This document shows positions 1-64,000 of a DNA stretch of 64,000 nt, piece after piece (position 1 is the first letter of the stretch; each line of letters starts with the position of its first letter). This DNA is from Marinihelvus fidelis (GTDB lineage: Bacteria > Pseudomonadota > Gammaproteobacteria > Xanthomonadales > SZUA-36). The position numbers and the translations under genes were made by a program. The stretch covers positions 1 to 64,000 of the forward strand of contig NZ_VYXP01000010.1 in assembly GCF_008725655.1 (NCBI RefSeq), written 5' to 3'. A model generated the notes under the pieces. The model did not search any database. It worked only from the letters and a program-made list of their open reading frames with translations, and was not told the origin of the DNA.

Positions 1-76
1 TGCTCCCGGGAACTTCGGCGGCATGGATGCCGCCGATGAGCGCCCATGGACGGGTTCACAGCGATTCCCGGGAGCA
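1..76. repeat. Structured intergenic repeat, copy E1 (52-nt core, 12-bp outer stem)
   Basis: Positions 1-12 and 65-76 are perfect inverted arms (TGCTCCCGGGAA and its complement). They enclose a 52-nt core at 13-64. The core holds a perfect 8-bp hairpin (GGCGGCAT/ATGCCGCC) and a second short hairpin with CCC/GGG arms around ATGGAC. The same core occurs at 4061-4112 and, reversed, at 46368-46419, each time with a different outer stem. It lies just downstream of the leftward ferredoxin gene, so it could act as a 3' end element. The left boundary coincides with the window edge, so the outer stem may be longer. Confidence 0.8.
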
Positions 77-107
77 GCACACCCCCGGCACCCCGCTTCG
101 AAGCGGC

Positions 108-431
108 TCAGCGCTCCAGGAGTTCGGCCTTGCCGGTCTTGTCCGCCCACTCGTCGGCGTCGGCCGGCGCGGCCTCCATCTCGGTGATGACGGGCCAGAT
201 GCGGGACAGCTCGGCGTTGATCTCGATGAAGCCTTCCTGGCCGTCGGGCAGGTCATCTTCGGGGTAGATGGCCTCGACCGGGCACTCCGGTTCACACAGG
301 GTGCAGTCGATGCACTCGTCGGGGTCGATGACCAGGAAATTCGGGCCGGCGTGAAAGCAGTCGACCGGGCAGACCTCGACACAATCGGTATAGCGACACT
401 TGATGCAGGCCTCGGTGACGACGAAAGTCAT
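108..431 (-). CDS. fdxA: 7Fe ferredoxin (3Fe-4S/4Fe-4S), FdxA type
   Basis: Small soluble electron carrier of 107 residues, matching the usual length of the Azotobacter ferredoxin I family. The cysteine pattern is visible: C9-x2-C12-x4-C17-x3-C21-P in the first cluster motif and C40-x2-C43-x2-C46-x3-C50-P in the second, consistent with one 3Fe-4S and one 4Fe-4S cluster. It is the last gene of a leftward set with bamC and dapA; its ATG overlaps the bamC stop in an ATGA, implying translational coupling. Its redox partner cannot be told from the sequence. Confidence 0.93.
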
Positions 432-1045
432 CCCAGGTCCTCCATGAAAATGCCCAGCACGTGCTCGGCCGCGCCGGTGGATGCCGGCTGGCCGGTGTCC
501 TGCATCAGGAATACGCGCGCGCCCTTGCCATCCGGCTCGATGCGGGTGCGGTAGACGCCGGAGTAGTTGGGGATGTCACCGCCGGTCCAGAACGCCATCT
601 TCTGCCACCAGGCGCGCGGGTCAGACGGCGCGTGGCTGTACTCGAAGCGGTACCCGCCGTTGGCGCCTTCGGACAGCAGGTCCATGCCTTCGGACTGGAT
701 CGACAGGCCGATGCGCCTGGCCACCTCGTCGGTGCCGTAGTTGACCTGCAGGTAGGCGCCCTCGGCCGACCACGCCATGAAGGCGTCGGTCCTGCCCTGG
801 CCACCGGTGTTGACCACGCGGGGCGGGCTGGGGTTGAGTTCGTCACCGGCCGGCATGCGCATTTCCGGGACGGTGATCAGCACCGGGTTACGTTCCGGCG
901 GCTGGTCCATGCCCTCGGGCACTTTCACCCGGGGCGCCTCGGTGGCGGCCAGGTATTCCGGGGGCCGGTCCTTGAACCAGCTACACCCGCCCGCCAGTAC
1001 GGCAAACAGGGCCAGCGCCGCGGCGCGAGTCGTAGATTTCAGCAT
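428..1045 (-). CDS. bamC: BamC-like outer-membrane assembly lipoprotein (short form)
   Basis: Lipoprotein of 205 residues that starts MLKSTTR and has a lipobox LAGG-C with the acylated cysteine at about residue 21. It lies directly downstream of dapA, the classical dapA-bamC (nlpB) arrangement, which supports the call. BamC is an accessory lipoprotein of the BAM complex that inserts outer-membrane barrels. The family in enterics is about 340 residues with two helix-grip domains; this one has room for the unstructured N-terminus plus one domain. I start it at 1045 because the upstream in-frame extension overlaps dapA and lacks a signal peptide. Confidence 0.8.
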
Positions 1046-1050
1046 TGGGT

Positions 1051-1941
1051 CTAAAGCGTCCTGCCGGGCACCAGGCCCAGCGTCTGCAGGCAGGACTCGA
1101 CATCCTGCCTGTACGCGCCATCCAGGGGCATGAGCGGCAGCCGGATCCCCGGGCCGATCATCCCCATGGCGCAAAGCATCCATTTTACAGGAATCGGGTT
1201 GGTTTCCACGCCCAGCAGCCGATACAGGCCCTGGAGTTCGGTGTCGATGGCGCGCGCCTGCTCCAGGTCACCGTCCGCGACCGCCGCGCACAGGCGGCTC
1301 ATCGGGCCCGGAACCACGTTGGTCGCGACCGAGATCACGCCGGAGGCGCCGGCCTCCATCGCGGCCCGGCAGCTGCCGTCATCTCCGCTGAGCAGGTCCA
1401 TGGTCGTACCGCAGGCGGCCAGCTGTTCGCTGACCCGCGTGGCGTCGCCGACCGCTTCCTTCAGCGCGACAATATTGTCCTCGCCGGACAGTCGCTGCAC
1501 CGTGGCGGGCAGCAGGTCAACGGCGGCACGGGTGGGCACGTTGTACAGGATCAGCGGCAGGCCACCATGGCGCGCCACCTCGCGGTAGTGCGCCTCCAGC
1601 CCGCGTTGCGGCGGCCGGTTGTAACACGGCGTCACCGCCAGCGCGGCATCGGCGCCCAGGCTCGCGGCCTTCTGGGTGCGGCGGATGGTGCGCGTGGTGG
1701 ACTGGTTGCCGGTGCCGGCGATGACAGGCACGTGGCCGTCAATATGGCGCACGGCCAGCTCCAGCAAGCGATCGGCCTCTTCATCGGTCAGGGTGGCCGC
1801 CTCGGCGGTGGTGCCGGCGATGACCACGCCGGTGGTGCCGTTTTCAAGCTGGAAGTCGAGCAGGCGGAGGAACGCGTCCTCGTCCACCTGGCCGGACGAA
1901 TCCATGGGTGTCACCAGCGCGACGATACTGCCGTGAAACAT
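1051..1941 (-). CDS. dapA: 4-hydroxy-tetrahydrodipicolinate synthase
   Basis: Condenses pyruvate with aspartate semialdehyde, the first committed step of lysine and diaminopimelate synthesis. With the start at 1941 (MFHGSIV) the protein has 296 residues and its catalytic residues fall at the numbers known from E. coli: T44/T45, Y107, Y133, R138 and the Schiff-base lysine K161 (in VALKEA). That match is the reason for choosing this start over an ATG ten codons upstream. It heads the dapA-bamC-fdxA set and is divergent from bcp. Confidence 0.97.
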   Translation of the reverse strand: MFHGSIVALVTPMDSSGQVDEDAFLRLLDFQLENGTTGVVIAGTTAEAATLTDEEADRLLELAVRHIDGHVPVIAGTGNQSTTRTIRRTQKAASLGADAALAVTPCYNRPPQRGLEAHYREVARHGGLPLILYNVPTRAAVDLLPATVQRLSGEDNIVALKEAVGDATRVSEQLAACGTTMDLLSGDDGSCRAAMEAGASGVISVATNVVPGPMSRLCAAVADGDLEQARAIDTELQGLYRLLGVETNPIPVKWMLCAMGMIGPGIRLPLMPLDGAYRQDVESCLQTLGLVPGRTL

Positions 1942-2042
1942 GCGGGAGAAGCCTTGCGATACGAGGCGCAATAGTACTTGCGACCCCCGGGACTGACAAG
2001 TATCCTGCCGGTAAGGGCGCCGGGCCCGGAACAGGAGGATTC

Positions 2043-2510
2043 ATGGTCACCGTCGGCAAGCGCGTAGACAACTTCACCCTTCCCGCTACCGGCGACACCG
2101 AACTCTCGCTAGACGATTTCCGCGGCACCCACCTGGTCCTGTATTTCTACCCCAAGGACCACACCCCGGGCTGCACCCGCGAAGGCCAGGACTTCCGTGA
2201 CCTGTACGACCGCTTCAAGGCCGCCGGCGCCGATATCCTGGGCGTCTCACGCGACAGCGTACGCACACACGAAAACTTCTGCGCCAAGCACGACTTCCCG
2301 TTCCGGCTGTTATCTGACAAGGAAGAAACCCTGTGCAAGCAATTTGACGTGATCCGCGAGAAGAAACTCTACGGCCGCACCTACATGGGCATCGACCGCA
2401 GCACTTTCATCATTGACGCCGAAGGTGTCCTGCGCGCCGAGTGGCGCAAGGTCAAGGTCCCCGGCCACGCCGAGGCCGTCCTTGAAGCCGTCGAAGCCCT
2501 GAATGCGTAA
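2043..2510 (+). CDS. bcp: Thioredoxin-dependent peroxiredoxin, Bcp/PrxQ family
   Basis: Thiol peroxidase of 155 residues that reduces hydrogen peroxide and organic peroxides in the cytoplasm. The peroxidatic cysteine is C44 in the motif YPKDHTPGCT. The resolving cysteine five residues later in E. coli Bcp is absent here (glutamine at 49); C80 and C98 are the only others, so it may work as a 1-Cys enzyme or use C80 or C98. The start is set by a good ribosome site (AGGAGG) 5-10 bases upstream. The TAA stop lies in the first unit of a heptad repeat array (2507-2562). Confidence 0.93.
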   Translation: MVTVGKRVDNFTLPATGDTELSLDDFRGTHLVLYFYPKDHTPGCTREGQDFRDLYDRFKAAGADILGVSRDSVRTHENFCAKHDFPFRLLSDKEETLCKQFDVIREKKLYGRTYMGIDRSTFIIDAEGVLRAEWRKVKVPGHAEAVLEAVEALNA

Positions 2511-2562
2511 CCTGTAACGAGTATTCTGTCACGCGTCACCTGTCACCCGTAACCACTCACCG
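2507..2562 (+). repeat. Heptad repeat array A1 (8 units, mixed orientation)
   Basis: Eight consecutive 7-bp units (GTAACCT, GTAACGA, GTATTCT, GTCACGC, GTCACCT, GTCACCC, GTAACCA, CTCACCG). The first unit provides the TAA stop of bcp. The first half resembles the stop-bearing strand and the second half its complement. It fills most of the bcp-phoH gap. Confidence 0.8.
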
Positions 2563-2580
2563 GAGACCCACCAACACCCC

Positions 2581-3975
2581 ATGGGAAAAAACAAGCGCCT
2601 CTACGTGCTCGACACCAATGTCCTGATGCACGACCCCACCGCGCTGTTCCGCTTCGAGGAGCATGACGTATTCCTGCCCATGATGGTTCTTGAGGAACTC
2701 GACGCCGCCAAGAAGGGCCTGTCGGAAGTGTCCCGCAATGTTCGCCAGGTCAGCCGCTTTATCGGCGAGATGATGACCCGCCAGGGCGTCGACGACCTGG
2801 AGGAAGGGCTGCAACTGATGGTCCCCGACGAACTGGAGATGGACGCTGGCCGCGGTCGGTTGTTCTTCCAGACGACGATGCCGGAGACCCACTCCAGCCT
2901 GCTTCGCGACGCCTCGTTCGCCGACAACGAGATCCTGTCGACGGTCATGTACCTGCGCGAGACCATCGAGGACCACCAGGTCATCCTGGTGTCCAAGGAC
3001 ATCAACCTGCGCATCAAGGCCGCCATCCTGGGCGCCGCCGCCGAGGACTACTTCAACGACAAGGCCCTGGACGACCTGGAACTGCTCTACCGCGGCCTGC
3101 GCGAAGAGGACGAGTCGTTCTGGGAGCGCTATCCCGACATGGAGTCGTGGACCGAAAACGGCGCCACCCATTACCGCATTCCTCGCGTCGACGGCGACGA
3201 CTGGTTTCCCAACCAGTGCGTCTCGATCGGCCAGGGCGACGGCGTCGAGGCCATCGTCAGCGAGGTGACGAAGGACGCCGTGGTACTGCGCCTGGTGAAT
3301 GACTACAAGTCCGGCAACCGCAACGTCTGGGGCATCCAGGCCCGCAACCTGGAGCAGAATTTCGCCCTCAACCTTCTGATGGACCCGCAGATCGACTTCG
3401 TCACGCTGCTGGGCCAGGCCGGCACCGGCAAGACCCTGCTGACCCTGGCCGCCGGCCTGGCGCAGACACTGGACGAGAAGCGCTATACCGAGATCATCGT
3501 TACCCGCGCCACGGTGGCGCTGGGCGACGACATCGGCTTCCTGCCCGGCACCGAGGAAGAAAAGATGACGCCGTGGATGGGTGCGCTGACGGATAACCTG
3601 GAAGTGCTGACCCAGCCACAGGAGGGTGGCGACTGGGGCCGCGCGGCCACCAACGACCTGCTCTCCAGCCGGGTCAAGGTGCGCTCGCTGAACTTCATGC
3701 GCGGCCGCACCTTCATGAACCGCTACGTCATCATCGACGAGGCCCAGAACATCACGCCGAAACAGATGAAGGCCCTGCTGACCCGCGCCGGCCCCGGCAC
3801 CAAGATGATCTGCCTGGGCAACGTCGGCCAGATCGACACCCCCTACCTGACCGAAACCACCTCCGGCCTGACCTTCGCCGTCGACCGCTTCAAGGACTGG
3901 TCACACGGTGGCCACATCACCCTGCGCCGCGGCGAACGCTCAAGACTCGCCGACTTCGCCTCCGAAGTACTTTGA
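2581..3975 (+). CDS. PIN domain-PhoH family ATPase (PhoH2/YlaK type)
   Basis: A 464-residue fusion of an N-terminal PIN nuclease domain (YVLDTNVLM, with the acidic residue at D11) and a C-terminal PhoH ATPase domain. The Walker A motif GQAGTGKT lies at about 278-285 and the Walker B region YVIIDEAQN at about 382-390. Proteins of this architecture are described as RNA-unwinding, RNA-cleaving enzymes; the cellular role is not settled. PhoH genes are often phosphate-linked, but no PHO box is visible in front of this gene, which sits 70 bases behind bcp. The stop is at the head of heptad array A2. Confidence 0.92.
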   Translation: MGKNKRLYVLDTNVLMHDPTALFRFEEHDVFLPMMVLEELDAAKKGLSEVSRNVRQVSRFIGEMMTRQGVDDLEEGLQLMVPDELEMDAGRGRLFFQTTMPETHSSLLRDASFADNEILSTVMYLRETIEDHQVILVSKDINLRIKAAILGAAAEDYFNDKALDDLELLYRGLREEDESFWERYPDMESWTENGATHYRIPRVDGDDWFPNQCVSIGQGDGVEAIVSEVTKDAVVLRLVNDYKSGNRNVWGIQARNLEQNFALNLLMDPQIDFVTLLGQAGTGKTLLTLAAGLAQTLDEKRYTEIIVTRATVALGDDIGFLPGTEEEKMTPWMGALTDNLEVLTQPQEGGDWGRAATNDLLSSRVKVRSLNFMRGRTFMNRYVIIDEAQNITPKQMKALLTRAGPGTKMICLGNVGQIDTPYLTETTSGLTFAVDRFKDWSHGGHITLRRGERSRLADFASEVL

Positions 3976-4019
3976 CGGCGACGCGTGACGGGTGACGCGT
4001 GACGCGTGACGCGTGACGA
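3971..4019 (+). repeat. Heptad repeat array A2 (about 7 units, GTGACGC orientation)
   Basis: Units TTTGACG, GCGACGC, GTGACGG, three GTGACGC and GTGACGA. The first degenerate unit holds the TGA stop of the PIN-PhoH gene. The array faces A3 (4160-4194) across the E2 hairpin element. Confidence 0.88.
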
Positions 4020-4030
4020 AAAGCGTTCCA

Positions 4031-4142
4031 CCCTGGGGAGGGGCTTACTCCTTTCCGGACCTTCGGCGGCATGGATGCCGCCGATGAGCGCTACATGGAC
4101 GTACTCGAGCGAGTCCGGAAAGGAGTAAGCCCCTCCCCAGGG
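4031..4142. repeat. Structured intergenic repeat, copy E2 (52-nt core, perfect 30-bp outer stem)
   Basis: Arms 4031-4060 and 4113-4142 are perfect 30-base complements. They enclose a 52-nt core (4061-4112) whose first 30 bases are identical to copy E1. The second inner hairpin has TAC/GTA arms around ATGGAC, where E1 has CCC/GGG. It lies between two convergent genes and between the inverted arrays A2 and A3, so a bidirectional terminator role is plausible, although there is no T-tract. Confidence 0.9.
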
Positions 4143-4159
4143 CATGCGACACCGCCCCG

Positions 4160-4194
4160 CCGTCACGCGTTACGCGTTACGCGTCACCCGTCAC
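4160..4194 (-). repeat. Heptad repeat array A3 (5 units)
   Basis: Units CCGTCAC, GCGTTAC, GCGTTAC, GCGTCAC, CCGTCAC on the + strand; the stop-bearing GTGACGC strand is the minus strand. The array encodes the last residues (VTGDA) and the TAA stop of the AI-2E-type permease gene. Confidence 0.9.
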
Positions 4195-5241
4195 CACCGC
4201 CTGGCGGGGCCAGGCATTGATGACCGCGTTCACCACGGTGGCCAGCGGAATGGCGAAAAAGATGCCCCAGAAACCCCACAGGCCGCCGAACACCAGGATG
4301 GCGACGATGATGGCGACCGGGTGCAGGTTGACCGCTTCGGAGAACATCAGCGGCACGAGCACGTTGCCGTCGAGGATCTGGATAATGGTGTAAACGATGA
4401 CCACCCAGCCGAAATCCCAGCCCCAGCCAAACTGGAAGTACGCCACCATGGCCACCGGGATCGTGGCCGAAAACGCGCCGACGTAGGGAATCAGCACCGA
4501 GAAACCGACCACGGTGGCCAGCAGTGCCGCGTATTGCAGGCCCAGCAGCAGGAACGCGATGTAAGCCACGCTGCCGACGATGATGATCTCACCGAACTTG
4601 CCGCGCACGTAGTTGGCGATCTGCGATTCGACCTCGGTCCAGACCCGCGACACCAGGTCGCGGTGGGCCGGCAGGAAACCGACATACCAGCCGATGATCC
4701 GATCCTTGTCCTTCAGGAAAAAAAACACCAGCACGGGCACCAGGACGAGGAGGATCACCAGGCCGGCGAGGTTGGCCACCGACGCCAGTGACCAGCTCAG
4801 GGCCTGCTGGCCCCAGCGGCCGATCTCGACGCTGATGTTCTCGGTCACGGCGTTAACCTGCGCTTCGGACACCAGCTGCGGGTAGCGCCGCGGCAACTCA
4901 ACCAGCAGTTCCTGGCCCTGGCTGATGTAGTTGGGCAGCGCGGTCAACAGTTGCGTCAGCTGGCGTGACAGCATCGGCACCAGGCCGAACAGCAAAAGGA
5001 ACAGCGAGGCCAGGAAGAACAGGAACACGATGATCACTGCGGGCAGGCGACCGAGCCCGAACCGCTGCAGCAGCTGCACCGCGCCTTCAAGCAGGTAGGC
5101 GACGACCAGGCTGGCGAACACCGGCCACAGCATGGCGCCCAGGCCGAACACGATCAGCGCGCCGATGACCAGGATCAGCGCCAGCAGCACGATCTGCGGG
5201 TCGGAGAATGTCCTTTGGAACCAGGCCTTCAGGAAGTCCAC
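4177..5241 (-). CDS. AI-2E family (PerM/UPF0118) membrane transporter
   Basis: Integral membrane protein of 354 residues with hydrophobic segments spread through the chain: a pair near residues 15-60, one near 65-90, and a C-terminal block near 205-345. A long amphipathic stretch lies between about 95 and 150, as in the AI-2 exporter/PerM family. Some family members export autoinducer-2 and others act in ion homeostasis, so the substrate is open. The last residues TGDA are encoded by heptad array A3, so the natural C-terminus probably ended near QAVV. It is convergent with the PIN-PhoH gene. Confidence 0.88.
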   Translation of the reverse strand: MDFLKAWFQRTFSDPQIVLLALILVIGALIVFGLGAMLWPVFASLVVAYLLEGAVQLLQRFGLGRLPAVIIVFLFFLASLFLLLFGLVPMLSRQLTQLLTALPNYISQGQELLVELPRRYPQLVSEAQVNAVTENISVEIGRWGQQALSWSLASVANLAGLVILLVLVPVLVFFFLKDKDRIIGWYVGFLPAHRDLVSRVWTEVESQIANYVRGKFGEIIIVGSVAYIAFLLLGLQYAALLATVVGFSVLIPYVGAFSATIPVAMVAYFQFGWGWDFGWVVIVYTIIQILDGNVLVPLMFSEAVNLHPVAIIVAILVFGGLWGFWGIFFAIPLATVVNAVINAWPRQAVVTGDA

Positions 5242-5315
5242 GGCGTTCAGCCTTCAGTTCGGGTGGGGGAGACGTGCGACGCGGGCCGGTGACGGACACC
5301 GGAACGCCGCGGCGA

Positions 5316-6509
5316 TCAGAAGTCCCAGCTCCAGGAGGCCTCAACCTCCAGGTCCAGGCCCAGGCTCTCGGTCGCCACGCCGAGTACGTTGCCACCGAAC
5401 ACCAGGTCGGCAGGCGCATACGCGGCATTCAGGTTGAAGCGGCTGAAGTCACCGGTGCGGCGCGAGTACCCCACCATCATGGCGTGGTCGGCCAGGTCAT
5501 CTTCCAGCGCGCGTTCCAGGGTGCGTGATGTGGGTGACGGTGTTGAGCGTGAGCTCACGTCGACCCGCCACTGGGTGTCCTTGCCGTTATCCCAGGTGTA
5601 ACCCAGGGTGTAGACGGTCAGGTCGTCCCAGCCAAACACCGGGCTGGTCGAGTCACCCAGCAGCGACAGGAAGCGGTCCGGCAGCATGCGGCTGGGGAAC
5701 GCGGCCACGTCGCTGTAAAGCACCCGTTCGATGGACACGCTCAGCCAGGAGCGCTGGTTGGCCTGGAAGGCCACGTCGAAGCTGGCGCGGGCCGGGATAT
5801 CGAAGTCTGCCGGGCTGGAGTAGACGCCGCGGTAGTAGGCGAATTCTTCCATGTCGATACGCGACTGGAAGCCGGCGCCAAAGCTGACGCGGCGGCTGAC
5901 TTCGCTGCGCACGGCCAGGCGCACACCGGTGCCGTAGGACGACTCCTGGTAGGGCTCGTACGGGTCCAGGTTGCGCAGCATGGACTGCTGGTCATTCAGC
6001 GCCACCAGGCCCAGGCGCGAGGTGCCGTAGCTCTGGTAGGCCAGGATGGCCTCCACGCCCAGCACGCTGTGGTCATTCAGGGCGTGGAACACGCCGGGGG
6101 CCAGCAGCTGCCGCTCGAAGCCCATGCCGGGCGACGCCAGGCCGACGGAACCATTGCCACCCTGGTACTGAAAGGAATTGAGCTGTTGCACGTCCCACTC
6201 GAACCGCGACCAGGTATCCGGCTCCGAATCCAGGCCGGAGGCAAACATCGGCAGCAGCGACACCATTTCCGGCTGCAGCCAGGAAATGCGCAGCGGCGGC
6301 AGTTCCGGGTCCGCCATGTAGTCGGGCGTCAGCTCCCGGGCCAGGTAGTCCTGCCAGGGTCCGAGCTCGAAACCGAGCACGTAAAACGGTGTCAGGCCCG
6401 TTCCGCCGGAGACAAAACCGGTCATCGGCAGGCCCGGAAGCTGGGCAGCACAAAGCCCGGGAACCATGCCCGCGGCCATCACTGCTGCCTTTAACCTGCC
6501 TGCTTTCAC
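5316..6509 (-). CDS. FadL/OmpP1-like outer-membrane barrel protein
   Basis: Exported protein of 397 residues with a signal peptide of about 22 residues (ending GLCAA) and a C-terminal phenylalanine (SWSWDF), the usual signature of outer-membrane barrels. The stretch around VLYSDVAAFPSRM and FGWDDLTVYTLGYTW resembles the conserved FadL family region, which carries long-chain fatty acids and other hydrophobic molecules. The N-terminal plug motif is not obvious, so substrate and exact subfamily are uncertain. It stands alone, 74 bases from the AI-2E-type gene. Confidence 0.65.
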   Translation of the reverse strand: MKAGRLKAAVMAAGMVPGLCAAQLPGLPMTGFVSGGTGLTPFYVLGFELGPWQDYLARELTPDYMADPELPPLRISWLQPEMVSLLPMFASGLDSEPDTWSRFEWDVQQLNSFQYQGGNGSVGLASPGMGFERQLLAPGVFHALNDHSVLGVEAILAYQSYGTSRLGLVALNDQQSMLRNLDPYEPYQESSYGTGVRLAVRSEVSRRVSFGAGFQSRIDMEEFAYYRGVYSSPADFDIPARASFDVAFQANQRSWLSVSIERVLYSDVAAFPSRMLPDRFLSLLGDSTSPVFGWDDLTVYTLGYTWDNGKDTQWRVDVSSRSTPSPTSRTLERALEDDLADHAMMVGYSRRTGDFSRFNLNAAYAPADLVFGGNVLGVATESLGLDLEVEASWSWDF

Positions 6510-6758
6510 CGCCGTTTGGCGCTCCTGTATTCAACCCGGTGGGATTGACGTGGAAATATGGCAGGAAAACAACACGGTGTCAATGTAAACACCCCTGCCC
6601 CGACGCCCATCCTGCTTGGCAGATTAGCGCCTTAAACCGTTGTATTTTATCACTTAACCCAACCACCAACTGATCAGGCGCTGACCACGGCCGGGACCAG
6701 TGATCGATGGCCGGGGCCGGTGGCCCTGTTGCACACCCGCAACAGGGCACCGGCAGCC
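6510..6758. other. Intergenic region between FadL-like gene and isocitrate dehydrogenase
   Basis: The left part (about 6510-6660) is AT-richer than its surroundings and should hold the promoter of the leftward FadL-like gene. The right part carries the hairpin described at 6716-6754. No open reading frame or further repeat is supported. Confidence 0.5.
6716..6754 (-). terminator. Strong hairpin downstream of isocitrate dehydrogenase gene
   Basis: A near-perfect inverted repeat (GCCGG plus GGCCCTGTTGC against GCAACAGGGC plus CCGGC, one mismatch pair) starts four bases after the stop codon of the leftward isocitrate dehydrogenase gene. There is no T-tract after it on the minus strand, so it may stabilise the 3' end or assist termination rather than be a classic intrinsic terminator. 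Confidence 0.6.
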
Positions 6759-7769
6759 TCAGGCCTGGATGCGTTCGACGATCGCGTCCGCCATCGAGCG
6801 GGTGCTGCCGTTGCCGCCGACATCGGGTGTGACCCGGTCGCGGGCCTCCAGCGTGTCGCGAATCGCCTGGCGCAGGCGGCGCGCCTGCGGCTCCATGTCC
6901 AGGTGGGCCAGCATCTGTGCCGCGGCCAGCATCAGTGCGCAGGGGTTGGCAATCCCCTGGCCGGCGATGTCCGGCGCGGAACCGTGTACGGCCTCGAACA
7001 TCGCCGCGTTCTCGCCGATGTTGGCGCCCGGCGCCAGGCCCAGGCCGCCGACCAGGCCGGCGCAGAGATCGGAAATGATGTCGCCGAACAGGTTGGTGGT
7101 GACGATCACGTCGAACTGCCACGGGTCCATGACCAGCTTCATGCAGGTCGCGTCGACGATCATCTCGCTGCTCTCGATGTCCGGGTAGTCGGCGGACACC
7201 TCGCGCGCCACGTCCAGGAACATGCCGGACACGGCCTTCAGGATATTGGCCTTGTGAACGATGGTGACCTTCTTGCGGCCCTCGCGGCGGGCCATGTCGA
7301 AGGCGTAACGGGTGATCCGCTCGCAGCCCTTACGGGTGACGATGGTCTTCGACTCCGCCTGCTTGCCGTCCTCGCTGACCTGCGCGTCGGCCGCCAGGTA
7401 GGCGCCCTCGGTGTTCTCGCGCACGGTGATGATGTCGATGTTCTCGAAGTTCGAACGCGTGCCCGGCAGGCTGACCACGGGGCGCACATTGGCGTACAGG
7501 TCGAACTCCTTGCGCAGGGTCACGTTGATGGAGCGGAAGCCCTTGCCGACCGGGGTCGTCAGCGGGCCTTTCAGCACCAGCTTGTTGCGGGCGATGGACT
7601 CCAGCGTGGCGTCCGGAATCAGGTCGCCGTGCGCTTCCAGCGCCGCCAGGCCCGCGAAGGCCTCCTCGTATTCGAAATCGGTATCCAGCGCGTCGAGGAC
7701 ACGCAGGGTCGCGTTCATGATCTCCGGGCCGATGCCATCGCCGGGAATAACGGTAATCTTGGTCGACAT
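6759..7769 (-). CDS. NAD-dependent isocitrate dehydrogenase
   Basis: Oxidative decarboxylation of isocitrate to 2-oxoglutarate in the TCA cycle. The 336-residue chain begins MSTKITVIPGDGIGPE and shows the isocitrate/isopropylmalate dehydrogenase fold signatures: GPLTTPVGKGFRSIN for substrate binding, the RPVVSLPG segment, VRENTEGAYL, and NLFGDIISDLCAGL with the metal-binding aspartates. The GKGFRS and ENTEGAYL segments fit the short bacterial NAD-IDH group rather than leuB. The start at 7769 has GGAGAG 9-14 bases upstream; a nine-codon extension is less likely. It could be a related 3-isopropylmalate or homoisocitrate enzyme, but this is less probable. Confidence 0.85.
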   Translation of the reverse strand: MSTKITVIPGDGIGPEIMNATLRVLDALDTDFEYEEAFAGLAALEAHGDLIPDATLESIARNKLVLKGPLTTPVGKGFRSINVTLRKEFDLYANVRPVVSLPGTRSNFENIDIITVRENTEGAYLAADAQVSEDGKQAESKTIVTRKGCERITRYAFDMARREGRKKVTIVHKANILKAVSGMFLDVAREVSADYPDIESSEMIVDATCMKLVMDPWQFDVIVTTNLFGDIISDLCAGLVGGLGLAPGANIGENAAMFEAVHGSAPDIAGQGIANPCALMLAAAQMLAHLDMEPQARRLRQAIRDTLEARDRVTPDVGGNGSTRSMADAIVERIQA

Positions 7770-7922
7770 GTGTTTTTCTCTCCAGGAACGCGCCACCCAC
7801 CACCCCCGCGGAACGGGGCACGGTCTCCAACGTCATGGGACTGGCGCGGAAAACCGGCCATTATATAGGAAACAAACGCTTGAATCGCCTGCGGCCGGTT
7901 CGGCCGCTGGTGCGGACCAGGC

Positions 7923-8264
7923 TCAGATACAGCTCACCGGGCGTGGCAGTCCCGCGTAACGCACGCCCTGCAGGCCGGGGCCGTCGGGAAACAGCCGGTA
8001 GAGTTCGCGGCTGCCCAGGGTCGTGTCGCCGGTGCGCTTTCGCAGGCGCATGACCAGGGCGCGCATCGGCGGCTCGATGCCGTGCTCGTCGAAATACCGG
8101 CGGGTCTCCTCCAGCACCTGCCAGTGCGCCGGCTCCAGGGTCACGCCATCGGCGCCGGCCATGGTCTCGGCCACCTCGGCGCGCCACTGCGAAGGGTCGA
8201 GCAGGTAGCCCCTGTCGTCAATGGCCAGCTCGGTGCCATCGTCCAGCGCCAGCACGCCGCTCAT
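7923..8264 (-). CDS. tusE: Sulfur relay protein TusE (DsrC family)
   Basis: Last sulfur carrier in the TusA-TusBCD-TusE relay that feeds MnmA for 2-thiolation of U34 in tRNA. The protein has 113 residues and ends GLPRPVSCI, with the penultimate cysteine that carries the persulfide. The second C-terminal cysteine of true DsrC proteins is replaced (GVRYAG), which fits TusE. Its start overlaps the tusB stop by four bases, completing a tusDCBE operon. Confidence 0.9.
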   Translation of the reverse strand: MSGVLALDDGTELAIDDRGYLLDPSQWRAEVAETMAGADGVTLEPAHWQVLEETRRYFDEHGIEPPMRALVMRLRKRTGDTTLGSRELYRLFPDGPGLQGVRYAGLPRPVSCI

Positions 8265-8581
8265 GTCCAGCTCAGCACGTGACGATGGCGGTGCACCATG
8301 CGGACCCAGTCGTCGTCACCAACCAGCGGAATGTCGGGACTGGCGGGCAGGCCGCGGGCGCGGACATCGGTCTCCAGCGCGCACACCCGCCGGGCACGGG
8401 CCAGCAGGCCGGCCAGCGCCGGAGCGCCATCGTCACCCGGACGTACGGGCGCCAGCAGCGACACGCCGCTGTCCACCAGCAGCACCTCGTCATCCGGGCC
8501 GAGCTGGCCCAGGCAGTCGGCCACGGCATCGGCGCGCGCGCTCATCAGCAGGTGCAGGCGACTGGTGATGTCGTCGGACAC
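8261..8581 (-). CDS. tusB: Sulfur relay protein TusB (DsrH family)
   Basis: Subunit of the TusBCD sulfurtransferase, 106 residues. The N-terminal LHLLMSARADAVADCLGQL and the VLLVDSGVSLL strand fit the DsrH family. It lies between tusC and tusE with a 4-bp overlap to tusE, the usual arrangement. Assignment rests on size, order and weak motif match. Confidence 0.8.
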   Translation of the reverse strand: MSDDITSRLHLLMSARADAVADCLGQLGPDDEVLLVDSGVSLLAPVRPGDDGAPALAGLLARARRVCALETDVRARGLPASPDIPLVGDDDWVRMVHRHRHVLSWT

Positions 8582-8586
8582 GCTTG

Positions 8587-8958
8587 TCAGGCCACCAGCA
8601 GGCGATCGCAGTCGCGCTGGCGGGCGCGCATGTCGGTGGATGACAGCGGCTCGACCTCGACACCGAATGCCATGCCCGACGCGCGCATGGCCTCCAGCGG
8701 CCCGGCCTCGGCCATGAACCGCACCGGGCCCAGCTCGTGCAGCGCCGTCCAGGCGTTGGCCGCGGCCGGCAGTCCCGCAGCGCCGGGTTGGCGCCCGGCC
8801 ACCAGCTGCAGCAGGCCATCACCGACAAAGAACAGTTCCAGGCGCACGTCCATGCTGGCCGCCGCCATGGCCAGGTCCAGCTGGTCGCGACCGCTGCGCC
8901 CCTGCCACGGGGGCTGGCGGACGATCAGCCCCAGCGTTTCCAGGCTGTCGTTGCCCAT
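8587..8958 (-). CDS. tusC: Sulfur relay protein TusC (DsrF family)
   Basis: Structural subunit of the TusBCD complex, 123 residues. The pattern VRQPPWQGRSGRDQLDLAMAA followed by a hydrophobic LELFFVGDGLLQLVAG strand is typical of the DsrF group (short-chain alpha/beta DsrE-like fold). The start codon overlaps the tusD stop by one base (TGATG). Confidence 0.85.
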   Translation of the reverse strand: MGNDSLETLGLIVRQPPWQGRSGRDQLDLAMAAASMDVRLELFFVGDGLLQLVAGRQPGAAGLPAAANAWTALHELGPVRFMAEAGPLEAMRASGMAFGVEVEPLSSTDMRARQRDCDRLLVA

Positions 8959-9311
8959 CAGAAGCTCACCACGCGCGCGCTCTCGCCCATGCGTTCGACC
9001 ACCTCGGCCAGGCCGGCGGGTCGGAACGGGCCAGGCACGGCCGCTTCCACCGCATCATCCCAGCGCCGGGCGGCGGCCGCGGAGCACAGCAGCAGGTCGA
9101 CATCGTGCTGGCGCGCCAGGCTGGCCCACTCAGCGGCCAGGTCGGCGGCACCGGCGTCGCGGGCGCGCCCGGACCAGGCGTTGTAGACGCCGTCGCCCTG
9201 GAAATACACGGCCGCCAGCGGCGCACCGGCGGCCAGCGCCGCGCGCGCGAAACGCATGGCGGTGTGCGCCAGGGTGCTTCCCCATGGGCTGGCATTGACT
9301 ATCAGGAGCAT
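8958..9311 (-). CDS. tusD: Sulfur relay protein TusD (DsrE family)
   Basis: Catalytic subunit of TusBCD that receives the persulfide sulfur from TusA. The 117-residue protein begins MLLIVNASPWGS and contains the DsrE motifs AVYFQGDGVYNA and VDLLLCSAAAARR; the cysteine in LLLCSAAA is at the position of the TusD active-site cysteine. The start is set by homology; a GTG two codons upstream is possible. It leads the leftward operon and is divergent from bepA with 72 bases between them. Confidence 0.88.
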   Translation of the reverse strand: MLLIVNASPWGSTLAHTAMRFARAALAAGAPLAAVYFQGDGVYNAWSGRARDAGAADLAAEWASLARQHDVDLLLCSAAAARRWDDAVEAAVPGPFRPAGLAEVVERMGESARVVSF

Positions 9312-9383
9312 GTTCACGATCGCTTCGCTTCGGGATAAACTGGTCGCTGAAACCGAGAACCCTTCTGGCTCCCGGCTGTCCCA

Positions 9384-10898
9384 ATGAGTCTCATGCAAAC
9401 CCAACCCACGGTCAAGATACCTACCCGCCGCCTGCCCCGCTGGCTGCTGGCCCTCATCGTGGCCGCGGCGGCAACCGCGAGCGTGGCCCAGGAGCGGCGC
9501 ATCGACCTGCCCGACATGGGCAATTCGGCCGACAACTACCTGTCGGACTCGGAAAAGCGCGAGTACGCCGAGGCCATCCTGATGCAGATGCGGGCCTACA
9601 ACATCCTGGTCGATGACCCGCTGATCGCCGGCTACTTCTCCGACATGGGCTTCCGCCTGGTGGCCATGAGCGACGAGCCAACCAAGCCGTTTACCTTCGT
9701 GGTGCTGGACGAGAACCGCGTCAACGCCTTCGCGGCGCCGGGCGGCGTGGTCGCGCTGCACAGCGGGCTGATCCTGGAGGCGGAAACGGAAAGCGAGGTC
9801 GCCGGCGTGCTGGCGCATGAAATCGCCCATATCACCCAGCTGCACCTGTACCGCACGCTGCAGAACGCCCAGAACCTGACCATTCCCATCGCCCTGGGGA
9901 TGCTCGCCCTGATCCTGGCCGGCGGCGGTGGCGGCGAAGCGATTGCCGGCGCGGTGGCCACCGGCACGGGCCTGCAGCAACAGGCGTACATCAATTTCAC
10001 CCGCGCCAACGAATCCGAGGCCGACCGCATCGGCATCCGCACGCTGGCCATGGCCGGCTACGACCCGGAAGGCATGGCGGATTTCTTCGAGCGCCTGAAC
10101 CGGGTCAACCGCACCGGCGGTGAGCAGCCCCCGGAGTTCCTGCGCACGCACCCGGTCACGGTTAACCGCATCGCCGAGGCCAAGGATCGCGCCGCCACGA
10201 TGCAGCAACCCGAGCGCGGCAATGATTTCGGCTTCTACCTGGCCCAGGCCCGGCTGCGTGCGATGTTCGAGCCGCGGCCGGCCGACGCCGAGGCGTGGTT
10301 CCGCAACCGCCTGGAGTTCACCCACGACGAGATCCGCGCCGACGCGCTCCGCTACGGCCTGGCCATTGCCCTGCAGAAGCGGCGCGAGTTCGACGAGGCC
10401 CGCGAACTGCTCGACGAGCTGCTGAAACGACACCCAGGCCGCCTGCCATTCGAATTGCAGATGGCCGCCCTGGATGCCGACACCGGCGATGATGCCGCGG
10501 CCACGGAGCGACTGGCGTCACTGTGGGCCCTGTTCCCCGGCAACCACGCCATCGCCATGCAGTACGGAAAAATTCTGGTTCACCAGGACAACCCCGAAAG
10601 CGCCGCCCTGGCCACCGAGGTGTTACGCCGCCAGCTTCGCGACAAGACCGACGACCCGGCGCTGTACGAACTCTATGCCCGCGCGGCCGCACAGGCCGGC
10701 GAAAGTGTGCGCGCGTCAGAGGCGCTGGCGGAGTCCTACTTCCTGCGCGGCGGCGTCAAGGAGGCCCTGCAACAGCTGGAAATGCTCAAGCGCCGTGATG
10801 ACCTGAACTACTACCAGCGCGCCCGCGTCACGGCCCGCCTGGAGGAGATGCGCATCATCCTGGCGGACTTTGACGTCAGCACGCCGGACGACGCCTGA
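9384..10898 (+). CDS. bepA: BepA-like periplasmic M48 metalloprotease with TPR domain
   Basis: Periplasmic protease/chaperone that acts on stalled outer-membrane proteins such as LptD. The 504-residue protein has a signal segment near residues 17-36 (ending ASVAQ), the zinc motif HEIAH followed by QLH, the third zinc ligand in NESEADRIGI, and a hydrophobic loop LTIPIALGMLALILAGGGGG between them. The C-terminal 200 residues are tetratricopeptide repeats. All features fit BepA/YfgC. It stands upstream of the phoB operon but is separated from it by a PHO-box promoter. Confidence 0.9.
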   Translation: MSLMQTQPTVKIPTRRLPRWLLALIVAAAATASVAQERRIDLPDMGNSADNYLSDSEKREYAEAILMQMRAYNILVDDPLIAGYFSDMGFRLVAMSDEPTKPFTFVVLDENRVNAFAAPGGVVALHSGLILEAETESEVAGVLAHEIAHITQLHLYRTLQNAQNLTIPIALGMLALILAGGGGGEAIAGAVATGTGLQQQAYINFTRANESEADRIGIRTLAMAGYDPEGMADFFERLNRVNRTGGEQPPEFLRTHPVTVNRIAEAKDRAATMQQPERGNDFGFYLAQARLRAMFEPRPADAEAWFRNRLEFTHDEIRADALRYGLAIALQKRREFDEARELLDELLKRHPGRLPFELQMAALDADTGDDAAATERLASLWALFPGNHAIAMQYGKILVHQDNPESAALATEVLRRQLRDKTDDPALYELYARAAAQAGESVRASEALAESYFLRGGVKEALQQLEMLKRRDDLNYYQRARVTARLEEMRIILADFDVSTPDDA

Positions 10899-10914
10899 AA
10901 CACGACTGCCATAA

Positions 10915-10947
10915 CTGTCATGAAACTGTCATGCGCAGGCCTATAAT
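10915..10947 (+). promoter_or_regulatory. PHO box and -10 of the phoB operon
   Basis: Two perfect CTGTCAT half-sites at 10915-10921 and 10926-10932 separated by GAAA give the canonical 11-bp period of a PhoB site. A perfect TATAAT follows at 10942-10947, nine bases downstream, as expected when PhoB replaces a -35 element. A further CTGTCAT at 10951-10957 lies just after the -10. This predicts autoregulated, phosphate-starvation-induced transcription of phoBR-pstS and the genes behind them. Confidence 0.95.
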
Positions 10948-10981
10948 GGGCTGTCATGGTTATAGTGGCTGGGGCAAACCC

Positions 10982-11680
10982 GTGAATAACAAGCAGTCGC
11001 GTGTACTGGTGGTCGATGATGAATCCGCCATCCGCGAGATGATCCAGTTTGCCCTGCGCCGGGCCGGAATGGACGTCACCGGCGCCGAAGACGCCCGTGA
11101 GGCGCTCGCGCGCATCAGCGAAAGCAAGCCGGACATCATCCTGATGGACTGGATGATGCCGGGCGTCAGTGGCATCGAACTCACCCGCCGCCTGCGGCGC
11201 GAGCCGGTCACCGCCGATATCCCGATCATCATGCTGACCGCCAAGGTCACCGAGGACGACAAGGTCGCGGGCTTCGAGGCCGGCACCGACGACTACGTCA
11301 TTAAGCCGTTCTCGCCGCGCGAACTGATCGCTCGCATCAACGCGGTCATGCGCCGCACCAGCCCGGCCGATGACGAAGGCCGCATCGGCGCCGGTGAACT
11401 GACCCTGGACACGGTGTCGCGGCGCGTGCTCGCCAGCGGCGAAGAAGTGCACCTGGGCCCCACCGAGTATCGGCTGCTGGAATTTTTCATGAGCAACCAG
11501 GGCCGGGCCTATAGCCGCTCGCAACTGCTTGACCATGTCTGGGGCACCAACGCCTACCTGGAAGAACGCACCGTGGACGTGCATATCCGCCGCCTGCGCA
11601 AAGCCCTGCAACCGTCCGGACTGGACGACTACGTGCAGACCGTCAGGGGACACGGGTACCGTTTCCTGGCGGGGGAATGA
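10982..11680 (+). CDS. phoB: Phosphate regulon response regulator PhoB
   Basis: OmpR-class regulator of 232 residues. The receiver domain (1-120) has D12/D13, phosphoacceptor D56 (ILMDWMMPG) and the KPFSP lysine; the winged-helix domain contains the RTVDVHIRRLRKAL recognition segment and ends VRGHGYRFLAG. I use the GTG at 10982 because the longer ATG version starts upstream of the predicted -10 element. It is followed six bases later by phoR. Confidence 0.96.
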   Translation: MNNKQSRVLVVDDESAIREMIQFALRRAGMDVTGAEDAREALARISESKPDIILMDWMMPGVSGIELTRRLRREPVTADIPIIMLTAKVTEDDKVAGFEAGTDDYVIKPFSPRELIARINAVMRRTSPADDEGRIGAGELTLDTVSRRVLASGEEVHLGPTEYRLLEFFMSNQGRAYSRSQLLDHVWGTNAYLEERTVDVHIRRLRKALQPSGLDDYVQTVRGHGYRFLAGE

Positions 11681-11686
11681 CCCCGC

Positions 11687-12997
11687 GTGACACGGCGCCA
11701 GTGGCGGTTCCACGCAACCCGCTTTGCCCTTGGCACGGCGGTGGTGTTGCTGGTGGGCGGATTCAGCGGTTACTGGTGGCCGGCCATCGGCATTGCCCTG
11801 GCCGCCTACACGGCGTGGCTGCTGTACAACACCTGGCGCCTGCATCGCTGGTTGCGTGACGGGGACTCCGAGCCACCCGAAAGCCTGGGTGTCTGGTCCG
11901 ACCTTTTTGAACAGATCTCCCGGTTACAGCGGCGTTACCGGGAACAACAGGCCCGGAACCAGGCCATCATCAAGGAGTTCCAGAGCATGACCGACGCCTT
12001 TCCCGACGCCACGCTGGTGCTCGACGAACAGGACGGAATCACCTGGTTCAACAGCGCCGCCGAGCGCATGCTGGGCCTGCGCTTTCCCGAGGACAGTGGC
12101 CAGCCGCTGACCAACCTGCTGCGCGACCCGGAATTCGCCAACTGGATGGCCGTGGACGGCAAGGTCGAGAGCCGTTTCGAAATGGCCAGCCCGCTGGATC
12201 CGAACGTGCACCTGAGCGTGCACTCGGTGCGCCACCGCGAAGACCAGCGCCTGCTGATTCTCCGCGACGTGACCGACCTGCATAACCTGGAGCAGGTGCG
12301 TCGGGACTTCGTCGCCAACGTCTCGCACGAACTACGCACGCCGCTGACTGTGCTGCTGGGTTACCTGGAGTCGCTGGGCGACCAGTTCGATGACGAACTG
12401 GGGCCCGCGGTCAGCCGCATGCAGGAGCAGGCCCGGCAGATGCAGGCACTGCTGAACGACCTGCTGGAACTGTCGCGGCTGCAGTCCGACAACCTGGGCG
12501 GCGAGCAGACCTCGGTGGATGTCTGCGCGATTCTCATGCAGCTCAAGGAGCAGGCGCTGGAGATCAGCCAGGGCAACCACGACATCGACGTTGACTGCCA
12601 GGGCGGGCTGTACCTGACCGGCTCCGAGGCCGACCTGGAAAGTGCATTTCGTAACCTGATCAACAACGCCATCCACTATACTCCCGAGGGCGGGCGCATC
12701 ACGGTACGCTGGAAGGAGAATGCCGACGGCCAGCTGGCCTTTAATGTCAGTGACACCGGCATCGGCATCCCGCGCCGGGATATCCCCAGGCTGACCGAGC
12801 GGTTCTATCGCGTCGGCAGCGACCGGTCCCGCCACACCGGTGGCACCGGGCTGGGGCTGTCAATCGTCAAGCACGTGCTGAACGCGCATGACGCCCGCCT
12901 GGTCATCGAGAGCGTACTGGGAGAAGGCAGCACCTTTACCTGCCTGTTTCCCGCCAAGCGCCGGTCATTGCGGCAGGAGCGCAAGGAGCAAGCATGA
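11687..12997 (+). CDS. phoR: Phosphate regulon sensor kinase PhoR
   Basis: Membrane histidine kinase, 436 residues, GTG start. Two hydrophobic segments near residues 11-48 anchor the N-terminus without a large periplasmic domain, as in PhoR. A PAS domain ([18 protein letters not shown] onward), the H-box [13 protein letters not shown] with H214, and an ATPase domain with [14 protein letters not shown] and [13 protein letters not shown] follow. It overlaps pstS by four bases (ATGA), which couples sensor and phosphate-binding protein. Confidence 0.95.
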
Positions 12998-14022
12998 AAT
13001 TCAGGAACATCATCACCGGGGCGCTGATCCTCGGCACCCTGGCCGGGCCGGCCTGTGCTTTTGCGCAGGCGCAGCTTGACGAGGCCCTGCCCCGTTACGA
13101 GAAAGTGTCCGGTGTGTCCGGCAACCTCTCCAGCGTGGGCTCGGATACGCTCGCCAACCTGATGACGCTGTGGGCGGAACAGTTCAAGCGCTACTACCCC
13201 AACGTCAACACCCAGGTCCAGGCCGCGGGCTCGTCGACCGCGCCGCCGGCGCTGACCGAGGGCACCGCCAACATCGGCCCGATGAGCCGGCTGATGCGCG
13301 ACCAGGAGATCGAGGCCTTCGAGGCTCGCTACGGTTACCAGCCCACCCTGGTGGCGGTCGCCATCGATGCACTGTCGGTGTTCGTGCACAAGGACAACCC
13401 CATTGACGGCCTGACCGTCGACCAGCTCGACCGGATCTTTTCCGCCACCCGCAACTGCGGCGGCGGCGCGCCCATCGATCTCTGGGGCCAGCTGGGACTG
13501 TCCGGCTCGTGGGAGAACCGCGGGATCCAGCTGTACGGGCGCAACTCGGTGTCCGGCACCTACGGCCACTTCAAGGAGCGCGCGCTGTGCCGCGGCGACT
13601 TCCGTGACACCGTCAATGAACAGCCGGGCTCGGCCTCGGTAGTGCAGTCGGTCTCAACCACGCTGAACGCCATTGGCTACTCGGGCATGGGTTACTCGAC
13701 GTCGTCCGTAAGGGCCGTGCCCATCTCCCTGGGCGAGGATCGCCCGTTCGTGGAAGCGTCCATGGAAGAGGCCATCGCCGGCCGCTACCCGATGTCGCGG
13801 TTCCTGTACCTGTATGTCAACAAGGCCCCCGACCAGCCGCTGTCGCCGCTGGTGCGCGAGTTCCTGCGCATGGTGCTGTCCTACGAGGGCCAGGCCGTGG
13901 TGGTGCGTGACGGCTATGTGCCGTTCCCCGCGGCCGTCGCCGAGCGTGAGCGCGACAAGGTCGCGCCCGCCATGCCGGTGATCGACGCGGCCGCCGACGC
14001 CGCCGACAACCCGGGGTCATGA
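12994..14022 (+). CDS. pstS: Periplasmic phosphate-binding protein PstS (PBP_like)
   Basis: Solute-binding protein of the PstSCAB transporter, 342 residues with a signal peptide of about 25 residues. Phosphate-contact motifs are visible: [19 protein letters not shown] and [14 protein letters not shown]. It is encoded with phoBR rather than with pstCAB-phoU, which lie about 19 kb away under their own PHO box. Its acidic, alanine-rich tail is not needed for the fold. Confidence 0.93.
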
Positions 14023-14054
14023 AAGCGCAAAGCTGAGCCCGTATACTCAAACGC

Positions 14055-16187
14055 ATGGAATCCAACATCGTCGAGCTGCCGTCGAAGAACGCCTTCCTGA
14101 AGGATCTCGACCAGTACCCACCGGAGTCGCTGCGCGACCCCAGGCTGTTCGTCAGCCGCGAGCTGAGCCTGCTTGAATTCCAGAAGCGCGTGCTGTCACT
14201 GGCGCTGGACGACGCCATTCCCCTGCTGGAGCGACTGCGCTTTCTGAGCATATCCCGCGCCCTGCTGGACGAGTTTTTCGAAGTCCGTGTTGCGGCGCTG
14301 AAGCAGCGCATCCAGCACGGCGCGGCGCGGCCCGGCCCGGACGGCCTGACGCCACTGCATACACTGGCGATGATGCGCGAATCGGCGCTGGATATCGTCA
14401 ACCGCCAGTACGGCGCCTGGCAGTCGGTGCTGCGACCCGCGCTGGCGCGCGAAGGCATCCGCTTTCTCGAAGCCTCGAGCTGGACCGAGCGCCAGCGCAG
14501 CTGGCTGCACAGCTACTTCCGCCGCGAGCTGCTGCCCATTCTCAGCCCGCTGGGGCTGGACCCGGCGCACCCGTTCCCGCGACTGCTGACCAAGAGCCTG
14601 AATTTCCTGGTCGAACTGCACGGCCGCGACGCCTTTGGCCGCGAGGGTTCCGTCGCCCTGGTACGGGCGCCGCGCTCATTGCCGCGACTGATCCGTATCC
14701 CGGTGTCCTATACCCGCGGGCCCTACGATTTCGTCTTCCTGTCATCGGTATTGCAGGCCTTCATGGCAGAACTGTTCCCGGGCATGGAGATCGTCGGTAG
14801 CCACCAGTTCCGTGTCACCCGCGATTCCGAACTACTGGTCGACGAAGAGGAAATCGAGGACCTGGCCAGTGCGCTGCGGCGCGAGCTCATGGACCGCGGT
14901 TATTCCGAAGGAGTTCGACTGGAAGCGCGCCAGACCTGCCCGCCCAACGTGCAGAAGTTCCTGGCCACGCGTTTCGAACTCAGCCCGGAAGACGTCTACC
15001 TGTGTGATGGCCCGGTCAACCTGTACCGCGTCACCGAGGTCATCGACCAGATCGACCGGCCCGACCTGTGCTACCCGGCGCGGCGTCAGCAAATGCCGAG
15101 ACGGCTGGTCAGCAAAACCGACCTGTTCGCCGAGATTCGCCGTGGCGACATCCTGCTGCACCATCCCTACCAGAGTTTCTCACCGGTACTGGACCTGTTA
15201 AGCCAGGCCGCGGTTGACCCGGATGTGCTGGCCATCAAGCAGACGCTGTACCGCACCGGTGTCGACTCGCAGGTGGTCAACCTGCTGATCGAGGCCGCCC
15301 GCGCGGGCAAGGACGTCACCGCGGTCGTCGAGCTGCGTGCGCGCTTCGACGAGGACACCAATATCAGCCTGGCGACGCGGCTGCAGGAGGCCGGTGTGCA
15401 GGTGGTCTACGGCATCGTCGGTCACAAGACCCACGCCAAGATGCTGATGATCGTACGCCGCGAGCGCCGCAAGATCCGTCGCTACGTGCACCTGGGCACC
15501 GGCAACTACCATTCCGGCACCGCCAAGCTCTACACCGACTTCGGCTTACTGACCTGCCACCAGGAGATCACCGAGGACGTACAGAACCTGTTCCAGCAGC
15601 TGTCCGGGCTGGGCCGCGTCATCGAACTGAAGCGCCTGCTGAACTCGCCGTTCACGCTGCATCCGGGGCTGATGGACATGATTGCGCGAGAGGCCGAGCA
15701 CGCCCGCGCGGGCCGCCCGGCGCGTATTGACGCCAAGCTCAACTCCCTGACCGAGCCGAAGATCATCCGCGCCCTGTACGACGCCGCCCGGGACGGCGTC
15801 GACGTGCGTCTCGTGGTGCGCGGCATGTGCTGCCTTCGCCCCGGCATCCCCGGGGTGTCCGAAAACATCCGGGTGCGCTCGATCATCGGCCGCTACCTGG
15901 AGCACTCGCGCATCTACATGTTCGAGAATGGCGGCGAGCGCGAAACCTGGCTATCCAGCGCCGACTGGATGGAGCGCAACCTGTTCCAGCGTGTCGAAGT
16001 GGCGTTTCCTGTTCTTGAGCCGGAACTGTCCGAGCGGGTGCGGCGCGAAGCCATCGAAACCGCCTGGGAGCCGCGCACCGAGGCCTGGGACATGCAGCCC
16101 GACGGCACCTACGAGCGCACGCCGGAGCCGGATGGGCGCAAGTATCGCCATCCGCAGAAGCGCGCGCAGAAAAAGATCCCGCGCTGA
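14055..16187 (+). CDS. ppk: Polyphosphate kinase 1
   Basis: Makes polyphosphate reversibly from ATP. The 710-residue chain has the PPK1 domain order: N domain with RELSLLEFQKRVL, the head domain, then two phospholipase-D-like catalytic domains containing HHPYQSFSPVL, ELRARFDEDTNI, HKTHAKM and HLGTGNYH. H460 in KTHAKM corresponds to the autophosphorylated histidine (H435 in E. coli). It lies 32 bases behind pstS and 12 bases ahead of ppx, probably within the same Pho-controlled transcript. Confidence 0.97.
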   Translation: MESNIVELPSKNAFLKDLDQYPPESLRDPRLFVSRELSLLEFQKRVLSLALDDAIPLLERLRFLSISRALLDEFFEVRVAALKQRIQHGAARPGPDGLTPLHTLAMMRESALDIVNRQYGAWQSVLRPALAREGIRFLEASSWTERQRSWLHSYFRRELLPILSPLGLDPAHPFPRLLTKSLNFLVELHGRDAFGREGSVALVRAPRSLPRLIRIPVSYTRGPYDFVFLSSVLQAFMAELFPGMEIVGSHQFRVTRDSELLVDEEEIEDLASALRRELMDRGYSEGVRLEARQTCPPNVQKFLATRFELSPEDVYLCDGPVNLYRVTEVIDQIDRPDLCYPARRQQMPRRLVSKTDLFAEIRRGDILLHHPYQSFSPVLDLLSQAAVDPDVLAIKQTLYRTGVDSQVVNLLIEAARAGKDVTAVVELRARFDEDTNISLATRLQEAGVQVVYGIVGHKTHAKMLMIVRRERRKIRRYVHLGTGNYHSGTAKLYTDFGLLTCHQEITEDVQNLFQQLSGLGRVIELKRLLNSPFTLHPGLMDMIAREAEHARAGRPARIDAKLNSLTEPKIIRALYDAARDGVDVRLVVRGMCCLRPGIPGVSENIRVRSIIGRYLEHSRIYMFENGGERETWLSSADWMERNLFQRVEVAFPVLEPELSERVRREAIETAWEPRTEAWDMQPDGTYERTPEPDGRKYRHPQKRAQKKIPR

Positions 16188-16199
16188 ACCCATGACGGC

Positions 16200-17723
16200 A
16201 TGACACCGCGTCGCAACGAGGACACCTACGCCGCCATCGACCTGGGCAGCAACAGCTTCCACCTGGTGGTTGCGCAGCGCCAGCACGGCGAGTTGCGCTT
16301 CGTCGACCGCATCCGCGAGATGGTGCGCCTGGGTGGCGGCCTGGACCGTCGCGGCTACCTGGACATGGAAGTACAACAGCGCGCCATCGAATGCCTGGCC
16401 CGCTTCGGCCAGCGACTGCGCGGCATCCCTGCCGGTAATATCCGCGCCGTGGGCACCCAGACCCTGCGCCGCATGCGTCACTCCAGCGCCTTTCTCATGG
16501 TCGCCGAGACCGCACTGGGCTGCCCCGTGGACATCATCGCCGGCCGCGAGGAGGCACGCCTGATCTACCTGGGCGTGTCCCAGGGCGTGTCCGGTCACGA
16601 TGACCGGCGCCTGGTCATCGACATCGGCGGCGGCAGTACCGAGATGGTCATTGGCGAGGGGCTGGAGCCGCTGGAACTGGAAAGCCTGCAGTTTGGCTGC
16701 GTCTCGCTGACGCGCTGGTACTTTGGCAGTGGCAAACTCAGCCGCCGCAAGTTCGACAAGGCCAAGCGCGCCGTGCTCGCGGAAATGCAGGAACTGCAGG
16801 TGCGTTACCGGCAACTCGGCTGGGCCAGCGCCATCGGCTCGTCCGGCACCATCCGCGCCATCGCCGGCATCTGCCAGGCCAGGGGCTGGTGCGAGGAAAC
16901 CATCACGGCCGACGCGCTGAACCAGCTGGTCAGGGAAACACTGGCCTTCAAGACCATCGACGCGGTCAACCTGCCGACCCTCAGTGACCGCCGCCACCCG
17001 GTCTTTATCGGTGGCCTGGTCATGCTCTCCGCCTGTTTCGATGCACTCGGCATCGACCGGCTGCGGGTCTCACCCTTCGCGCTGCGCGAAGGGGTGCTTC
17101 ACGACCTGCTCGGGCGACTGGAACACCGCGACCCGCGGGCCAAGACCGTGGATGCGTTCATGGCGCGTTACGGCGTGGATCCGGCGCAGGTCGCCCGGGT
17201 CCGGAATGTAGCCCTGGCCGCGTTTGAAGGCATCGACGACGGCGATTTCAACACCACTGCCCTGCGCGACATCCTGGGTTGGGCCGCCGGCCTGCACGAA
17301 ACCGGCCTGGGTGTCTCCCACAGCCACTACCAGGTGCACTCCGGTTACCTGGTCGCGGAATCGGACATGGCGGGTTTTTCACAGCAGGAGCAGCAGTTCC
17401 TGGCCACCCTGGTGCGCCACCACCGCCGCGAAATCCCCGGCAAGTACGCGGCCGGCCTGCCCGCCCGCCTGCATGAACCCCTGCGTCGCCTGCTGTTTTG
17501 CCTGCGCTTCGCGGCCATCCTGTGCCGCACCCGCGATGACACTGCGCTGCCACGGTTCGAGGCCAGCCGTGATGGCCACCGCGTGACGGTCGACTTCGAA
17601 CCGGAATGGGCCATGGGGCACCCGCTGACGCTGGCCGACCTGGAGCAGGAGCGGGTCCAGCTGCGGGTACCCGGCATCGACCTGGATATCAGCCTGGGCC
17701 TGGTCCGCAACTCCGGCGCCTGA
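16200..17723 (+). CDS. ppx: Exopolyphosphatase / guanosine pentaphosphate phosphatase
   Basis: Removes terminal phosphates from polyphosphate or converts pppGpp to ppGpp. The 507-residue chain starts with the ASKHA phosphate loops AAIDLGSNSFHLVVA and VIDIGGGSTEMVIG. The C-terminal third has HD-type helices with HHRREIPGKYAAG, as in the Ppx/GppA long form. Co-location with ppk is the classical pairing of synthesis and breakdown. Ppx and GppA cannot be separated by sequence alone here, but the ppk neighbour favours Ppx. Confidence 0.94.
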   Translation: MTPRRNEDTYAAIDLGSNSFHLVVAQRQHGELRFVDRIREMVRLGGGLDRRGYLDMEVQQRAIECLARFGQRLRGIPAGNIRAVGTQTLRRMRHSSAFLMVAETALGCPVDIIAGREEARLIYLGVSQGVSGHDDRRLVIDIGGGSTEMVIGEGLEPLELESLQFGCVSLTRWYFGSGKLSRRKFDKAKRAVLAEMQELQVRYRQLGWASAIGSSGTIRAIAGICQARGWCEETITADALNQLVRETLAFKTIDAVNLPTLSDRRHPVFIGGLVMLSACFDALGIDRLRVSPFALREGVLHDLLGRLEHRDPRAKTVDAFMARYGVDPAQVARVRNVALAAFEGIDDGDFNTTALRDILGWAAGLHETGLGVSHSHYQVHSGYLVAESDMAGFSQQEQQFLATLVRHHRREIPGKYAAGLPARLHEPLRRLLFCLRFAAILCRTRDDTALPRFEASRDGHRVTVDFEPEWAMGHPLTLADLEQERVQLRVPGIDLDISLGLVRNSGA

Positions 17724-17726
17724 CGG

Positions 17727-18677
17727 GTGCGGTCCTTTGAGCCGACGGCAAGCACCCGCGCGTTGCGCGCACGGGCGGACGTGCTGGCCACCATCCGCGA
17801 CTTCTTCGCCCGTCGCCATGTCATGGAAGTGGAGACCCCGGTGCTGTCGGCAGCCGGTAATTCCGACCCGGGAATCGAACAGCTGGCCGGCGGCGATCGC
17901 TGGCTGCGCACCTCGCCCGAGTACGCGATGAAACGCCTGCTGGCGGCGGGCAGTGGCGATATCTATGAACTGGGCCGGGTCTTTCGCGCCGGCGAGGCCG
18001 GCCGCCGTCACAATCCCGAATTCACACTACTGGAGTGGTACCGGCTGGGTTGGCCACTGTCCCGCCTGATGGACGAGACGGCCACGCTGGTGAATGCCTG
18101 CGGCGCCTGCTTCGACCGGCAATGGCGGGTCAACACGCTTGAGTACGGCGACTGGTTGCACGAAACGACCGGCATCGACCCGCATCGTGATGATGTCACC
18201 CGCCTGCGTACGGCGGTGCGTGATCACGGCATCCACTTCGACGGGCTGGCGCAATGTGACCGCGATACCTGCCTGGACCTGCTGGTCAGCCACGTCGCCG
18301 AGGCCGCGCTGCCCACCGATGCCATGACCCTGGTCCACGGCTACCCGGCCAGCCAGGCCGCGCTGGCACGGCTGGATGGCGGCGACCCGCCGGTGGCCCT
18401 GCGATTCGAGCTGTACCTGGGCCAGGTGGAACTCGCCAACGGCTATGATGAACTGACCGACGCCGCGGAGCAGCGCTTCCGTTTCGAGTCGGAGAACCGC
18501 AAGCGCCAGGCCGACGGGCAGCCCATCCGTCCCCTGGACGAGCGCCTGCTGGCGGCGCTGGCATCGGGCCTGCCGGCCTGTAGCGGCGTGGCCCTGGGTG
18601 TCGATCGCCTGCTGATGGCCTGCCTGGACGCCGAGGCCATCGACCAGGTCATCGCCTTTCCCGCCCCCATCGCCTGA
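17727..18677 (+). CDS. epmA: Elongation factor P--(R)-beta-lysine ligase EpmA
   Basis: Class II lysyl-tRNA-synthetase-like enzyme lacking the anticodon domain; it attaches beta-lysine to elongation factor P. The 316-residue protein matches the usual length and shows motif 2 (VFRAGEAGRRHNPEFTLLEWYR) and motif 3 (ALGVDRLLMACL). The GTG start lies three bases behind the ppx stop, so the gene is probably co-transcribed even though the function is not phosphate-related. EpmB and EF-P are not in the window. Confidence 0.93.
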   Translation: MRSFEPTASTRALRARADVLATIRDFFARRHVMEVETPVLSAAGNSDPGIEQLAGGDRWLRTSPEYAMKRLLAAGSGDIYELGRVFRAGEAGRRHNPEFTLLEWYRLGWPLSRLMDETATLVNACGACFDRQWRVNTLEYGDWLHETTGIDPHRDDVTRLRTAVRDHGIHFDGLAQCDRDTCLDLLVSHVAEAALPTDAMTLVHGYPASQAALARLDGGDPPVALRFELYLGQVELANGYDELTDAAEQRFRFESENRKRQADGQPIRPLDERLLAALASGLPACSGVALGVDRLLMACLDAEAIDQVIAFPAPIA

Positions 18678-18698
18678 ACACCGCGATACCGGGGGGTA

Positions 18699-19730
18699 TC
18701 AGTAAGTCCAACCCACCGATGACGTCAGGCCATAGTCCGTGGTCTCGGCGTCCTGCGACAGCGGATCACTGTCGTAGTTGAGGTAAGCCTGCATCGACCA
18801 GTACAGGTCACTGACGATCTCGAGCTTGAACGTCGAGGTGAAATCGGCGCGCCAGCGACCGAAGTCGGTCAGGCTGGGATAGACCAGCAATTGCGTGTCC
18901 CAGGAGCGCTTGGGGTGGGCATAGCGGAAATAACGATGGCGCAAGCCGCCGACGGCCTCGACACTGAGCTCGGACTCGGCGTCCTTCGGGTTCTCCTGTG
19001 ACACCACCAGGCCGGCCTGGCCGGTAAACCAGGTACGGTTGGTCTTGGTGAAATACTGGCCAATGGCCCCACCCGCGTAGATACGCAGGTCAACGCCCAG
19101 GGCCTCGTTGCTTTCCAGGCCGGCCATGTAAGTCCGAAACCGCAGGCTGGGCAGGAAATACTGGTAGGCGACGGTCAGCGACTGCTTGGTCTGCTCGTCG
19201 ACATCGTCACTGCCCTGGCGGGTGACATAGGAACTGCCGTTCGCTTCCAGCAACCGGTTCTCGGTCAGGTAGCTGAAACTGCCGGCGAAATTCAGGTTGG
19301 TGATCTCGGTCGACTTGGCGTAGTCGATGCCCGCGGACAGGTCGATGTTCATCTTGTCCCAAACGGTCGCCTCCACCGGCCATGCGGCCACGACCTCCGA
19401 GGGCTGCAGCTCCAGCGTGCCATTGGCCGTCACCAGGGAAATACCCTCACCCTCTTCCGGCTTCTGCATCCGCCCCAGGTAACGCTCACCCGTGGTGGTC
19501 TCCACGGTCTGGTACTTGCTGCTGATGATGTCGTCGATAAAGCGCCACTCGATATAGACCGTGCCCATGGTATCGGTCTTGAACTCGAGCTGGCCGGCCT
19601 CCAGGCTCTTGATTTCACCAGTAATCTTGTCGCCATTACTGAGAATGACCACATCGGTCTTGTCGGCAATCGCCGCTACCGGACCAACCAGCAGCAGCAC
19701 CAGGCAAAACAACTGAGCGAGGCGCAACAT
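18699..19730 (-). CDS. DUF481 outer-membrane protein
   Basis: Exported protein of 343 residues. The start is taken at the signal peptide MLRLAQLFCLVLLLVGPVAA; a longer in-frame version lacks support. The first 100 residues (VVILSNGDKITGEIKSLEAG) form a small beta domain, and the rest is an alternating pattern typical of a barrel ending in WTY, as in the DUF481/YdiY family. Function unknown. The gene is convergent with epmA, and a short GATACC/GGTATC hairpin lies over its stop codon. Confidence 0.85.
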   Translation of the reverse strand: MLRLAQLFCLVLLLVGPVAAIADKTDVVILSNGDKITGEIKSLEAGQLEFKTDTMGTVYIEWRFIDDIISSKYQTVETTTGERYLGRMQKPEEGEGISLVTANGTLELQPSEVVAAWPVEATVWDKMNIDLSAGIDYAKSTEITNLNFAGSFSYLTENRLLEANGSSYVTRQGSDDVDEQTKQSLTVAYQYFLPSLRFRTYMAGLESNEALGVDLRIYAGGAIGQYFTKTNRTWFTGQAGLVVSQENPKDAESELSVEAVGGLRHRYFRYAHPKRSWDTQLLVYPSLTDFGRWRADFTSTFKLEIVSDLYWSMQAYLNYDSDPLSQDAETTDYGLTSSVGWTY

Positions 19731-19806
19731 GGGACTTTCACCAGCAAACAAAAGGGACCATTGATGATAACGCGCCTTGGCAAACAGTTCTGCTTCGCGC
19801 GCGCCC

Positions 19807-21129
19807 TCAACCCGCCAGCGGCAGGTGAACACCCATTTCCAGGCCGCCCTGCTCGCGATTGCATGCCTGCAGCTGCCCCTCGTGCCGCCGGACGGCGGCG
19901 GCGGCAATCGCCAGTCCCAGGCCATGACCGCCGCTGTGGCGGTCGCGCGCTTCCTGGACGCGATAGAACGGGTCGAAGATGCGCGCTAACTGCTCCGGCG
20001 GCACACCCGGCCCGTCGTCGGCGACGATGACGTCCACCCCACCGCGGCCGTCCAGCCGCGCAGCGACCGTGACACTGCCGCGCTCACCGGTATGCCGTAT
20101 GGCATTGCGAAGCAGGTTTTCAAACGCACGCCAGAGCAGTTCGCGGTTGGCGTCAACGGGTAGTTCACCGGGCAGGTCCAGGCTGATGGCCCGTCGATCA
20201 TCGGGAATTTCGTAGCCAACCACGTCCACCAGGTCGGACAGCAGCTCGCCCAGGTCGAACCTCGACCGTTCCAGCGGCACGGCGCCGGATGATTCGCGCA
20301 GCAGGTCGAGCACCTGGTCCACCAGTTGCTCCAGGCGGTCGCCCTCCAGCTCGATGCGGTCGAGTTCGGCCAGCGCCGGCTGGCCATCCCGCCCGCGCGC
20401 CAGCTCCAGCGCGACCCGCAGCCGCGCAAGCGGAGAGCGGAGCTCGTGACTGACATCGCGCAGCAACCGGTGATTGGCGGCCTGCAGCCGCTCCAGGCGC
20501 ATGGCCATGTCATCGAAATCACGGGCCAGGAGCCCGAATTCATCACGGCGGTCGACCAGTGGCGCACCCACGCGCGCGCTCAGGTCGCCGGTCGCCAGCT
20601 GCCGGCTGGCCCGACCCAGTGATTCCAGAGGCCGCGCCAGGTAACGCGCCAGGAAAAAACTCACGATGGCGGCAATCACCGCCGCCAGCAGCAACCGGTG
20701 CACCACGCCACGAACGCCGGGCTCCAGCAGGCTCAGCGGCGGTGGACGGCGCAGGATCACCAGCTCGTAGCGGCCGCCGTCTGGCGCGCGCAGCGTCTCG
20801 CGCTGCTGGTGCAGACGGCCACCATCGAAGCGGTCGCGCGGCCGGTCACGGCCCAGCACTTCCCGGCCATCCTCGTCGAAAAGGTAAACCTGCCGGCGCA
20901 TGCCCCGTGGCAATCCGGCGATGGCGTCACGGGCGGCCGGCTCGCCACCGCGGCGCAGCGTCATCGACACCAGGTGGGCGGCCTTGTGGGCACCGCGGTC
21001 CCTGTCTTCGAGCTGGGGGTCCTGGAGCACCTGGCGTGCCAGGTGCAGGTTGACCATGGCGCTGACCGCGGCAAAGCCCATGATGCTCAGCCACAGCGCC
21101 AGGAACAGCTTCCAGAACAGCCGTGGCAT
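19807..21129 (-). CDS. cpxA: CpxA-like envelope-stress sensor kinase
   Basis: Membrane histidine kinase of 440 residues. Transmembrane helices near 8-27 and 142-163 bracket a periplasmic domain of about 115 residues. A HAMP domain follows (LARPLESLGRASRQL), then the H-box LRDVSHELRSPLARLR with H228, and the ATPase domain with NLLRNAIRHT and GHGLGLAIA. The CpxA name rests on the H-box style, the CpxR partner and the cpxP/spy-like neighbour; an RstB-type assignment is possible. Start overlaps the cpxR stop by one base. Confidence 0.8.
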   Translation of the reverse strand: MPRLFWKLFLALWLSIMGFAAVSAMVNLHLARQVLQDPQLEDRDRGAHKAAHLVSMTLRRGGEPAARDAIAGLPRGMRRQVYLFDEDGREVLGRDRPRDRFDGGRLHQQRETLRAPDGGRYELVILRRPPPLSLLEPGVRGVVHRLLLAAVIAAIVSFFLARYLARPLESLGRASRQLATGDLSARVGAPLVDRRDEFGLLARDFDDMAMRLERLQAANHRLLRDVSHELRSPLARLRVALELARGRDGQPALAELDRIELEGDRLEQLVDQVLDLLRESSGAVPLERSRFDLGELLSDLVDVVGYEIPDDRRAISLDLPGELPVDANRELLWRAFENLLRNAIRHTGERGSVTVAARLDGRGGVDVIVADDGPGVPPEQLARIFDPFYRVQEARDRHSGGHGLGLAIAAAAVRRHEGQLQACNREQGGLEMGVHLPLAG

Positions 21130-21821
21130 CAGCCGGCCCCGTCCGCGGCCAGCACGTACTGGTAGCCAATCCCGCGCACCGTCTGGATGCGCTCGCGGCC
21201 ATCGGCCAGCGGGCCCAGCTTGCGGCGCAGGTTGCTCATGTGCATGTCGATGCTGCGATCGAAACGGACCGGCTCGCGCCCCAGCGCCGCCAGGTAGAGA
21301 TCACGCTTGTCGACCACCTGCCCCACGCGCGAAAGCAGCGCCTGCGCCAGGCTGAACTCAGTGCTGGTCAGGGCCACGGGCTGGCCGTCGACGCGCAGCT
21401 CACGGCTGGACGGGCGCAACTCCACGTCATCGGCGCGAAGCACCTCGGCCATCATGCCGCCCGCCCGGCGCAACACGGCCCGCAGGCGGGCGACCAGCTC
21501 GCGTGGATTGCAGGGCTTGGGCAGGTAGTCGTCAGCGCCCAGTTCCAGGCCCAGGATGCGGTCCAGGTCTTCGCCGCGTGCAGTCAGCATCACCACCGGC
21601 AGCGCCGAGTCCCGCCGCAGCGCCTTCAGCACCTCCAGGCCACTCTGGCCCGGCATCATGATGTCCAGCACCATGGCGTCGACCCCGGGCGCCCTCGCGG
21701 CGTCCAGCGCCGCCTGGCCATCATGGGCCATGCGCACGTCGAAACCCTCCTGGCGCAAATACTCGCCCAGCAGCTCGACCAGCTCTTCGTCGTCATCGGC
21801 AATGAGGATGGTTTCTGCCAC
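21129..21821 (-). CDS. cpxR: CpxR-like response regulator
   Basis: OmpR-class regulator of 230 residues with D9-D11, phosphoacceptor D53 (VLDIMMPG), the lysine in LPKPCNPRE, and a winged helix ending RTIRGIGYQY-like (TVRGIGYQYVLA). Translation starts at a GTG. It is divergent from the cpxP/spy-like gene, and the shared region holds a GTAAA-N5-GTAAA site, the known CpxR consensus, which supports the assignment and suggests autoregulation. Confidence 0.85.
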   Translation of the reverse strand: MAETILIADDDEELVELLGEYLRQEGFDVRMAHDGQAALDAARAPGVDAMVLDIMMPGQSGLEVLKALRRDSALPVVMLTARGEDLDRILGLELGADDYLPKPCNPRELVARLRAVLRRAGGMMAEVLRADDVELRPSSRELRVDGQPVALTSTEFSLAQALLSRVGQVVDKRDLYLAALGREPVRFDRSIDMHMSNLRRKLGPLADGRERIQTVRGIGYQYVLAADGAG

Positions 21822-21913
21822 TGTCGCTCAGCATTCCAGGAGGCGGTTCATGCAGCGATTCTAATCAAAGCCGGCCTTGATGGCCCGCTCACCAGGGCGC
21901 CCGCACACCCTTC

Positions 21914-21928
21914 TTTACACGCTTTTAC
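21914..21928 (-). promoter_or_regulatory. CpxR-type binding site (GTAAA-N5-GTAAA)
   Basis: On the minus strand the sequence is GTAAA, AGCGT, GTAAA, an exact match to the CpxR consensus. It lies 93 bases upstream of cpxR and about 100 bases upstream of the cpxP/spy-like gene, positioned to serve both. Confidence 0.88.
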
Positions 21929-22031
21929 ACGCGCGAGAGGTAATCCGACACCCCGCTGGTGTCCTATATGTCGTGAGTGATGCGGACGGCCACCCGGGCC
22001 CCGCCACCGCGATAACCACAGGAGCTATGAC

Positions 22032-22523
22032 ATGACATTTTCACTGAAACGCACCACCCTGGCATCCACCGCGGCCGCCCTGGCGCTGATGGCCGGCACG
22101 GCCGTCGCCGGACCCGGCCACGACCATGACCGCGGCCACCGCGGCGCACCGCCGGACATGTCCGCGATGATGCTGCGCCACCTGGGCCACCAGGTGAAGT
22201 CCCTGGACCTGGACGATTCCCAGGAAGCCGCCATCAAGGCGATCTTCGAGTCCAGCAAGGCCGACCTGGAAGCCAACAAGCTGGCCGCGAAAGATAACCG
22301 CAAGGCCCTGCACGAGCTGCTGATGGCCGATACCCTGGATGAAGGCGCCCTGGCCACGCTGGCCCGCGCCGAAGGTGAACTGGTGGCCGAGCGCATCGTC
22401 ATCGCCGCCACCACCGCCAGCCAGGTGAAGGCCAACCTGAGCAGCGACCAGCCCGCCGAACTGGAAGCCAACATCGACGAGCGCCGCGAGCGCTTCGCCT
22501 CCCGGGCGACGCGTAACGAGTGA
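22032..22523 (+). CDS. CpxP/Spy-like periplasmic protein
   Basis: Exported helical protein of 163 residues with a signal peptide ending AGTAVAG, a histidine-rich stretch (GPGHDHDRGHRG) that might bind metal, and a degenerate LTxxQ-type motif (LDLDDSQEAAIKAI). The CpxP/Spy group are periplasmic chaperones or Cpx feedback inhibitors. Divergence from cpxRA with a CpxR box between them mirrors the E. coli cpxP-cpxRA locus. The last residues (ATRNE) and the TGA stop are encoded by heptad array A4, so the original C-terminus has been altered. Confidence 0.85.
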   Translation: MTFSLKRTTLASTAAALALMAGTAVAGPGHDHDRGHRGAPPDMSAMMLRHLGHQVKSLDLDDSQEAAIKAIFESSKADLEANKLAAKDNRKALHELLMADTLDEGALATLARAEGELVAERIVIAATTASQVKANLSSDQPAELEANIDERRERFASRATRNE

Positions 22524-22561
22524 CGCGTAACGGGTGACGCGTGACGCGTGACGCGTGACGC
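22506..22561 (+). repeat. Heptad repeat array A4 (8 units)
   Basis: Units GCGACGC, GTAACGA, GTGACGC, GTAACGG and four GTGACGC. The third unit provides the TGA stop of the cpxP/spy-like gene, two units into the array. It faces A5 across a 97-base spacer. Confidence 0.92.
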
Positions 22562-22658
22562 GAAGGCTGCAGGGTGCCTGCAAGGTCACATCAAGAACCC
22601 GACCTTGCCCACCCGCCACAATCACGCCACGGTCACGCGCGACCTCTCAACTGGCACC

Positions 22659-22707
22659 GCGTTACGCGTCACGCGTCACGCGTAACCTGTGAAGCGTCAC
22701 GCGTAAC
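22659..22707 (-). repeat. Heptad repeat array A5 (7 units)
   Basis: Units GCGTTAC, GCGTCAC, GCGTCAC, GCGTAAC, CTGTGAA, GCGTCAC, GCGTAAC on the + strand, opposite in sense to A4. It directly abuts the terminator at 22709-22742. The spacer between A4 and A5 (22562-22658) shows no gene. Confidence 0.9.
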
Positions 22708-22708
22708 C

Positions 22709-22742
22709 AAAAAAAAGGGCCGGAAAATCCGGCCCTTTTTTT
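22709..22742. terminator. Bidirectional intrinsic terminator
   Basis: A perfect 8-bp stem (GGGCCGGA/TCCGGCCC, 3-base loop) flanked by an A-run on the left and a T-run on the right, so it can end transcription in both directions. It serves the leftward beta-helix gene ending at 22764 and any readthrough from the cpxP/spy-like gene. Confidence 0.95.
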
Positions 22743-22763
22743 GTACCGCTTTGAGTTCAGCGA

Positions 22764-24494
22764 TTATTCGCCACCGGTCACCTGGTGGGTCCAGCCAACG
22801 GTCCAGTCGCTGGAGCCGTCGAAGCCACCACGGTAGGACGTGGCGTCGATGAACTGGTTGCTGGTGTCAGCCACACCGCCGGAGAGGGCCGGTGAGCCCG
22901 GCATCGGCAGGTAGATGTTCAGCATCGGGTCAACGGCTTCGTTGCCGGTGAACTCGCTGGAGCCGAAGTAATCAGCCACTGAGAACGGTGCGGCGTCGTC
23001 GTCGACGAAGTCCACGTCACAGTCGATGATCACACCGTTGAAGGCGCTGACGTCGGCGTTCGGAGCAGCCGGGGTGCCAGCGGCGTTGTACGTGGCCGGG
23101 GCGTCGTCCCACTCGATGCAGCCGGTCGGGAAACCGGAAACGATGGTGTTGAAGATACGACCACCGGAACCGTCCTTGAACAGGATGCCGGAGTCACCGT
23201 TGCCGTTACCCAGGAAGGTGTAGTTGGCGACGGTCGGGGTGGCACGCGGATCAGCGTCAAACGAATCCGGGTTGCTGGCACCTTCGATACCGAAGTCTTC
23301 GCCGAAACCTTCGCCGTGGATGACCAGGCCGTACTGCAGGTTGCCGCTGTAGCCCAGGTCCCAGTCCACCGCGTCATCACCACCCTCGGTGACGACCATG
23401 TACTTGACGTTAACGGTGCCGCCGAAGAACTCGACGCCGTCATCCTGGCCACGGTAGGCCTGCAGGTGATGCACGGTGGTGCCGCTGCCGACGCCCTGGA
23501 AGGTGAAGGAGTTCACCTCGGCGTTGGGCTGGAACTCGATGCCCGCGTAACGCACCTGGAAGTAGCTGATTTCACCGCTGGAATCGAACGGGTCATCGCC
23601 ACCGAAAGACTGGGTCTGGTCGAACTCGGACGCACACGGTGCGGCGTTGCACGGCGCGTTACCGGACACCACCAGGCCACCCAGGTCACCCGGGTTCGGC
23701 GTGGTGCCAGCGATAAAACCGTCGTTCGGGCTGGTCAGCACGATCGGGGCCGTCGGCGTACCGTTGGCGAAGATCTTCGAACCCGGGCTGACGTACAGGT
23801 AGTCCGTCGTCTGGCCGGCGCCGATGATCGTGGTGCCCGGCTCGATGGTGATCGTGCCCGGGTTTTCGTTGTAGTCACCGATACGCACCAGGCCGTCCAG
23901 CACCCAGGTGGTGTCGTTGGTCAGCACGATGTCTTCGTTGTAGACACCGGTCAGCGTGCAAGCGCGCGGAATGACACCGAAGTCACTGGCGAAATCGGGG
24001 CAGCCCTCGAACTCGGTCTTGTAGGCGCACTGCTTGTTGGCGCCGGCCACCGGCTGCAGGGCGCCCAGGTCCATGTCGGCGAAACCGGAGTCTTCGCTCA
24101 TGTCCAGGTTGAAGCTGATGCTGTTGCACGAGTTGATCGTGACCGTCGCCGTACCCACCGGGGCGCCACCGACCAGGCTGGCCGGAACCGGACCCTCGAA
24201 GGCCAGGACGGGGACTTCGGCATTCTCGAACTGGTTCTCGAGGAAGTTACCGGTGATGATCAGCCAGGTCGGTGCGCCGGCCTCATCGTAGGTGTACAGC
24301 GCGCCGTAGAAGTTGTGCATGCCGTTGCCGAGCGGGGTGATCGTGGTGACGACACCTTCGCCATCTGCTGCCGGGTTGTAGTAGGCATTGTTGAACGACT
24401 CGCTCAGCTTGACCGCCGCGGACGCGTCGCCGGCGTAGATCGCGCCAGCTGCCACGCACAGCGGGGCAAGGTAACGTACAGAAGAAATGTTCAC
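22764..24494 (-). CDS. Secreted protein with N-terminal all-beta module and right-handed beta-helix-like domain
   Basis: Exported protein of 576 residues with a signal peptide of about 26 residues (ending DASA). Residues 30-165 (YYNPAADGEGVVTTITPLG, YTYDEAGAPTWLIITGNF, CNSISFNLDMS) resemble a small all-beta module common in secreted gammaproteobacterial proteins. From about 190 the chain has short regularly spaced strands (TWVLDGLVRIGDYN, IEPGTTIIGAG, GSKIFANGTPTAPIVLTS) typical of a right-handed beta-helix. It follows the TonB-dependent receptor gene by 133 bases in the same direction, so a role in handling the same substrate at the cell surface is plausible. Function unknown. Confidence 0.7.
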   Translation of the reverse strand: MNISSVRYLAPLCVAAGAIYAGDASAAVKLSESFNNAYYNPAADGEGVVTTITPLGNGMHNFYGALYTYDEAGAPTWLIITGNFLENQFENAEVPVLAFEGPVPASLVGGAPVGTATVTINSCNSISFNLDMSEDSGFADMDLGALQPVAGANKQCAYKTEFEGCPDFASDFGVIPRACTLTGVYNEDIVLTNDTTWVLDGLVRIGDYNENPGTITIEPGTTIIGAGQTTDYLYVSPGSKIFANGTPTAPIVLTSPNDGFIAGTTPNPGDLGGLVVSGNAPCNAAPCASEFDQTQSFGGDDPFDSSGEISYFQVRYAGIEFQPNAEVNSFTFQGVGSGTTVHHLQAYRGQDDGVEFFGGTVNVKYMVVTEGGDDAVDWDLGYSGNLQYGLVIHGEGFGEDFGIEGASNPDSFDADPRATPTVANYTFLGNGNGDSGILFKDGSGGRIFNTIVSGFPTGCIEWDDAPATYNAAGTPAAPNADVSAFNGVIIDCDVDFVDDDAAPFSVADYFGSSEFTGNEAVDPMLNIYLPMPGSPALSGGVADTSNQFIDATSYRGGFDGSSDWTVGWTHQVTGGE

Positions 24495-24627
24495 TCTGAC
24501 TCCCTCCAGGGATTAATTTATGACTTGAGTAAGGACATGGCCGTCTGCCGGGACATGCGACCTGCTACGTTACCGATGGTTTGTGACAGTAATGTTTCCC
24601 GGAGACGGGAAATCGTCATATTCAGAG

Positions 24628-27600
24628 TCAGAAGCTCCATTCCAGGCCGACGCTGATGTCCACGCCACGCTTGTAGTAGCGGGTGATCTCGTCGCCCTGG
24701 GTGAACTCGACGCCCGGGTCGAGCAGGTTCTTCAGCTTCAGGCTCAGGCGCCAGTCGTCGCCAAAACGACGCTTGTAGACGAAATCCAGCTGCGGATACG
24801 GCTCTTCGTAGATGTCGGGCTGGCCCAGCACACCCGCCTGGGTGATGCGTGCGCCAAACTCGTTGTACAGCAGCGTCCACTCGGTCGGGCTTTCGGGGTT
24901 GTAGTAGCCCAGGCTGAGGTTGAACACCCACGGTGACTGGCCCTGCAACGGTCGGTCGGGGTTGGTCTGCGTGGTGGTGCTGGTGTCGATCTCCACGCTG
25001 GACTCGATCCAGGCATAGTTGACCGAGAACTGGTAGTTGTCCCAGTCGAACGGGCCAATAAAGCCCCAGTCGAGTTCTTCCAGCCAGTTCAGCCAGCCGA
25101 CCTTGCCGATCCACTCCAGGGTCTGCGAGTAGTCGAACTCCACGCCCGACAGTTCGGCGCCCAGTGCGTTCTGCAGGGTGATGATCTTGGCCGAGCCGCC
25201 CGACGAGAAGGTTTTTTCGATCGGGTTGGTGAAGTCCTTGTAGAACGCGGCCACGGAAAAGCTCTCGCTGGGCGAGAAGTAGTATTCCCAGCGCAGGTCG
25301 TAGTTCTTCAGCTGCGCGGTCACCAGGTCCGGGTTACCCACGGTAATGATGTCCAGCAACGGGTCCAGGTACGGCGCCGGCGCCATTTCACGGAAGTCCG
25401 GACGGTTCACGGACTCGGCGTACACGGCGCGGAACTGCGCGGCATCGCTGTAGGCCCAGGTCGCGGCCACGGACGGCAGCATGTCCTTCTGCTCGATGGT
25501 GCCGATCACCGGCGGCGCGTCGGGGTTGGCCAGGTTGGCGGTGACCACTTCCTGGTAGTTGTCTTCCTCGCGCAGGCCGGCGGTCAGGCGGAACTGCTCG
25601 TCGAACAACATGACGTCCAGGTTCAGGAACATCGCTTCCAGCGTCTGCGTGGCCGTGTAGGTATCGGTCGCGCGCGTGGATTCCCTGAGCTGCAGGATTG
25701 ACGGCTCGATGTAGTCCGGCGTGTACAGCTCCCAGTACTCCAGGTTCCTGAGATCGTTGGGAATCCGGCCCTGGAACGAGAAGGTACGGATGCTGGCGAA
25801 ACGGTCACGCTCCAGGTCGCTGACGCCAGCGGTCAGCGCCAGGCGATGGCGGCCGAAGGTAAACGGCAGTGTGCTGTCGACGGTAAAGTGGTCCAGGTTG
25901 TCTTCCAGCTCCGACCAGGTCTGCGAATTGCTGTCCGAGCGGGTGGAAACGATGTAGATGCCATCCTCGTCATCGTCGTCGCGACGGCTCTTGCGGGTGT
26001 TGGGCTCATCGCGCATGGCCGTGGCGTCGGTGTACTGCCAGTCCAGCGTCCACTCGGGCAGCGGCAGCGCGTGCGAACCCAGCAACTGGTAGGACAGCAG
26101 CTCGTTCTCGATCCAGATGAACTCCGTGCGGCGCAGGACCTGGCTGTCCTGCTCGCCGTCGGTCACCTTGGTCTCGTCCGCGGCCTGGCGCAGCAGCATG
26201 GCGTTGAAGCTCAGCTTCTGGTTGCTGGCGAGTTCCAGGCCGGTGTTGGCGAACAGGCCGGTGTCGATGTAGTTGATGGTGCGGTCGACGACCGTGTCAT
26301 CCGCCTGCTGCAGGTCGCCCTCGGTACCGACGGCGCTGTAGGTGCGGCGCTCTTCTTCCACCTGGCCCCACTTGTTGTCGTACTTGAAGGCGGTCATGAA
26401 GCCCCAGCGATTGCCGTTGCCGAAACCCCAGGAATTGCCGAACGACCCGGACAGCCCCAGGTCCGCCGGGATGTCTTTTTCCAGCGGCTCGTAGCTGCTC
26501 TTGGCCGCCAGGTCTTCGCCGAAGACCTCGACCTCGTCCTGCTTAAAGCCGTCCGGGTTGGTGAACGAGAACGGCGTCAGGAACGTGCCGTCGGCCAAAG
26601 CCTCGCGCATCGACTCGGGCGGCTCGCGGGTGCCGTCGTCGTAGCCCAGCCAGTCGTCGTCACCGCCTTCGTAGGTCAGGCCGGTTTCGCCCGTCGTGCC
26701 CTCGCGGTAGCCCACGCTGGCGCTCAGGTTCATTTGCAGCTCGGGCGGGTACGACACGGTGCGAAGTTGCACGGTACCGCCGCCGAAATCACCGGGCAGG
26801 TTGGCCGACGCAGTCTTTTGCACCACCACGGCCTCGATGACATCGGTGGGGAACAGCGTCAGCGGCACCACGCGCCGGGTCGGGTCCGGGCTGGGGATGA
26901 CGGCGTTGTTCAGCAACACGCTGGAATAGCGCTCACCCAGGCCGCGCACGTAGATGTACTGGCCGCCGACCAGGGTCAGGCCGGTCACGCGCTTGAGCGC
27001 GCCGGCGGCGTCGGAGTCGCCCGCGCGGGAAATCTGTTCGGAACTGAGCACGTCAGTCACGCCGTCAGATTCACGCCGCTCGGCCAGGACGGAGGCCAGG
27101 GAGCCGGCGATATAGGGTTCGATGACGACGAACTCCGGCAGCTCGGAACCGGCCGGGGTCAGTTCCAGCGCCAGTTCCTCGCGGTCGTTGGCGGGCACGG
27201 CAATGCCGTCGCGGGTCACCGTGTTGAAACTCGAATGCAGCACCGAAATCGAGTACTCGCCGGACGGCACTTCGACCTCGAAGTGGCCCTCGTCATCGGT
27301 GCGGATATCCCGCGACAGGCCGCTGATGAACACGCGCGCGCCGGCGATCGGCTCGCCGCCATCGGCGCTGACCAGGCGTCCGGCCAGGATGCCGGGCTCG
27401 CCGTCGGCCTGCTCGGCCACGCCGGTCTCCGCCGCACCGGCGGACACGCCCGCGGCCGAGGACTCGACATCCACCAGCGTGCTCAGGCCGCGGGTGATGT
27501 TGACGATCCACTGGCTGACTTCGTCTTCATTGGCCAGGACCTGCTGGTCCAGCACCACCAGGTCCTGGTCACGCAGTTCCAGCACGTGCAGGCCGGGCGG

Positions 27601-27807
27601 CACCGGGAAGGTGGCCACGCCGCCGTCGTCGGTGGCGGCCACAACCTGGCCGTCCACCAGCACCTCGATGTACTGCTGCGGCAGGCCTTTCTTGAACACG
27701 TACAGGGTCATGCTGGCGTCGTCGGCCAGTGCCCCGGTGGCCAGCGAGGCCGTGATGACGGCCGCCAGCAGGCGGCCGCGCGCGCGCGCGCCGAATGTCA
27801 CAGGCAT
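24628..27807 (-). CDS. TonB-dependent outer-membrane receptor with N-terminal carboxypeptidase-regulatory-like domains
   Basis: Outer-membrane transporter of 1059 residues with a signal peptide of about 28 residues. Two carboxypeptidase-regulatory-like beta domains follow (near 33-100 and 140-215), then a possible TonB box (EFVVIEPY, about 225-232), the plug domain with GQYIYVRGLGERYSSVLLNN and a 22-strand barrel ending GLEWSF. It is the last transporter gene of the DUF3450-TonB2 operon and overlaps the TPR gene by ten bases. The operon promoter carries a PHO box, so phosphate or an organophosphate is the likely cargo; this is inference from context. Confidence 0.9.
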   Translation of the reverse strand: MPVTFGARARGRLLAAVITASLATGALADDASMTLYVFKKGLPQQYIEVLVDGQVVAATDDGGVATFPVPPGLHVLELRDQDLVVLDQQVLANEDEVSQWIVNITRGLSTLVDVESSAAGVSAGAAETGVAEQADGEPGILAGRLVSADGGEPIAGARVFISGLSRDIRTDDEGHFEVEVPSGEYSISVLHSSFNTVTRDGIAVPANDREELALELTPAGSELPEFVVIEPYIAGSLASVLAERRESDGVTDVLSSEQISRAGDSDAAGALKRVTGLTLVGGQYIYVRGLGERYSSVLLNNAVIPSPDPTRRVVPLTLFPTDVIEAVVVQKTASANLPGDFGGGTVQLRTVSYPPELQMNLSASVGYREGTTGETGLTYEGGDDDWLGYDDGTREPPESMREALADGTFLTPFSFTNPDGFKQDEVEVFGEDLAAKSSYEPLEKDIPADLGLSGSFGNSWGFGNGNRWGFMTAFKYDNKWGQVEEERRTYSAVGTEGDLQQADDTVVDRTINYIDTGLFANTGLELASNQKLSFNAMLLRQAADETKVTDGEQDSQVLRRTEFIWIENELLSYQLLGSHALPLPEWTLDWQYTDATAMRDEPNTRKSRRDDDDEDGIYIVSTRSDSNSQTWSELEDNLDHFTVDSTLPFTFGRHRLALTAGVSDLERDRFASIRTFSFQGRIPNDLRNLEYWELYTPDYIEPSILQLRESTRATDTYTATQTLEAMFLNLDVMLFDEQFRLTAGLREEDNYQEVVTANLANPDAPPVIGTIEQKDMLPSVAATWAYSDAAQFRAVYAESVNRPDFREMAPAPYLDPLLDIITVGNPDLVTAQLKNYDLRWEYYFSPSESFSVAAFYKDFTNPIEKTFSSGGSAKIITLQNALGAELSGVEFDYSQTLEWIGKVGWLNWLEELDWGFIGPFDWDNYQFSVNYAWIESSVEIDTSTTTQTNPDRPLQGQSPWVFNLSLGYYNPESPTEWTLLYNEFGARITQAGVLGQPDIYEEPYPQLDFVYKRRFGDDWRLSLKLKNLLDPGVEFTQGDEITRYYKRGVDISVGLEWSF

Positions 27808-28958
27808 TGCCAGCTATCCCCTTCGCAGTCCTGGATGGCGCTGCGCAGCTCGGCGGCCTTGCGGAACAGGTCCGACCGGGTCAACTGCGACAGGTTGGCT
27901 TCGGCGGCCGTGAACTGGCCGGTCTTGAATTGTGAATAGGCCAGCGCGTAGCGAATGTCTTCATCCGACAGCAGGCCCAGGCGCAACAGGTCCTGCTCCA
28001 TGGCGGCGGCCTGCGCGAAACGCTGCATTTCCAGCAACAGGGCCAGGCGCTGCTTGATCTTGGTGGCCTGGTCGGTGATCGAGCCGTTCAGCAGCAACGC
28101 CCGGTACGGCTGGCCGGCACGACGGTACAGTTCGGCGGCTTCGCTCAGCAACACCGGGTCCAGGTGGCTGGCCTCGTAGATCAGGTCGGCGGCCGAATGC
28201 ATCTGGCCGCGGTCGATATAGGTATGTGCCAGCACCTTCTTGACGTTCACATCGGCCGGAAAACGCAGCTGCGCCAGTTCCAGCAGCCGGGTGGCCTCAA
28301 TCAGTTCACCGCTGGCGCGCATGGCGTTGCCCAGGGCGACATAGTCCTCGAGCTTGCCGTCGCTGCGGGCCAGGTAGTCACGGCCCTGCTCGGCGGCTTC
28401 CTGGAACAGGCCCATGTCCATCAGGAAAAAGACCTTGCGCCGCTGGAACGCCGCATCATCGGGGAAAATCTCCGAGGCCTGGTCCAGCGTGGCCAGCGCC
28501 ATGGCGTGATCTTCCAGCAGCCAGTAACACTGCGCGCGCATGTGGTAGATGGAGGCGACGCGCTGCAGGTCGGGGCCGGCGCGGTCCAGCGCCGAGATCA
28601 CGTCTTCATAGCGCTCCAGCGAAAAGTACGCCTGCGCCAGGTAGACGTAGACCACCGACTGGGCCTCGCCGGTGGCGACGGCCTGCTCCAGCGCGTCGAT
28701 GGCGGGCGCGTATTCATTGCGACGCAGGTGGGTCATGCCGCGCAGCGTGTAGTAGCGCAGCAGGTCGGCGTCCTCGGCCTCCAGGTCGACCTGGTCCAGC
28801 GCCGCCACGGCGCGGTCCAGGTTACCGTCGCGCAGCATCAGCGCGGCCAGGTCCAGGTAGTTGACGTCATCATCCTCACCCTGCCCCAGCGCGGGGACGG
28901 CGATCGCGAATGCCAGCAGCAGCGCCAGGAGGCGTATGGTGTTGTTCAGGTTTTTCAC
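27798..28958 (-). CDS. TPR protein of the TonB2 operon
   Basis: Periplasmic helical-repeat protein of 386 residues with a signal peptide (LLALLLAFAIAVPALGQ) and a chain of tetratricopeptide-like helices from about residue 30 to the end. In Vibrio-type TonB2 clusters a TPR protein follows tonB2 in the same way; it is thought to assist the energy-transducing complex. It lies four bases behind tonB2 and overlaps the receptor start. Confidence 0.85.
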   Translation of the reverse strand: MKNLNNTIRLLALLLAFAIAVPALGQGEDDDVNYLDLAALMLRDGNLDRAVAALDQVDLEAEDADLLRYYTLRGMTHLRRNEYAPAIDALEQAVATGEAQSVVYVYLAQAYFSLERYEDVISALDRAGPDLQRVASIYHMRAQCYWLLEDHAMALATLDQASEIFPDDAAFQRRKVFFLMDMGLFQEAAEQGRDYLARSDGKLEDYVALGNAMRASGELIEATRLLELAQLRFPADVNVKKVLAHTYIDRGQMHSAADLIYEASHLDPVLLSEAAELYRRAGQPYRALLLNGSITDQATKIKQRLALLLEMQRFAQAAAMEQDLLRLGLLSDEDIRYALAYSQFKTGQFTAAEANLSQLTRSDLFRKAAELRSAIQDCEGDSWQCL

Positions 28959-28962
28959 GTTA

Positions 28963-29607
28963 TCAACTCAGGTCGAAGCGCACGCGCTGCTTGGCCCAGG
29001 CGCGTACGGCCTTGCCCTGGTAGGTGGCGGGCTCGAATCGCCAGGTGCTGACGCCTTGCACGGCCACTTCGTCGAACACGCCTTCGGGCGAGGACTCGAC
29101 AATCTCGATTTGCTCAATCTCACCGGTCACGCCAATCAGCAGCGACAGCACCACGTAGCCCTTCACACCCTGCGCCTTGGCGCGCGGCGGGTACTGCATC
29201 GGCGACTGGAAGGTCGCGCGCGGCGGGTCATCGACGGTGTCGTCGGTCATGACCATGGAATCCGCACCGCCCAGCAGGTCGCCGTCCAGCGCGTTCAGGT
29301 CGGACATGTCGAAGCCCGGCAGGCCAAAGTCGATGCCGGACAGGTTGCCGGACAGGCCGGCCAGCGGTGGCGGCGGCGTGCGCGGCGCGCGGCGCGGTTT
29401 CGGCTTGGGCTTGGGCTGCTGCACCACTTCCTTCTTCGGCGGCGGCTTGCGCTCAAACACGATCTGGTCGCCGTCGTCGCCGTCGTTACGGTCAAGGCCG
29501 TCGGCAAAGTGGTTGATCAGCACCACCATGCCCAGCACCAGGATCGAACCCAGCACCATGGACGCGAACGCGCTGACCAGTCGTTTCATGCGGGTGGAAC
29601 GCTTCAT
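28963..29607 (-). CDS. tonB2: Energy transducer TonB (TonB2 type)
   Basis: Protein of 214 residues spanning the periplasm: one N-terminal membrane anchor (about 10-32), a proline/lysine-rich linker (KPPPKKEVVQQPKPKPKPRR) and a C-terminal TonB domain with YPPRAKAQGVKGYVVL and STWRFEPA. It passes proton-motive force from ExbB-ExbD to the receptor. The start at 29607 follows the exbD2 stop by one base (TGATATG), so I prefer it to the longer frame that runs inside exbD2. Confidence 0.93.
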   Translation of the reverse strand: MKRSTRMKRLVSAFASMVLGSILVLGMVVLINHFADGLDRNDGDDGDQIVFERKPPPKKEVVQQPKPKPKPRRAPRTPPPPLAGLSGNLSGIDFGLPGFDMSDLNALDGDLLGGADSMVMTDDTVDDPPRATFQSPMQYPPRAKAQGVKGYVVLSLLIGVTGEIEQIEIVESSPEGVFDEVAVQGVSTWRFEPATYQGKAVRAWAKQRVRFDLS

Positions 29608-29608
29608 A

Positions 29609-30019
29609 TCAGCCCGCCCCCGCCTCCTCGACGGTGGCCACGCCCACATCGGTGGCGCCGGCCAGGCGGGCCTGGTCGACCACTTCCACCAGGCGGCCGG
29701 CAGGCACGCCGTCGTCGGTGATCACCAGCACGGACTTGCCGGTGCTGCCGGCCAGCAGGTCGCGGATGCGGCTCTGGATCACCCACACGCGCACGGGCTC
29801 ACCGTCCAGGTAGATGTCGCCAGCGTTGTCGATGTACAGGCGAATCGCCTTGGTCGACGCCGTGGTCGCGGTGCTGGCCGCGGGCCGGTTCAGGTCCAGC
29901 TTCATGTCCTTGACGAAGGTCGTCGAGACCATGAAGAAAATCAGCAGGATGAACACCATGTCGATCAACGGCGAGATGTTGATGTCGTCGACGGTGTCTT
30001 TTCGCTCACGATAACGCAT
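29609..30019 (-). CDS. exbD2: ExbD-type biopolymer transport protein
   Basis: Inner-membrane protein of 136 residues with one transmembrane helix (ISPLIDMVFILLIFFMVS) containing the conserved proton-path aspartate, and a periplasmic domain. It works with ExbB and TonB. The start MRYRERK at 30019 lies four bases behind the exbB2 stop; the longer in-frame version would overlap exbB2. Confidence 0.94.
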   Translation of the reverse strand: MRYRERKDTVDDINISPLIDMVFILLIFFMVSTTFVKDMKLDLNRPAASTATTASTKAIRLYIDNAGDIYLDGEPVRVWVIQSRIRDLLAGSTGKSVLVITDDGVPAGRLVEVVDQARLAGATDVGVATVEEAGAG

Positions 30020-30023
30020 GTCT

Positions 30024-30668
30024 TCAGCCTCCCACCGGGACGGCGCCGGCGGCGGCCATCTCATCGGTGTGTTCGGCGCAGAGGATGTCTTTCATCTGCG
30101 CCAGTTCCAGTTGCATGTCCTGCTGCTTGCGATTCAGCATGCCGTTGACGATCAGGCCCGGGATGGACACGGCCAGGCCCATCTGGGTGGTGAACAGCGC
30201 CTGCGAGATGCCGCCGGCGATACCACCGGACTGCGAGTACAGCGACATGTCACCCAGCGAATCGAAGGTCTCGATCATGCCGATGACCGTGCCCAGCAGG
30301 CCCAGCAACGGCGCCACCATGACGATGGTCTTGATCAGCACGTCGTAGCGCTTGATATCGCGTTCCTCTTCCCAGAACGCGTCGTCCAGGAAACCGCGCA
30401 GTTCGATCACGCCGCTGCCCTTCAGGCGCAGGCCCTTGCGCGCCGCGCGCACCATTACGCCATCGCTTTTCGGCGGCTTGCCGGCGGCCAGGCGTTTCGC
30501 CGTCTTGTCCAGCAGGTTGCGCGCGCCGCGTGCGGTGCCGCGCTGCAGTGCCGCGAAGCGGTAGCCGATGGCGAACCACAGCACCACCATCAGCACGATC
30601 AGCGGTGGCATCACCCAGCCGCCGGCCTCGACGTACGACAGCAGTTCAGAGATAAACGAAGCGCCCAT
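30024..30668 (-). CDS. exbB2: ExbB-type proton channel protein
   Basis: MotA/TolQ/ExbB family protein of 214 residues with three membrane segments (about 18-36, 116-137 and 157-175). The conserved core LLGLLGTVIGMIETF and the second core AVSIPGLIVNGML are visible. It forms the pentameric channel with ExbD. Spacing of three bases to the upstream ttpC-like gene supports co-transcription. Confidence 0.94.
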   Translation of the reverse strand: MGASFISELLSYVEAGGWVMPPLIVLMVVLWFAIGYRFAALQRGTARGARNLLDKTAKRLAAGKPPKSDGVMVRAARKGLRLKGSGVIELRGFLDDAFWEEERDIKRYDVLIKTIVMVAPLLGLLGTVIGMIETFDSLGDMSLYSQSGGIAGGISQALFTTQMGLAVSIPGLIVNGMLNRKQQDMQLELAQMKDILCAEHTDEMAAAGAVPVGG

Positions 30669-30671
30669 GGG

Positions 30672-32087
30672 TCAGGCCGTCCGCCGGTGTTCCTTGAACT
30701 GGTTGATCACCCGCAGGGCGCCCTTCTCCATGCCGTCCTTGATGGACTCGGCCCAGCCAGACAGCACGTTGCCGAACAGCAGCGCCGGGATGGCCACGGC
30801 CAGGCCCAGTTCGGTGGTCACCAGGGCGATGGAGATACCGCCGGACAGCAGCTTCGGATCACCGGTACCAAACTCGGTAATGATGTCGAAGGTGGTAATC
30901 ATGCCCGTCACCGTGCCCAGCAGGCCCAGCAGCGGCGCCACCGCGGCGATCACCAGGATGATCGCGCCGAAGCGGTTCAGGTGCGAAGACTCGTGCAGGA
31001 TCGCCTCGGAGATAATGTCCTCCAGGTGATCGCGGTCGCGCTCCAGGTTGCGCACCGCGGCGCCCACCACGCGGGCGGTGGAGCCCTTGAAGTTCTTGCA
31101 GGCCTCCAGCGCACCGTCGATATCACCGGCGCGGACCTTGCCGCCGACGCTGTCGACAATCTTCGAGGTCGAGGCGCTGGCGCCACGCAGGAAGAAGAAG
31201 CGCAGCACGACCAGGACCAGGGCCAGGATGCCCAGGCCGACGATGATCCAGCCGATGGTGCCGCCGGAGTTGATGACGCTGAGGATGGTCTTGCCTTCCT
31301 TCTCCTCGATGGCGCGGGTCTCGTTCTCAAACAGGAAGATCCCCAGCTGGTCCGGGCGGCTGCCGGCGGCCAGGGCGTCGGCCGTCGCCTCGGCCGGCAC
31401 CGACCAGACTTTCAGGCGGCCTTCGCCTGCCGGCGCCAGCGCGCCGCTGCCCTGGGCGCTGTGGCCATAGGCAGCGATGTTGCCAACGCGGACGATCTCG
31501 CCCTGCACCTCGGTGCCGTCACGCAGGAAGTACGCGCCCGGCTTCGTGTGCATGGTGCCGACCTGGTCCAGCAGGCGCACGGCATGGCCGAACACGGTGC
31601 CGATGCGCTCGCCATCCGGGCTCGACAGGTAGGCCTCGGAGCCCAGTTCCTCGACGCCGTAGGGTTCCAGCGTCGAGTCGGCCTGCAGGAAGGTCGCTTC
31701 CAGCGTCGTGCGGGCGTCGTCGACGCCTTCCAGTTCACGCTGCGCGTCGGTCATCAGCGCCTGCATGCGCTCGGCCTCGGACTGCAGGCCGATCCACTCA
31801 CCCTCTACGCGGTCGATCTGCGCTTCCTTGGTGGATTCGTCATTGCTGGCCTGCGCCTCGAAATCGGCGACGCGCTTCTGCAGGTCGCGCAGCTGCGCGT
31901 TCAGGAAGGCGTATTCTTTCTGGTAGGCGGCTTTCAGCTGGTCCAGCGCCTCGGTGGGGTTCACCGGCGGCACCGGCTCCGGGGCCGGCTGGGCCGGCGC
32001 GGCCTCGTCCTGCGCCCAGGCGGAGGCGGTGAACAGCAGGCCAGCGGCCAGGCCGGCACGGGTCAGGTAGTGGCTAGCGAGCTTCAC
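30672..32087 (-). CDS. ttpC: TtpC-like MotA/TolQ/ExbB protein with periplasmic coiled-coil domain
   Basis: Protein of 471 residues with a signal peptide (residues 1-25, ending SAWAQ), a long periplasmic region with coiled coil at about 45-135, and a C-terminal ExbB-like channel domain from about 285 (IGWIIVGLGILALVLVVLRF, APLLGLLGTVTGMITTF). This is the architecture of TtpC, an extra component of the Vibrio TonB2 system. The GTG start at 32087 overlaps the DUF3450 stop (GTGA) and has AAGGAG upstream, which decides the start. Confidence 0.9.
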   Translation of the reverse strand: MKLASHYLTRAGLAAGLLFTASAWAQDEAAPAQPAPEPVPPVNPTEALDQLKAAYQKEYAFLNAQLRDLQKRVADFEAQASNDESTKEAQIDRVEGEWIGLQSEAERMQALMTDAQRELEGVDDARTTLEATFLQADSTLEPYGVEELGSEAYLSSPDGERIGTVFGHAVRLLDQVGTMHTKPGAYFLRDGTEVQGEIVRVGNIAAYGHSAQGSGALAPAGEGRLKVWSVPAEATADALAAGSRPDQLGIFLFENETRAIEEKEGKTILSVINSGGTIGWIIVGLGILALVLVVLRFFFLRGASASTSKIVDSVGGKVRAGDIDGALEACKNFKGSTARVVGAAVRNLERDRDHLEDIISEAILHESSHLNRFGAIILVIAAVAPLLGLLGTVTGMITTFDIITEFGTGDPKLLSGGISIALVTTELGLAVAIPALLFGNVLSGWAESIKDGMEKGALRVINQFKEHRRTA

Positions 32088-32866
32088 GACGCTTCTCCTT
32101 CCAGCGGCAACGCTTCGGGCAGTTCGAAGTAGCCCTGGCGTATCTGTTTGCGCAGTGAGTCGAACAGGCGCGCGACCAGGTCCTGGTCCTTGGCGGAATC
32201 CAGCTTCTCCCAGCGCCAGCCCTGCGGCGTGGCCACGGCGCGGCCGTATTCCAGGTCGCGGGTGCGGAAATACATCATCACGCTGCCCAGCTTGGCCACG
32301 TCGACCAGCACGTTGCTGCCCTCGAGCTCGATCGACTGCGAGTAGATGGCGTTCTCGCGGGAAATACGGAATTCGTCTTCGATGAAGGCCCACAGCCGGT
32401 TGACGCCGCGCTGCGCGGTGATCACACCGTTATCCAGCTGCGTCTCCAGCTCCTGCAGTTCGGCCAGGCGCTCGGTCACCTTGAACGGGAAGCCGCCGCG
32501 CACGTGCTCGCGCAGCGCCGAAACCTGGTTCTTAAGAAATGGCGTCAGTGACTCGGAGCTGACCCCGGCCTCGGCGATCTCGGCGCGCATCTCGTCCAGG
32601 TCTTCGCGCAACTGCGTCACTCGCAGGGTTTCGCGGTCGCGGTTGGCTTCCAGGTCGGCCAGCTGCGCGGCCAGGTAGGCCATGCGGTTCTTGTGCTCTT
32701 CGCGCCGCAGGTCCAGTTCGGTCTGCAGCTCGTCCACCTGGCCACGCAGGGTGATCAGGCGTTCGGTCAGGGCGTTGGCATCGTCCTGCGCCAGCGCCGC
32801 CAGCGGCGACAGCAGCGTCAAGGCCAGCAACACGCGGACAGTCCAGTTCTTTATATGAGTCATCAC
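32084..32866 (-). CDS. DUF3450 family periplasmic protein
   Basis: Exported protein of 260 residues with a signal peptide ending LAALAQ and a predicted coiled coil covering about residues 30-105 (heptads rich in L, E and R). DUF3450 proteins commonly precede ttpC in TonB2 clusters; their role is unknown. It is the first gene of the operon, and a PHO box plus a -10 element lie 60-95 bases upstream. Confidence 0.88.
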   Translation of the reverse strand: MMTHIKNWTVRVLLALTLLSPLAALAQDDANALTERLITLRGQVDELQTELDLRREEHKNRMAYLAAQLADLEANRDRETLRVTQLREDLDEMRAEIAEAGVSSESLTPFLKNQVSALREHVRGGFPFKVTERLAELQELETQLDNGVITAQRGVNRLWAFIEDEFRISRENAIYSQSIELEGSNVLVDVAKLGSVMMYFRTRDLEYGRAVATPQGWRWEKLDSAKDQDLVARLFDSLRKQIRQGYFELPEALPLEGEAS

Positions 32867-32925
32867 TTGGTTCCGTTCGAATCACGGTACGGCACGGCCA
32901 CCCCGGCCAATACCCAGTCGGCGGC

Positions 32926-32959
32926 ATTTTAGGAACCGTGTATGACAGGGATGTGACAA
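32926..32959 (-). promoter_or_regulatory. PHO box and -10 for the DUF3450-TonB2-receptor operon
   Basis: On the minus strand TTGTCAC (32959-32953), ATCC, CTGTCAT (32948-32942) match the PhoB consensus with the 11-bp period. A TAAAAT -10 hexamer at 32931-32926 follows ten bases downstream, nearly the same geometry as the phoB promoter. A third, one-base-offset half-site (CGTCACC) lies upstream. This predicts phosphate-starvation control of the TonB2 and receptor genes. Confidence 0.85.
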
Positions 32960-32982
32960 AAACGGTGACGGTCGTCACGCCG

Positions 32983-33011
32983 CTGTCACACAACCGTCAC
33001 GACACTGAAAC
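32983..33011 (+). promoter_or_regulatory. Second PHO box, pointing rightward
   Basis: Half-sites CTGTCAC (32983-32989), CCGTCAC (32994-33000) and a weak CTGAAAC (33005-33011) are spaced by 11 bp on the + strand. A weak -10 candidate (TATGAA, 33025-33030) follows. No rightward gene lies downstream; the terminator at 33058-33085 comes next, so the transcript would be about 50 nt. The box may instead serve only to load PhoB for the leftward promoter. Confidence 0.55.
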
Positions 33012-33057
33012 GATGACGTCGCAATATGAATTGCGTTAGTGGGGGGAGTTGGGAAAC

Positions 33058-33085
33058 GGCGCGCTTCGGTGCGCCTTTTCTTTTT
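33058..33085 (+). terminator. Intrinsic terminator with UUCG tetraloop
   Basis: A GC-rich stem of seven pairs (one G-T) closed by TTCG is followed on the + strand by TTTTCTTTTT. This is a textbook rightward intrinsic terminator although no rightward gene precedes it. On the minus strand there is no T-tract. Confidence 0.88.
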
Positions 33086-33087
33086 GG

Positions 33088-33115
33088 GTGACGCGTGACG
33101 CGTTACGCGTTACGC
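33088..33115 (+). repeat. Heptad repeat array A6 (4 units)
   Basis: Units GTGACGC, GTGACGC, GTTACGC, GTTACGC immediately after the terminator. It faces A7 across a 97-base spacer (33116-33212) in which no gene is visible. It is not attached to a gene in its own orientation. Confidence 0.88.
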
Positions 33116-33212
33116 GGGGGCACAGGCGCCCGCTGCGCCCCATCGAAAACCACAACGAGACCTCACAGCACGAACCGAGTCGCGCTCTCCGCGCGCCCTA
33201 CCGGCCCAAACC

Positions 33213-33240
33213 GCGTCACGCGTCACGCGTAACCCGTCAC
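33213..33240 (-). repeat. Heptad repeat array A7 (4 units)
   Basis: Units GCGTCAC, GCGTCAC, GCGTAAC, CCGTCAC on the + strand. The last unit, read on the minus strand as GTGACGG, supplies the TGA stop of phoU. Confidence 0.9.
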
Positions 33241-33959
33241 TCCCCGCGGGCTTCGAGCTCCGCAAGGACGCCCTCCAGTCCGGCGTGACGCACGTCCTTG
33301 CCGATGACCAGGTAGATCACGTATTCGGCAATGTTCTGGCAGCGATCACCCATGCGCTCGATGGCGCGCGCGGCCCACATGATGTTGAGCACGGTGGGGA
33401 TGGTGGTGTGGTCCTGGGCCATGTAGGTCATCAGCTGGCGGGTGATGGCCTGGTACTTGATGTCGACCTTTTCGTCGGCACGGGCCACGCGCACGGCGGC
33501 ACGGACATCGGTACGGGCGAAGGCATCGAGCACGTCGCGCAGCATTTCGCGCACCTGCCCGCCCATGTGCTCGATTTCCAGCCGCGCGGCCGCGTCCAGC
33601 GTGCCGTCCAGCTCCTCGTGCACCATGCGCGCGACCCGCTTGATCTCATCGCCGATGCGCTCCAGGTCGTTGATGGTGCGGATCACCGCCATCACCAGGC
33701 GCAGGTCGGTGGCCGCCGGCTGGCGCAGCGCGACGATGCGCGTGCACTCCTCGTCGAGTTCCACTTCCAGCGCGTTGACGCGCTGGTCGTTGGCGATGAC
33801 CTCGGAGGCCAGGTTGCGGTCACCGGTCAGCAGCGCCTGGATGGCGTGCGCCATCTGCTCCTCGACGATGCCGCCCATCTGCAGCACCTTGCTGCGCACG
33901 TCCTCGAGTTCCTCGTTGAACTTCTGCGAGATGTGCTGGCCCAGGTTAAGTTTGTCCAT
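33237..33959 (-). CDS. phoU: Phosphate transport regulator PhoU
   Basis: Cytoplasmic protein of 240 residues made of two three-helix repeats. Metal-site motifs of the PhoU family appear twice (RTINDLERIGDEIKR and ARAIERMGDRCQNIAEYV). It links PstSCAB to PhoR and dampens phosphate uptake and signalling when phosphate is plentiful. It is the last gene of pstC-pstA-pstB-phoU, 25 bases behind pstB. The stop codon lies in heptad array A7. Confidence 0.96.
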   Translation of the reverse strand: MDKLNLGQHISQKFNEELEDVRSKVLQMGGIVEEQMAHAIQALLTGDRNLASEVIANDQRVNALEVELDEECTRIVALRQPAATDLRLVMAVIRTINDLERIGDEIKRVARMVHEELDGTLDAAARLEIEHMGGQVREMLRDVLDAFARTDVRAAVRVARADEKVDIKYQAITRQLMTYMAQDHTTIPTVLNIMWAARAIERMGDRCQNIAEYVIYLVIGKDVRHAGLEGVLAELEARGE

Positions 33960-33984
33960 TGTCGTATTGCCTTTTTATGCCGGC

Positions 33985-34821
33985 TCAGCCGTAGCGGCCG
34001 GTGATGTAGTCTTCGGTGGCCTTCGCGCGCGGGTTGGTGAACACCTGGTCGGTCTCGCCGAATTCCACCATGCCGCCCATGTACATGAACGCGGTGTAGT
34101 CGGACACGCGCGCGGCCTGCTGCATGTTGTGGGTCACGATGATGATGGTGAACTCGCGCGCCAGGTCGTGGATCAGCTCCTCGACCTTCAGCGTGGAGAT
34201 GGGGTCCAGCGCCGAGCACGGCTCGTCCAGCAGGATGACCTGCGGCCGCACGGCGATAGCACGGGCGATGACCAGGCGCTGCTGCTGGCCGCCGGACAGG
34301 CTCAGCCCGGATTCATCCAGGCGGTCCTTGACCTCGTCCCACAGCGCCGCGCCACGCAGCGCCCATTCCACCGCCTCGTCCAGGCGCCGGCGCCGGTTCA
34401 TGCCCTGCACGCGCAGGCCGTAGGCCACGTTTTCGTAAATGGACTTGGGGAACGGATTCGGCTTCTGGAACACCATGCCGACATCGCGGCGCAGGTCGGC
34501 CACGTCCACGCCCTCGTCGTAGATGTTCTCGCCACCCAGCTCGATACGCCCCTCGATGCGACAGTCGTCGACCAGGTCGTTGAGACGGTTGAAGCAGCGC
34601 AACAACGTCGACTTGCCGCAGCCGGACGGGCCGATGAACGCGGTCACCTTCTTCTCGGCGATATCCAGGTCGATGTCGCGCAGCGCCTGCGCCTGGCCGT
34701 ACCAGAGGTTCAGGCCGCGGGCGGTAAACAGCGTCTTGCCCAAGTCCAGGTTGGGATCCATGACCGGCAGGCTCTGTTGCCCAGCCGGCAGCACGGGACT
34801 CGGATCGTTCATGTCATTCAT
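33985..34821 (-). CDS. pstB: Phosphate ABC transporter ATP-binding protein PstB
   Basis: ATPase of 278 residues with Walker [10 protein letters not shown], the PstB-specific [14 protein letters not shown] segment, signature LSGGQQQRL, Walker [13 protein letters not shown] and the H-loop THNMQQ. The first 30 residues are an extension over most homologues; internal methionines at about residue 4 and 21 are alternative starts. It overlaps pstA by four bases. Confidence 0.96.
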
Positions 34822-36482
34822 GTCTCCAGGCCGCGGTAGCGCTCGCGCAGCCGGTTGCGTATTCCAATCGCCACCAGGTTCAGCAGCAGCGTGATGATCA
34901 CCAGCAGCAGCGCGGTGGCGTAGACCAGCGGGCGGGCCGCCTCGACGTTGGGGCTCTGGAAGCCGACATCATATATGTGGAAGCCCAGGTGCATGAACTT
35001 GCGTTCGAAATGCACGTAAGGGAAGTCGCCGTCCAGCGGCAGCGATGGCGCCAGCTTGACCACGCCCACCAGCATCAACGGCGCCACTTCGCCGGCCGCG
35101 CGGGCCACCGCCAGGATCACGCCGGTGAGGATGCCGGGCGTGGCCATCGGCAGGATGGTGCGCCACAGCGTTTCCCAGCGCGTCGCGCCCAGCGCCAGGC
35201 TGCCCTCGCGGATGGTCCGCGGGATGCGCGCCAGGCCTTCCTCGGTGGACACGATCACTACCGGCAACGTCAACAGGGCCAGGGTCAGCGCGGCCCAGAA
35301 CAGTCCGCCGGTGCCAAAGGTCGGTGCCGGCAGGGCCTCGGAGAAGAACAGCCGGTCGATGCCGCCGCCCACGGTATAGATAAAGAAACCCAGCCCGAAC
35401 ACGCCGTAGACAATGGACGGCACGCCGGCCAGGTTGTTGACGGCGATGCGCAGGAAGCTGGTGAACGCACCCTGCGGCGCGTATTCGCGCAGGTAGACCG
35501 CGCCGATCACGCCCAGCGGGGTGACGAATACGGTCATCAGCATCACCATCAGCACGGTGCCGTACAGCGCCGGAAAGATACCGCCCTCGGTATTGGCCTC
35601 GCGCGGGTCATCGGCCAGGAAGCGCCAGGCCGAGCCCAGCCAGTGCCGCGTCTTCTGTCGCGCGCCCATGGTGTTGGGCTGCCAGGCATCGAGCACGCCG
35701 GACAGCGGGTAGCGCTGTTCGTCACCGCCGCTGTCACGCATGATGACGCTGTCGCGGGCGATGTCGTCGTACAGTGATTCCAGGTCGGCCACGGCAGTGT
35801 CGAATTCGGACTGCAGGGCGGCCCGTTCGGTTTGCAGTTCGGCATGGGCCTCACCGCCCAGGCGGTCGTCCAGCTCCAGCCGCCGCTCTTCCAGGCGCAG
35901 GCGTTCGAGCCGGTAGTTGATGCTGCCGATGACATCCCGCTCGAGGGTGTCAATCTGCGCCCGCAGCTCGGTCGTCCGGGCCAGCCGCTGGCCCAGCTCG
36001 GACCAGGCATCATCCGTCACGACCAGCGCGCCCTCCTCTTCCAGGCCCACCAGCCAGCCGAAGAAATCGCCCCAGGTCTCGCGTTGCAGCACCACCAGGG
36101 AACGCGGCTGCGAGCGGGCCAGGATGTCGGGCTCCAGCACCCAGGTGAAATCCTGGCCATAGAGGTCGCGGTTGCCGACCTTGACCAGGTGGCGGGTGAC
36201 CGTCTCCATCTCCTCCGGCAGTTCGCGGCCGGCCTCGCGCAGTCGCTCGGCCGACACGGTCTCGCTGCGGCGCAGCTGGCCGACCATCAAATGCTGGCCG
36301 CCGTCCGCACCACGTACCGTCCATTCATGCAGGCCGGACGGCCAGAAGTGCCCCAGGCCACGCCAGCCGATCAGCGCCAGCAGGCCAGCCACCAGCAGGA
36401 TGCAGGCCGCCACGGCCGCGGCCTGCAACCAGATCCAGGGCATGCCGCCGGAAAGCCATTTGCGGAATCCGTCCATGGCCAC
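34818..36482 (-). CDS. pstA: Phosphate ABC transporter permease PstA, extended form
   Basis: Membrane protein of 554 residues, nearly twice the length of E. coli PstA (296). The first helix (about 18-40) is followed by a periplasmic insert of roughly 230 residues with a coiled coil (around 165-245). The permease core follows from about 285, with the EAA motif region [25 protein letters not shown]. Paired with an equally extended PstC, this fits the long permease type found in many marine and related gammaproteobacteria. Confidence 0.92.
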
Positions 36483-36483
36483 C

Positions 36484-38733
36484 TCAGAGCGAGCTGTACC
36501 GCGCGCGCAGGCGCTGGCGGACCAGCTCCGCGCCGGTATTGACGATGAAGGTGAACACGAACAGCACCAGCGCCGACAGGAACAGGATGCGGTAGTGGGT
36601 GCTGTGCACGGCCGACTCCGGCATCTCCACGGCGATGTTGGCGGCCAGCGTGCGCATGCCCTCGAACAGGTTCCAGTCCGTGATCGGCGTGTTGCCGGTG
36701 GCCATCAGCACAATCATGGTCTCGCCCACGGCGCGTCCGAAGCCGATCATCAGGCCGGAGAAAATGCCCGGGCTGGCGGTGGGCAGGACCACCTTGACCA
36801 GGGTCTGCCAGCGGGTCGCGCCCAGTGCCAGCGAGCCGTCGGACAGTGAGCGCGGCACCGCGAACAGCGCGTCTTCGGCAATCGAGAAGATCGTCGGCAC
36901 CACGGCGAAGCCCATGGCGATGCCCACCACCAGCGCGTTGCGCTGGTCGTAGCTGACGCCGCCCTCCAGCGTCAGCCAGGTGCGCAGGTCGCCACCAAAG
37001 AACAGGTTCTGCAGCGGATCCGCCAGCCACAAGGCCAGCGCGCCCAGCACCAGCAACACCGGCAGCAGCACCAGCGGCTCCCAGCCCAGCGGCAGGGCCA
37101 GGCGCCGGCGCAGCCCGGCACGGTGCCAGCCCCAGGCCAGCGCCAGCACACCGGTGGGCAACACCACCGCGAGCGCGAACACGCCGGCCAGGTGGGCCTC
37201 CAGCCAGGGCGCCAGCCACAGGCCGGCCAGGAAGCCCAGGATGACCGTGGGCAGCGCCGCCATGATCTCGATCATCGGCTTGATGCGCCGGCGCAGCGCC
37301 GGGGCCATGAACACGGCGGTATAGGCGGCGCCCAGCAGCGCCAGCGGCACCGCGAACAGCATCGCGTAGATGGCCGCTTTCAGGGTGCCAAACACCAGCG
37401 GCACCAGGCTGAACTTGGGCTCGAAATCGTTGGTCGCCGCCGACGACTGCCAGGTATGGCGGGGGCCGGGGTAGTTCTCGTACCAGGTCTCCGACCACAG
37501 CGTCCCCATCGACACTTCCGGGTGCGGGTTGTCCAGCGTGGTCCAGCGCGCCACGCCGTTCGCGCCCAGGCTGAACACGCCATCCGCGCGCGGCGTCAGC
37601 GCCAGCACGGCCGGCGTGGCCTCGACCAGCGGCCGCCGCATCAGGGTGCGGTCCGATGTCGTGTAGTGCACGCCCAGTTCGCCGCCGGCATCCAGCGACA
37701 GGAAACCGCGGCGGCGATATTCCGGGTGGATATCAATGATGGCGTTATCGTGAGCGGCGAACTCGCGCACCACGGTCAGGCGCGCCGGGCCGGTGTCGTT
37801 CTCGCGCACCGGGAACGCCTGGCGGATCACCCCGCCAGCATCACCGGCCAGAAGCGATGTGCCGCCCAGCAGCATGCGCATGGCGGTGATCGCCCGCGTG
37901 CCGGGCCGGATGACACCGGATTCCTCCAGCCCGGGCAGGCTGAAGCGGTGAATGCCGCCGTTGCTGTCACCCACATAGGCCCAGCGCCGCTGCCCGTCCA
38001 GCGCCAGCGTGGTGGCCTCGAACGGCAGCTCAACTGACGCCGTGGTCGACTCCACCTGCGACTCGCCGGTCAGGAAGTTCTGCTGCAGGGATTGCTGATG
38101 GATATGCAGGTCACCACCCGACAGCGCCGCCAGCAGCAGCCCGTCGGGATGGTCGCGTGCCGCCAGCGCGGTCACCGCACCGGGCGCCAGCGCCAGCGGC
38201 GCCTCGCCGTGCGGAAACTCCAGCCGGCCGACGCTGCGGGCCGCCTCGACGCCATCGCTGAAATCCATCATGAAGCGGTAGCGCGCCACCACCGCGCGGC
38301 CATCAGCGAAGGCCACGGCAAAGGTGCCCGGCGATTCCAGGTCTTCGGCGGCGGCGGTGGCACGGCCCGCGTCGCTGGCCAGCGGCGTGCGGCCCAGGCG
38401 CTCGAAACCGGGCAGAGAGAAAAACGTGGCCGCGCCACCGACGCCTACCCGCAGGCCGGCCTGGCCGCGCTCGTCCAGCACCAGCAGGCGGGTATCGGCG
38501 GCACGCCAGTCAGGGCCCGACTCCAGCGTGACGGTGTCCTCGTCAGCACCGGAAAACAGCGGCGCCGTCTCCCAGGCCAGGTACAGCAGGATGGCCACCA
38601 TGGACGCGAATACGGCCAGGCCGCCGCCGGTAATCACCCAGCGCGCCACCCGGTCCTTGCGACCGCGCCAGAGTTGGTATCGGGGGTCCCGCGCGCGGGC
38701 ACGGCCTTTCCCCGCGGCTGGTGAATCAATCAT
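36484..38733 (-). CDS. pstC: Phosphate ABC transporter permease PstC, extended form
   Basis: Membrane protein of 749 residues; E. coli PstC has 319. The first helix (about 32-53) is followed by a periplasmic domain of roughly 370 residues with WD-like repeated strands (RWAYVGDSNGGIHRFSLPG), then the permease core with [26 protein letters not shown]. The ATG at 38733 has no ribosome site and lies about where transcription should begin from the PHO-box promoter, so the mRNA may be leaderless; an internal start is possible. Confidence 0.9.
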   Translation of the reverse strand: MIDSPAAGKGRARARDPRYQLWRGRKDRVARWVITGGGLAVFASMVAILLYLAWETAPLFSGADEDTVTLESGPDWRAADTRLLVLDERGQAGLRVGVGGAATFFSLPGFERLGRTPLASDAGRATAAAEDLESPGTFAVAFADGRAVVARYRFMMDFSDGVEAARSVGRLEFPHGEAPLALAPGAVTALAARDHPDGLLLAALSGGDLHIHQQSLQQNFLTGESQVESTTASVELPFEATTLALDGQRRWAYVGDSNGGIHRFSLPGLEESGVIRPGTRAITAMRMLLGGTSLLAGDAGGVIRQAFPVRENDTGPARLTVVREFAAHDNAIIDIHPEYRRRGFLSLDAGGELGVHYTTSDRTLMRRPLVEATPAVLALTPRADGVFSLGANGVARWTTLDNPHPEVSMGTLWSETWYENYPGPRHTWQSSAATNDFEPKFSLVPLVFGTLKAAIYAMLFAVPLALLGAAYTAVFMAPALRRRIKPMIEIMAALPTVILGFLAGLWLAPWLEAHLAGVFALAVVLPTGVLALAWGWHRAGLRRRLALPLGWEPLVLLPVLLVLGALALWLADPLQNLFFGGDLRTWLTLEGGVSYDQRNALVVGIAMGFAVVPTIFSIAEDALFAVPRSLSDGSLALGATRWQTLVKVVLPTASPGIFSGLMIGFGRAVGETMIVLMATGNTPITDWNLFEGMRTLAANIAVEMPESAVHSTHYRILFLSALVLFVFTFIVNTGAELVRQRLRARYSSL

Positions 38734-38739
38734 CCGGGC

Positions 38740-38784
38740 ATGGTATGCGTGAAATATGACAACTTTGTAACAACCCTGTAACAG
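38740..38784 (-). promoter_or_regulatory. Triple PHO box and -10 of the pstCAB-phoU operon
   Basis: Three half-sites on the minus strand, CTGTTAC (38784-38778), TTGTTAC (38773-38767) and TTGTCAT (38762-38756), keep an exact 11-bp period. A TACCAT -10 candidate lies ten bases downstream at 38745-38740. The predicted transcription start falls at or next to the pstC start codon. Confidence 0.9.
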
Positions 38785-38851
38785 TTCCGGTCAAAACTGC
38801 TACGCTATTGTCCGCTTCATTTTCGAGCGTTCCCACTAGGATACAGAACCC

Positions 38852-39529
38852 ATGGTCGGCGGTTACCTCAGCGGCATCTTTGCATCTTCCCCCATCGGAC
38901 CCCTGCAGACGCACATGAAACAGGTGGTCAAGTGCGTGCACGAACTGATCCCGTTCCTGGACGCGGTCACCGAGGGTGACCGGGAAGCGCGTGACGCCAG
39001 CCATAAGCTTATCGTGGAACACGAACATAAGGCGGATGATCTCAAGAAAGAGCTGCGCCTGCAGTTGCCGACCAGCCTGTTCATGCCCATCGACCGGCGT
39101 GACATGCTGGAAATCCTGTCCATGCAGGACGGCGTGGCCAGCCGCGTTCGCGACGTCGCCGGCATTATCGCCGGGCGCGACATGAAAATCCCCAAGTCGA
39201 TGGTGCGTGACTACCGCAAGCTGGTGAAAACCTGCATCAAGACCTGCGAGCAGGCGCTGTCGGCCATCAGCGAACTCGATGAACTCATCGAAACCGGCTT
39301 CGACAACGCCGAGCGCATGCGTATTTCCAACATGCTGGTGGAGCTGGACGCGATGGAGCACGAGACCGACGTCATGGTCTCCGACCTGTGCGACCAGCTC
39401 ATGGCCATCGAAGACAAACTGAACCCGATCGACGCGATCTTCCTGTATCGCGTCCTGGACAAGACCGGCGCCATTGCCGACCGCGCTCAGCAGGTCGGCA
39501 GCCGATTGCAGCTGACCCTGGCGCGCTAG
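38852..39529 (+). CDS. DUF47 (PhoU-like) Pit accessory protein
   Basis: Helical cytoplasmic protein of 225 residues of the DUF47/TIGR00153 family, related to PhoU. Genes of this family regularly precede pit genes and are thought to regulate low-affinity phosphate uptake. Visible pattern: HEHKADDLKKELRLQL and MEHETDVMVSDLCDQL, the two metal-binding ExxxD-type helices. It is divergent from pstC and 30 bases ahead of pit. Confidence 0.92.
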   Translation: MVGGYLSGIFASSPIGPLQTHMKQVVKCVHELIPFLDAVTEGDREARDASHKLIVEHEHKADDLKKELRLQLPTSLFMPIDRRDMLEILSMQDGVASRVRDVAGIIAGRDMKIPKSMVRDYRKLVKTCIKTCEQALSAISELDELIETGFDNAERMRISNMLVELDAMEHETDVMVSDLCDQLMAIEDKLNPIDAIFLYRVLDKTGAIADRAQQVGSRLQLTLAR

Positions 39530-39559
39530 TCGCGACAGCAACGAGGAGTTAGAAGAACA

Positions 39560-40813
39560 ATGGACCACGCCACGATCTACCTGGTGCTGGCAGCCGCGTT
39601 CGGCCTGTTCATGGCCTGGGGTATCGGCGCCAACGACGTCGCCAACGCCATGGCCACCTCGGTCGGCGCCAAGGCGCTGACCATCAAGCAGGCCATTATC
39701 GTGGCCGCCATCTTCGAGTTTGCCGGCGCCTTCCTGGCCGGCGGGCAGGTCACGGCGACCATTCGCAAGGGCATCGTCGATTCCGAGCAGCTCTCCGGCA
39801 ACCCGGAATACCTGGTCTTCGGCATGCTCTCGGCCCTGCTGGCCGCGGGTATCTGGCTGGCGATTGCCTCGCGGCGCGGCTGGCCGGTGTCCACCACGCA
39901 CTCCATCGTCGGCGCCATCGTCGGTTTCGCCATCGCCGGCATCGGCATGGAAGCCGTCAAGTGGGGACAGGTGTCCTCGATCGCGGCCTCCTGGGTGGTG
40001 TCGCCGCTGGTCTCCGGCTTTATCGCCTTCCTGATTTTCCTCAGCGTGCAGAAACTGATCCTGCGCACCGATAACCCGATCGCCAACGCCCGCCGCTACG
40101 TGCCGATGTACATCTTCTTCGTCGGCTTCATCCTGTCTCTGGTCACGCTGTTCAAGGGCCTGAAGCACATCAACCTGGACCTGAGCGTGGCGCAGTCCTA
40201 CGCCATCGCCGTGGGTTGTGGCCTGGTGACGATGGCCATCGGCATCGTGCTGATCGGCCGCCTGAAGATCAAGAAGAAGGCCGACAAGGATTTCCGCTTT
40301 ACCAACGTCGAGAAGATTTTCGGTGTGCTGATGATCTTCACGGCCTGTGGCATGGCTTTCGCCCACGGCTCCAACGATGTCGCCAACGCCATTGGCCCTG
40401 TGGCGGCCATTGTCAGCGTGGTGGCCTCCGGCGAGGTCAGCCAGAGCGCGGCGCTGCCCACCTGGGTGCTGCTGCTGGGCGCGCTGGGTATCGTTTTCGG
40501 CCTGGCCACTTACGGCTTCAAGGTGATCCGAACCGTCGGCCAGCGCATTACCGAACTGACGCCGTCACGCGGCTTCGCCGCCGAACTGGCGGCGGCTACT
40601 ACCGTGGTGATTGCTTCGGGCACCGGCATCCCCATTTCCACCACCCACACGCTGGTGGGCGCGGTGCTGGGCGTGGGCTTCGCCCGCGGCATGGAGGCCA
40701 TCAACCTGCGGGTGGTGGGCAACATCTTCCTGTCGTGGATCGTCACCCTGCCGGCCGGCGCCATCCTGGCGGTGTTCTTCTTCTACACGCTCAAGGGCAT
40801 GTTCACGCCCTGA
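39560..40813 (+). CDS. pit: PiT family inorganic phosphate transporter
   Basis: Low-affinity phosphate permease of 417 residues with about ten transmembrane helices. The duplicated family signature is clear: GANDVANAMATSVG in the first half and GSNDVANAIGPVAA in the second, plus the paired serine/threonine motifs PVSTTHSIVGAIVGF and PISTTHTLVGAVLGVGF. A GAGG-type ribosome site precedes it. Having Pit next to Pst gives the cell both uptake modes in one locus. Confidence 0.96.
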   Translation: MDHATIYLVLAAAFGLFMAWGIGANDVANAMATSVGAKALTIKQAIIVAAIFEFAGAFLAGGQVTATIRKGIVDSEQLSGNPEYLVFGMLSALLAAGIWLAIASRRGWPVSTTHSIVGAIVGFAIAGIGMEAVKWGQVSSIAASWVVSPLVSGFIAFLIFLSVQKLILRTDNPIANARRYVPMYIFFVGFILSLVTLFKGLKHINLDLSVAQSYAIAVGCGLVTMAIGIVLIGRLKIKKKADKDFRFTNVEKIFGVLMIFTACGMAFAHGSNDVANAIGPVAAIVSVVASGEVSQSAALPTWVLLLGALGIVFGLATYGFKVIRTVGQRITELTPSRGFAAELAAATTVVIASGTGIPISTTHTLVGAVLGVGFARGMEAINLRVVGNIFLSWIVTLPAGAILAVFFFYTLKGMFTP

Positions 40814-40829
40814 GGCTTCAACACCTGGT

Positions 40830-40882
40830 GGTTCACCCCCTGGCGGTGTGAACCCTGACGGCCGGCCCTAGGGCTGGCCGTT
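40830..40882. terminator. Two hairpins at the convergent pit / DUF4340 junction
   Basis: GGTTCAC/GTGAACC arms (40830-40836 and 40848-40854) form one hairpin. A second palindrome with a TA centre (40859-40882, ACGGCC.GCCC/GGGC.GGCCGT) covers the stop codon of the DUF4340 gene. Neither has a clear T-tract, so they may be 3' stabilising or weak termination elements. Confidence 0.55.
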
Positions 40883-41965
40883 GTCGTTTTCGGCCTCGGC
40901 CAGCGGCTTGAGCAGGTCGTCCAGCTGCTGGTCCAGGGCATCCGCCTTGAAAGACGAAATCCGGTAGGCCCAGCCGTCGGTGCGCTCGCGGATGCGGGCG
41001 GCGGCTTCGTCGGCCGTGACCACGTCGGCGGGCTCTGCCGGGTCGTCATCCGCCGCTGGCTCGTCACCGACCTGGGTCTCGAACGGCGCGGACGCGGCCA
41101 CGCGCACCCAGGCGCCATCGTCTTCGCGAACCAGGTCCAGGTTGACCTGCAGGCCAGAGAAGGTCAGCGCGCGCACCTGGGTGGCGCCTTCCCAGTCGAA
41201 CCCGTCCTGCGGACGCACGTCTTCGAACACCAGCCCGGCCAGCGCGCCGCCCAGCGAGTTCATCGCCCAGGTAGATTTGAGTTCGCGGCCTTCCGGCAGG
41301 CCACCCTCGAGGATGAAGTCGGTGTCGTCCGCCGAAGTCTTCCAGACCCGCAGGGTCTCGCCACCGGCGGGGGTCACGCGAACGTCGGCCACTTCGGCGG
41401 CCGCCAGGTCGATGACCGCGGTATCGGCCCAGCCGATGGGCGTGCGCGGCACGTCGACATCGAAATCGGCCAGCACGCTGGCGACCTGGCCCAGGGGCCT
41501 CAGGTAGCGCCCCTCGCGGCCGGCAGCCGCGTTGCCAACAATCACGCCCAGGGGCTCGCCGTCCGCAAACGCCAGCGTCAGCAGCACTCCGGCGGCATCT
41601 TCGCCATCGACATCCTCCACGCCCAGGCGGTCGTAATAGTCCGGGTTATCGGTTTTCGGCTCGATCACCGTGGCCTGAGCCAGCCCGGCCAGCGTGTCGC
41701 GCACCCGGGCCCAGTCGGCCGGGTAACCCTGCAGCTCGGCAATCGTCCAGCGGTCACCCTGGCGCGCCAGGCTGGCGACTGTCTCGTCGCCGGCCACGGT
41801 CACGCGCAGCGACTGCGTGTCGTTGACGCGCGCCGCCAGGGCCGGCAGGACGGCGCCTTCCGCCCCGCCCGCATTGCCGCCGCGATCGCCGGACGACAAC
41901 AGCGCCACGGCGCCTGCCACCACGGCCAGCGCGATGGCCAGCCCAACCAGTGTCTTCGTGCTCAT
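40868..41965 (-). CDS. DUF4340 domain-containing protein
   Basis: Membrane-anchored protein of 365 residues with one N-terminal helix (LVGLAIALAVVAGAVALLS) and a periplasmic region with two similar beta-rich halves, as in DUF4340. Such genes regularly follow GldG-like proteins in Gld-type ABC clusters. The ATG at 41965 overlaps the gldG-like stop (ATGA), which fixes the start. Function unknown. Confidence 0.85.
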   Translation of the reverse strand: MSTKTLVGLAIALAVVAGAVALLSSGDRGGNAGGAEGAVLPALAARVNDTQSLRVTVAGDETVASLARQGDRWTIAELQGYPADWARVRDTLAGLAQATVIEPKTDNPDYYDRLGVEDVDGEDAAGVLLTLAFADGEPLGVIVGNAAAGREGRYLRPLGQVASVLADFDVDVPRTPIGWADTAVIDLAAAEVADVRVTPAGGETLRVWKTSADDTDFILEGGLPEGRELKSTWAMNSLGGALAGLVFEDVRPQDGFDWEGATQVRALTFSGLQVNLDLVREDDGAWVRVAASAPFETQVGDEPAADDDPAEPADVVTADEAAARIRERTDGWAYRISSFKADALDQQLDDLLKPLAEAENDNGQP

Positions 41966-43830
41966 GCCGAACCCTCCTGGCGCCGACGCCGTCGCAGGTG
42001 CCCGATCCACAGGGCGATACCGATAACCACCACCGGCACGACGACGATGTTGATGACCTTCAGCCGCGTTCCCAGCGCGTCGATATCGCGATCCAGGTTG
42101 TGCTGCACCGCGCGCAGGTCACGGCGGATCTGGATGCGCTGGTCCATGAAACGCTGGATCTCGTCCGACTGCGCCTGATTCAGCACGCCCAGGTCGTCAC
42201 CGCTACGCTGCGACTGCATCTCCGTCAGCTTGCGCTCGGTCTCGGCCAGCTCGGCATTCAGGCGTTCCTCGGTCTCGCGGTACTGGTTCTCGGCCTGCAG
42301 GCGCAGGCGCTCGACCCGGTCGAACGGCCGCGCCGAGGTGCTGCGCGCACGAATGCTGATCAGGTCGCTGGAGCCCAGCAGGTTGTCGACCGCGTTCACC
42401 GCCAGCGTGCCGTTATCGGCGAAAGCGCTGGTGACGGACTGGCCGAAGAAGTTCTGCCGGCTCACCCACAGGCGGTCGCTGAGCATGTCGGTATCGGCGA
42501 ACAGGATGACGTTGATGCCCTCGTCAACGGCCTGGCCGCGATGTGTCTGCCCGGCTGACCCGCCCGGCGCCGCCTCGAACGCCGAGGCCGCCGGTCCGGT
42601 CACCCGCGCCGCCAGCGTGTAGCGATCGCCGGTAGAGACGAATCCGCTGGCCAATTCGGAGGGGTCGGCCAGGAAACGCAGCCGGCTGGCATCCAGCGGT
42701 GCGGCGGTATCGCTGCTGCGCACCAGCGGCACCAGCGTGGTGGTCGCGCCCTCGGCGGCCTCGAACCAGCCCGTGGACGCCAGGTTCACGGCCTCCAGGT
42801 CGGCGCTGACGATGTCGCCGCCATCCAGCCCGTCGGCCGGCACCGACAGGATCGCCAGGTGCCGGGCCGCCTGGCCCATGCCGGTGCTCACCTGCAGGGC
42901 GTAAAGCGGGTCGCCCACCACGCGCGTGGTCTCGAAGCTTACGCCCCAGGCATCAAACAGCTCGCCCAGCGTCGACGAACCACCGGCGTTCATTCGCGCC
43001 ATCGGGTCGTTCGGGTCGCCGCTCAGGTCGGCCTCGGCGAAGGGGTCGACGAAGGCCACCAGCCGGCCGCCGCCCAGCACGAACTGGTCGATGGCGTAGC
43101 GCATATCGTCCGACAGGTCCTTCGGGTGCACCACCATCAGCAGGTCAATGCCCTCCGGCAGCGCGTCGGCGCCGCTGTCGATGGTCTCGACCTCGAACAG
43201 CTGCTCCAGCTGCTCGTGGATCACCCAGGCCGGGCGCGCCTGGCGCGTCTCCATGTCGAAACCCGGCCCCATGTCCAGGCCGCTGAGCAGGCCCACGGTC
43301 AGCGGTTCGGGCTTCGACAGCGTGGTGATCATCTTGATCACGTCGTACTCGAAGAACGCCTGCTTGCCGGGCTGCAGGAACGGCATCGCCTGCACGTCAT
43401 CCAGCGTGTTGGTGCCGGCGATCCCCAGGTACAGCGAATCCCCGCCGGTCCCCACCGGCAGCGCCTGCAGGCCAAAGGCCGCGGCCTCGTCCTCCTCGGG
43501 TGAAAACGGCTCCGGATTCACGCGGCGCACGGTCAGCTTGCCGCCGGCGCGGTCCTCCATGTCGTCCAGCATCTCGCCCACCCAGCGCGCGTAGTCGCGA
43601 ATCTGCGGCAGTTCGCGGCTGGCGTCCTCGGAGAAGAAGTAATACAGCGTAACCGGCTCCTCGAGCTGGCCCAGCAGGTTGATCGTGCCGTCGCTGAGCG
43701 TGTACTGGCCGTTCTCGGTCAGGTCCACGCGGCAGCCCTTGAGCAGCCCCCCGGAGAGAATGACCAGGCCGATGAACAGCCCCGCCAGCAGCGCCAGTGA
43801 GCCGGTTGAATTCCACAGTTTCCGGTTCAT
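41962..43830 (-). CDS. GldG-like ABC transporter auxiliary protein
   Basis: Protein of 622 residues with membrane helices at both ends (about 11-30 and 590-612) and a large periplasmic domain between. The N-terminal VDLTENGQYTLSDGTINLLGQLEEPVTLYYFFS is the mark of the GldG/DUF7088 family, and a DUF4350-like stretch with GGGRLVAFVDPFAEAD follows. A coiled coil precedes the last helix. It belongs to an ABC exporter of unknown substrate; gliding function is not implied outside Bacteroidetes. Overlaps both neighbours by four bases. Confidence 0.88.
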   Translation of the reverse strand: MNRKLWNSTGSLALLAGLFIGLVILSGGLLKGCRVDLTENGQYTLSDGTINLLGQLEEPVTLYYFFSEDASRELPQIRDYARWVGEMLDDMEDRAGGKLTVRRVNPEPFSPEEDEAAAFGLQALPVGTGGDSLYLGIAGTNTLDDVQAMPFLQPGKQAFFEYDVIKMITTLSKPEPLTVGLLSGLDMGPGFDMETRQARPAWVIHEQLEQLFEVETIDSGADALPEGIDLLMVVHPKDLSDDMRYAIDQFVLGGGRLVAFVDPFAEADLSGDPNDPMARMNAGGSSTLGELFDAWGVSFETTRVVGDPLYALQVSTGMGQAARHLAILSVPADGLDGGDIVSADLEAVNLASTGWFEAAEGATTTLVPLVRSSDTAAPLDASRLRFLADPSELASGFVSTGDRYTLAARVTGPAASAFEAAPGGSAGQTHRGQAVDEGINVILFADTDMLSDRLWVSRQNFFGQSVTSAFADNGTLAVNAVDNLLGSSDLISIRARSTSARPFDRVERLRLQAENQYRETEERLNAELAETERKLTEMQSQRSGDDLGVLNQAQSDEIQRFMDQRIQIRRDLRAVQHNLDRDIDALGTRLKVINIVVVPVVVIGIALWIGHLRRRRRQEGSA

Positions 43831-44561
43831 TCGCCTTTCCTCATGTCCAGGACGATGATGTTGGCCAGCAGCCAGAAGCCGATGACCAGGGCGAAGTAGA
43901 CCAGGTCCCGCAGGTCGATCACGCCCTTCGAAATATCGACGTAGTGGGCCAGGAAGCTGAGCCCCGCGATGGCGTCCAGCAGCACCTGCGGCGCCCAGCC
44001 GTTGAACAGGTCCATGACCATGGGCAGGCCGCTCAGCAGGAACACGAAACAGGCCACCACGCTGAGGATGAACGCCACCACCTGGTTGCGCGTCAGCGCC
44101 GACATGCACGAGCCGATCGCCAGCATGCCGCCCGCCATCAGCCAGCTGCCGATGTAGGCCGCCAGGATCACGCCGTTGTCGGGGTCACCCAGGTAGTTGA
44201 CGGTCAGCCAGATGGGCACGGTCAGGTCCAGGCAGATGCCCAGGAACACCCACGCCGCCAGGAACTTGCCCAGCACCGCCTGCGGCAGTGAAATCGGCAG
44301 CGTCAGCAGCAGTTCGATCGTGCCCGAACGCCGTTCCTCGGCCCACAGGCGCATGGCAATCGCCGGCACAAGGAACAGGTACAGCCACGGGTGGAAGCGG
44401 AAAAACGGGTCCAGGTCGGCCACGCCGCGCTCGTAGAATCCGCCCAGGTAGAACGTGAACACGCCGGTCATGACCAGGAAGATGACGATAAATACCCAGG
44501 CCACCGGGGTGGCGAAATAACCGGCCAGTTCGCGCCGGAATACGGTCCAGATTGCGCTCAT
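43827..44561 (-). CDS. ABC-2 type permease (GldF-like)
   Basis: Membrane protein of 244 residues with six hydrophobic segments and the sequence AEERRSGTIELLLTLPIS, the typical ABC-2 cytoplasmic coupling region. It pairs with the ATPase immediately upstream (one-base overlap) and the GldG-like protein downstream. Substrate unknown. Confidence 0.9.
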   Translation of the reverse strand: MSAIWTVFRRELAGYFATPVAWVFIVIFLVMTGVFTFYLGGFYERGVADLDPFFRFHPWLYLFLVPAIAMRLWAEERRSGTIELLLTLPISLPQAVLGKFLAAWVFLGICLDLTVPIWLTVNYLGDPDNGVILAAYIGSWLMAGGMLAIGSCMSALTRNQVVAFILSVVACFVFLLSGLPMVMDLFNGWAPQVLLDAIAGLSFLAHYVDISKGVIDLRDLVYFALVIGFWLLANIIVLDMRKGE

Positions 44562-45472
44562 CAGTCCGCCTCCCCGTGGGTAATCTCGCGGAACACCTCG
44601 TCGAAACGGCCCGCCTCCAGGCGCAGCTCGGCAACATTCCAGCCCCGCTCGGCAATCACCCGCGACACCGCCGGCAGCAGCCCTTCGGCGGCGGGAAACA
44701 CGGTCAGCTCGGCGCCGCGAATCTCCGCCTTGCGCACCTCCGGCAGTTCGCTGAGCACGCTGGCCGCCTGCTTCGGCGACTCCAGCACCAGGGTCACGGC
44801 ATTGTGGTAGCGCGAGCGCGCCACCATGCCCGCCGGCGTGTCGTCGGCCATCAGCCGGCCATGGGCGATGACCATGACGCGGTTACAGACCGCCTCGACC
44901 TCTTCCAGGATATGCGTGGAGATGACGATGATCTTGTCGCTGGCCATGTCCTCGATCAGCCGTCGCACCTCGTGCTTCTGGTTCGGGTCCAGGCCGTCGG
45001 TGGGCTCGTCCAGGATCAGCACCTGCGGGTCATGCAAAATGGCCTGCGCCAGGCCGACGCGGCGCTTGAAGCCCTTCGACAGGGTCTCGATGGACTGGTG
45101 CAGCACGCCGCCGAGAGACAGCCGTTCGACGGCCGCGCCACGCGCATGGGCCGGGTTATCCAGCCCCCGGGCCCGGCCGACGAAATCGAGAAACGCACCC
45201 ACGGTCATTTCGCCGTAGCTGGGCGCGCCTTCGGGCAGGTAGCCCATGGCCCGCCGCGCCGCCAGCGAATCGCTGACGATGTCATGGCCGTTCACACGGG
45301 CCGTGCCGGCGGTGGGGGCCAAAAAGCCCGTGAGCATCTTCATGGTGGTGGACTTGCCGGCCCCGTTGGGGCCGAGAAAACCGAGCACCTGGCCCGGCTC
45401 GACGGTAAACGACAGGTCGTCAACCGCCGTGAATCCACCATATTCCTTGCGCAGGTTGATCGCTTCGATCAT
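44561..45472 (-). CDS. ABC transporter ATP-binding protein (GldA-like)
   Basis: ATPase of 303 residues with Walker A GPNGAGKST, signature LSKGFKRRVGLAQ, Walker B VLILDEPTDGLDP and the H-loop STHILEE. The C-terminal 80 residues form the extra domain usual in this ABC-2 group. It heads the four-gene operon; the promoter should lie in 45473-45560. Confidence 0.93.
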   Translation of the reverse strand: MIEAINLRKEYGGFTAVDDLSFTVEPGQVLGFLGPNGAGKSTTMKMLTGFLAPTAGTARVNGHDIVSDSLAARRAMGYLPEGAPSYGEMTVGAFLDFVGRARGLDNPAHARGAAVERLSLGGVLHQSIETLSKGFKRRVGLAQAILHDPQVLILDEPTDGLDPNQKHEVRRLIEDMASDKIIVISTHILEEVEAVCNRVMVIAHGRLMADDTPAGMVARSRYHNAVTLVLESPKQAASVLSELPEVRKAEIRGAELTVFPAAEGLLPAVSRVIAERGWNVAELRLEAGRFDEVFREITHGEAD

Positions 45473-45746
45473 CGCTGGGTGGTCCTTTTTTGCTGTTGGT
45501 TTCGAGCGTTCGCCACGTATTCTACCGGCCGGGTCACGGCAGGACCGGCCGGACAGCGCGATATTTTGGAATCCTCACAGAAAATTTCAAGCACCCCGGC
45601 CGCGCCAGTGGTTAATGACCCTGTCCGGGCCCCGCGGTTCCCTGCCCTTTGCCGCCCCGCCCACACACCCGTGTGACTTGTCACACTGGCGTGCCAGGCT
45701 GCAAAACCGCATGATCAATCATCGAACAACAAGGGAGGGAACACCC
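45473..45746. other. Intergenic region between the ABC operon and small membrane-protein gene
   Basis: Contains the promoter area of the leftward ABC operon and of the rightward 45747 gene. No PHO box, repeat array or conserved RNA was seen. A ribosome site (GGGAGGGA) lies 7-14 bases ahead of the 45747 start. Confidence 0.5.
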
Positions 45747-45980
45747 ATGGGCTTCTGGACTGCCATCGTCGCACTCGCCGCCATCGGCATGATCGGCCTG
45801 GTGCTGATCGCGCGCGCCACCAGCCGCCAGGACAACGGCGCCGACGAGCGCCTGGCCGCACTGGAAGACCGCTTCGAACGCCTCGACGCCGACATCCGCC
45901 ACCGCGTGGAGGTCCTCGAGCGCATCATCACCGACGGCAAGGCCGGCCTGAAGCGCCAGTTCGACGACCTGGAGCGCTGA
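45747..45980 (+). CDS. Small PspB-like membrane protein
   Basis: Protein of 77 residues: one N-terminal transmembrane helix (about 3-25) and a charged coiled coil ending RVEVLERIITDGKAGLKRQF. The layout and the RVxxLERII segment recall PspB, the phage-shock regulator that holds PspA at the membrane. pspA and pspC are absent here, so this is a family resemblance only. A close paralogue lies 104 bases downstream. Confidence 0.7.
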   Translation: MGFWTAIVALAAIGMIGLVLIARATSRQDNGADERLAALEDRFERLDADIRHRVEVLERIITDGKAGLKRQFDDLER

Positions 45981-46084
45981 AACCGGCCCCTTGCCGTTCG
46001 TCACCGGGGCATGACTTGTTGCACTTACACCCGGCGGCATAATTCCGCAGGCTGGGGGCGCATGATCAGTGGAGGGAATGCACC

Positions 46085-46324
46085 ATGAGTTTCTGGACAG
46101 CCATCGTCGCCATCGTCGCCATCTGCACGATTGGCGAAGCCATCCGTTCACGCCGTGATTCGAAGCATGACGCCGCGGCCGATGAAAAGCTGGACGAAAT
46201 CTCCAGCAAGCTCGACCGCCTCGACGGCGACCTGCGCGCCCGCGTGGAAGTCCTCGAGCGCATCGTCACGGACCGCAAGGACGACCTCAAATCGCGGTTT
46301 GACGACCTTCGTCGCGCTTCTTGA
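46085..46324 (+). CDS. Small PspB-like membrane protein, tandem paralogue
   Basis: Protein of 79 residues sharing with its upstream neighbour the start M-x-FWTAIVA, a single helix, and the tail RARVEVLERIVTDRKDDLKSRFDDL. The two are tandem duplicates that have diverged mainly in the linker. The start is preceded by GGAGGGA. The E3 repeat element begins 13 bases after the stop. Confidence 0.7.
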   Translation: MSFWTAIVAIVAICTIGEAIRSRRDSKHDAAADEKLDEISSKLDRLDGDLRARVEVLERIVTDRKDDLKSRFDDLRRAS

Positions 46325-46337
46325 CCGTGTCGCGTGA

Positions 46338-46449
46338 CCGGGGTGGCCTGTTGGGCTATCGCCGGACACGCTGTGGATACATCCTTGTACGCTTATCGGC
46401 GCCATCCATGGCGCCGATAGTCCGGCGCTAGCCCAACAGGCCACCCTGG
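46338..46449 (-). repeat. Structured intergenic repeat, copy E3 (52-nt core, 30-bp outer stem)
   Basis: Arms 46338-46367 and 46420-46449 pair over 30 bases with two mismatches. The 52-nt core (46368-46419), read on the minus strand, aligns over its whole length with the E1 and E2 cores. The first inner hairpin is GGCGCCAT/ATGGCGCC where E1 and E2 have GGCGGCAT/ATGCCGCC, and the second is TACA/TGTA; both keep pairing through compensatory changes. Confidence 0.9.
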
Positions 46450-46470
46450 CCATCGGAACGGAGACGTGTT

Positions 46471-46680
46471 GTGAAGGCAGGTACGAAGGGGTTTCTGGGT
46501 GGGTTGGTGGTTGGTGCGGGGGTGATGCTTGTGGGGGCCGTGTATTCGGTCAACACCGTCAGCCGCATGCACTACACGCTGGACGCGGTGAGCGCCAACG
46601 CGGGTTATTTTGCCAGCGTCCAGGCCGGCATCGACCACGCACGTGAACAACGCACCAAACGCCAGGCCGCGGCCCGGTGA
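46471..46680 (+). CDS. Small hypothetical membrane protein
   Basis: Protein of 69 residues with a GTG start (GGAG nine bases upstream), one hydrophobic helix (FLGGLVVGAGVMLVGAVYSV) and a basic tail. No family recognised. The TGA stop falls in the first unit of heptad array A8. It lies in the same direction as the two PspB-like genes but beyond the E3 hairpin. Confidence 0.6.
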   Translation: MKAGTKGFLGGLVVGAGVMLVGAVYSVNTVSRMHYTLDAVSANAGYFASVQAGIDHAREQRTKRQAAAR

Positions 46681-46725
46681 CGCGTGACGCGTGACACGTG
46701 ACACGTGACACGTGACACGTGACAC
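46677..46725 (+). repeat. Heptad repeat array A8 (7 units)
   Basis: Two GTGACGC units followed by five GTGACAC units. The first provides the stop of the 46471 gene. The run of identical GTGACAC variants suggests recent tandem expansion. The remaining spacer to 46857 shows no gene. Confidence 0.92.
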
Positions 46726-46857
46726 GACAAGGCTCCAGCCCCCGACCACCCACGTCAACTCCTTTCGCGCCCTTCGCGAAATTTGCGTAATCTGCGGTAA
46801 AAACCTAGTGGAACCCTAGCCCCACCCCAGGCCCACGCCCCAACGCCAGCGCCCCCT

Positions 46858-47499
46858 TCAGACGAACCCCAACTCAAACGCCTTCAACACCGCCCGGGTA
46901 CGATCCCTCACCCCCAGCTTGGACAGGATGTTGGACACGTGATTTTTCACCGTCCCTTCCGCCACGCCCAGCGAGTTGGCGATCTCCTTGTTTGAATAGC
47001 CGCCGGCCATCAGCCGCAGGATCTCGGTCTCGCGATCGGTGAGCGGGTCCGGGCGGTCGAGGGCGGAGAAATCGGTCTGCATGTTTTCCAGCCCCTTGAG
47101 CAGGCGCTGGGTGACGGCCGGTTTGACGATGGAGCCGCCCTGGGAGACGGTGCGGATGGCGTCGACCAGTTCGGCCAGGGACACGTCTTTGAGCAGGAAG
47201 CCCTTGGCGCCGTTCTGGATGCCGGCCAGCACCAGTTCGTCGTCGTCGAAGGTGGTCAGGATGATGGTGGGCGGCAGTGTGCCGGCCTCGTTGAGCGTGC
47301 GCAGCACGTCGACGCCGGACAGGCCCGGCATGCGCATGTCCAGCAGCACCACGTCGGGGCCGATCTCCGGGATCATGCGGATGGCCTCCTTGCCGTCGGG
47401 GGCCTCGGCGATCACCTCGATCTCCTCGGACAGTTCCAGCAGGCTGCGGACGCCCTTGCGCACCAGGTTCTGGTCGTCGACCAGCATGACCTTGATCAT
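46858..47499 (-). CDS. NarL/FixJ family response regulator
   Basis: Regulator of 213 residues: receiver domain with D8/D9 and phosphoacceptor D54 (VVLLDMRMPG), linker, and a LuxR-type helix-turn-helix (LTDRETEILRLMAGGYSNKEIANSLGVAEGTVKNHVSNILSK region at about 148-190). It is paired with the kinase gene upstream, five bases apart. Targets unknown; DesR/LiaR-type membrane sensing is a reasonable guess from the kinase. Confidence 0.92.
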   Translation of the reverse strand: MIKVMLVDDQNLVRKGVRSLLELSEEIEVIAEAPDGKEAIRMIPEIGPDVVLLDMRMPGLSGVDVLRTLNEAGTLPPTIILTTFDDDELVLAGIQNGAKGFLLKDVSLAELVDAIRTVSQGGSIVKPAVTQRLLKGLENMQTDFSALDRPDPLTDRETEILRLMAGGYSNKEIANSLGVAEGTVKNHVSNILSKLGVRDRTRAVLKAFELGFV

Positions 47500-47504
47500 T
47501 GTTG

Positions 47505-48659
47505 TTATCCCTCCATGGGCAACCAGGCGTGCAGTGTGAAGCCCGCACCCCGTGCCGATTCGATTTCAAGTTTACCGCCCAGCGCCAGCAGGCGCTCGGA
47601 CATGCCTTTCAGGCCGTTGCCGCGCTCCAGCCGCGAGGTGCCGCGGCCGTCGTCGCGGGCGCTCATCGCCAGGCCGTCGCTGGACGTGGACAGGCGGATC
47701 CACAGGTTGCGGGCGCGGGCGTGGCGGACGCTGTTGGTGATGATTTCCTGCACGCAACGCAGCAGCACCTGGGCGCGCTGCGGGTCCACCTGCACGGTCG
47801 ACGACGGCAGGTCCAGGTGGATGCGTGGCTTGGGCACGCCCTCGACCAGGGTGCGCAGTGCGTCAGCCAGGTCGACCTGGTCGGACTGGCGCATGTCGCT
47901 GACCACTTCGCGGACGTCGGCCAGCAGCAGCTTGGCCAGCGAATGGGCCTGCTGTACGTGTTCCAGGGCCTTGCCCTCGACCAGGTGGGTGACCACCTCC
48001 AGGTTCAGGGTCAGCGCGGTCAGGTGATGGCCCACCAGGTCGTGCAGCTCGCGCGAGATGCGCACGCGCTCGGCGATGCGGGTGTTCTGCGCCAGCAGCG
48101 CCTGGGTGGCCATCAGCTCGTGGTTGACCTTGCGCAGTTCGTCGCGGGACTGGCCCTGGCGCACCGAGGCGACCGAGCCGATAAAAATGAACAGTGACAC
48201 GGCCAAAAAGACGGCCGCGTTGATGGCGGCATCGGCGAACGGCAGCTGCGGCATCAGTGCCAGCACCCAGGCCAGCACCACGTTCTGGCCCACCAGCCAG
48301 ATGGCCGCAGGCACCGGCGCCAGCAGCCAGGGCAGCAGGCCCGCCACCACCAGCAGCATGACGCCGCCGATGGACGTGACGCTGATCCAGCTGGCGCCGA
48401 AGGCCAGCGCCGTGAGTGTCACCAGGCAGGCCAGGCGCATGGGCAGCGCGGGCCGTGCCGGCAGCTGGCGCAGGTAGCGCCAGTACACACCGCCAAAGAC
48501 CAGGTACATCGCCCACCAGGCCAGGTAGTGACTGAGTGGCAGCGGGTCCTCGTACAGCAGGCCGGGCATCAGCAGCGGCATGCCGGCGCAGAACCAGATA
48601 AACAGCCCGGCGTAGCGGAGCAGTTCGATGGGGCGGTGTTCTCGCTTGAAAAACGACAT
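47505..48659 (-). CDS. DesK/LiaS-type sensor histidine kinase (HisKA_3)
   Basis: Kinase of 384 residues with six hydrophobic segments in the first 170 residues and no large extracytoplasmic domain, as in membrane-sensing DesK-type kinases. The HisKA_3 motif RISRELHDLVGHHLTALTL carries the phosphorylated histidine, and the ATPase domain has QEIITNSVRHA and GNGLKGMSERL. The start MSFFKREHRP at 48659 is chosen because the upstream extension has no domain support and overlaps the next promoter. Confidence 0.9.
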   Translation of the reverse strand: MSFFKREHRPIELLRYAGLFIWFCAGMPLLMPGLLYEDPLPLSHYLAWWAMYLVFGGVYWRYLRQLPARPALPMRLACLVTLTALAFGASWISVTSIGGVMLLVVAGLLPWLLAPVPAAIWLVGQNVVLAWVLALMPQLPFADAAINAAVFLAVSLFIFIGSVASVRQGQSRDELRKVNHELMATQALLAQNTRIAERVRISRELHDLVGHHLTALTLNLEVVTHLVEGKALEHVQQAHSLAKLLLADVREVVSDMRQSDQVDLADALRTLVEGVPKPRIHLDLPSSTVQVDPQRAQVLLRCVQEIITNSVRHARARNLWIRLSTSSDGLAMSARDDGRGTSRLERGNGLKGMSERLLALGGKLEIESARGAGFTLHAWLPMEG

Positions 48660-48735
48660 GGAGCGGCGTGGCTGGCCTTGCGCGAGCGGGTTCACCGCGC
48701 ATAATAGCCCAGTCCCCGCCCCGGTCCACCTGCGA

Positions 48736-49269
48736 ATGGTCATGATTCCTACACCCGCACCTGCGGACACCGCCAACGGCGATGATGTCCTGCGCCTGGC
48801 CGACGCCGACAACGCGGCGCTGGCGGCGCTGCTGGCGCGCTACGGCCTGGCGCTGGAGCGGGTGGCGGCGGATGCCGACATCCCGGGCAGTTTCTGGGGC
48901 GACGAGGAAGCCGGCCTGGTCGGCGCACGGCTGCTGGCGCGACCGGACACGCCGGTGCACTCGGTGCTGCACGAGAGCGGCCACTTCGTCTGCATGGACG
49001 GCGCCCGTCGTGACGGCCTGGATACCGACGCCGGCGGCGACTACGACGAGGAAAACGCCGTCTGCTACCTGCAAATCCTGCTGGCCGGCGAACTGGCGGA
49101 CATGGGCCGGGCGCGCATGTTCCGCGACATGGACGCCTGGGGCTACAGTTTCCGCCTGGGTTCGGCCCGGGCCTGGTTCGAAAACGACGCCGAGGACGCC
49201 CGCGAATGGCTGCGCCGCCATCGGCTGGTCAACGACGACGACACCCCGAGCTGGCGACTGCGGCCCTGA
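48736..49269 (+). CDS. Hypothetical protein with zincin-like HESGH motif
   Basis: Protein of 177 residues (or 175 from a second ATG at 48742). The centre has HSVLHESGHFVCMDG, an HExxH-type signature of zinc hydrolases, followed by acidic DTDAGGDYDEENAVCYLQILLAGEL, where a third metal ligand (D or E) could lie. No signal peptide. I do not recognise a named family; a metallopeptidase-like fold is inference. Confidence 0.7.
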   Translation: MVMIPTPAPADTANGDDVLRLADADNAALAALLARYGLALERVAADADIPGSFWGDEEAGLVGARLLARPDTPVHSVLHESGHFVCMDGARRDGLDTDAGGDYDEENAVCYLQILLAGELADMGRARMFRDMDAWGYSFRLGSARAWFENDAEDAREWLRRHRLVNDDDTPSWRLRP

Positions 49270-49293
49270 ACGGGCCGCCGCCGCTCGCTCACC

Positions 49294-50166
49294 TTACTCC
49301 GGCTTACGGAATTTCAGCGTCATGCGGTTGGACTCGCCAATCGCCTGCATGGCCGCGCGTGCCTCCGGGTCTTCGCCGGTGCCGTTGAATGACGGTGGCA
49401 GGCGCCAGACGATATCCGTCTCGCCGGGCTGGTCGGCCGGGTTCTGGTTGATGTCCGATTCGGCGACGAACTCAAAGCCGGCCTGCTCGAACAGGGCGAT
49501 GACATCGGCCTTCTTCAGGTAGCCGTGGCTGCCATCGGCGAATTCGTCCGAGCGCTCGGGCCTCGCCTCGTGCTGGACCACGCCGACGATGCCGCCGGGC
49601 TTGAGCACGGCCAGGGTGTCGGCCAGCGCCGCATCCAGGAAGCCGCCCTGGTCCTGGAAGCGCTGCATGTTGTGCAGCGCACGGATCATCAGCACGGCAT
49701 CGGCGCTGCCGGCCATGTCATCGGGCAGGCTGCCCAGTTCGAAGGCCTGGACCGCGGCACCGTCATCGACCCAGTCCCCGGCCTCTTCCGGCCAGTCATC
49801 GACCCAGGTCGACATGGTGGCAATGAAGGCGTCATCGAAAAAGCCGAACAGCGGCCAGATATCCTGGTCGTAATTGGCACCCACCAGCGTGCCGTCGGGG
49901 CCCAGGTAGGGCACCAGGATCTTGCTGTACCAGCCGCCGCCGGGCAATGCCTCGACCACGGTCATGCCGGGCTCAATGCCAAAGAACGCCAGCGTTTCCG
50001 CCGGGTGGCGATAGACATAGCGCGCCTGCACGTCCTCGGGCTGGGCCGCCAGCACCGTATCCAGCCGGTCATTGCCGGCCCATGCCGCGTTGGCGGACAG
50101 CATGACGATGGCACCGGCGAACGCCGGCAGTACCCGGTTTCGGGCAGAAGCAAAAAACCTGTTCAT
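49294..50166 (-). CDS. Exported SAM-dependent methyltransferase-like protein
   Basis: Protein of 290 residues with a signal peptide ending NAAWAG and a class I methyltransferase fold: motif I VVEALPGGGWYSKIL (a variant of the usual E/DxGxGxG), VLMIRALHNMQ and VLKPGGIVGVVQH. Export of a methyltransferase is odd because S-adenosylmethionine is cytoplasmic, yet such exported homologues are widespread in proteobacteria. Activity is unproven. Confidence 0.8.
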   Translation of the reverse strand: MNRFFASARNRVLPAFAGAIVMLSANAAWAGNDRLDTVLAAQPEDVQARYVYRHPAETLAFFGIEPGMTVVEALPGGGWYSKILVPYLGPDGTLVGANYDQDIWPLFGFFDDAFIATMSTWVDDWPEEAGDWVDDGAAVQAFELGSLPDDMAGSADAVLMIRALHNMQRFQDQGGFLDAALADTLAVLKPGGIVGVVQHEARPERSDEFADGSHGYLKKADVIALFEQAGFEFVAESDINQNPADQPGETDIVWRLPPSFNGTGEDPEARAAMQAIGESNRMTLKFRKPE

Positions 50167-50231
50167 GAACGCACCTCGTTTCCTGTCAACCGCCGGCGCC
50201 GCGCGCCGGTGTTCCCAGTATAGGTGCTGCG

Positions 50232-50780
50232 TCAGGGGTTGGTGGACGGGTCCGTGGCCGAGTCGGTGGCCGGGTCGTTGGGCGGGTCCGTGGCCGGCTC
50301 CGTAGCCGGCGGCGCTTTGTCCGGCTCGGTGGCCGGTTCGATGGCTGGCGCAGCGGCCGGCGGCGTGGTGGCCTGGCCGCGGACGAACCAGCCCAGCTGC
50401 CAGCCGGCGATTGCGGCGGCGGCCGCGGCCAGCAGCGCGGCCAGCACCCAGGGCCAGGGCGAGCGGCGCGGGCGCACCGCGTCTTCAGTCAGCACGCGGT
50501 CGGGCCGCAGGCCGGGGGCCTGGACCATGAAGCGGCAGGTGGCCACGCGGATCTCGTCACCGCCTACCAGCTGGGCGCTGTCGACGGTCTCGCCGTTGAC
50601 CTGTACCTCGGCATCGCCATGCCGCGCCAGCGTGATGCGGCCGTCGGCAAAGCTGATCTCGGCGGCCAGTTCGCCCACCGGCGGAATGCCGCCGTTGACA
50701 CCGATGCGTACCGGCTCGTCCAGGTCGAACTTGCGATTGATCACCGCGCCTGCGGTGCCCTTGAGTCGGTACAGGCTCAT
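50232..50780 (-). CDS. FHA-like domain protein with membrane anchor and proline-rich tail
   Basis: Protein of 182 residues. Residues 1-95 look like a forkhead-associated domain ([40 protein letters not shown], a weak match). A transmembrane helix lies at about 109-131 and a low-complexity tail of P, A, T, E and D follows (PATEPATDP type imperfect repeats). Its start overlaps the ispF stop by four bases. FHA domains bind phosphothreonine; a link to cell-envelope signalling is conjecture. Confidence 0.6.
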
Positions 50781-51256
50781 GTCCTCTCCATCAGCACGAT
50801 GGCCGTGGCCGCGATGCCTTCGCCGCGGCCGCAGAATCCCAGTGTTTCGGTGGTTGTGGCCTTGACCGATACGGCGTCGGTGTCCAGCCCCAGGTCAGTG
50901 GCGATGTGGCCACGCATGGCCGCCACATGCGGGCCCACGCGCGGGGCCTCGCAGACCACGGTCAGGTCGGCGTTGACGGCGCGCCAGCCGCGCTCCGCGG
51001 CCATGGCGGCCACGGCGCGCAGCAGGTCGCGGCTGTCGGCATCGGCCCAGCGCTCGTCGGACGGCGGAAAGTGTTTGCCGATATCGCCCAGCGCCAGCGC
51101 ACCCAGCACCGCGTCGCAGAGCGCGTGCAGCACCACGTCGCCGTCGGAATGCGCCGCCAGGCCGCGGTCGTGCGGCACGCGCACGCCGCCCAGCATCACG
51201 TGATCGCCGTCGCAGAACGCGTGCACGTCCAGGCCCTGGCCAACGCGCAGGCTCAC
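50777..51256 (-). CDS. ispF: 2-C-methyl-D-erythritol 2,4-cyclodiphosphate synthase
   Basis: Fifth enzyme of the MEP isoprenoid pathway, 159 residues. Zinc ligands D and H are visible in GLDVHAF and the histidine in [14 protein letters not shown]; the C-terminal [19 protein letters not shown] is typical. The GTG start at 51256 overlaps the ispD stop (GTGA); it is preferred to a much longer frame that would lie inside ispD. Confidence 0.95.
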
Positions 51257-51999
51257 GTGTCGCTCCCGTTGCCCGCTGATTCGCCGTCGGCGTCGGCGCC
51301 GGCGCCGAGCCAGGCGCGAACCGCCAGCAGGTCTTCTGGCCAGGTGACCTTCAGGTTCATACCCGAGCCCATGACCAGCCGCGGCCGGGCGCCGGCGCGT
51401 TCCATGGCCTGGGCCTCGTCGGTGGGGGTCTCGCCGGCGTCCAGCTGCGCCTGCAGCGCGTCGAGCAGGCCCTGCACGGGGAACAGCTGCGGCGTCTGCG
51501 CCGCCCACAGGTCCTCGCGGTCGACGGTGGCGGCCACGCAGCCATCGGCGTCGGCGCGCTTCAGGGTGTCGCGGATGGGCAACGCCAGCAAAGCGCCGTC
51601 CGGTGAGGACAGGCCGGCTTCCAGCAGTCGGTCAATTGCGGCATGGTCGAGCCCGGGGCGGGCAGCGTCGTGCACCAGCACCCACTCGGCATCATGCTGG
51701 TCGCGGATGTAGGCCAGGCCGTTGAGCACGGACTCGGCGCGGGTCGCGCCGCCGGCGACTACGCCGATGGTGGGGTCGGCGCCCAGCGCCAGGCCGACGA
51801 AGTAATCGTCATCCGGGGCCAGCGTCACGGTCACGCCCTCGACGGCCGGGTGCGAGGCGAGCACGCCCACGGCATGCTCGATCACGGCCTTGCCGGCCAC
51901 GGCCAGGTACTGCTTGGGCACCTCGGCGCCGAAGCGCGAGCCGGCACCGGCGGCCGGCACCAGGGCATGTACCCGGGGCTTGCCCGATGCCGCGCTCAC
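51253..51999 (-). CDS. ispD: 2-C-methyl-D-erythritol 4-phosphate cytidylyltransferase
   Basis: Third enzyme of the MEP pathway, 248 residues, adding CMP to methylerythritol phosphate. The nucleotide-binding loop [27 protein letters not shown] and [10 protein letters not shown] are visible. The C-terminal 20 residues are an alanine/glycine/aspartate-rich extension. It sits in the ftsB-ispD-ispF order standard for gammaproteobacteria, with four-base overlaps on both sides. Confidence 0.96.
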
Positions 52000-52310
52000 G
52001 CGCCGCCCTCCTCGTCGACCCGGCGCGGCGCGGCGCTGCCTTCCGGCACCACCTGGTAGAAGGTCTCGCCGTCACGGATCAGGCCCAGCTCGCTGCGCGC
52101 CCGTTCCTCGATGGCATCCAGGCGCTCGCGCAGGTCATCGACCTCGGCGCGCAGTTCGCGGTTGCGGTTCAGCAACATCTCGTTTTCGGCTTCCTGGGTG
52201 GCCACGCGCTCCTCAAGGCTGGCGATGTCACGGTAGCCGCCATCGCCAAACCAGAGCTTGAACTGCAGCAATGCCAGCAGCAACACGAGGACGATGATCA
52301 GAACGCGCAT
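51996..52310 (-). CDS. ftsB: Cell division protein FtsB
   Basis: Small bitopic division protein of 104 residues: N-terminal helix VLIIVLVLLLALLQF and a leucine-zipper coiled coil over about residues 28-75, then ERARSELGLIRDGETFYQVV, the usual C-terminal FtsB segment. It bridges FtsL and FtsQ in the divisome. Position between eno and ispD is the typical gene order. Confidence 0.94.
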   Translation of the reverse strand: MRVLIIVLVLLLALLQFKLWFGDGGYRDIASLEERVATQEAENEMLLNRNRELRAEVDDLRERLDAIEERARSELGLIRDGETFYQVVPEGSAAPRRVDEEGGA

Positions 52311-52361
52311 CCCGCCCTCCCTGTGCCCCCCGCCGGCATCAGCTGTTCCGCGCGGCCCGGA

Positions 52362-56285
<3,924 letters not shown>

Positions 56286-56327
56286 TCAGGGGGAGCGGAT
56301 TCTCCGCAAAGGCCAGGTATAGTCATC

Positions 56328-56836
56328 ATGAACCGACGTTCACGCCTCGTTCGCGCGACGCTTTTGCTCGCCACGCTCATGTTCACCGCACCGGCATTGG
56401 CCGATGACTGGTTCCCGTCCGTTGACTGGTCGGTCGACCACTGGCGCTTCCAGACCTCGCTGTACACCAAGCACTTTGACCCCGATCCCGAGCACGACAA
56501 CACCCAGGGACTGATCAATTTTGAAGCCTGGAACAAGGACGGCTACCACGCCGGCTTTGCCTGGTTCGACAACTCGTTCGGCCAGGACTCGCAGTACCTG
56601 TACGTCGGCAAGGCCTGGGAGCTGGGCAAGCCCGACCACTTCTACTGGCGCGTGACCGCCGGCCTGCTGCACGGCTACAAGGACGAGTACGAAGACAAGA
56701 TCCCGCTCAACAGCCTGGGCGTTGCCCCCGCGATCGTCCCCACCCTGGGCTACCGCTACAAGCGCGTCTTCGCCGAGTACCAGCAACTCGGCCTGGCCGC
56801 CGGCATGCTCACCGCCGGCTTCACCTTCGGAGTGAA

Positions 56837-56849
<13 letters not shown>
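56328..56849 (+). CDS. Exported protein of a family often labelled sn-glycerol-3-phosphate transporter; 3' end altered
   Basis: Protein of 173 residues with a signal peptide ending APALA. The body (TSLYTKHFDPDPEHDNTQGLI, YLYVGKAWELG, VTAGLLHGYKDEYEDKIPLNSLGVAPAIVPTLGY) matches a small beta-rich envelope family in Xanthomonas and Pseudomonas whose database name is probably wrong. A beta-barrel is likely. The last residues GVKGSE and the TAG stop are encoded by the left inverted repeat of the RAYT unit; homologues, as I recall them, end near GFTF or GYRF. Confidence 0.65.
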
Positions 56850-60359
<3,510 letters not shown>

Positions 60360-60365
60360 AAGTGT

Positions 60366-60413
60366 TTTAGTCACGCGTCACGGGTGACAGGTAACGCGTG
60401 ACGCGTGACTAAA
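60366..60413 (+). repeat. Heptad repeat array A9 forming a 17-bp hairpin in the parC leader
   Basis: A short array with both orientations (GTCACGC GTCAC and GTAACGC GTGACGC GTGAC) folds into a perfect 17-bp stem: 60366-60382 pairs with 60397-60413, leaving a 14-nt loop. It sits between the lipoprotein stop and the parC start, 30 bases ahead of the ATG. It may attenuate or separate parC expression from the upstream genes. There is no T-tract. Confidence 0.85.
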
Positions 60414-60443
60414 TCGAATAGCGACAATCGAAGCAACATTACT

Positions 60444-62696
60444 ATGACCGAACTGACACAGAGCTTTTCCGACCACGAAAAGGTGCCGCTGCGCGAGTAC
60501 GCCGAGCGCGCCTACCTGGACTACTCCATGTACGTGGTGCTCGACCGCGCGCTGCCGAACATCGGCGACGGCCTGAAACCGGTGCAGCGAAGAATCGTCT
60601 ACGCCATGAGCGAACTGGGCCTGTCGGCGGCGTCCAAGCACAAGAAGTCCGCGAGAACCGTGGGTGACGTGCTGGGCAAGTTCCACCCGCACGGCGACTC
60701 GGCCTGCTACGAGGCCATGGTGCTGATGGCGCAGCCGTTCAGCTACCGCTATCCGCTGATCGACGGCCAGGGCAACTTCGGCTCGCCGGACGACCCCAAG
60801 TCGTTCGCCGCCATGCGCTACACGGAATCGCGCCTGGCGCCCTACGCCAAGGCGCTGCTGAGCGAACTCGGCATGGGCACGGTGGATTTCCAGCCCAATT
60901 TCGACGGCACGCTGAAGGAACCGGTGATCCTGCCCGCGCGCCTGCCCAATGTGCTGCTCAACGGCGGCACCGGCATCGCCGTCGGCATGGCCACGGACAT
61001 CCCGCCGCATAACCTGAACGAGGTGGTCACCGCCTGCATCCGCCTGCTCGACGAACCCAAGGCCACGGTCGAGCAGCTGTGCGAGCACGTGCAGGGCCCG
61101 GACTTCCCCACCGACGCAGAGATCATCACCCCGCGCGACGACCTGCTGAAGATCTACGAGACCGGCCACGGCTCGGTCAAGGCGCGCGCCGTGTACACGC
61201 GCGAGGACATCGACATCATCATCACCGCGCTGCCGCACCAGGTCTCGCCGGCCAAGGTGCTGGAGCAGATCGCCCAGCAGATGCGCGACAAGAAGCTGCC
61301 GATGGTCGAGGACCTGCGCGACGAGTCCGACCACGAAAACCCCACGCGACTGGTGATCACGCCGCGCTCCAACCGCGTCGACATCGAACAGCTGATGAAC
61401 CACCTGTTCGCGACCACGGACCTGGAACGCAACTACCGCGTCAACCTGAACATCATCGGCATCAACGGCAAGCCCCAGGTGCTGGACCTGCGCACGCTGC
61501 TGAAAGAATGGCTGCAGTTCCGCACCCAGACCGTCACCCGGCGCCTGGAATTCCGCCTGGACCAGGTCGTCGACCGCCTGCATATCCTCGAAGGCCTGCT
61601 GGTCGCCTACCTGAACATCGACGAGGTGATCCACATCATCCGTACCGAAGACGAGCCCAAGCCGGCGCTGATGGCCGCTTTCGGCCTGACCGCCACCCAG
61701 GCCGAGGCCATCCTCGAACTGAAGCTGCGCAACCTGGCGAAGCTGGAGGAAATGAAGATCCGCGGCGAGCAGGAAGCGCTGGAGGAAGAACGCCAGTCAC
61801 TGGAACTGACCCTGGGCTCGAAGGCGCGCATGAAGACGCTGATCAAGAATGAGCTGACCGAGGACGCCGAAAAGTACGGCGACGAGCGACGTTCACCCAT
61901 CGTCGAGCGCGAGTCCGCCCAGGCCCTGCGCGAGGAAGACCTGATGTCATCCGAGCCGGTGACCGTCGTGCTGTCGAAGGCCGGCTGGGTCCGCGCCGCC
62001 AAGGGCCACGACATCGACGCCGAGGCACTCAGCTACAAGGCCGGCGACGAATACCTGGACGACGCCCGCGGCCGCAGCAACCAGCAGGCCGTGTTCCTGG
62101 ACTCGACCGGCCGCGCCTACGCGCTGGCCGCGCACACCCTGCCCTCGGCCCGCGGCCTGGGCGAACCGCTCACCAGCCGCTTCAACCTGGCCGACGGCGC
62201 CCGCTTCACCCACGCCCTGGCTGGCGACGCCGAGCAGAAAATCGTCCTCGCCAGCACCTTCGGCTACGGCTTCGTCACCGCCATGGAGAACCTGCACAGC
62301 CGCATGAAGGCCGGCAAGGCCATGCTCACCGTGCGCGACGGCGCCGAGCCGGTCCGCCCGGCCATCATCACCCCGGGCGCGGACACCATCGTCTGCGCCA
62401 CCAGCGACGGCTACCTGCTCGCCTTCCCCCTGGCCGACCTGCCCGAACTCGCCAAGGGCAAAGGCAACAAGATGATCGGCGTGCCTCCCAAGCGCCTGAA
62501 AGCCGGCGAAGAGCACATGGTCGGCATGGTCGTCCTGGGCGAAGGCCAGGAAATCCTGGTCTGGGCCGGCAAACAGTACCTGCGCATGGCCGCGAAAGAC
62601 CTGGAGCACTACCGCGGCGACCGCGCCAAGCGCGGCCGCAAGCTGCCCAAAGGCTACCAGCGCGTCACCATGCTCGAGGTGACGGGTGACGGGTGA
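60444..62696 (+). CDS. parC: DNA topoisomerase IV subunit A
   Basis: Catalytic subunit of topoisomerase IV, 750 residues. The winged-helix domain has [11 protein letters not shown], the quinolone-determining segment [14 protein letters not shown] with the sensitive-type residues S86 and E90, and the catalytic tyrosine Y126 in AMRYTESRL. The C-terminal part is the beta-pinwheel. I start at the ATG 60444; an in-frame GTG at 60405 lies inside the heptad array and is less likely. The C-terminus VTGDG and TGA stop are encoded by heptad array A10. Confidence 0.96.
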
Positions 62697-62734
62697 CGGG
62701 TGACGCGTGACGCGTGACGCGTGACGCGTGACGG
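62679..62734 (+). repeat. Heptad repeat array A10 (8 units)
   Basis: Units GTGACGG three times, GTGACGC four times, GTGACGG once. It encodes the last five residues and the stop of parC; the TGA used is in the third unit. It faces A11 across the S23 gene. Confidence 0.94.
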
Positions 62735-62759
62735 TGGGAGTGTTGCGCGACAATCGTTG

Positions 62760-63122
62760 TTAATGAAGGGATTGGAGTTCGAGTTTTCGGATCAGGCCGA
62801 AAAGCAGCTTGAAGAGCCGATCGCTCAGGTCCTGCAGCTTTGACAACTCGATCGGGTATCCCAGGTTCTGGCTGACCAGGGCCTGGGTTTCGAGTTCGGC
62901 CAATGACCCGCGGGCAATCAGCAGAAACCGGCGGAAATCAGCGTTTGATCCGCGCCCGGCCCCCTCCGCGATATTGGACGGTATAGAGACTGCCGCCCGC
63001 CGCATCTGCGCGCTCAACCCAAACTGCTCATGCCCCGGAAACCCCGATGTCTGCTCATAGACGACCTGCACCAGTTCCATGGCCACCTGCCAAACATCCA
63101 ACTTAAAGTGCCCGTTCCGCAC
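62760..63122 (-). CDS. Four-helix-bundle protein (23S rRNA intervening-sequence / S23 family)
   Basis: Protein of 120 residues from a GTG at 63122, matching the usual length of the family. The pattern FKLDVWQVAMELVQVVYEQTSGFPGHEQFGLSAQMRRAAVSIPSNIAEGAGR is the family hallmark, with four helices. In spirochetes and others such genes occur inside 23S rRNA intervening sequences, but free-standing copies are common; function unknown. A longer frame begins at an ATG inside array A11 (63230) and is not favoured. The gene is enclosed by the inverted arrays A10 and A11 and is lower in GC upstream. Confidence 0.82.
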   Translation of the reverse strand: MRNGHFKLDVWQVAMELVQVVYEQTSGFPGHEQFGLSAQMRRAAVSIPSNIAEGAGRGSNADFRRFLLIARGSLAELETQALVSQNLGYPIELSKLQDLSDRLFKLLFGLIRKLELQSLH

Positions 63123-63223
63123 CACAACGCCCCAAACGCAGTACCGGCACTCATCCTCCCAAACAACCCCACCCCACCGATACAGCAAATCCCCCAAATC
63201 CCCGTAGTCATTCTCCCCGTCTC

Positions 63224-63307
63224 GCGTCACGCGTCACGCGTCACCTGTCACGCGTCACGCGTCACGCGTCACGCGTCACGCGTCACGCGTCACGCGTCAC
63301 GCGTCAC
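63224..63307 (-). repeat. Heptad repeat array A11 (12 units, longest in the window)
   Basis: Twelve units in exact register: three GCGTCAC, one CTGTCAC and eight GCGTCAC on the + strand. Read on the minus strand it encodes the last residues VTRDA and the TGA stop of the glutamate-synthase-like gene. Eleven identical units imply recent expansion or active homogenisation. Confidence 0.96.
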
Positions 63308-64000
63308 CGGAGGATGAAGCACATCCAAAGGCAACGACAACCCATTCGCACTGACCACGCGCGCATGGTGACGCCGTAAAAGCCGCGGCTCGGCCAGGCC
63401 GCAGGAATGCGCGATCATGCAGACCTCGTGGGCCATGTTCTGGGCGTAATGCATGACGCGCACGGCCTTGTCTTCGGGGTCCAGGCCGCGTTGCAGGCGC
63501 TTGTCGTGGGTGGTGATGCCCGTGGGGCAAGTGTTCTTGTTGCAGCGCATGGCCTGGATGCAGCCGAGCGCGAACATGAAGCCGCGGGCGGCGTTGACGG
63601 AGTCGGCGCCCATGGCCAGTGCCCAGGCGACGTCGGCGGGGGTGACGCGCTTGCCGGAGCAGATCACGCGGATGCGCGGGCGCAGGCCGTACTGGTCGAG
63701 CTTGTCGATAACCATGGGCAGTGATTCGCGCAGCGGCAGGCCCATCTCGTCCATCAGTGGCAGGGGCGCGGCGCCGGTACCGCCGTCGCCGCCGTCGATG
63801 GTGATGAAGTCCGGCGCCGATTCCGGGCCGCGCGCCAGCACCAGCTGGCAGAACTCGTCCAGCCAGCCGGCGGCGCCCACCACGGCCTTGAAGCCGGTGG
63901 GCAGGCCGGACACTTCGCGGATGTGGCCGATCATGTCCAGCAGGTCGGCCAGCGAATCGATCTCCGGGTGGCGGTTGGGGCTGATCGAGTCCTGGCCGGC
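63290..64000 (-). CDS. FMN-binding glutamate-synthase-like protein (C-terminal part)
   Basis: The 236 residues visible are the C-terminal part of a GltB-type alpha/beta-barrel; the gene continues beyond the window edge. Motifs: DSISPNRHPEI, FITIDGGDGGTGAAPLPLMDEMGLPL (FMN phosphate site), RIRVICSGKRVTPADVAWALAMGAD, and the cysteine pattern CIQAMRCNKNTCPTGI that binds a 3Fe-4S cluster in glutamate synthases. Stand-alone members of this family are of uncertain substrate. The last residues VTRDA and the stop are encoded by heptad array A11. Confidence 0.88.
   Translation of the reverse strand, partial: AGQDSISPNRHPEIDSLADLLDMIGHIREVSGLPTGFKAVVGAAGWLDEFCQLVLARGPESAPDFITIDGGDGGTGAAPLPLMDEMGLPLRESLPMVIDKLDQYGLRPRIRVICSGKRVTPADVAWALAMGADSVNAARGFMFALGCIQAMRCNKNTCPTGITTHDKRLQRGLDPEDKAVRVMHYAQNMAHEVCMIAHSCGLAEPRLLRRHHARVVSANGLSLPLDVLHPPVTRDA

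What the first reader, a model, noticed from the sequence alone, without database searches (positions are those of the whole stretch)
4031..4142. A 52-nt structured core with copy-specific outer stems and compensatory changes
Copies at 1-76, 4031-4142 and 46338-46449 share a core of exactly 52 nt and the same ground plan: outer stem, hairpin 1 (GGCGGCAT/ATGCCGCC or GGCGCCAT/ATGGCGCC), hairpin 2 (CCC/GGG, TAC/GTA or TACA/TGTA arms). The paired changes in both hairpins preserve base pairing, while the outer stems (12 to 30 bp) are unrelated in sequence. This is the signature of selection on structure, with the outer stem renewed or chosen at each site. I recall similar loop sequences in other gammaproteobacteria but cannot verify it. 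It could be a family of terminators, a mobile hairpin, or a structured RNA.
Basis: seen in the sequence. Interest (0 to 1): 0.8.

Follow-up and report, generated by a model that had tools for sequence, protein, structure and literature searches.

The report
Scattered twin-hairpin RNA, likely CsrA decoy
The window carries three of about forty copies of a folded RNA-like element, related to the known but little-studied TwoAYGGAY motif, whose two loops look like docking sites for the regulatory protein CsrA and whose long outer stem keeps its pairing while its letters change freely.

Summary
Three copies lie in the window and 43 matches in the genome. Each has a core of about 52 nt with two hairpins, closed by an outer stem of about 29 bp; the 12-bp stem of copy 1 is cut by a contig end. 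In 35 distinct own-genome copies both loops read C-ANGGAN-G, the CsrA/RsmA recognition form. Window copy 3 matches the published consensus RUACARGGAUGU exactly. Outer stems are mostly unrelated between loci but stay paired. On the GGA strand G·T mismatches outnumber A·C 168 to 14, and 37 to 2 where that strand is antisense to both neighbours, so selection acts on that single strand.

It is not unknown in kind. Rfam's TwoAYGGAY scores window 4026-4142 at 42.7 bits (cut-off 43) and 46329-46458 at 34.5. A 2014 paper already proposed TwoAYGGAY as a CsrA-binding sRNA. Added here: the scale (73 of 370 sampled genomes of the class), dispersal, the co-varying free stem, divergent pairs, and turnover. 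Best explanation: a dispersed two-site CsrA-binding decoy RNA. Transcription, CsrA binding and titration are inferred, not shown.

The parts
1..76 (+). Copy 1, whole element as far as the contig reaches: stem arms 1-12 and 65-76 (truncated by the contig start), core 13-64
15..36 (+). Copy 1 hairpin 1, loop ATGGAT at 23-28
   Evidence: read from sequence
43..54 (+). Copy 1 hairpin 2 (CCC/GGG), loop ATGGAC at 46-51
   Evidence: read from sequence
4031..4142 (+). Copy 2, whole element
   Evidence: Rfam TwoAYGGAY 42.7 bits over 4026-4142
4031..4060 (+). Copy 2 outer stem, 5' arm (30 bp, perfect)
4063..4084 (+). Copy 2 hairpin 1, loop ATGGAT at 4071-4076
4085..4091 (+). Copy 2 junction 2/3 with conserved AGCG
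4092..4103 (+). Copy 2 hairpin 2 (TAC/GTA), loop ATGGAC at 4095-4100; supported by the alignment, though the lowest-energy fold of this copy alone pairs this stretch otherwise
4104..4112 (+). Copy 2 junction 3/1 with conserved AGCG
4113..4142 (+). Copy 2 outer stem, 3' arm
46335..46452 (-). Copy 3, whole element (stem arms 46335-46367 and 46420-46452, core 46368-46419)
   Evidence: Rfam TwoAYGGAY 34.5 bits
46396..46417 (-). Copy 3 hairpin 1 (GGCGCC arms), loop ATGGAT at 46404-46409
   Evidence: read from sequence
46378..46389 (-). Copy 3 hairpin 2 (TAC/GTA), loop AAGGAT at 46381-46386; exact RUACARGGAUGU match on the - strand at 46379-46390

Best explanation
Each copy is a structured RNA element, a gammaproteobacterial relative of the TwoAYGGAY motif. 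An outer helix of about 29 bp, nearly free in sequence, holds two hairpins whose hexaloops (C-ANGGAN-G) form a two-site clamp for the CsrA/RsmA dimer. The helix is a rigid, stable handle; its length and pairing matter, its letters hardly do. With about 40 copies in the genome the RNAs together would act as a dispersed decoy (sponge) for CsrA. SHOWN here: the structure, its covariation, the loop constraint, and strand-specific selection that does not depend on the orientation of neighbouring genes. INFERRED: that the strand is transcribed, that CsrA binds it, and that titration is the purpose.
For: Covariation. Strand-specific tolerance of G.T over A.C, 168:14 in 208 copies, 62:3 in the set found by core pattern alone, 37:2 where the GGA strand is antisense to both neighbours; internal control A.A against T.T is 12:10. 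Loops: 35 of 35 distinct own-genome model hits have ANGGA in both loops, closed by C-G, while the second base takes all four letters, although all 12 training copies had T there in H1. In the broad set 64 of 65 H1 and 63 of 65 H2 loops contain GGA (the H1 miss and one H2 miss come from an antisense match, one H2 reads CATGGGCG). The H2 closing C-G pair is kept in 65 of 65. Exact RUACARGGAUGU in 8 of 35 own copies; that consensus is quoted in PMC7937890 (passages). csrA is in G000 and in 50 of 61 genomes searched. CsrA sites were found independently in TwoAYGGAY by PMC4333381 (passages).
Against: No expression or binding data. Promoter-like scores 5' of the element are only slightly above the other flank (mean 6.39 against 6.15, n = 248; 5 against 2 strong sites), and no 5' motif at a fixed distance was found. 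Half of the tandem-context copies are antisense to both neighbours (35 of 70), so read-through alone cannot make the RNA there. Only two sites per RNA, where CsrB-type RNAs have many. In 5 of 28 readable haplotypes of one site another repeat sits inside H1. csrA was not found in 6 of the 33 carriers (G007, G016, G024, G025, G032, G036; 65-90% complete), and it is also present in genomes without the element, so its presence does not discriminate. Single-stranded DNA would give the same strand asymmetry.
Confidence: 0.5

Rival explanations
1. It is a single-stranded-DNA hairpin element moved by a strand-specific recombinase or HUH transposase. The GGA strand is the recombinogenic strand, and the loops are protein contacts in DNA.
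For: High copy number and patchy presence (G057 67 copies, G048 of the same genus 0). Copies sharing stem and flanks at different loci. Core subtype changes at the same site. Close pairs are divergent in 18 of 19 cases among the 22 loci examined. Strand asymmetry fits ssDNA as well as RNA, and G.G and G.A mismatches are also tolerated.
Against: 28 of 37 own copies lie beside a copy of the 83%-identical sister genome, so most sites are old. No shared end sequence is kept in the outer arms. No match in plasmids or phages. The loop pattern A-N-GGA-N is the RNA-binding CsrA pattern. No transposase was searched for.
Confidence: 0.2
2. It is a bidirectional terminator or 3'-end barrier placed between convergent genes.
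For: In the named loci 29 of 67 copies with both neighbours called lie between convergent genes, against 50 of 317 background gaps, and 4 of 67 against 81 of 317 between divergent genes (the background loci were chosen for carrying copies). Very stable stem.
Against: No T-run after the stem on the GGA strand (T 7-28% at positions 29-45). A bidirectional stem should not favour G.T over A.C on one strand. It does not explain the loops. In 35 of 152 copies the element is sense between tandem genes and in 35 antisense.
Confidence: 0.12
3. The stem is kept paired without selection, by arm-to-arm template switching during replication; the core alone is functional or merely inherited.
For: Between copies at the same site changes are mostly double, not single (56 against 9), and sometimes clustered.
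Against: Template switching has no reason to favour G.T over A.C on one strand, or to stop sharply near 28-31 bp, and it does not explain loop and junction conservation. It may still add to the turnover.
Confidence: 0.1

Closest known systems
TwoAYGGAY RNA (Rfam RF01731, clan CL00106; Weinberg et al. 2010)
   Same: Two hairpins with GGA loops inside an outer stem, the same order of parts, end-to-end model match to window 4026-4142. A CsrA-binding role was proposed for it in PMC4333381 (passages).
   Different: Both copies scored stay below Rfam's cut-off (42.7 and 34.5 against 43). Hairpin 2 has 3-4 bp here against a long helix in the Rfam consensus. Loops are ANGGAN, wider than AYGGAY. Here there are tens of dispersed copies and an outer stem that keeps pairing but not sequence.
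CsrB/CsrC, RsmX/Y/Z sRNAs and Alteromonas Aln1a-c (PMC5864184, passages)
   Same: A(N)GGA motifs in hairpin loops; proposed sequestration of CsrA.
   Different: Those are a few dedicated sRNA genes; Aln1a-c come from one 404-bp region. Here two sites per element and about 40 scattered loci.
REP/BIME/REPIN palindromes (from recall)
   Same: Dispersed intergenic hairpins, often in inverted pairs.
   Different: REPs conserve the palindrome itself; here the outer palindrome differs at almost every site, while the core and its loops are conserved.

Membership tests
TwoAYGGAY (RF01731) | Score at or above Rfam's gathering cut-off (43 bits) | tested here: not met
   42.7 bits for 4026-4142, 34.5 for 46329-46458; no match at gathering in the whole window; none in 10 other loci at E up to 1 or in a 171-base stretch of L346.
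TwoAYGGAY (RF01731) | Two hairpins whose terminal loops are AYGGAY | tested here: inconclusive
   Both loops fit in copies 1 and 2; in copy 3 H2 is AAGGAT. Across 35 own copies the second base takes all four letters.
TwoAYGGAY (RF01731) | Outer stem enclosing both hairpins in this order | tested here: met
   End-to-end model match 1-168 of 168.
CsrA-sequestering sRNA | ANGGA motifs in hairpin loops | tested here: met
   35 of 35 distinct own copies in both loops.
CsrA-sequestering sRNA | Independent transcript | tested here: inconclusive
   Weak promoter-like excess only; no RNA data.
CsrA-sequestering sRNA | Binds CsrA | not testable with these tools
   Needs an experiment.
Intrinsic terminator | T-run after the hairpin | tested here: not met
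   Flank composition and reading of 68 flanks.
REP/REPIN | Shared palindrome sequence between copies | tested here: not met
   Outer arms differ between almost all copies.
REP/REPIN | Cognate RAYT transposase | not tested
   No search made.

The most novel reading that the evidence does not exclude
Many gammaproteobacteria carry a genome-wide network of tens of independently expressed mini CsrA clamps, each with a sequence-free 29-bp handle. Together they buffer CsrA and tie its free level to transcription across the genome, supplementing or taking over the job of CsrB/RsmZ.
Probability: 0.28. Interest if true: 0.78.

Novelty: new variant of a known kind. Interest (0 to 1): 0.55.

Why it matters
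TwoAYGGAY has been in print since 2010 and was called 'relatively unexplored' in a recent preprint (PMC11661157, passages). These data tie it to a large, dispersed gammaproteobacterial set, also in culturable genera such as Marinobacter, with a sharp test (CsrA binding to the two loops), and give evolutionary evidence that one strand is the functional form. If CsrA is titrated by dozens of scattered elements, models of CsrA control based on a few dedicated sRNAs are incomplete. The outer helix is also a clean natural case of selection on pairing with little selection on sequence.

Tried and rejected
Rfam at gathering gave nothing; the relation appeared only when a 201-base stretch was scanned by E-value. 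The same kind of scan of 10 whole loci gave no TwoAYGGAY match, nor did a 171-base stretch around one distant copy, L346. The many miRNA-family matches there I take as effects of a long perfect stem.

Intrinsic terminator rejected (no T-run). Hammerhead ribozyme considered because of GAUGA in the J2/3 strand; rejected because distant copies do not keep it (hammerhead core from recall). Retron, integron attC and ToxI were considered from recall only and not tested.

The empty site at 4031 in G001-G006 (read by eye) did not show whether the arms came with the element: the intergenic sequences there are too different. The second comparison mostly showed decay of old pairs: fusions of left and right halves, and excisions leaving arm remnants.

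Promoter search: EM motif search found a conserved 3' tail in 67 Marinobacter-type copies (log-likelihood 190 against 55-58 in shuffles). The 5' flank also exceeded its shuffles (89 against 58-65), but its sites are scattered and not at one distance.

Literature: ten searches. Those on palindromes, dispersed repeats and literal core sequences listed no paper that I could match to this dispersed element; I judged from listings, except PMC5864184 and PMC7937890, of which I saw passages. The name searches found the TwoAYGGAY papers. Supplements could not be read, so I cannot say whether Weinberg et al. noted copy number or stem behaviour.

Full report
WHAT IS THERE. The window holds three copies of one element: 1-76 and 4031-4142 on the + strand, and 46335-46452 on the - strand. 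A full-sensitivity scan with covariance model R2 finds these three (82.4, 92.5 and 84.3 bits) and nothing else above 19 bits. The plan is: outer stem, a few bases, hairpin 1 (H1) of about 8 bp, a junction with AGCG, hairpin 2 (H2) of 3-4 bp, a second junction with AGCG, outer stem. The 12-bp stem of copy 1 is a truncation, because base 1 of the window is base 1 of contig C10. In sister genome G001 the same place carries a divergent pair with longer stems, and the ends of G000 contigs C8 and C10 both match the flanks of that pair. Of the 43 matches in G000, 13 lie within 120 bases of a contig end (my count, contig lengths), so these hairpins seem to break the assembly.

HOW MANY AND WHERE. A first pattern search gave 12 copies in G000, with 0 for the control pattern. 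Model R1, built from those 12, gives 43 matches at E up to 1, 41 of them below 1e-5. Among 61 relatives including the own genome, 33 have matches at E up to 0.001. In samples, the element is in 87 of 398 genomes of the order (R1), 73 of 370 of the class (R2) and 37 of 397 of the phylum sample (R2). All positives listed in that last sample are of the own class or order, but the listing does not show how many genomes outside the class were drawn. From 115 of these (four of the sister genome left out) 94 distinct copies with stems were read, largely from Marinobacter, with some from Parahaliea and unnamed gammaproteobacteria; stretches without a long stem look like chance hits. One Marinobacter element gave no match in plasmids or phages; the two viral-contig hits lack the stem.

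PAIRING. In the 12-copy alignment 98.6% of cells pair, with 56 cells changed on both sides (shuffled mean 17, 0 of 500 as high). In a broad set of 65 distinct sequences 483 cells changed on both sides against 115. That alignment was fitted to the structure, so it leans that way; the slid controls give 67-128. Over 259 copies stem length has median 29 and quartiles 27-30. Mismatches jump at position 28-31. In 20 copies compared at the same site in G000 and G001, 298 outer pairs are unchanged, 56 changed on both sides and still pair, 9 changed on one side and still pair, 6 are broken, 6 were already unpaired in G000 and 163 positions could not be aligned in register. Several of these 20 differ in core subtype, so they look like replacements and not simple descent. 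Of 37 own copies, 28 lie beside a G001 copy (in a few cases two share one), one site (4031) is empty in G001, and 8 gave no match; G001 was fetched only around its copies and the window's site, so those 8 are undecided.

WHICH STRAND. With a score that treats every non-Watson-Crick pair alike, the first 27 pairs of 208 copies contain 168 G.T and 14 A.C mismatches read on the GGA strand (binomial p about 1e-34 if independent, which shared ancestry makes too small). The set found by core pattern alone gives 62:3; the other sets were found with a model that counts G.U as a pair in the inner 13 bp. The excess holds where the GGA strand is antisense to both neighbours (37:2); between divergent genes it is 5:2 in 11 copies. 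In 259 copies G.G exceeds C.C 40:1 and G.A exceeds C.T 46:11, while A.A against T.T, which should not differ, is 12:10. In an earlier subset of 15 G001 copies the ratio was only 7:6; in 44 G001 copies it is 35:6. So selection sees this strand as a single strand, whatever the neighbouring genes do. That means an RNA with its own source, or single-stranded DNA; the data do not decide between these.

LOOPS. In the 35 distinct own-genome model hits every H1 loop is ANGGAT or ANGGAA and every H2 loop ANGGAY, closed by C-G. The second base takes all four letters, though the training copies all had T there in H1. My later copy finder requires GGA in both loops, so counts made with it are no evidence for GGA. 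PMC7937890 (passages) gives the CsrA/RsmA preference as RUACARGGAUGU in short hairpin loops; 8 of 35 own copies contain it exactly, among them window copy 3. csrA is in G000 and in 50 of 61 genomes; it was not found in 6 of the 33 carriers, all 65-90% complete, one of them (G016) with 24 copies.

PLACE. Of 152 copies with both neighbours called by a home-made gene finder, 71 are between convergent genes, 35 sense and 35 antisense between tandem genes, and 11 between divergent genes. In the named loci alone it is 29 convergent, 34 tandem and 4 divergent of 67, against 50, 186 and 81 of 317 background gaps of at least 60 bp in loci that were chosen for carrying copies. In 22 loci picked for close neighbours, 18 of 19 neighbouring copies point away from each other, 20-207 bp apart; same-strand neighbours exist elsewhere (L225, L337, L340). 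At one convergent site in genus g26, 30 loci were examined; in two, one flank could not be placed. The other 28 show different left and right elements, fusions of left and right halves, excisions, another repeat inside H1 in 5, and a different insert at H2 in one, L284 (read by eye). The copy finder misses elements with such inserts or with indels in the arms, so its element column there is an undercount.

KNOWN OR NEW. Rfam's TwoAYGGAY matches window 4026-4142 end to end at 42.7 bits (cut-off 43) and 46329-46458 at 34.5. Over 13 chosen genomes the same family matches 9 at E up to 1 and 4 above the cut-off, and none of 14 control genomes. In G000 it gives 8 matches; two coincide with R1 matches, and two others that I read are a longer subtype. 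Weinberg et al. 2010 (PMC2864571; table row seen) list TwoAYGGAY as a probable RNA, probably not cis-regulatory. PMC4333381 (2014; passages seen) finds two CsrA-site matches in it, proposes a CsrA-sequestering sRNA and notes an external stem 'not well conserved'. So the idea of a CsrA-binding RNA is theirs. By Rfam's own cut-off these copies are not members, hence 'variant'.

READING. The most likely mechanism is a two-site clamp for the CsrA dimer on a long inert handle, present in tens of copies and acting as a dispersed decoy. Structure, strand and loops are shown; transcription, binding and titration are inferred.

Noticed in passing
window 2528-2553, 3978-4017, 4162-4194, 22506-22559, 22661-22707, 33088-33113, 33215-33240, 46677-46723, 60370-60409, 62679-62732, 63219-63307: Arrays of a 7-bp repeat (GTGACGC and variants) just after stop codons, reading in the direction of the gene, often as inverted arms on both sides of a gap. 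The sister genome has similar arrays with another 7-bp unit.
   Followed up: partly
L353 1501-1607 (G000:C12:5118-5224) and L095 8101-8178 (G000:C10:70100-70177): A longer subtype with an extra internal-loop module between outer and inner stem; scores above Rfam's TwoAYGGAY cut-off (46.6 and 45 bits).
   Followed up: partly
L280, L289, L290, L293, L298 (intergenic site); L044 2722-2842; L051 1290-1410: Other structured repeats inserted inside the loop region of H1 or H2.
   Followed up: partly
L337 2415-3647 (G975:C1): Six copies on one strand, five of them spaced about 227 bases apart.
   Followed up: no
Marinobacter loci, e.g. L116, L134, L155, L175: Conserved 3' tail after the stem, CCCCnAAn...CAGGCTagGG, starting mostly 1-6 bases after the stem end.
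   Followed up: partly
L211 5374-5582: A REP-like palindrome (GTAGGTCGGATTAGCC...GGCGTAATCCGAC) between two divergent elements in Marinobacter lipolyticus.
   Followed up: no
G000 contig ends (C2, C4, C5, C6, C7, C8, C10, C11, C13, C14): 13 of 43 element matches lie within 120 bases of a contig end, so these hairpins seem to stop assembly.
   Followed up: partly
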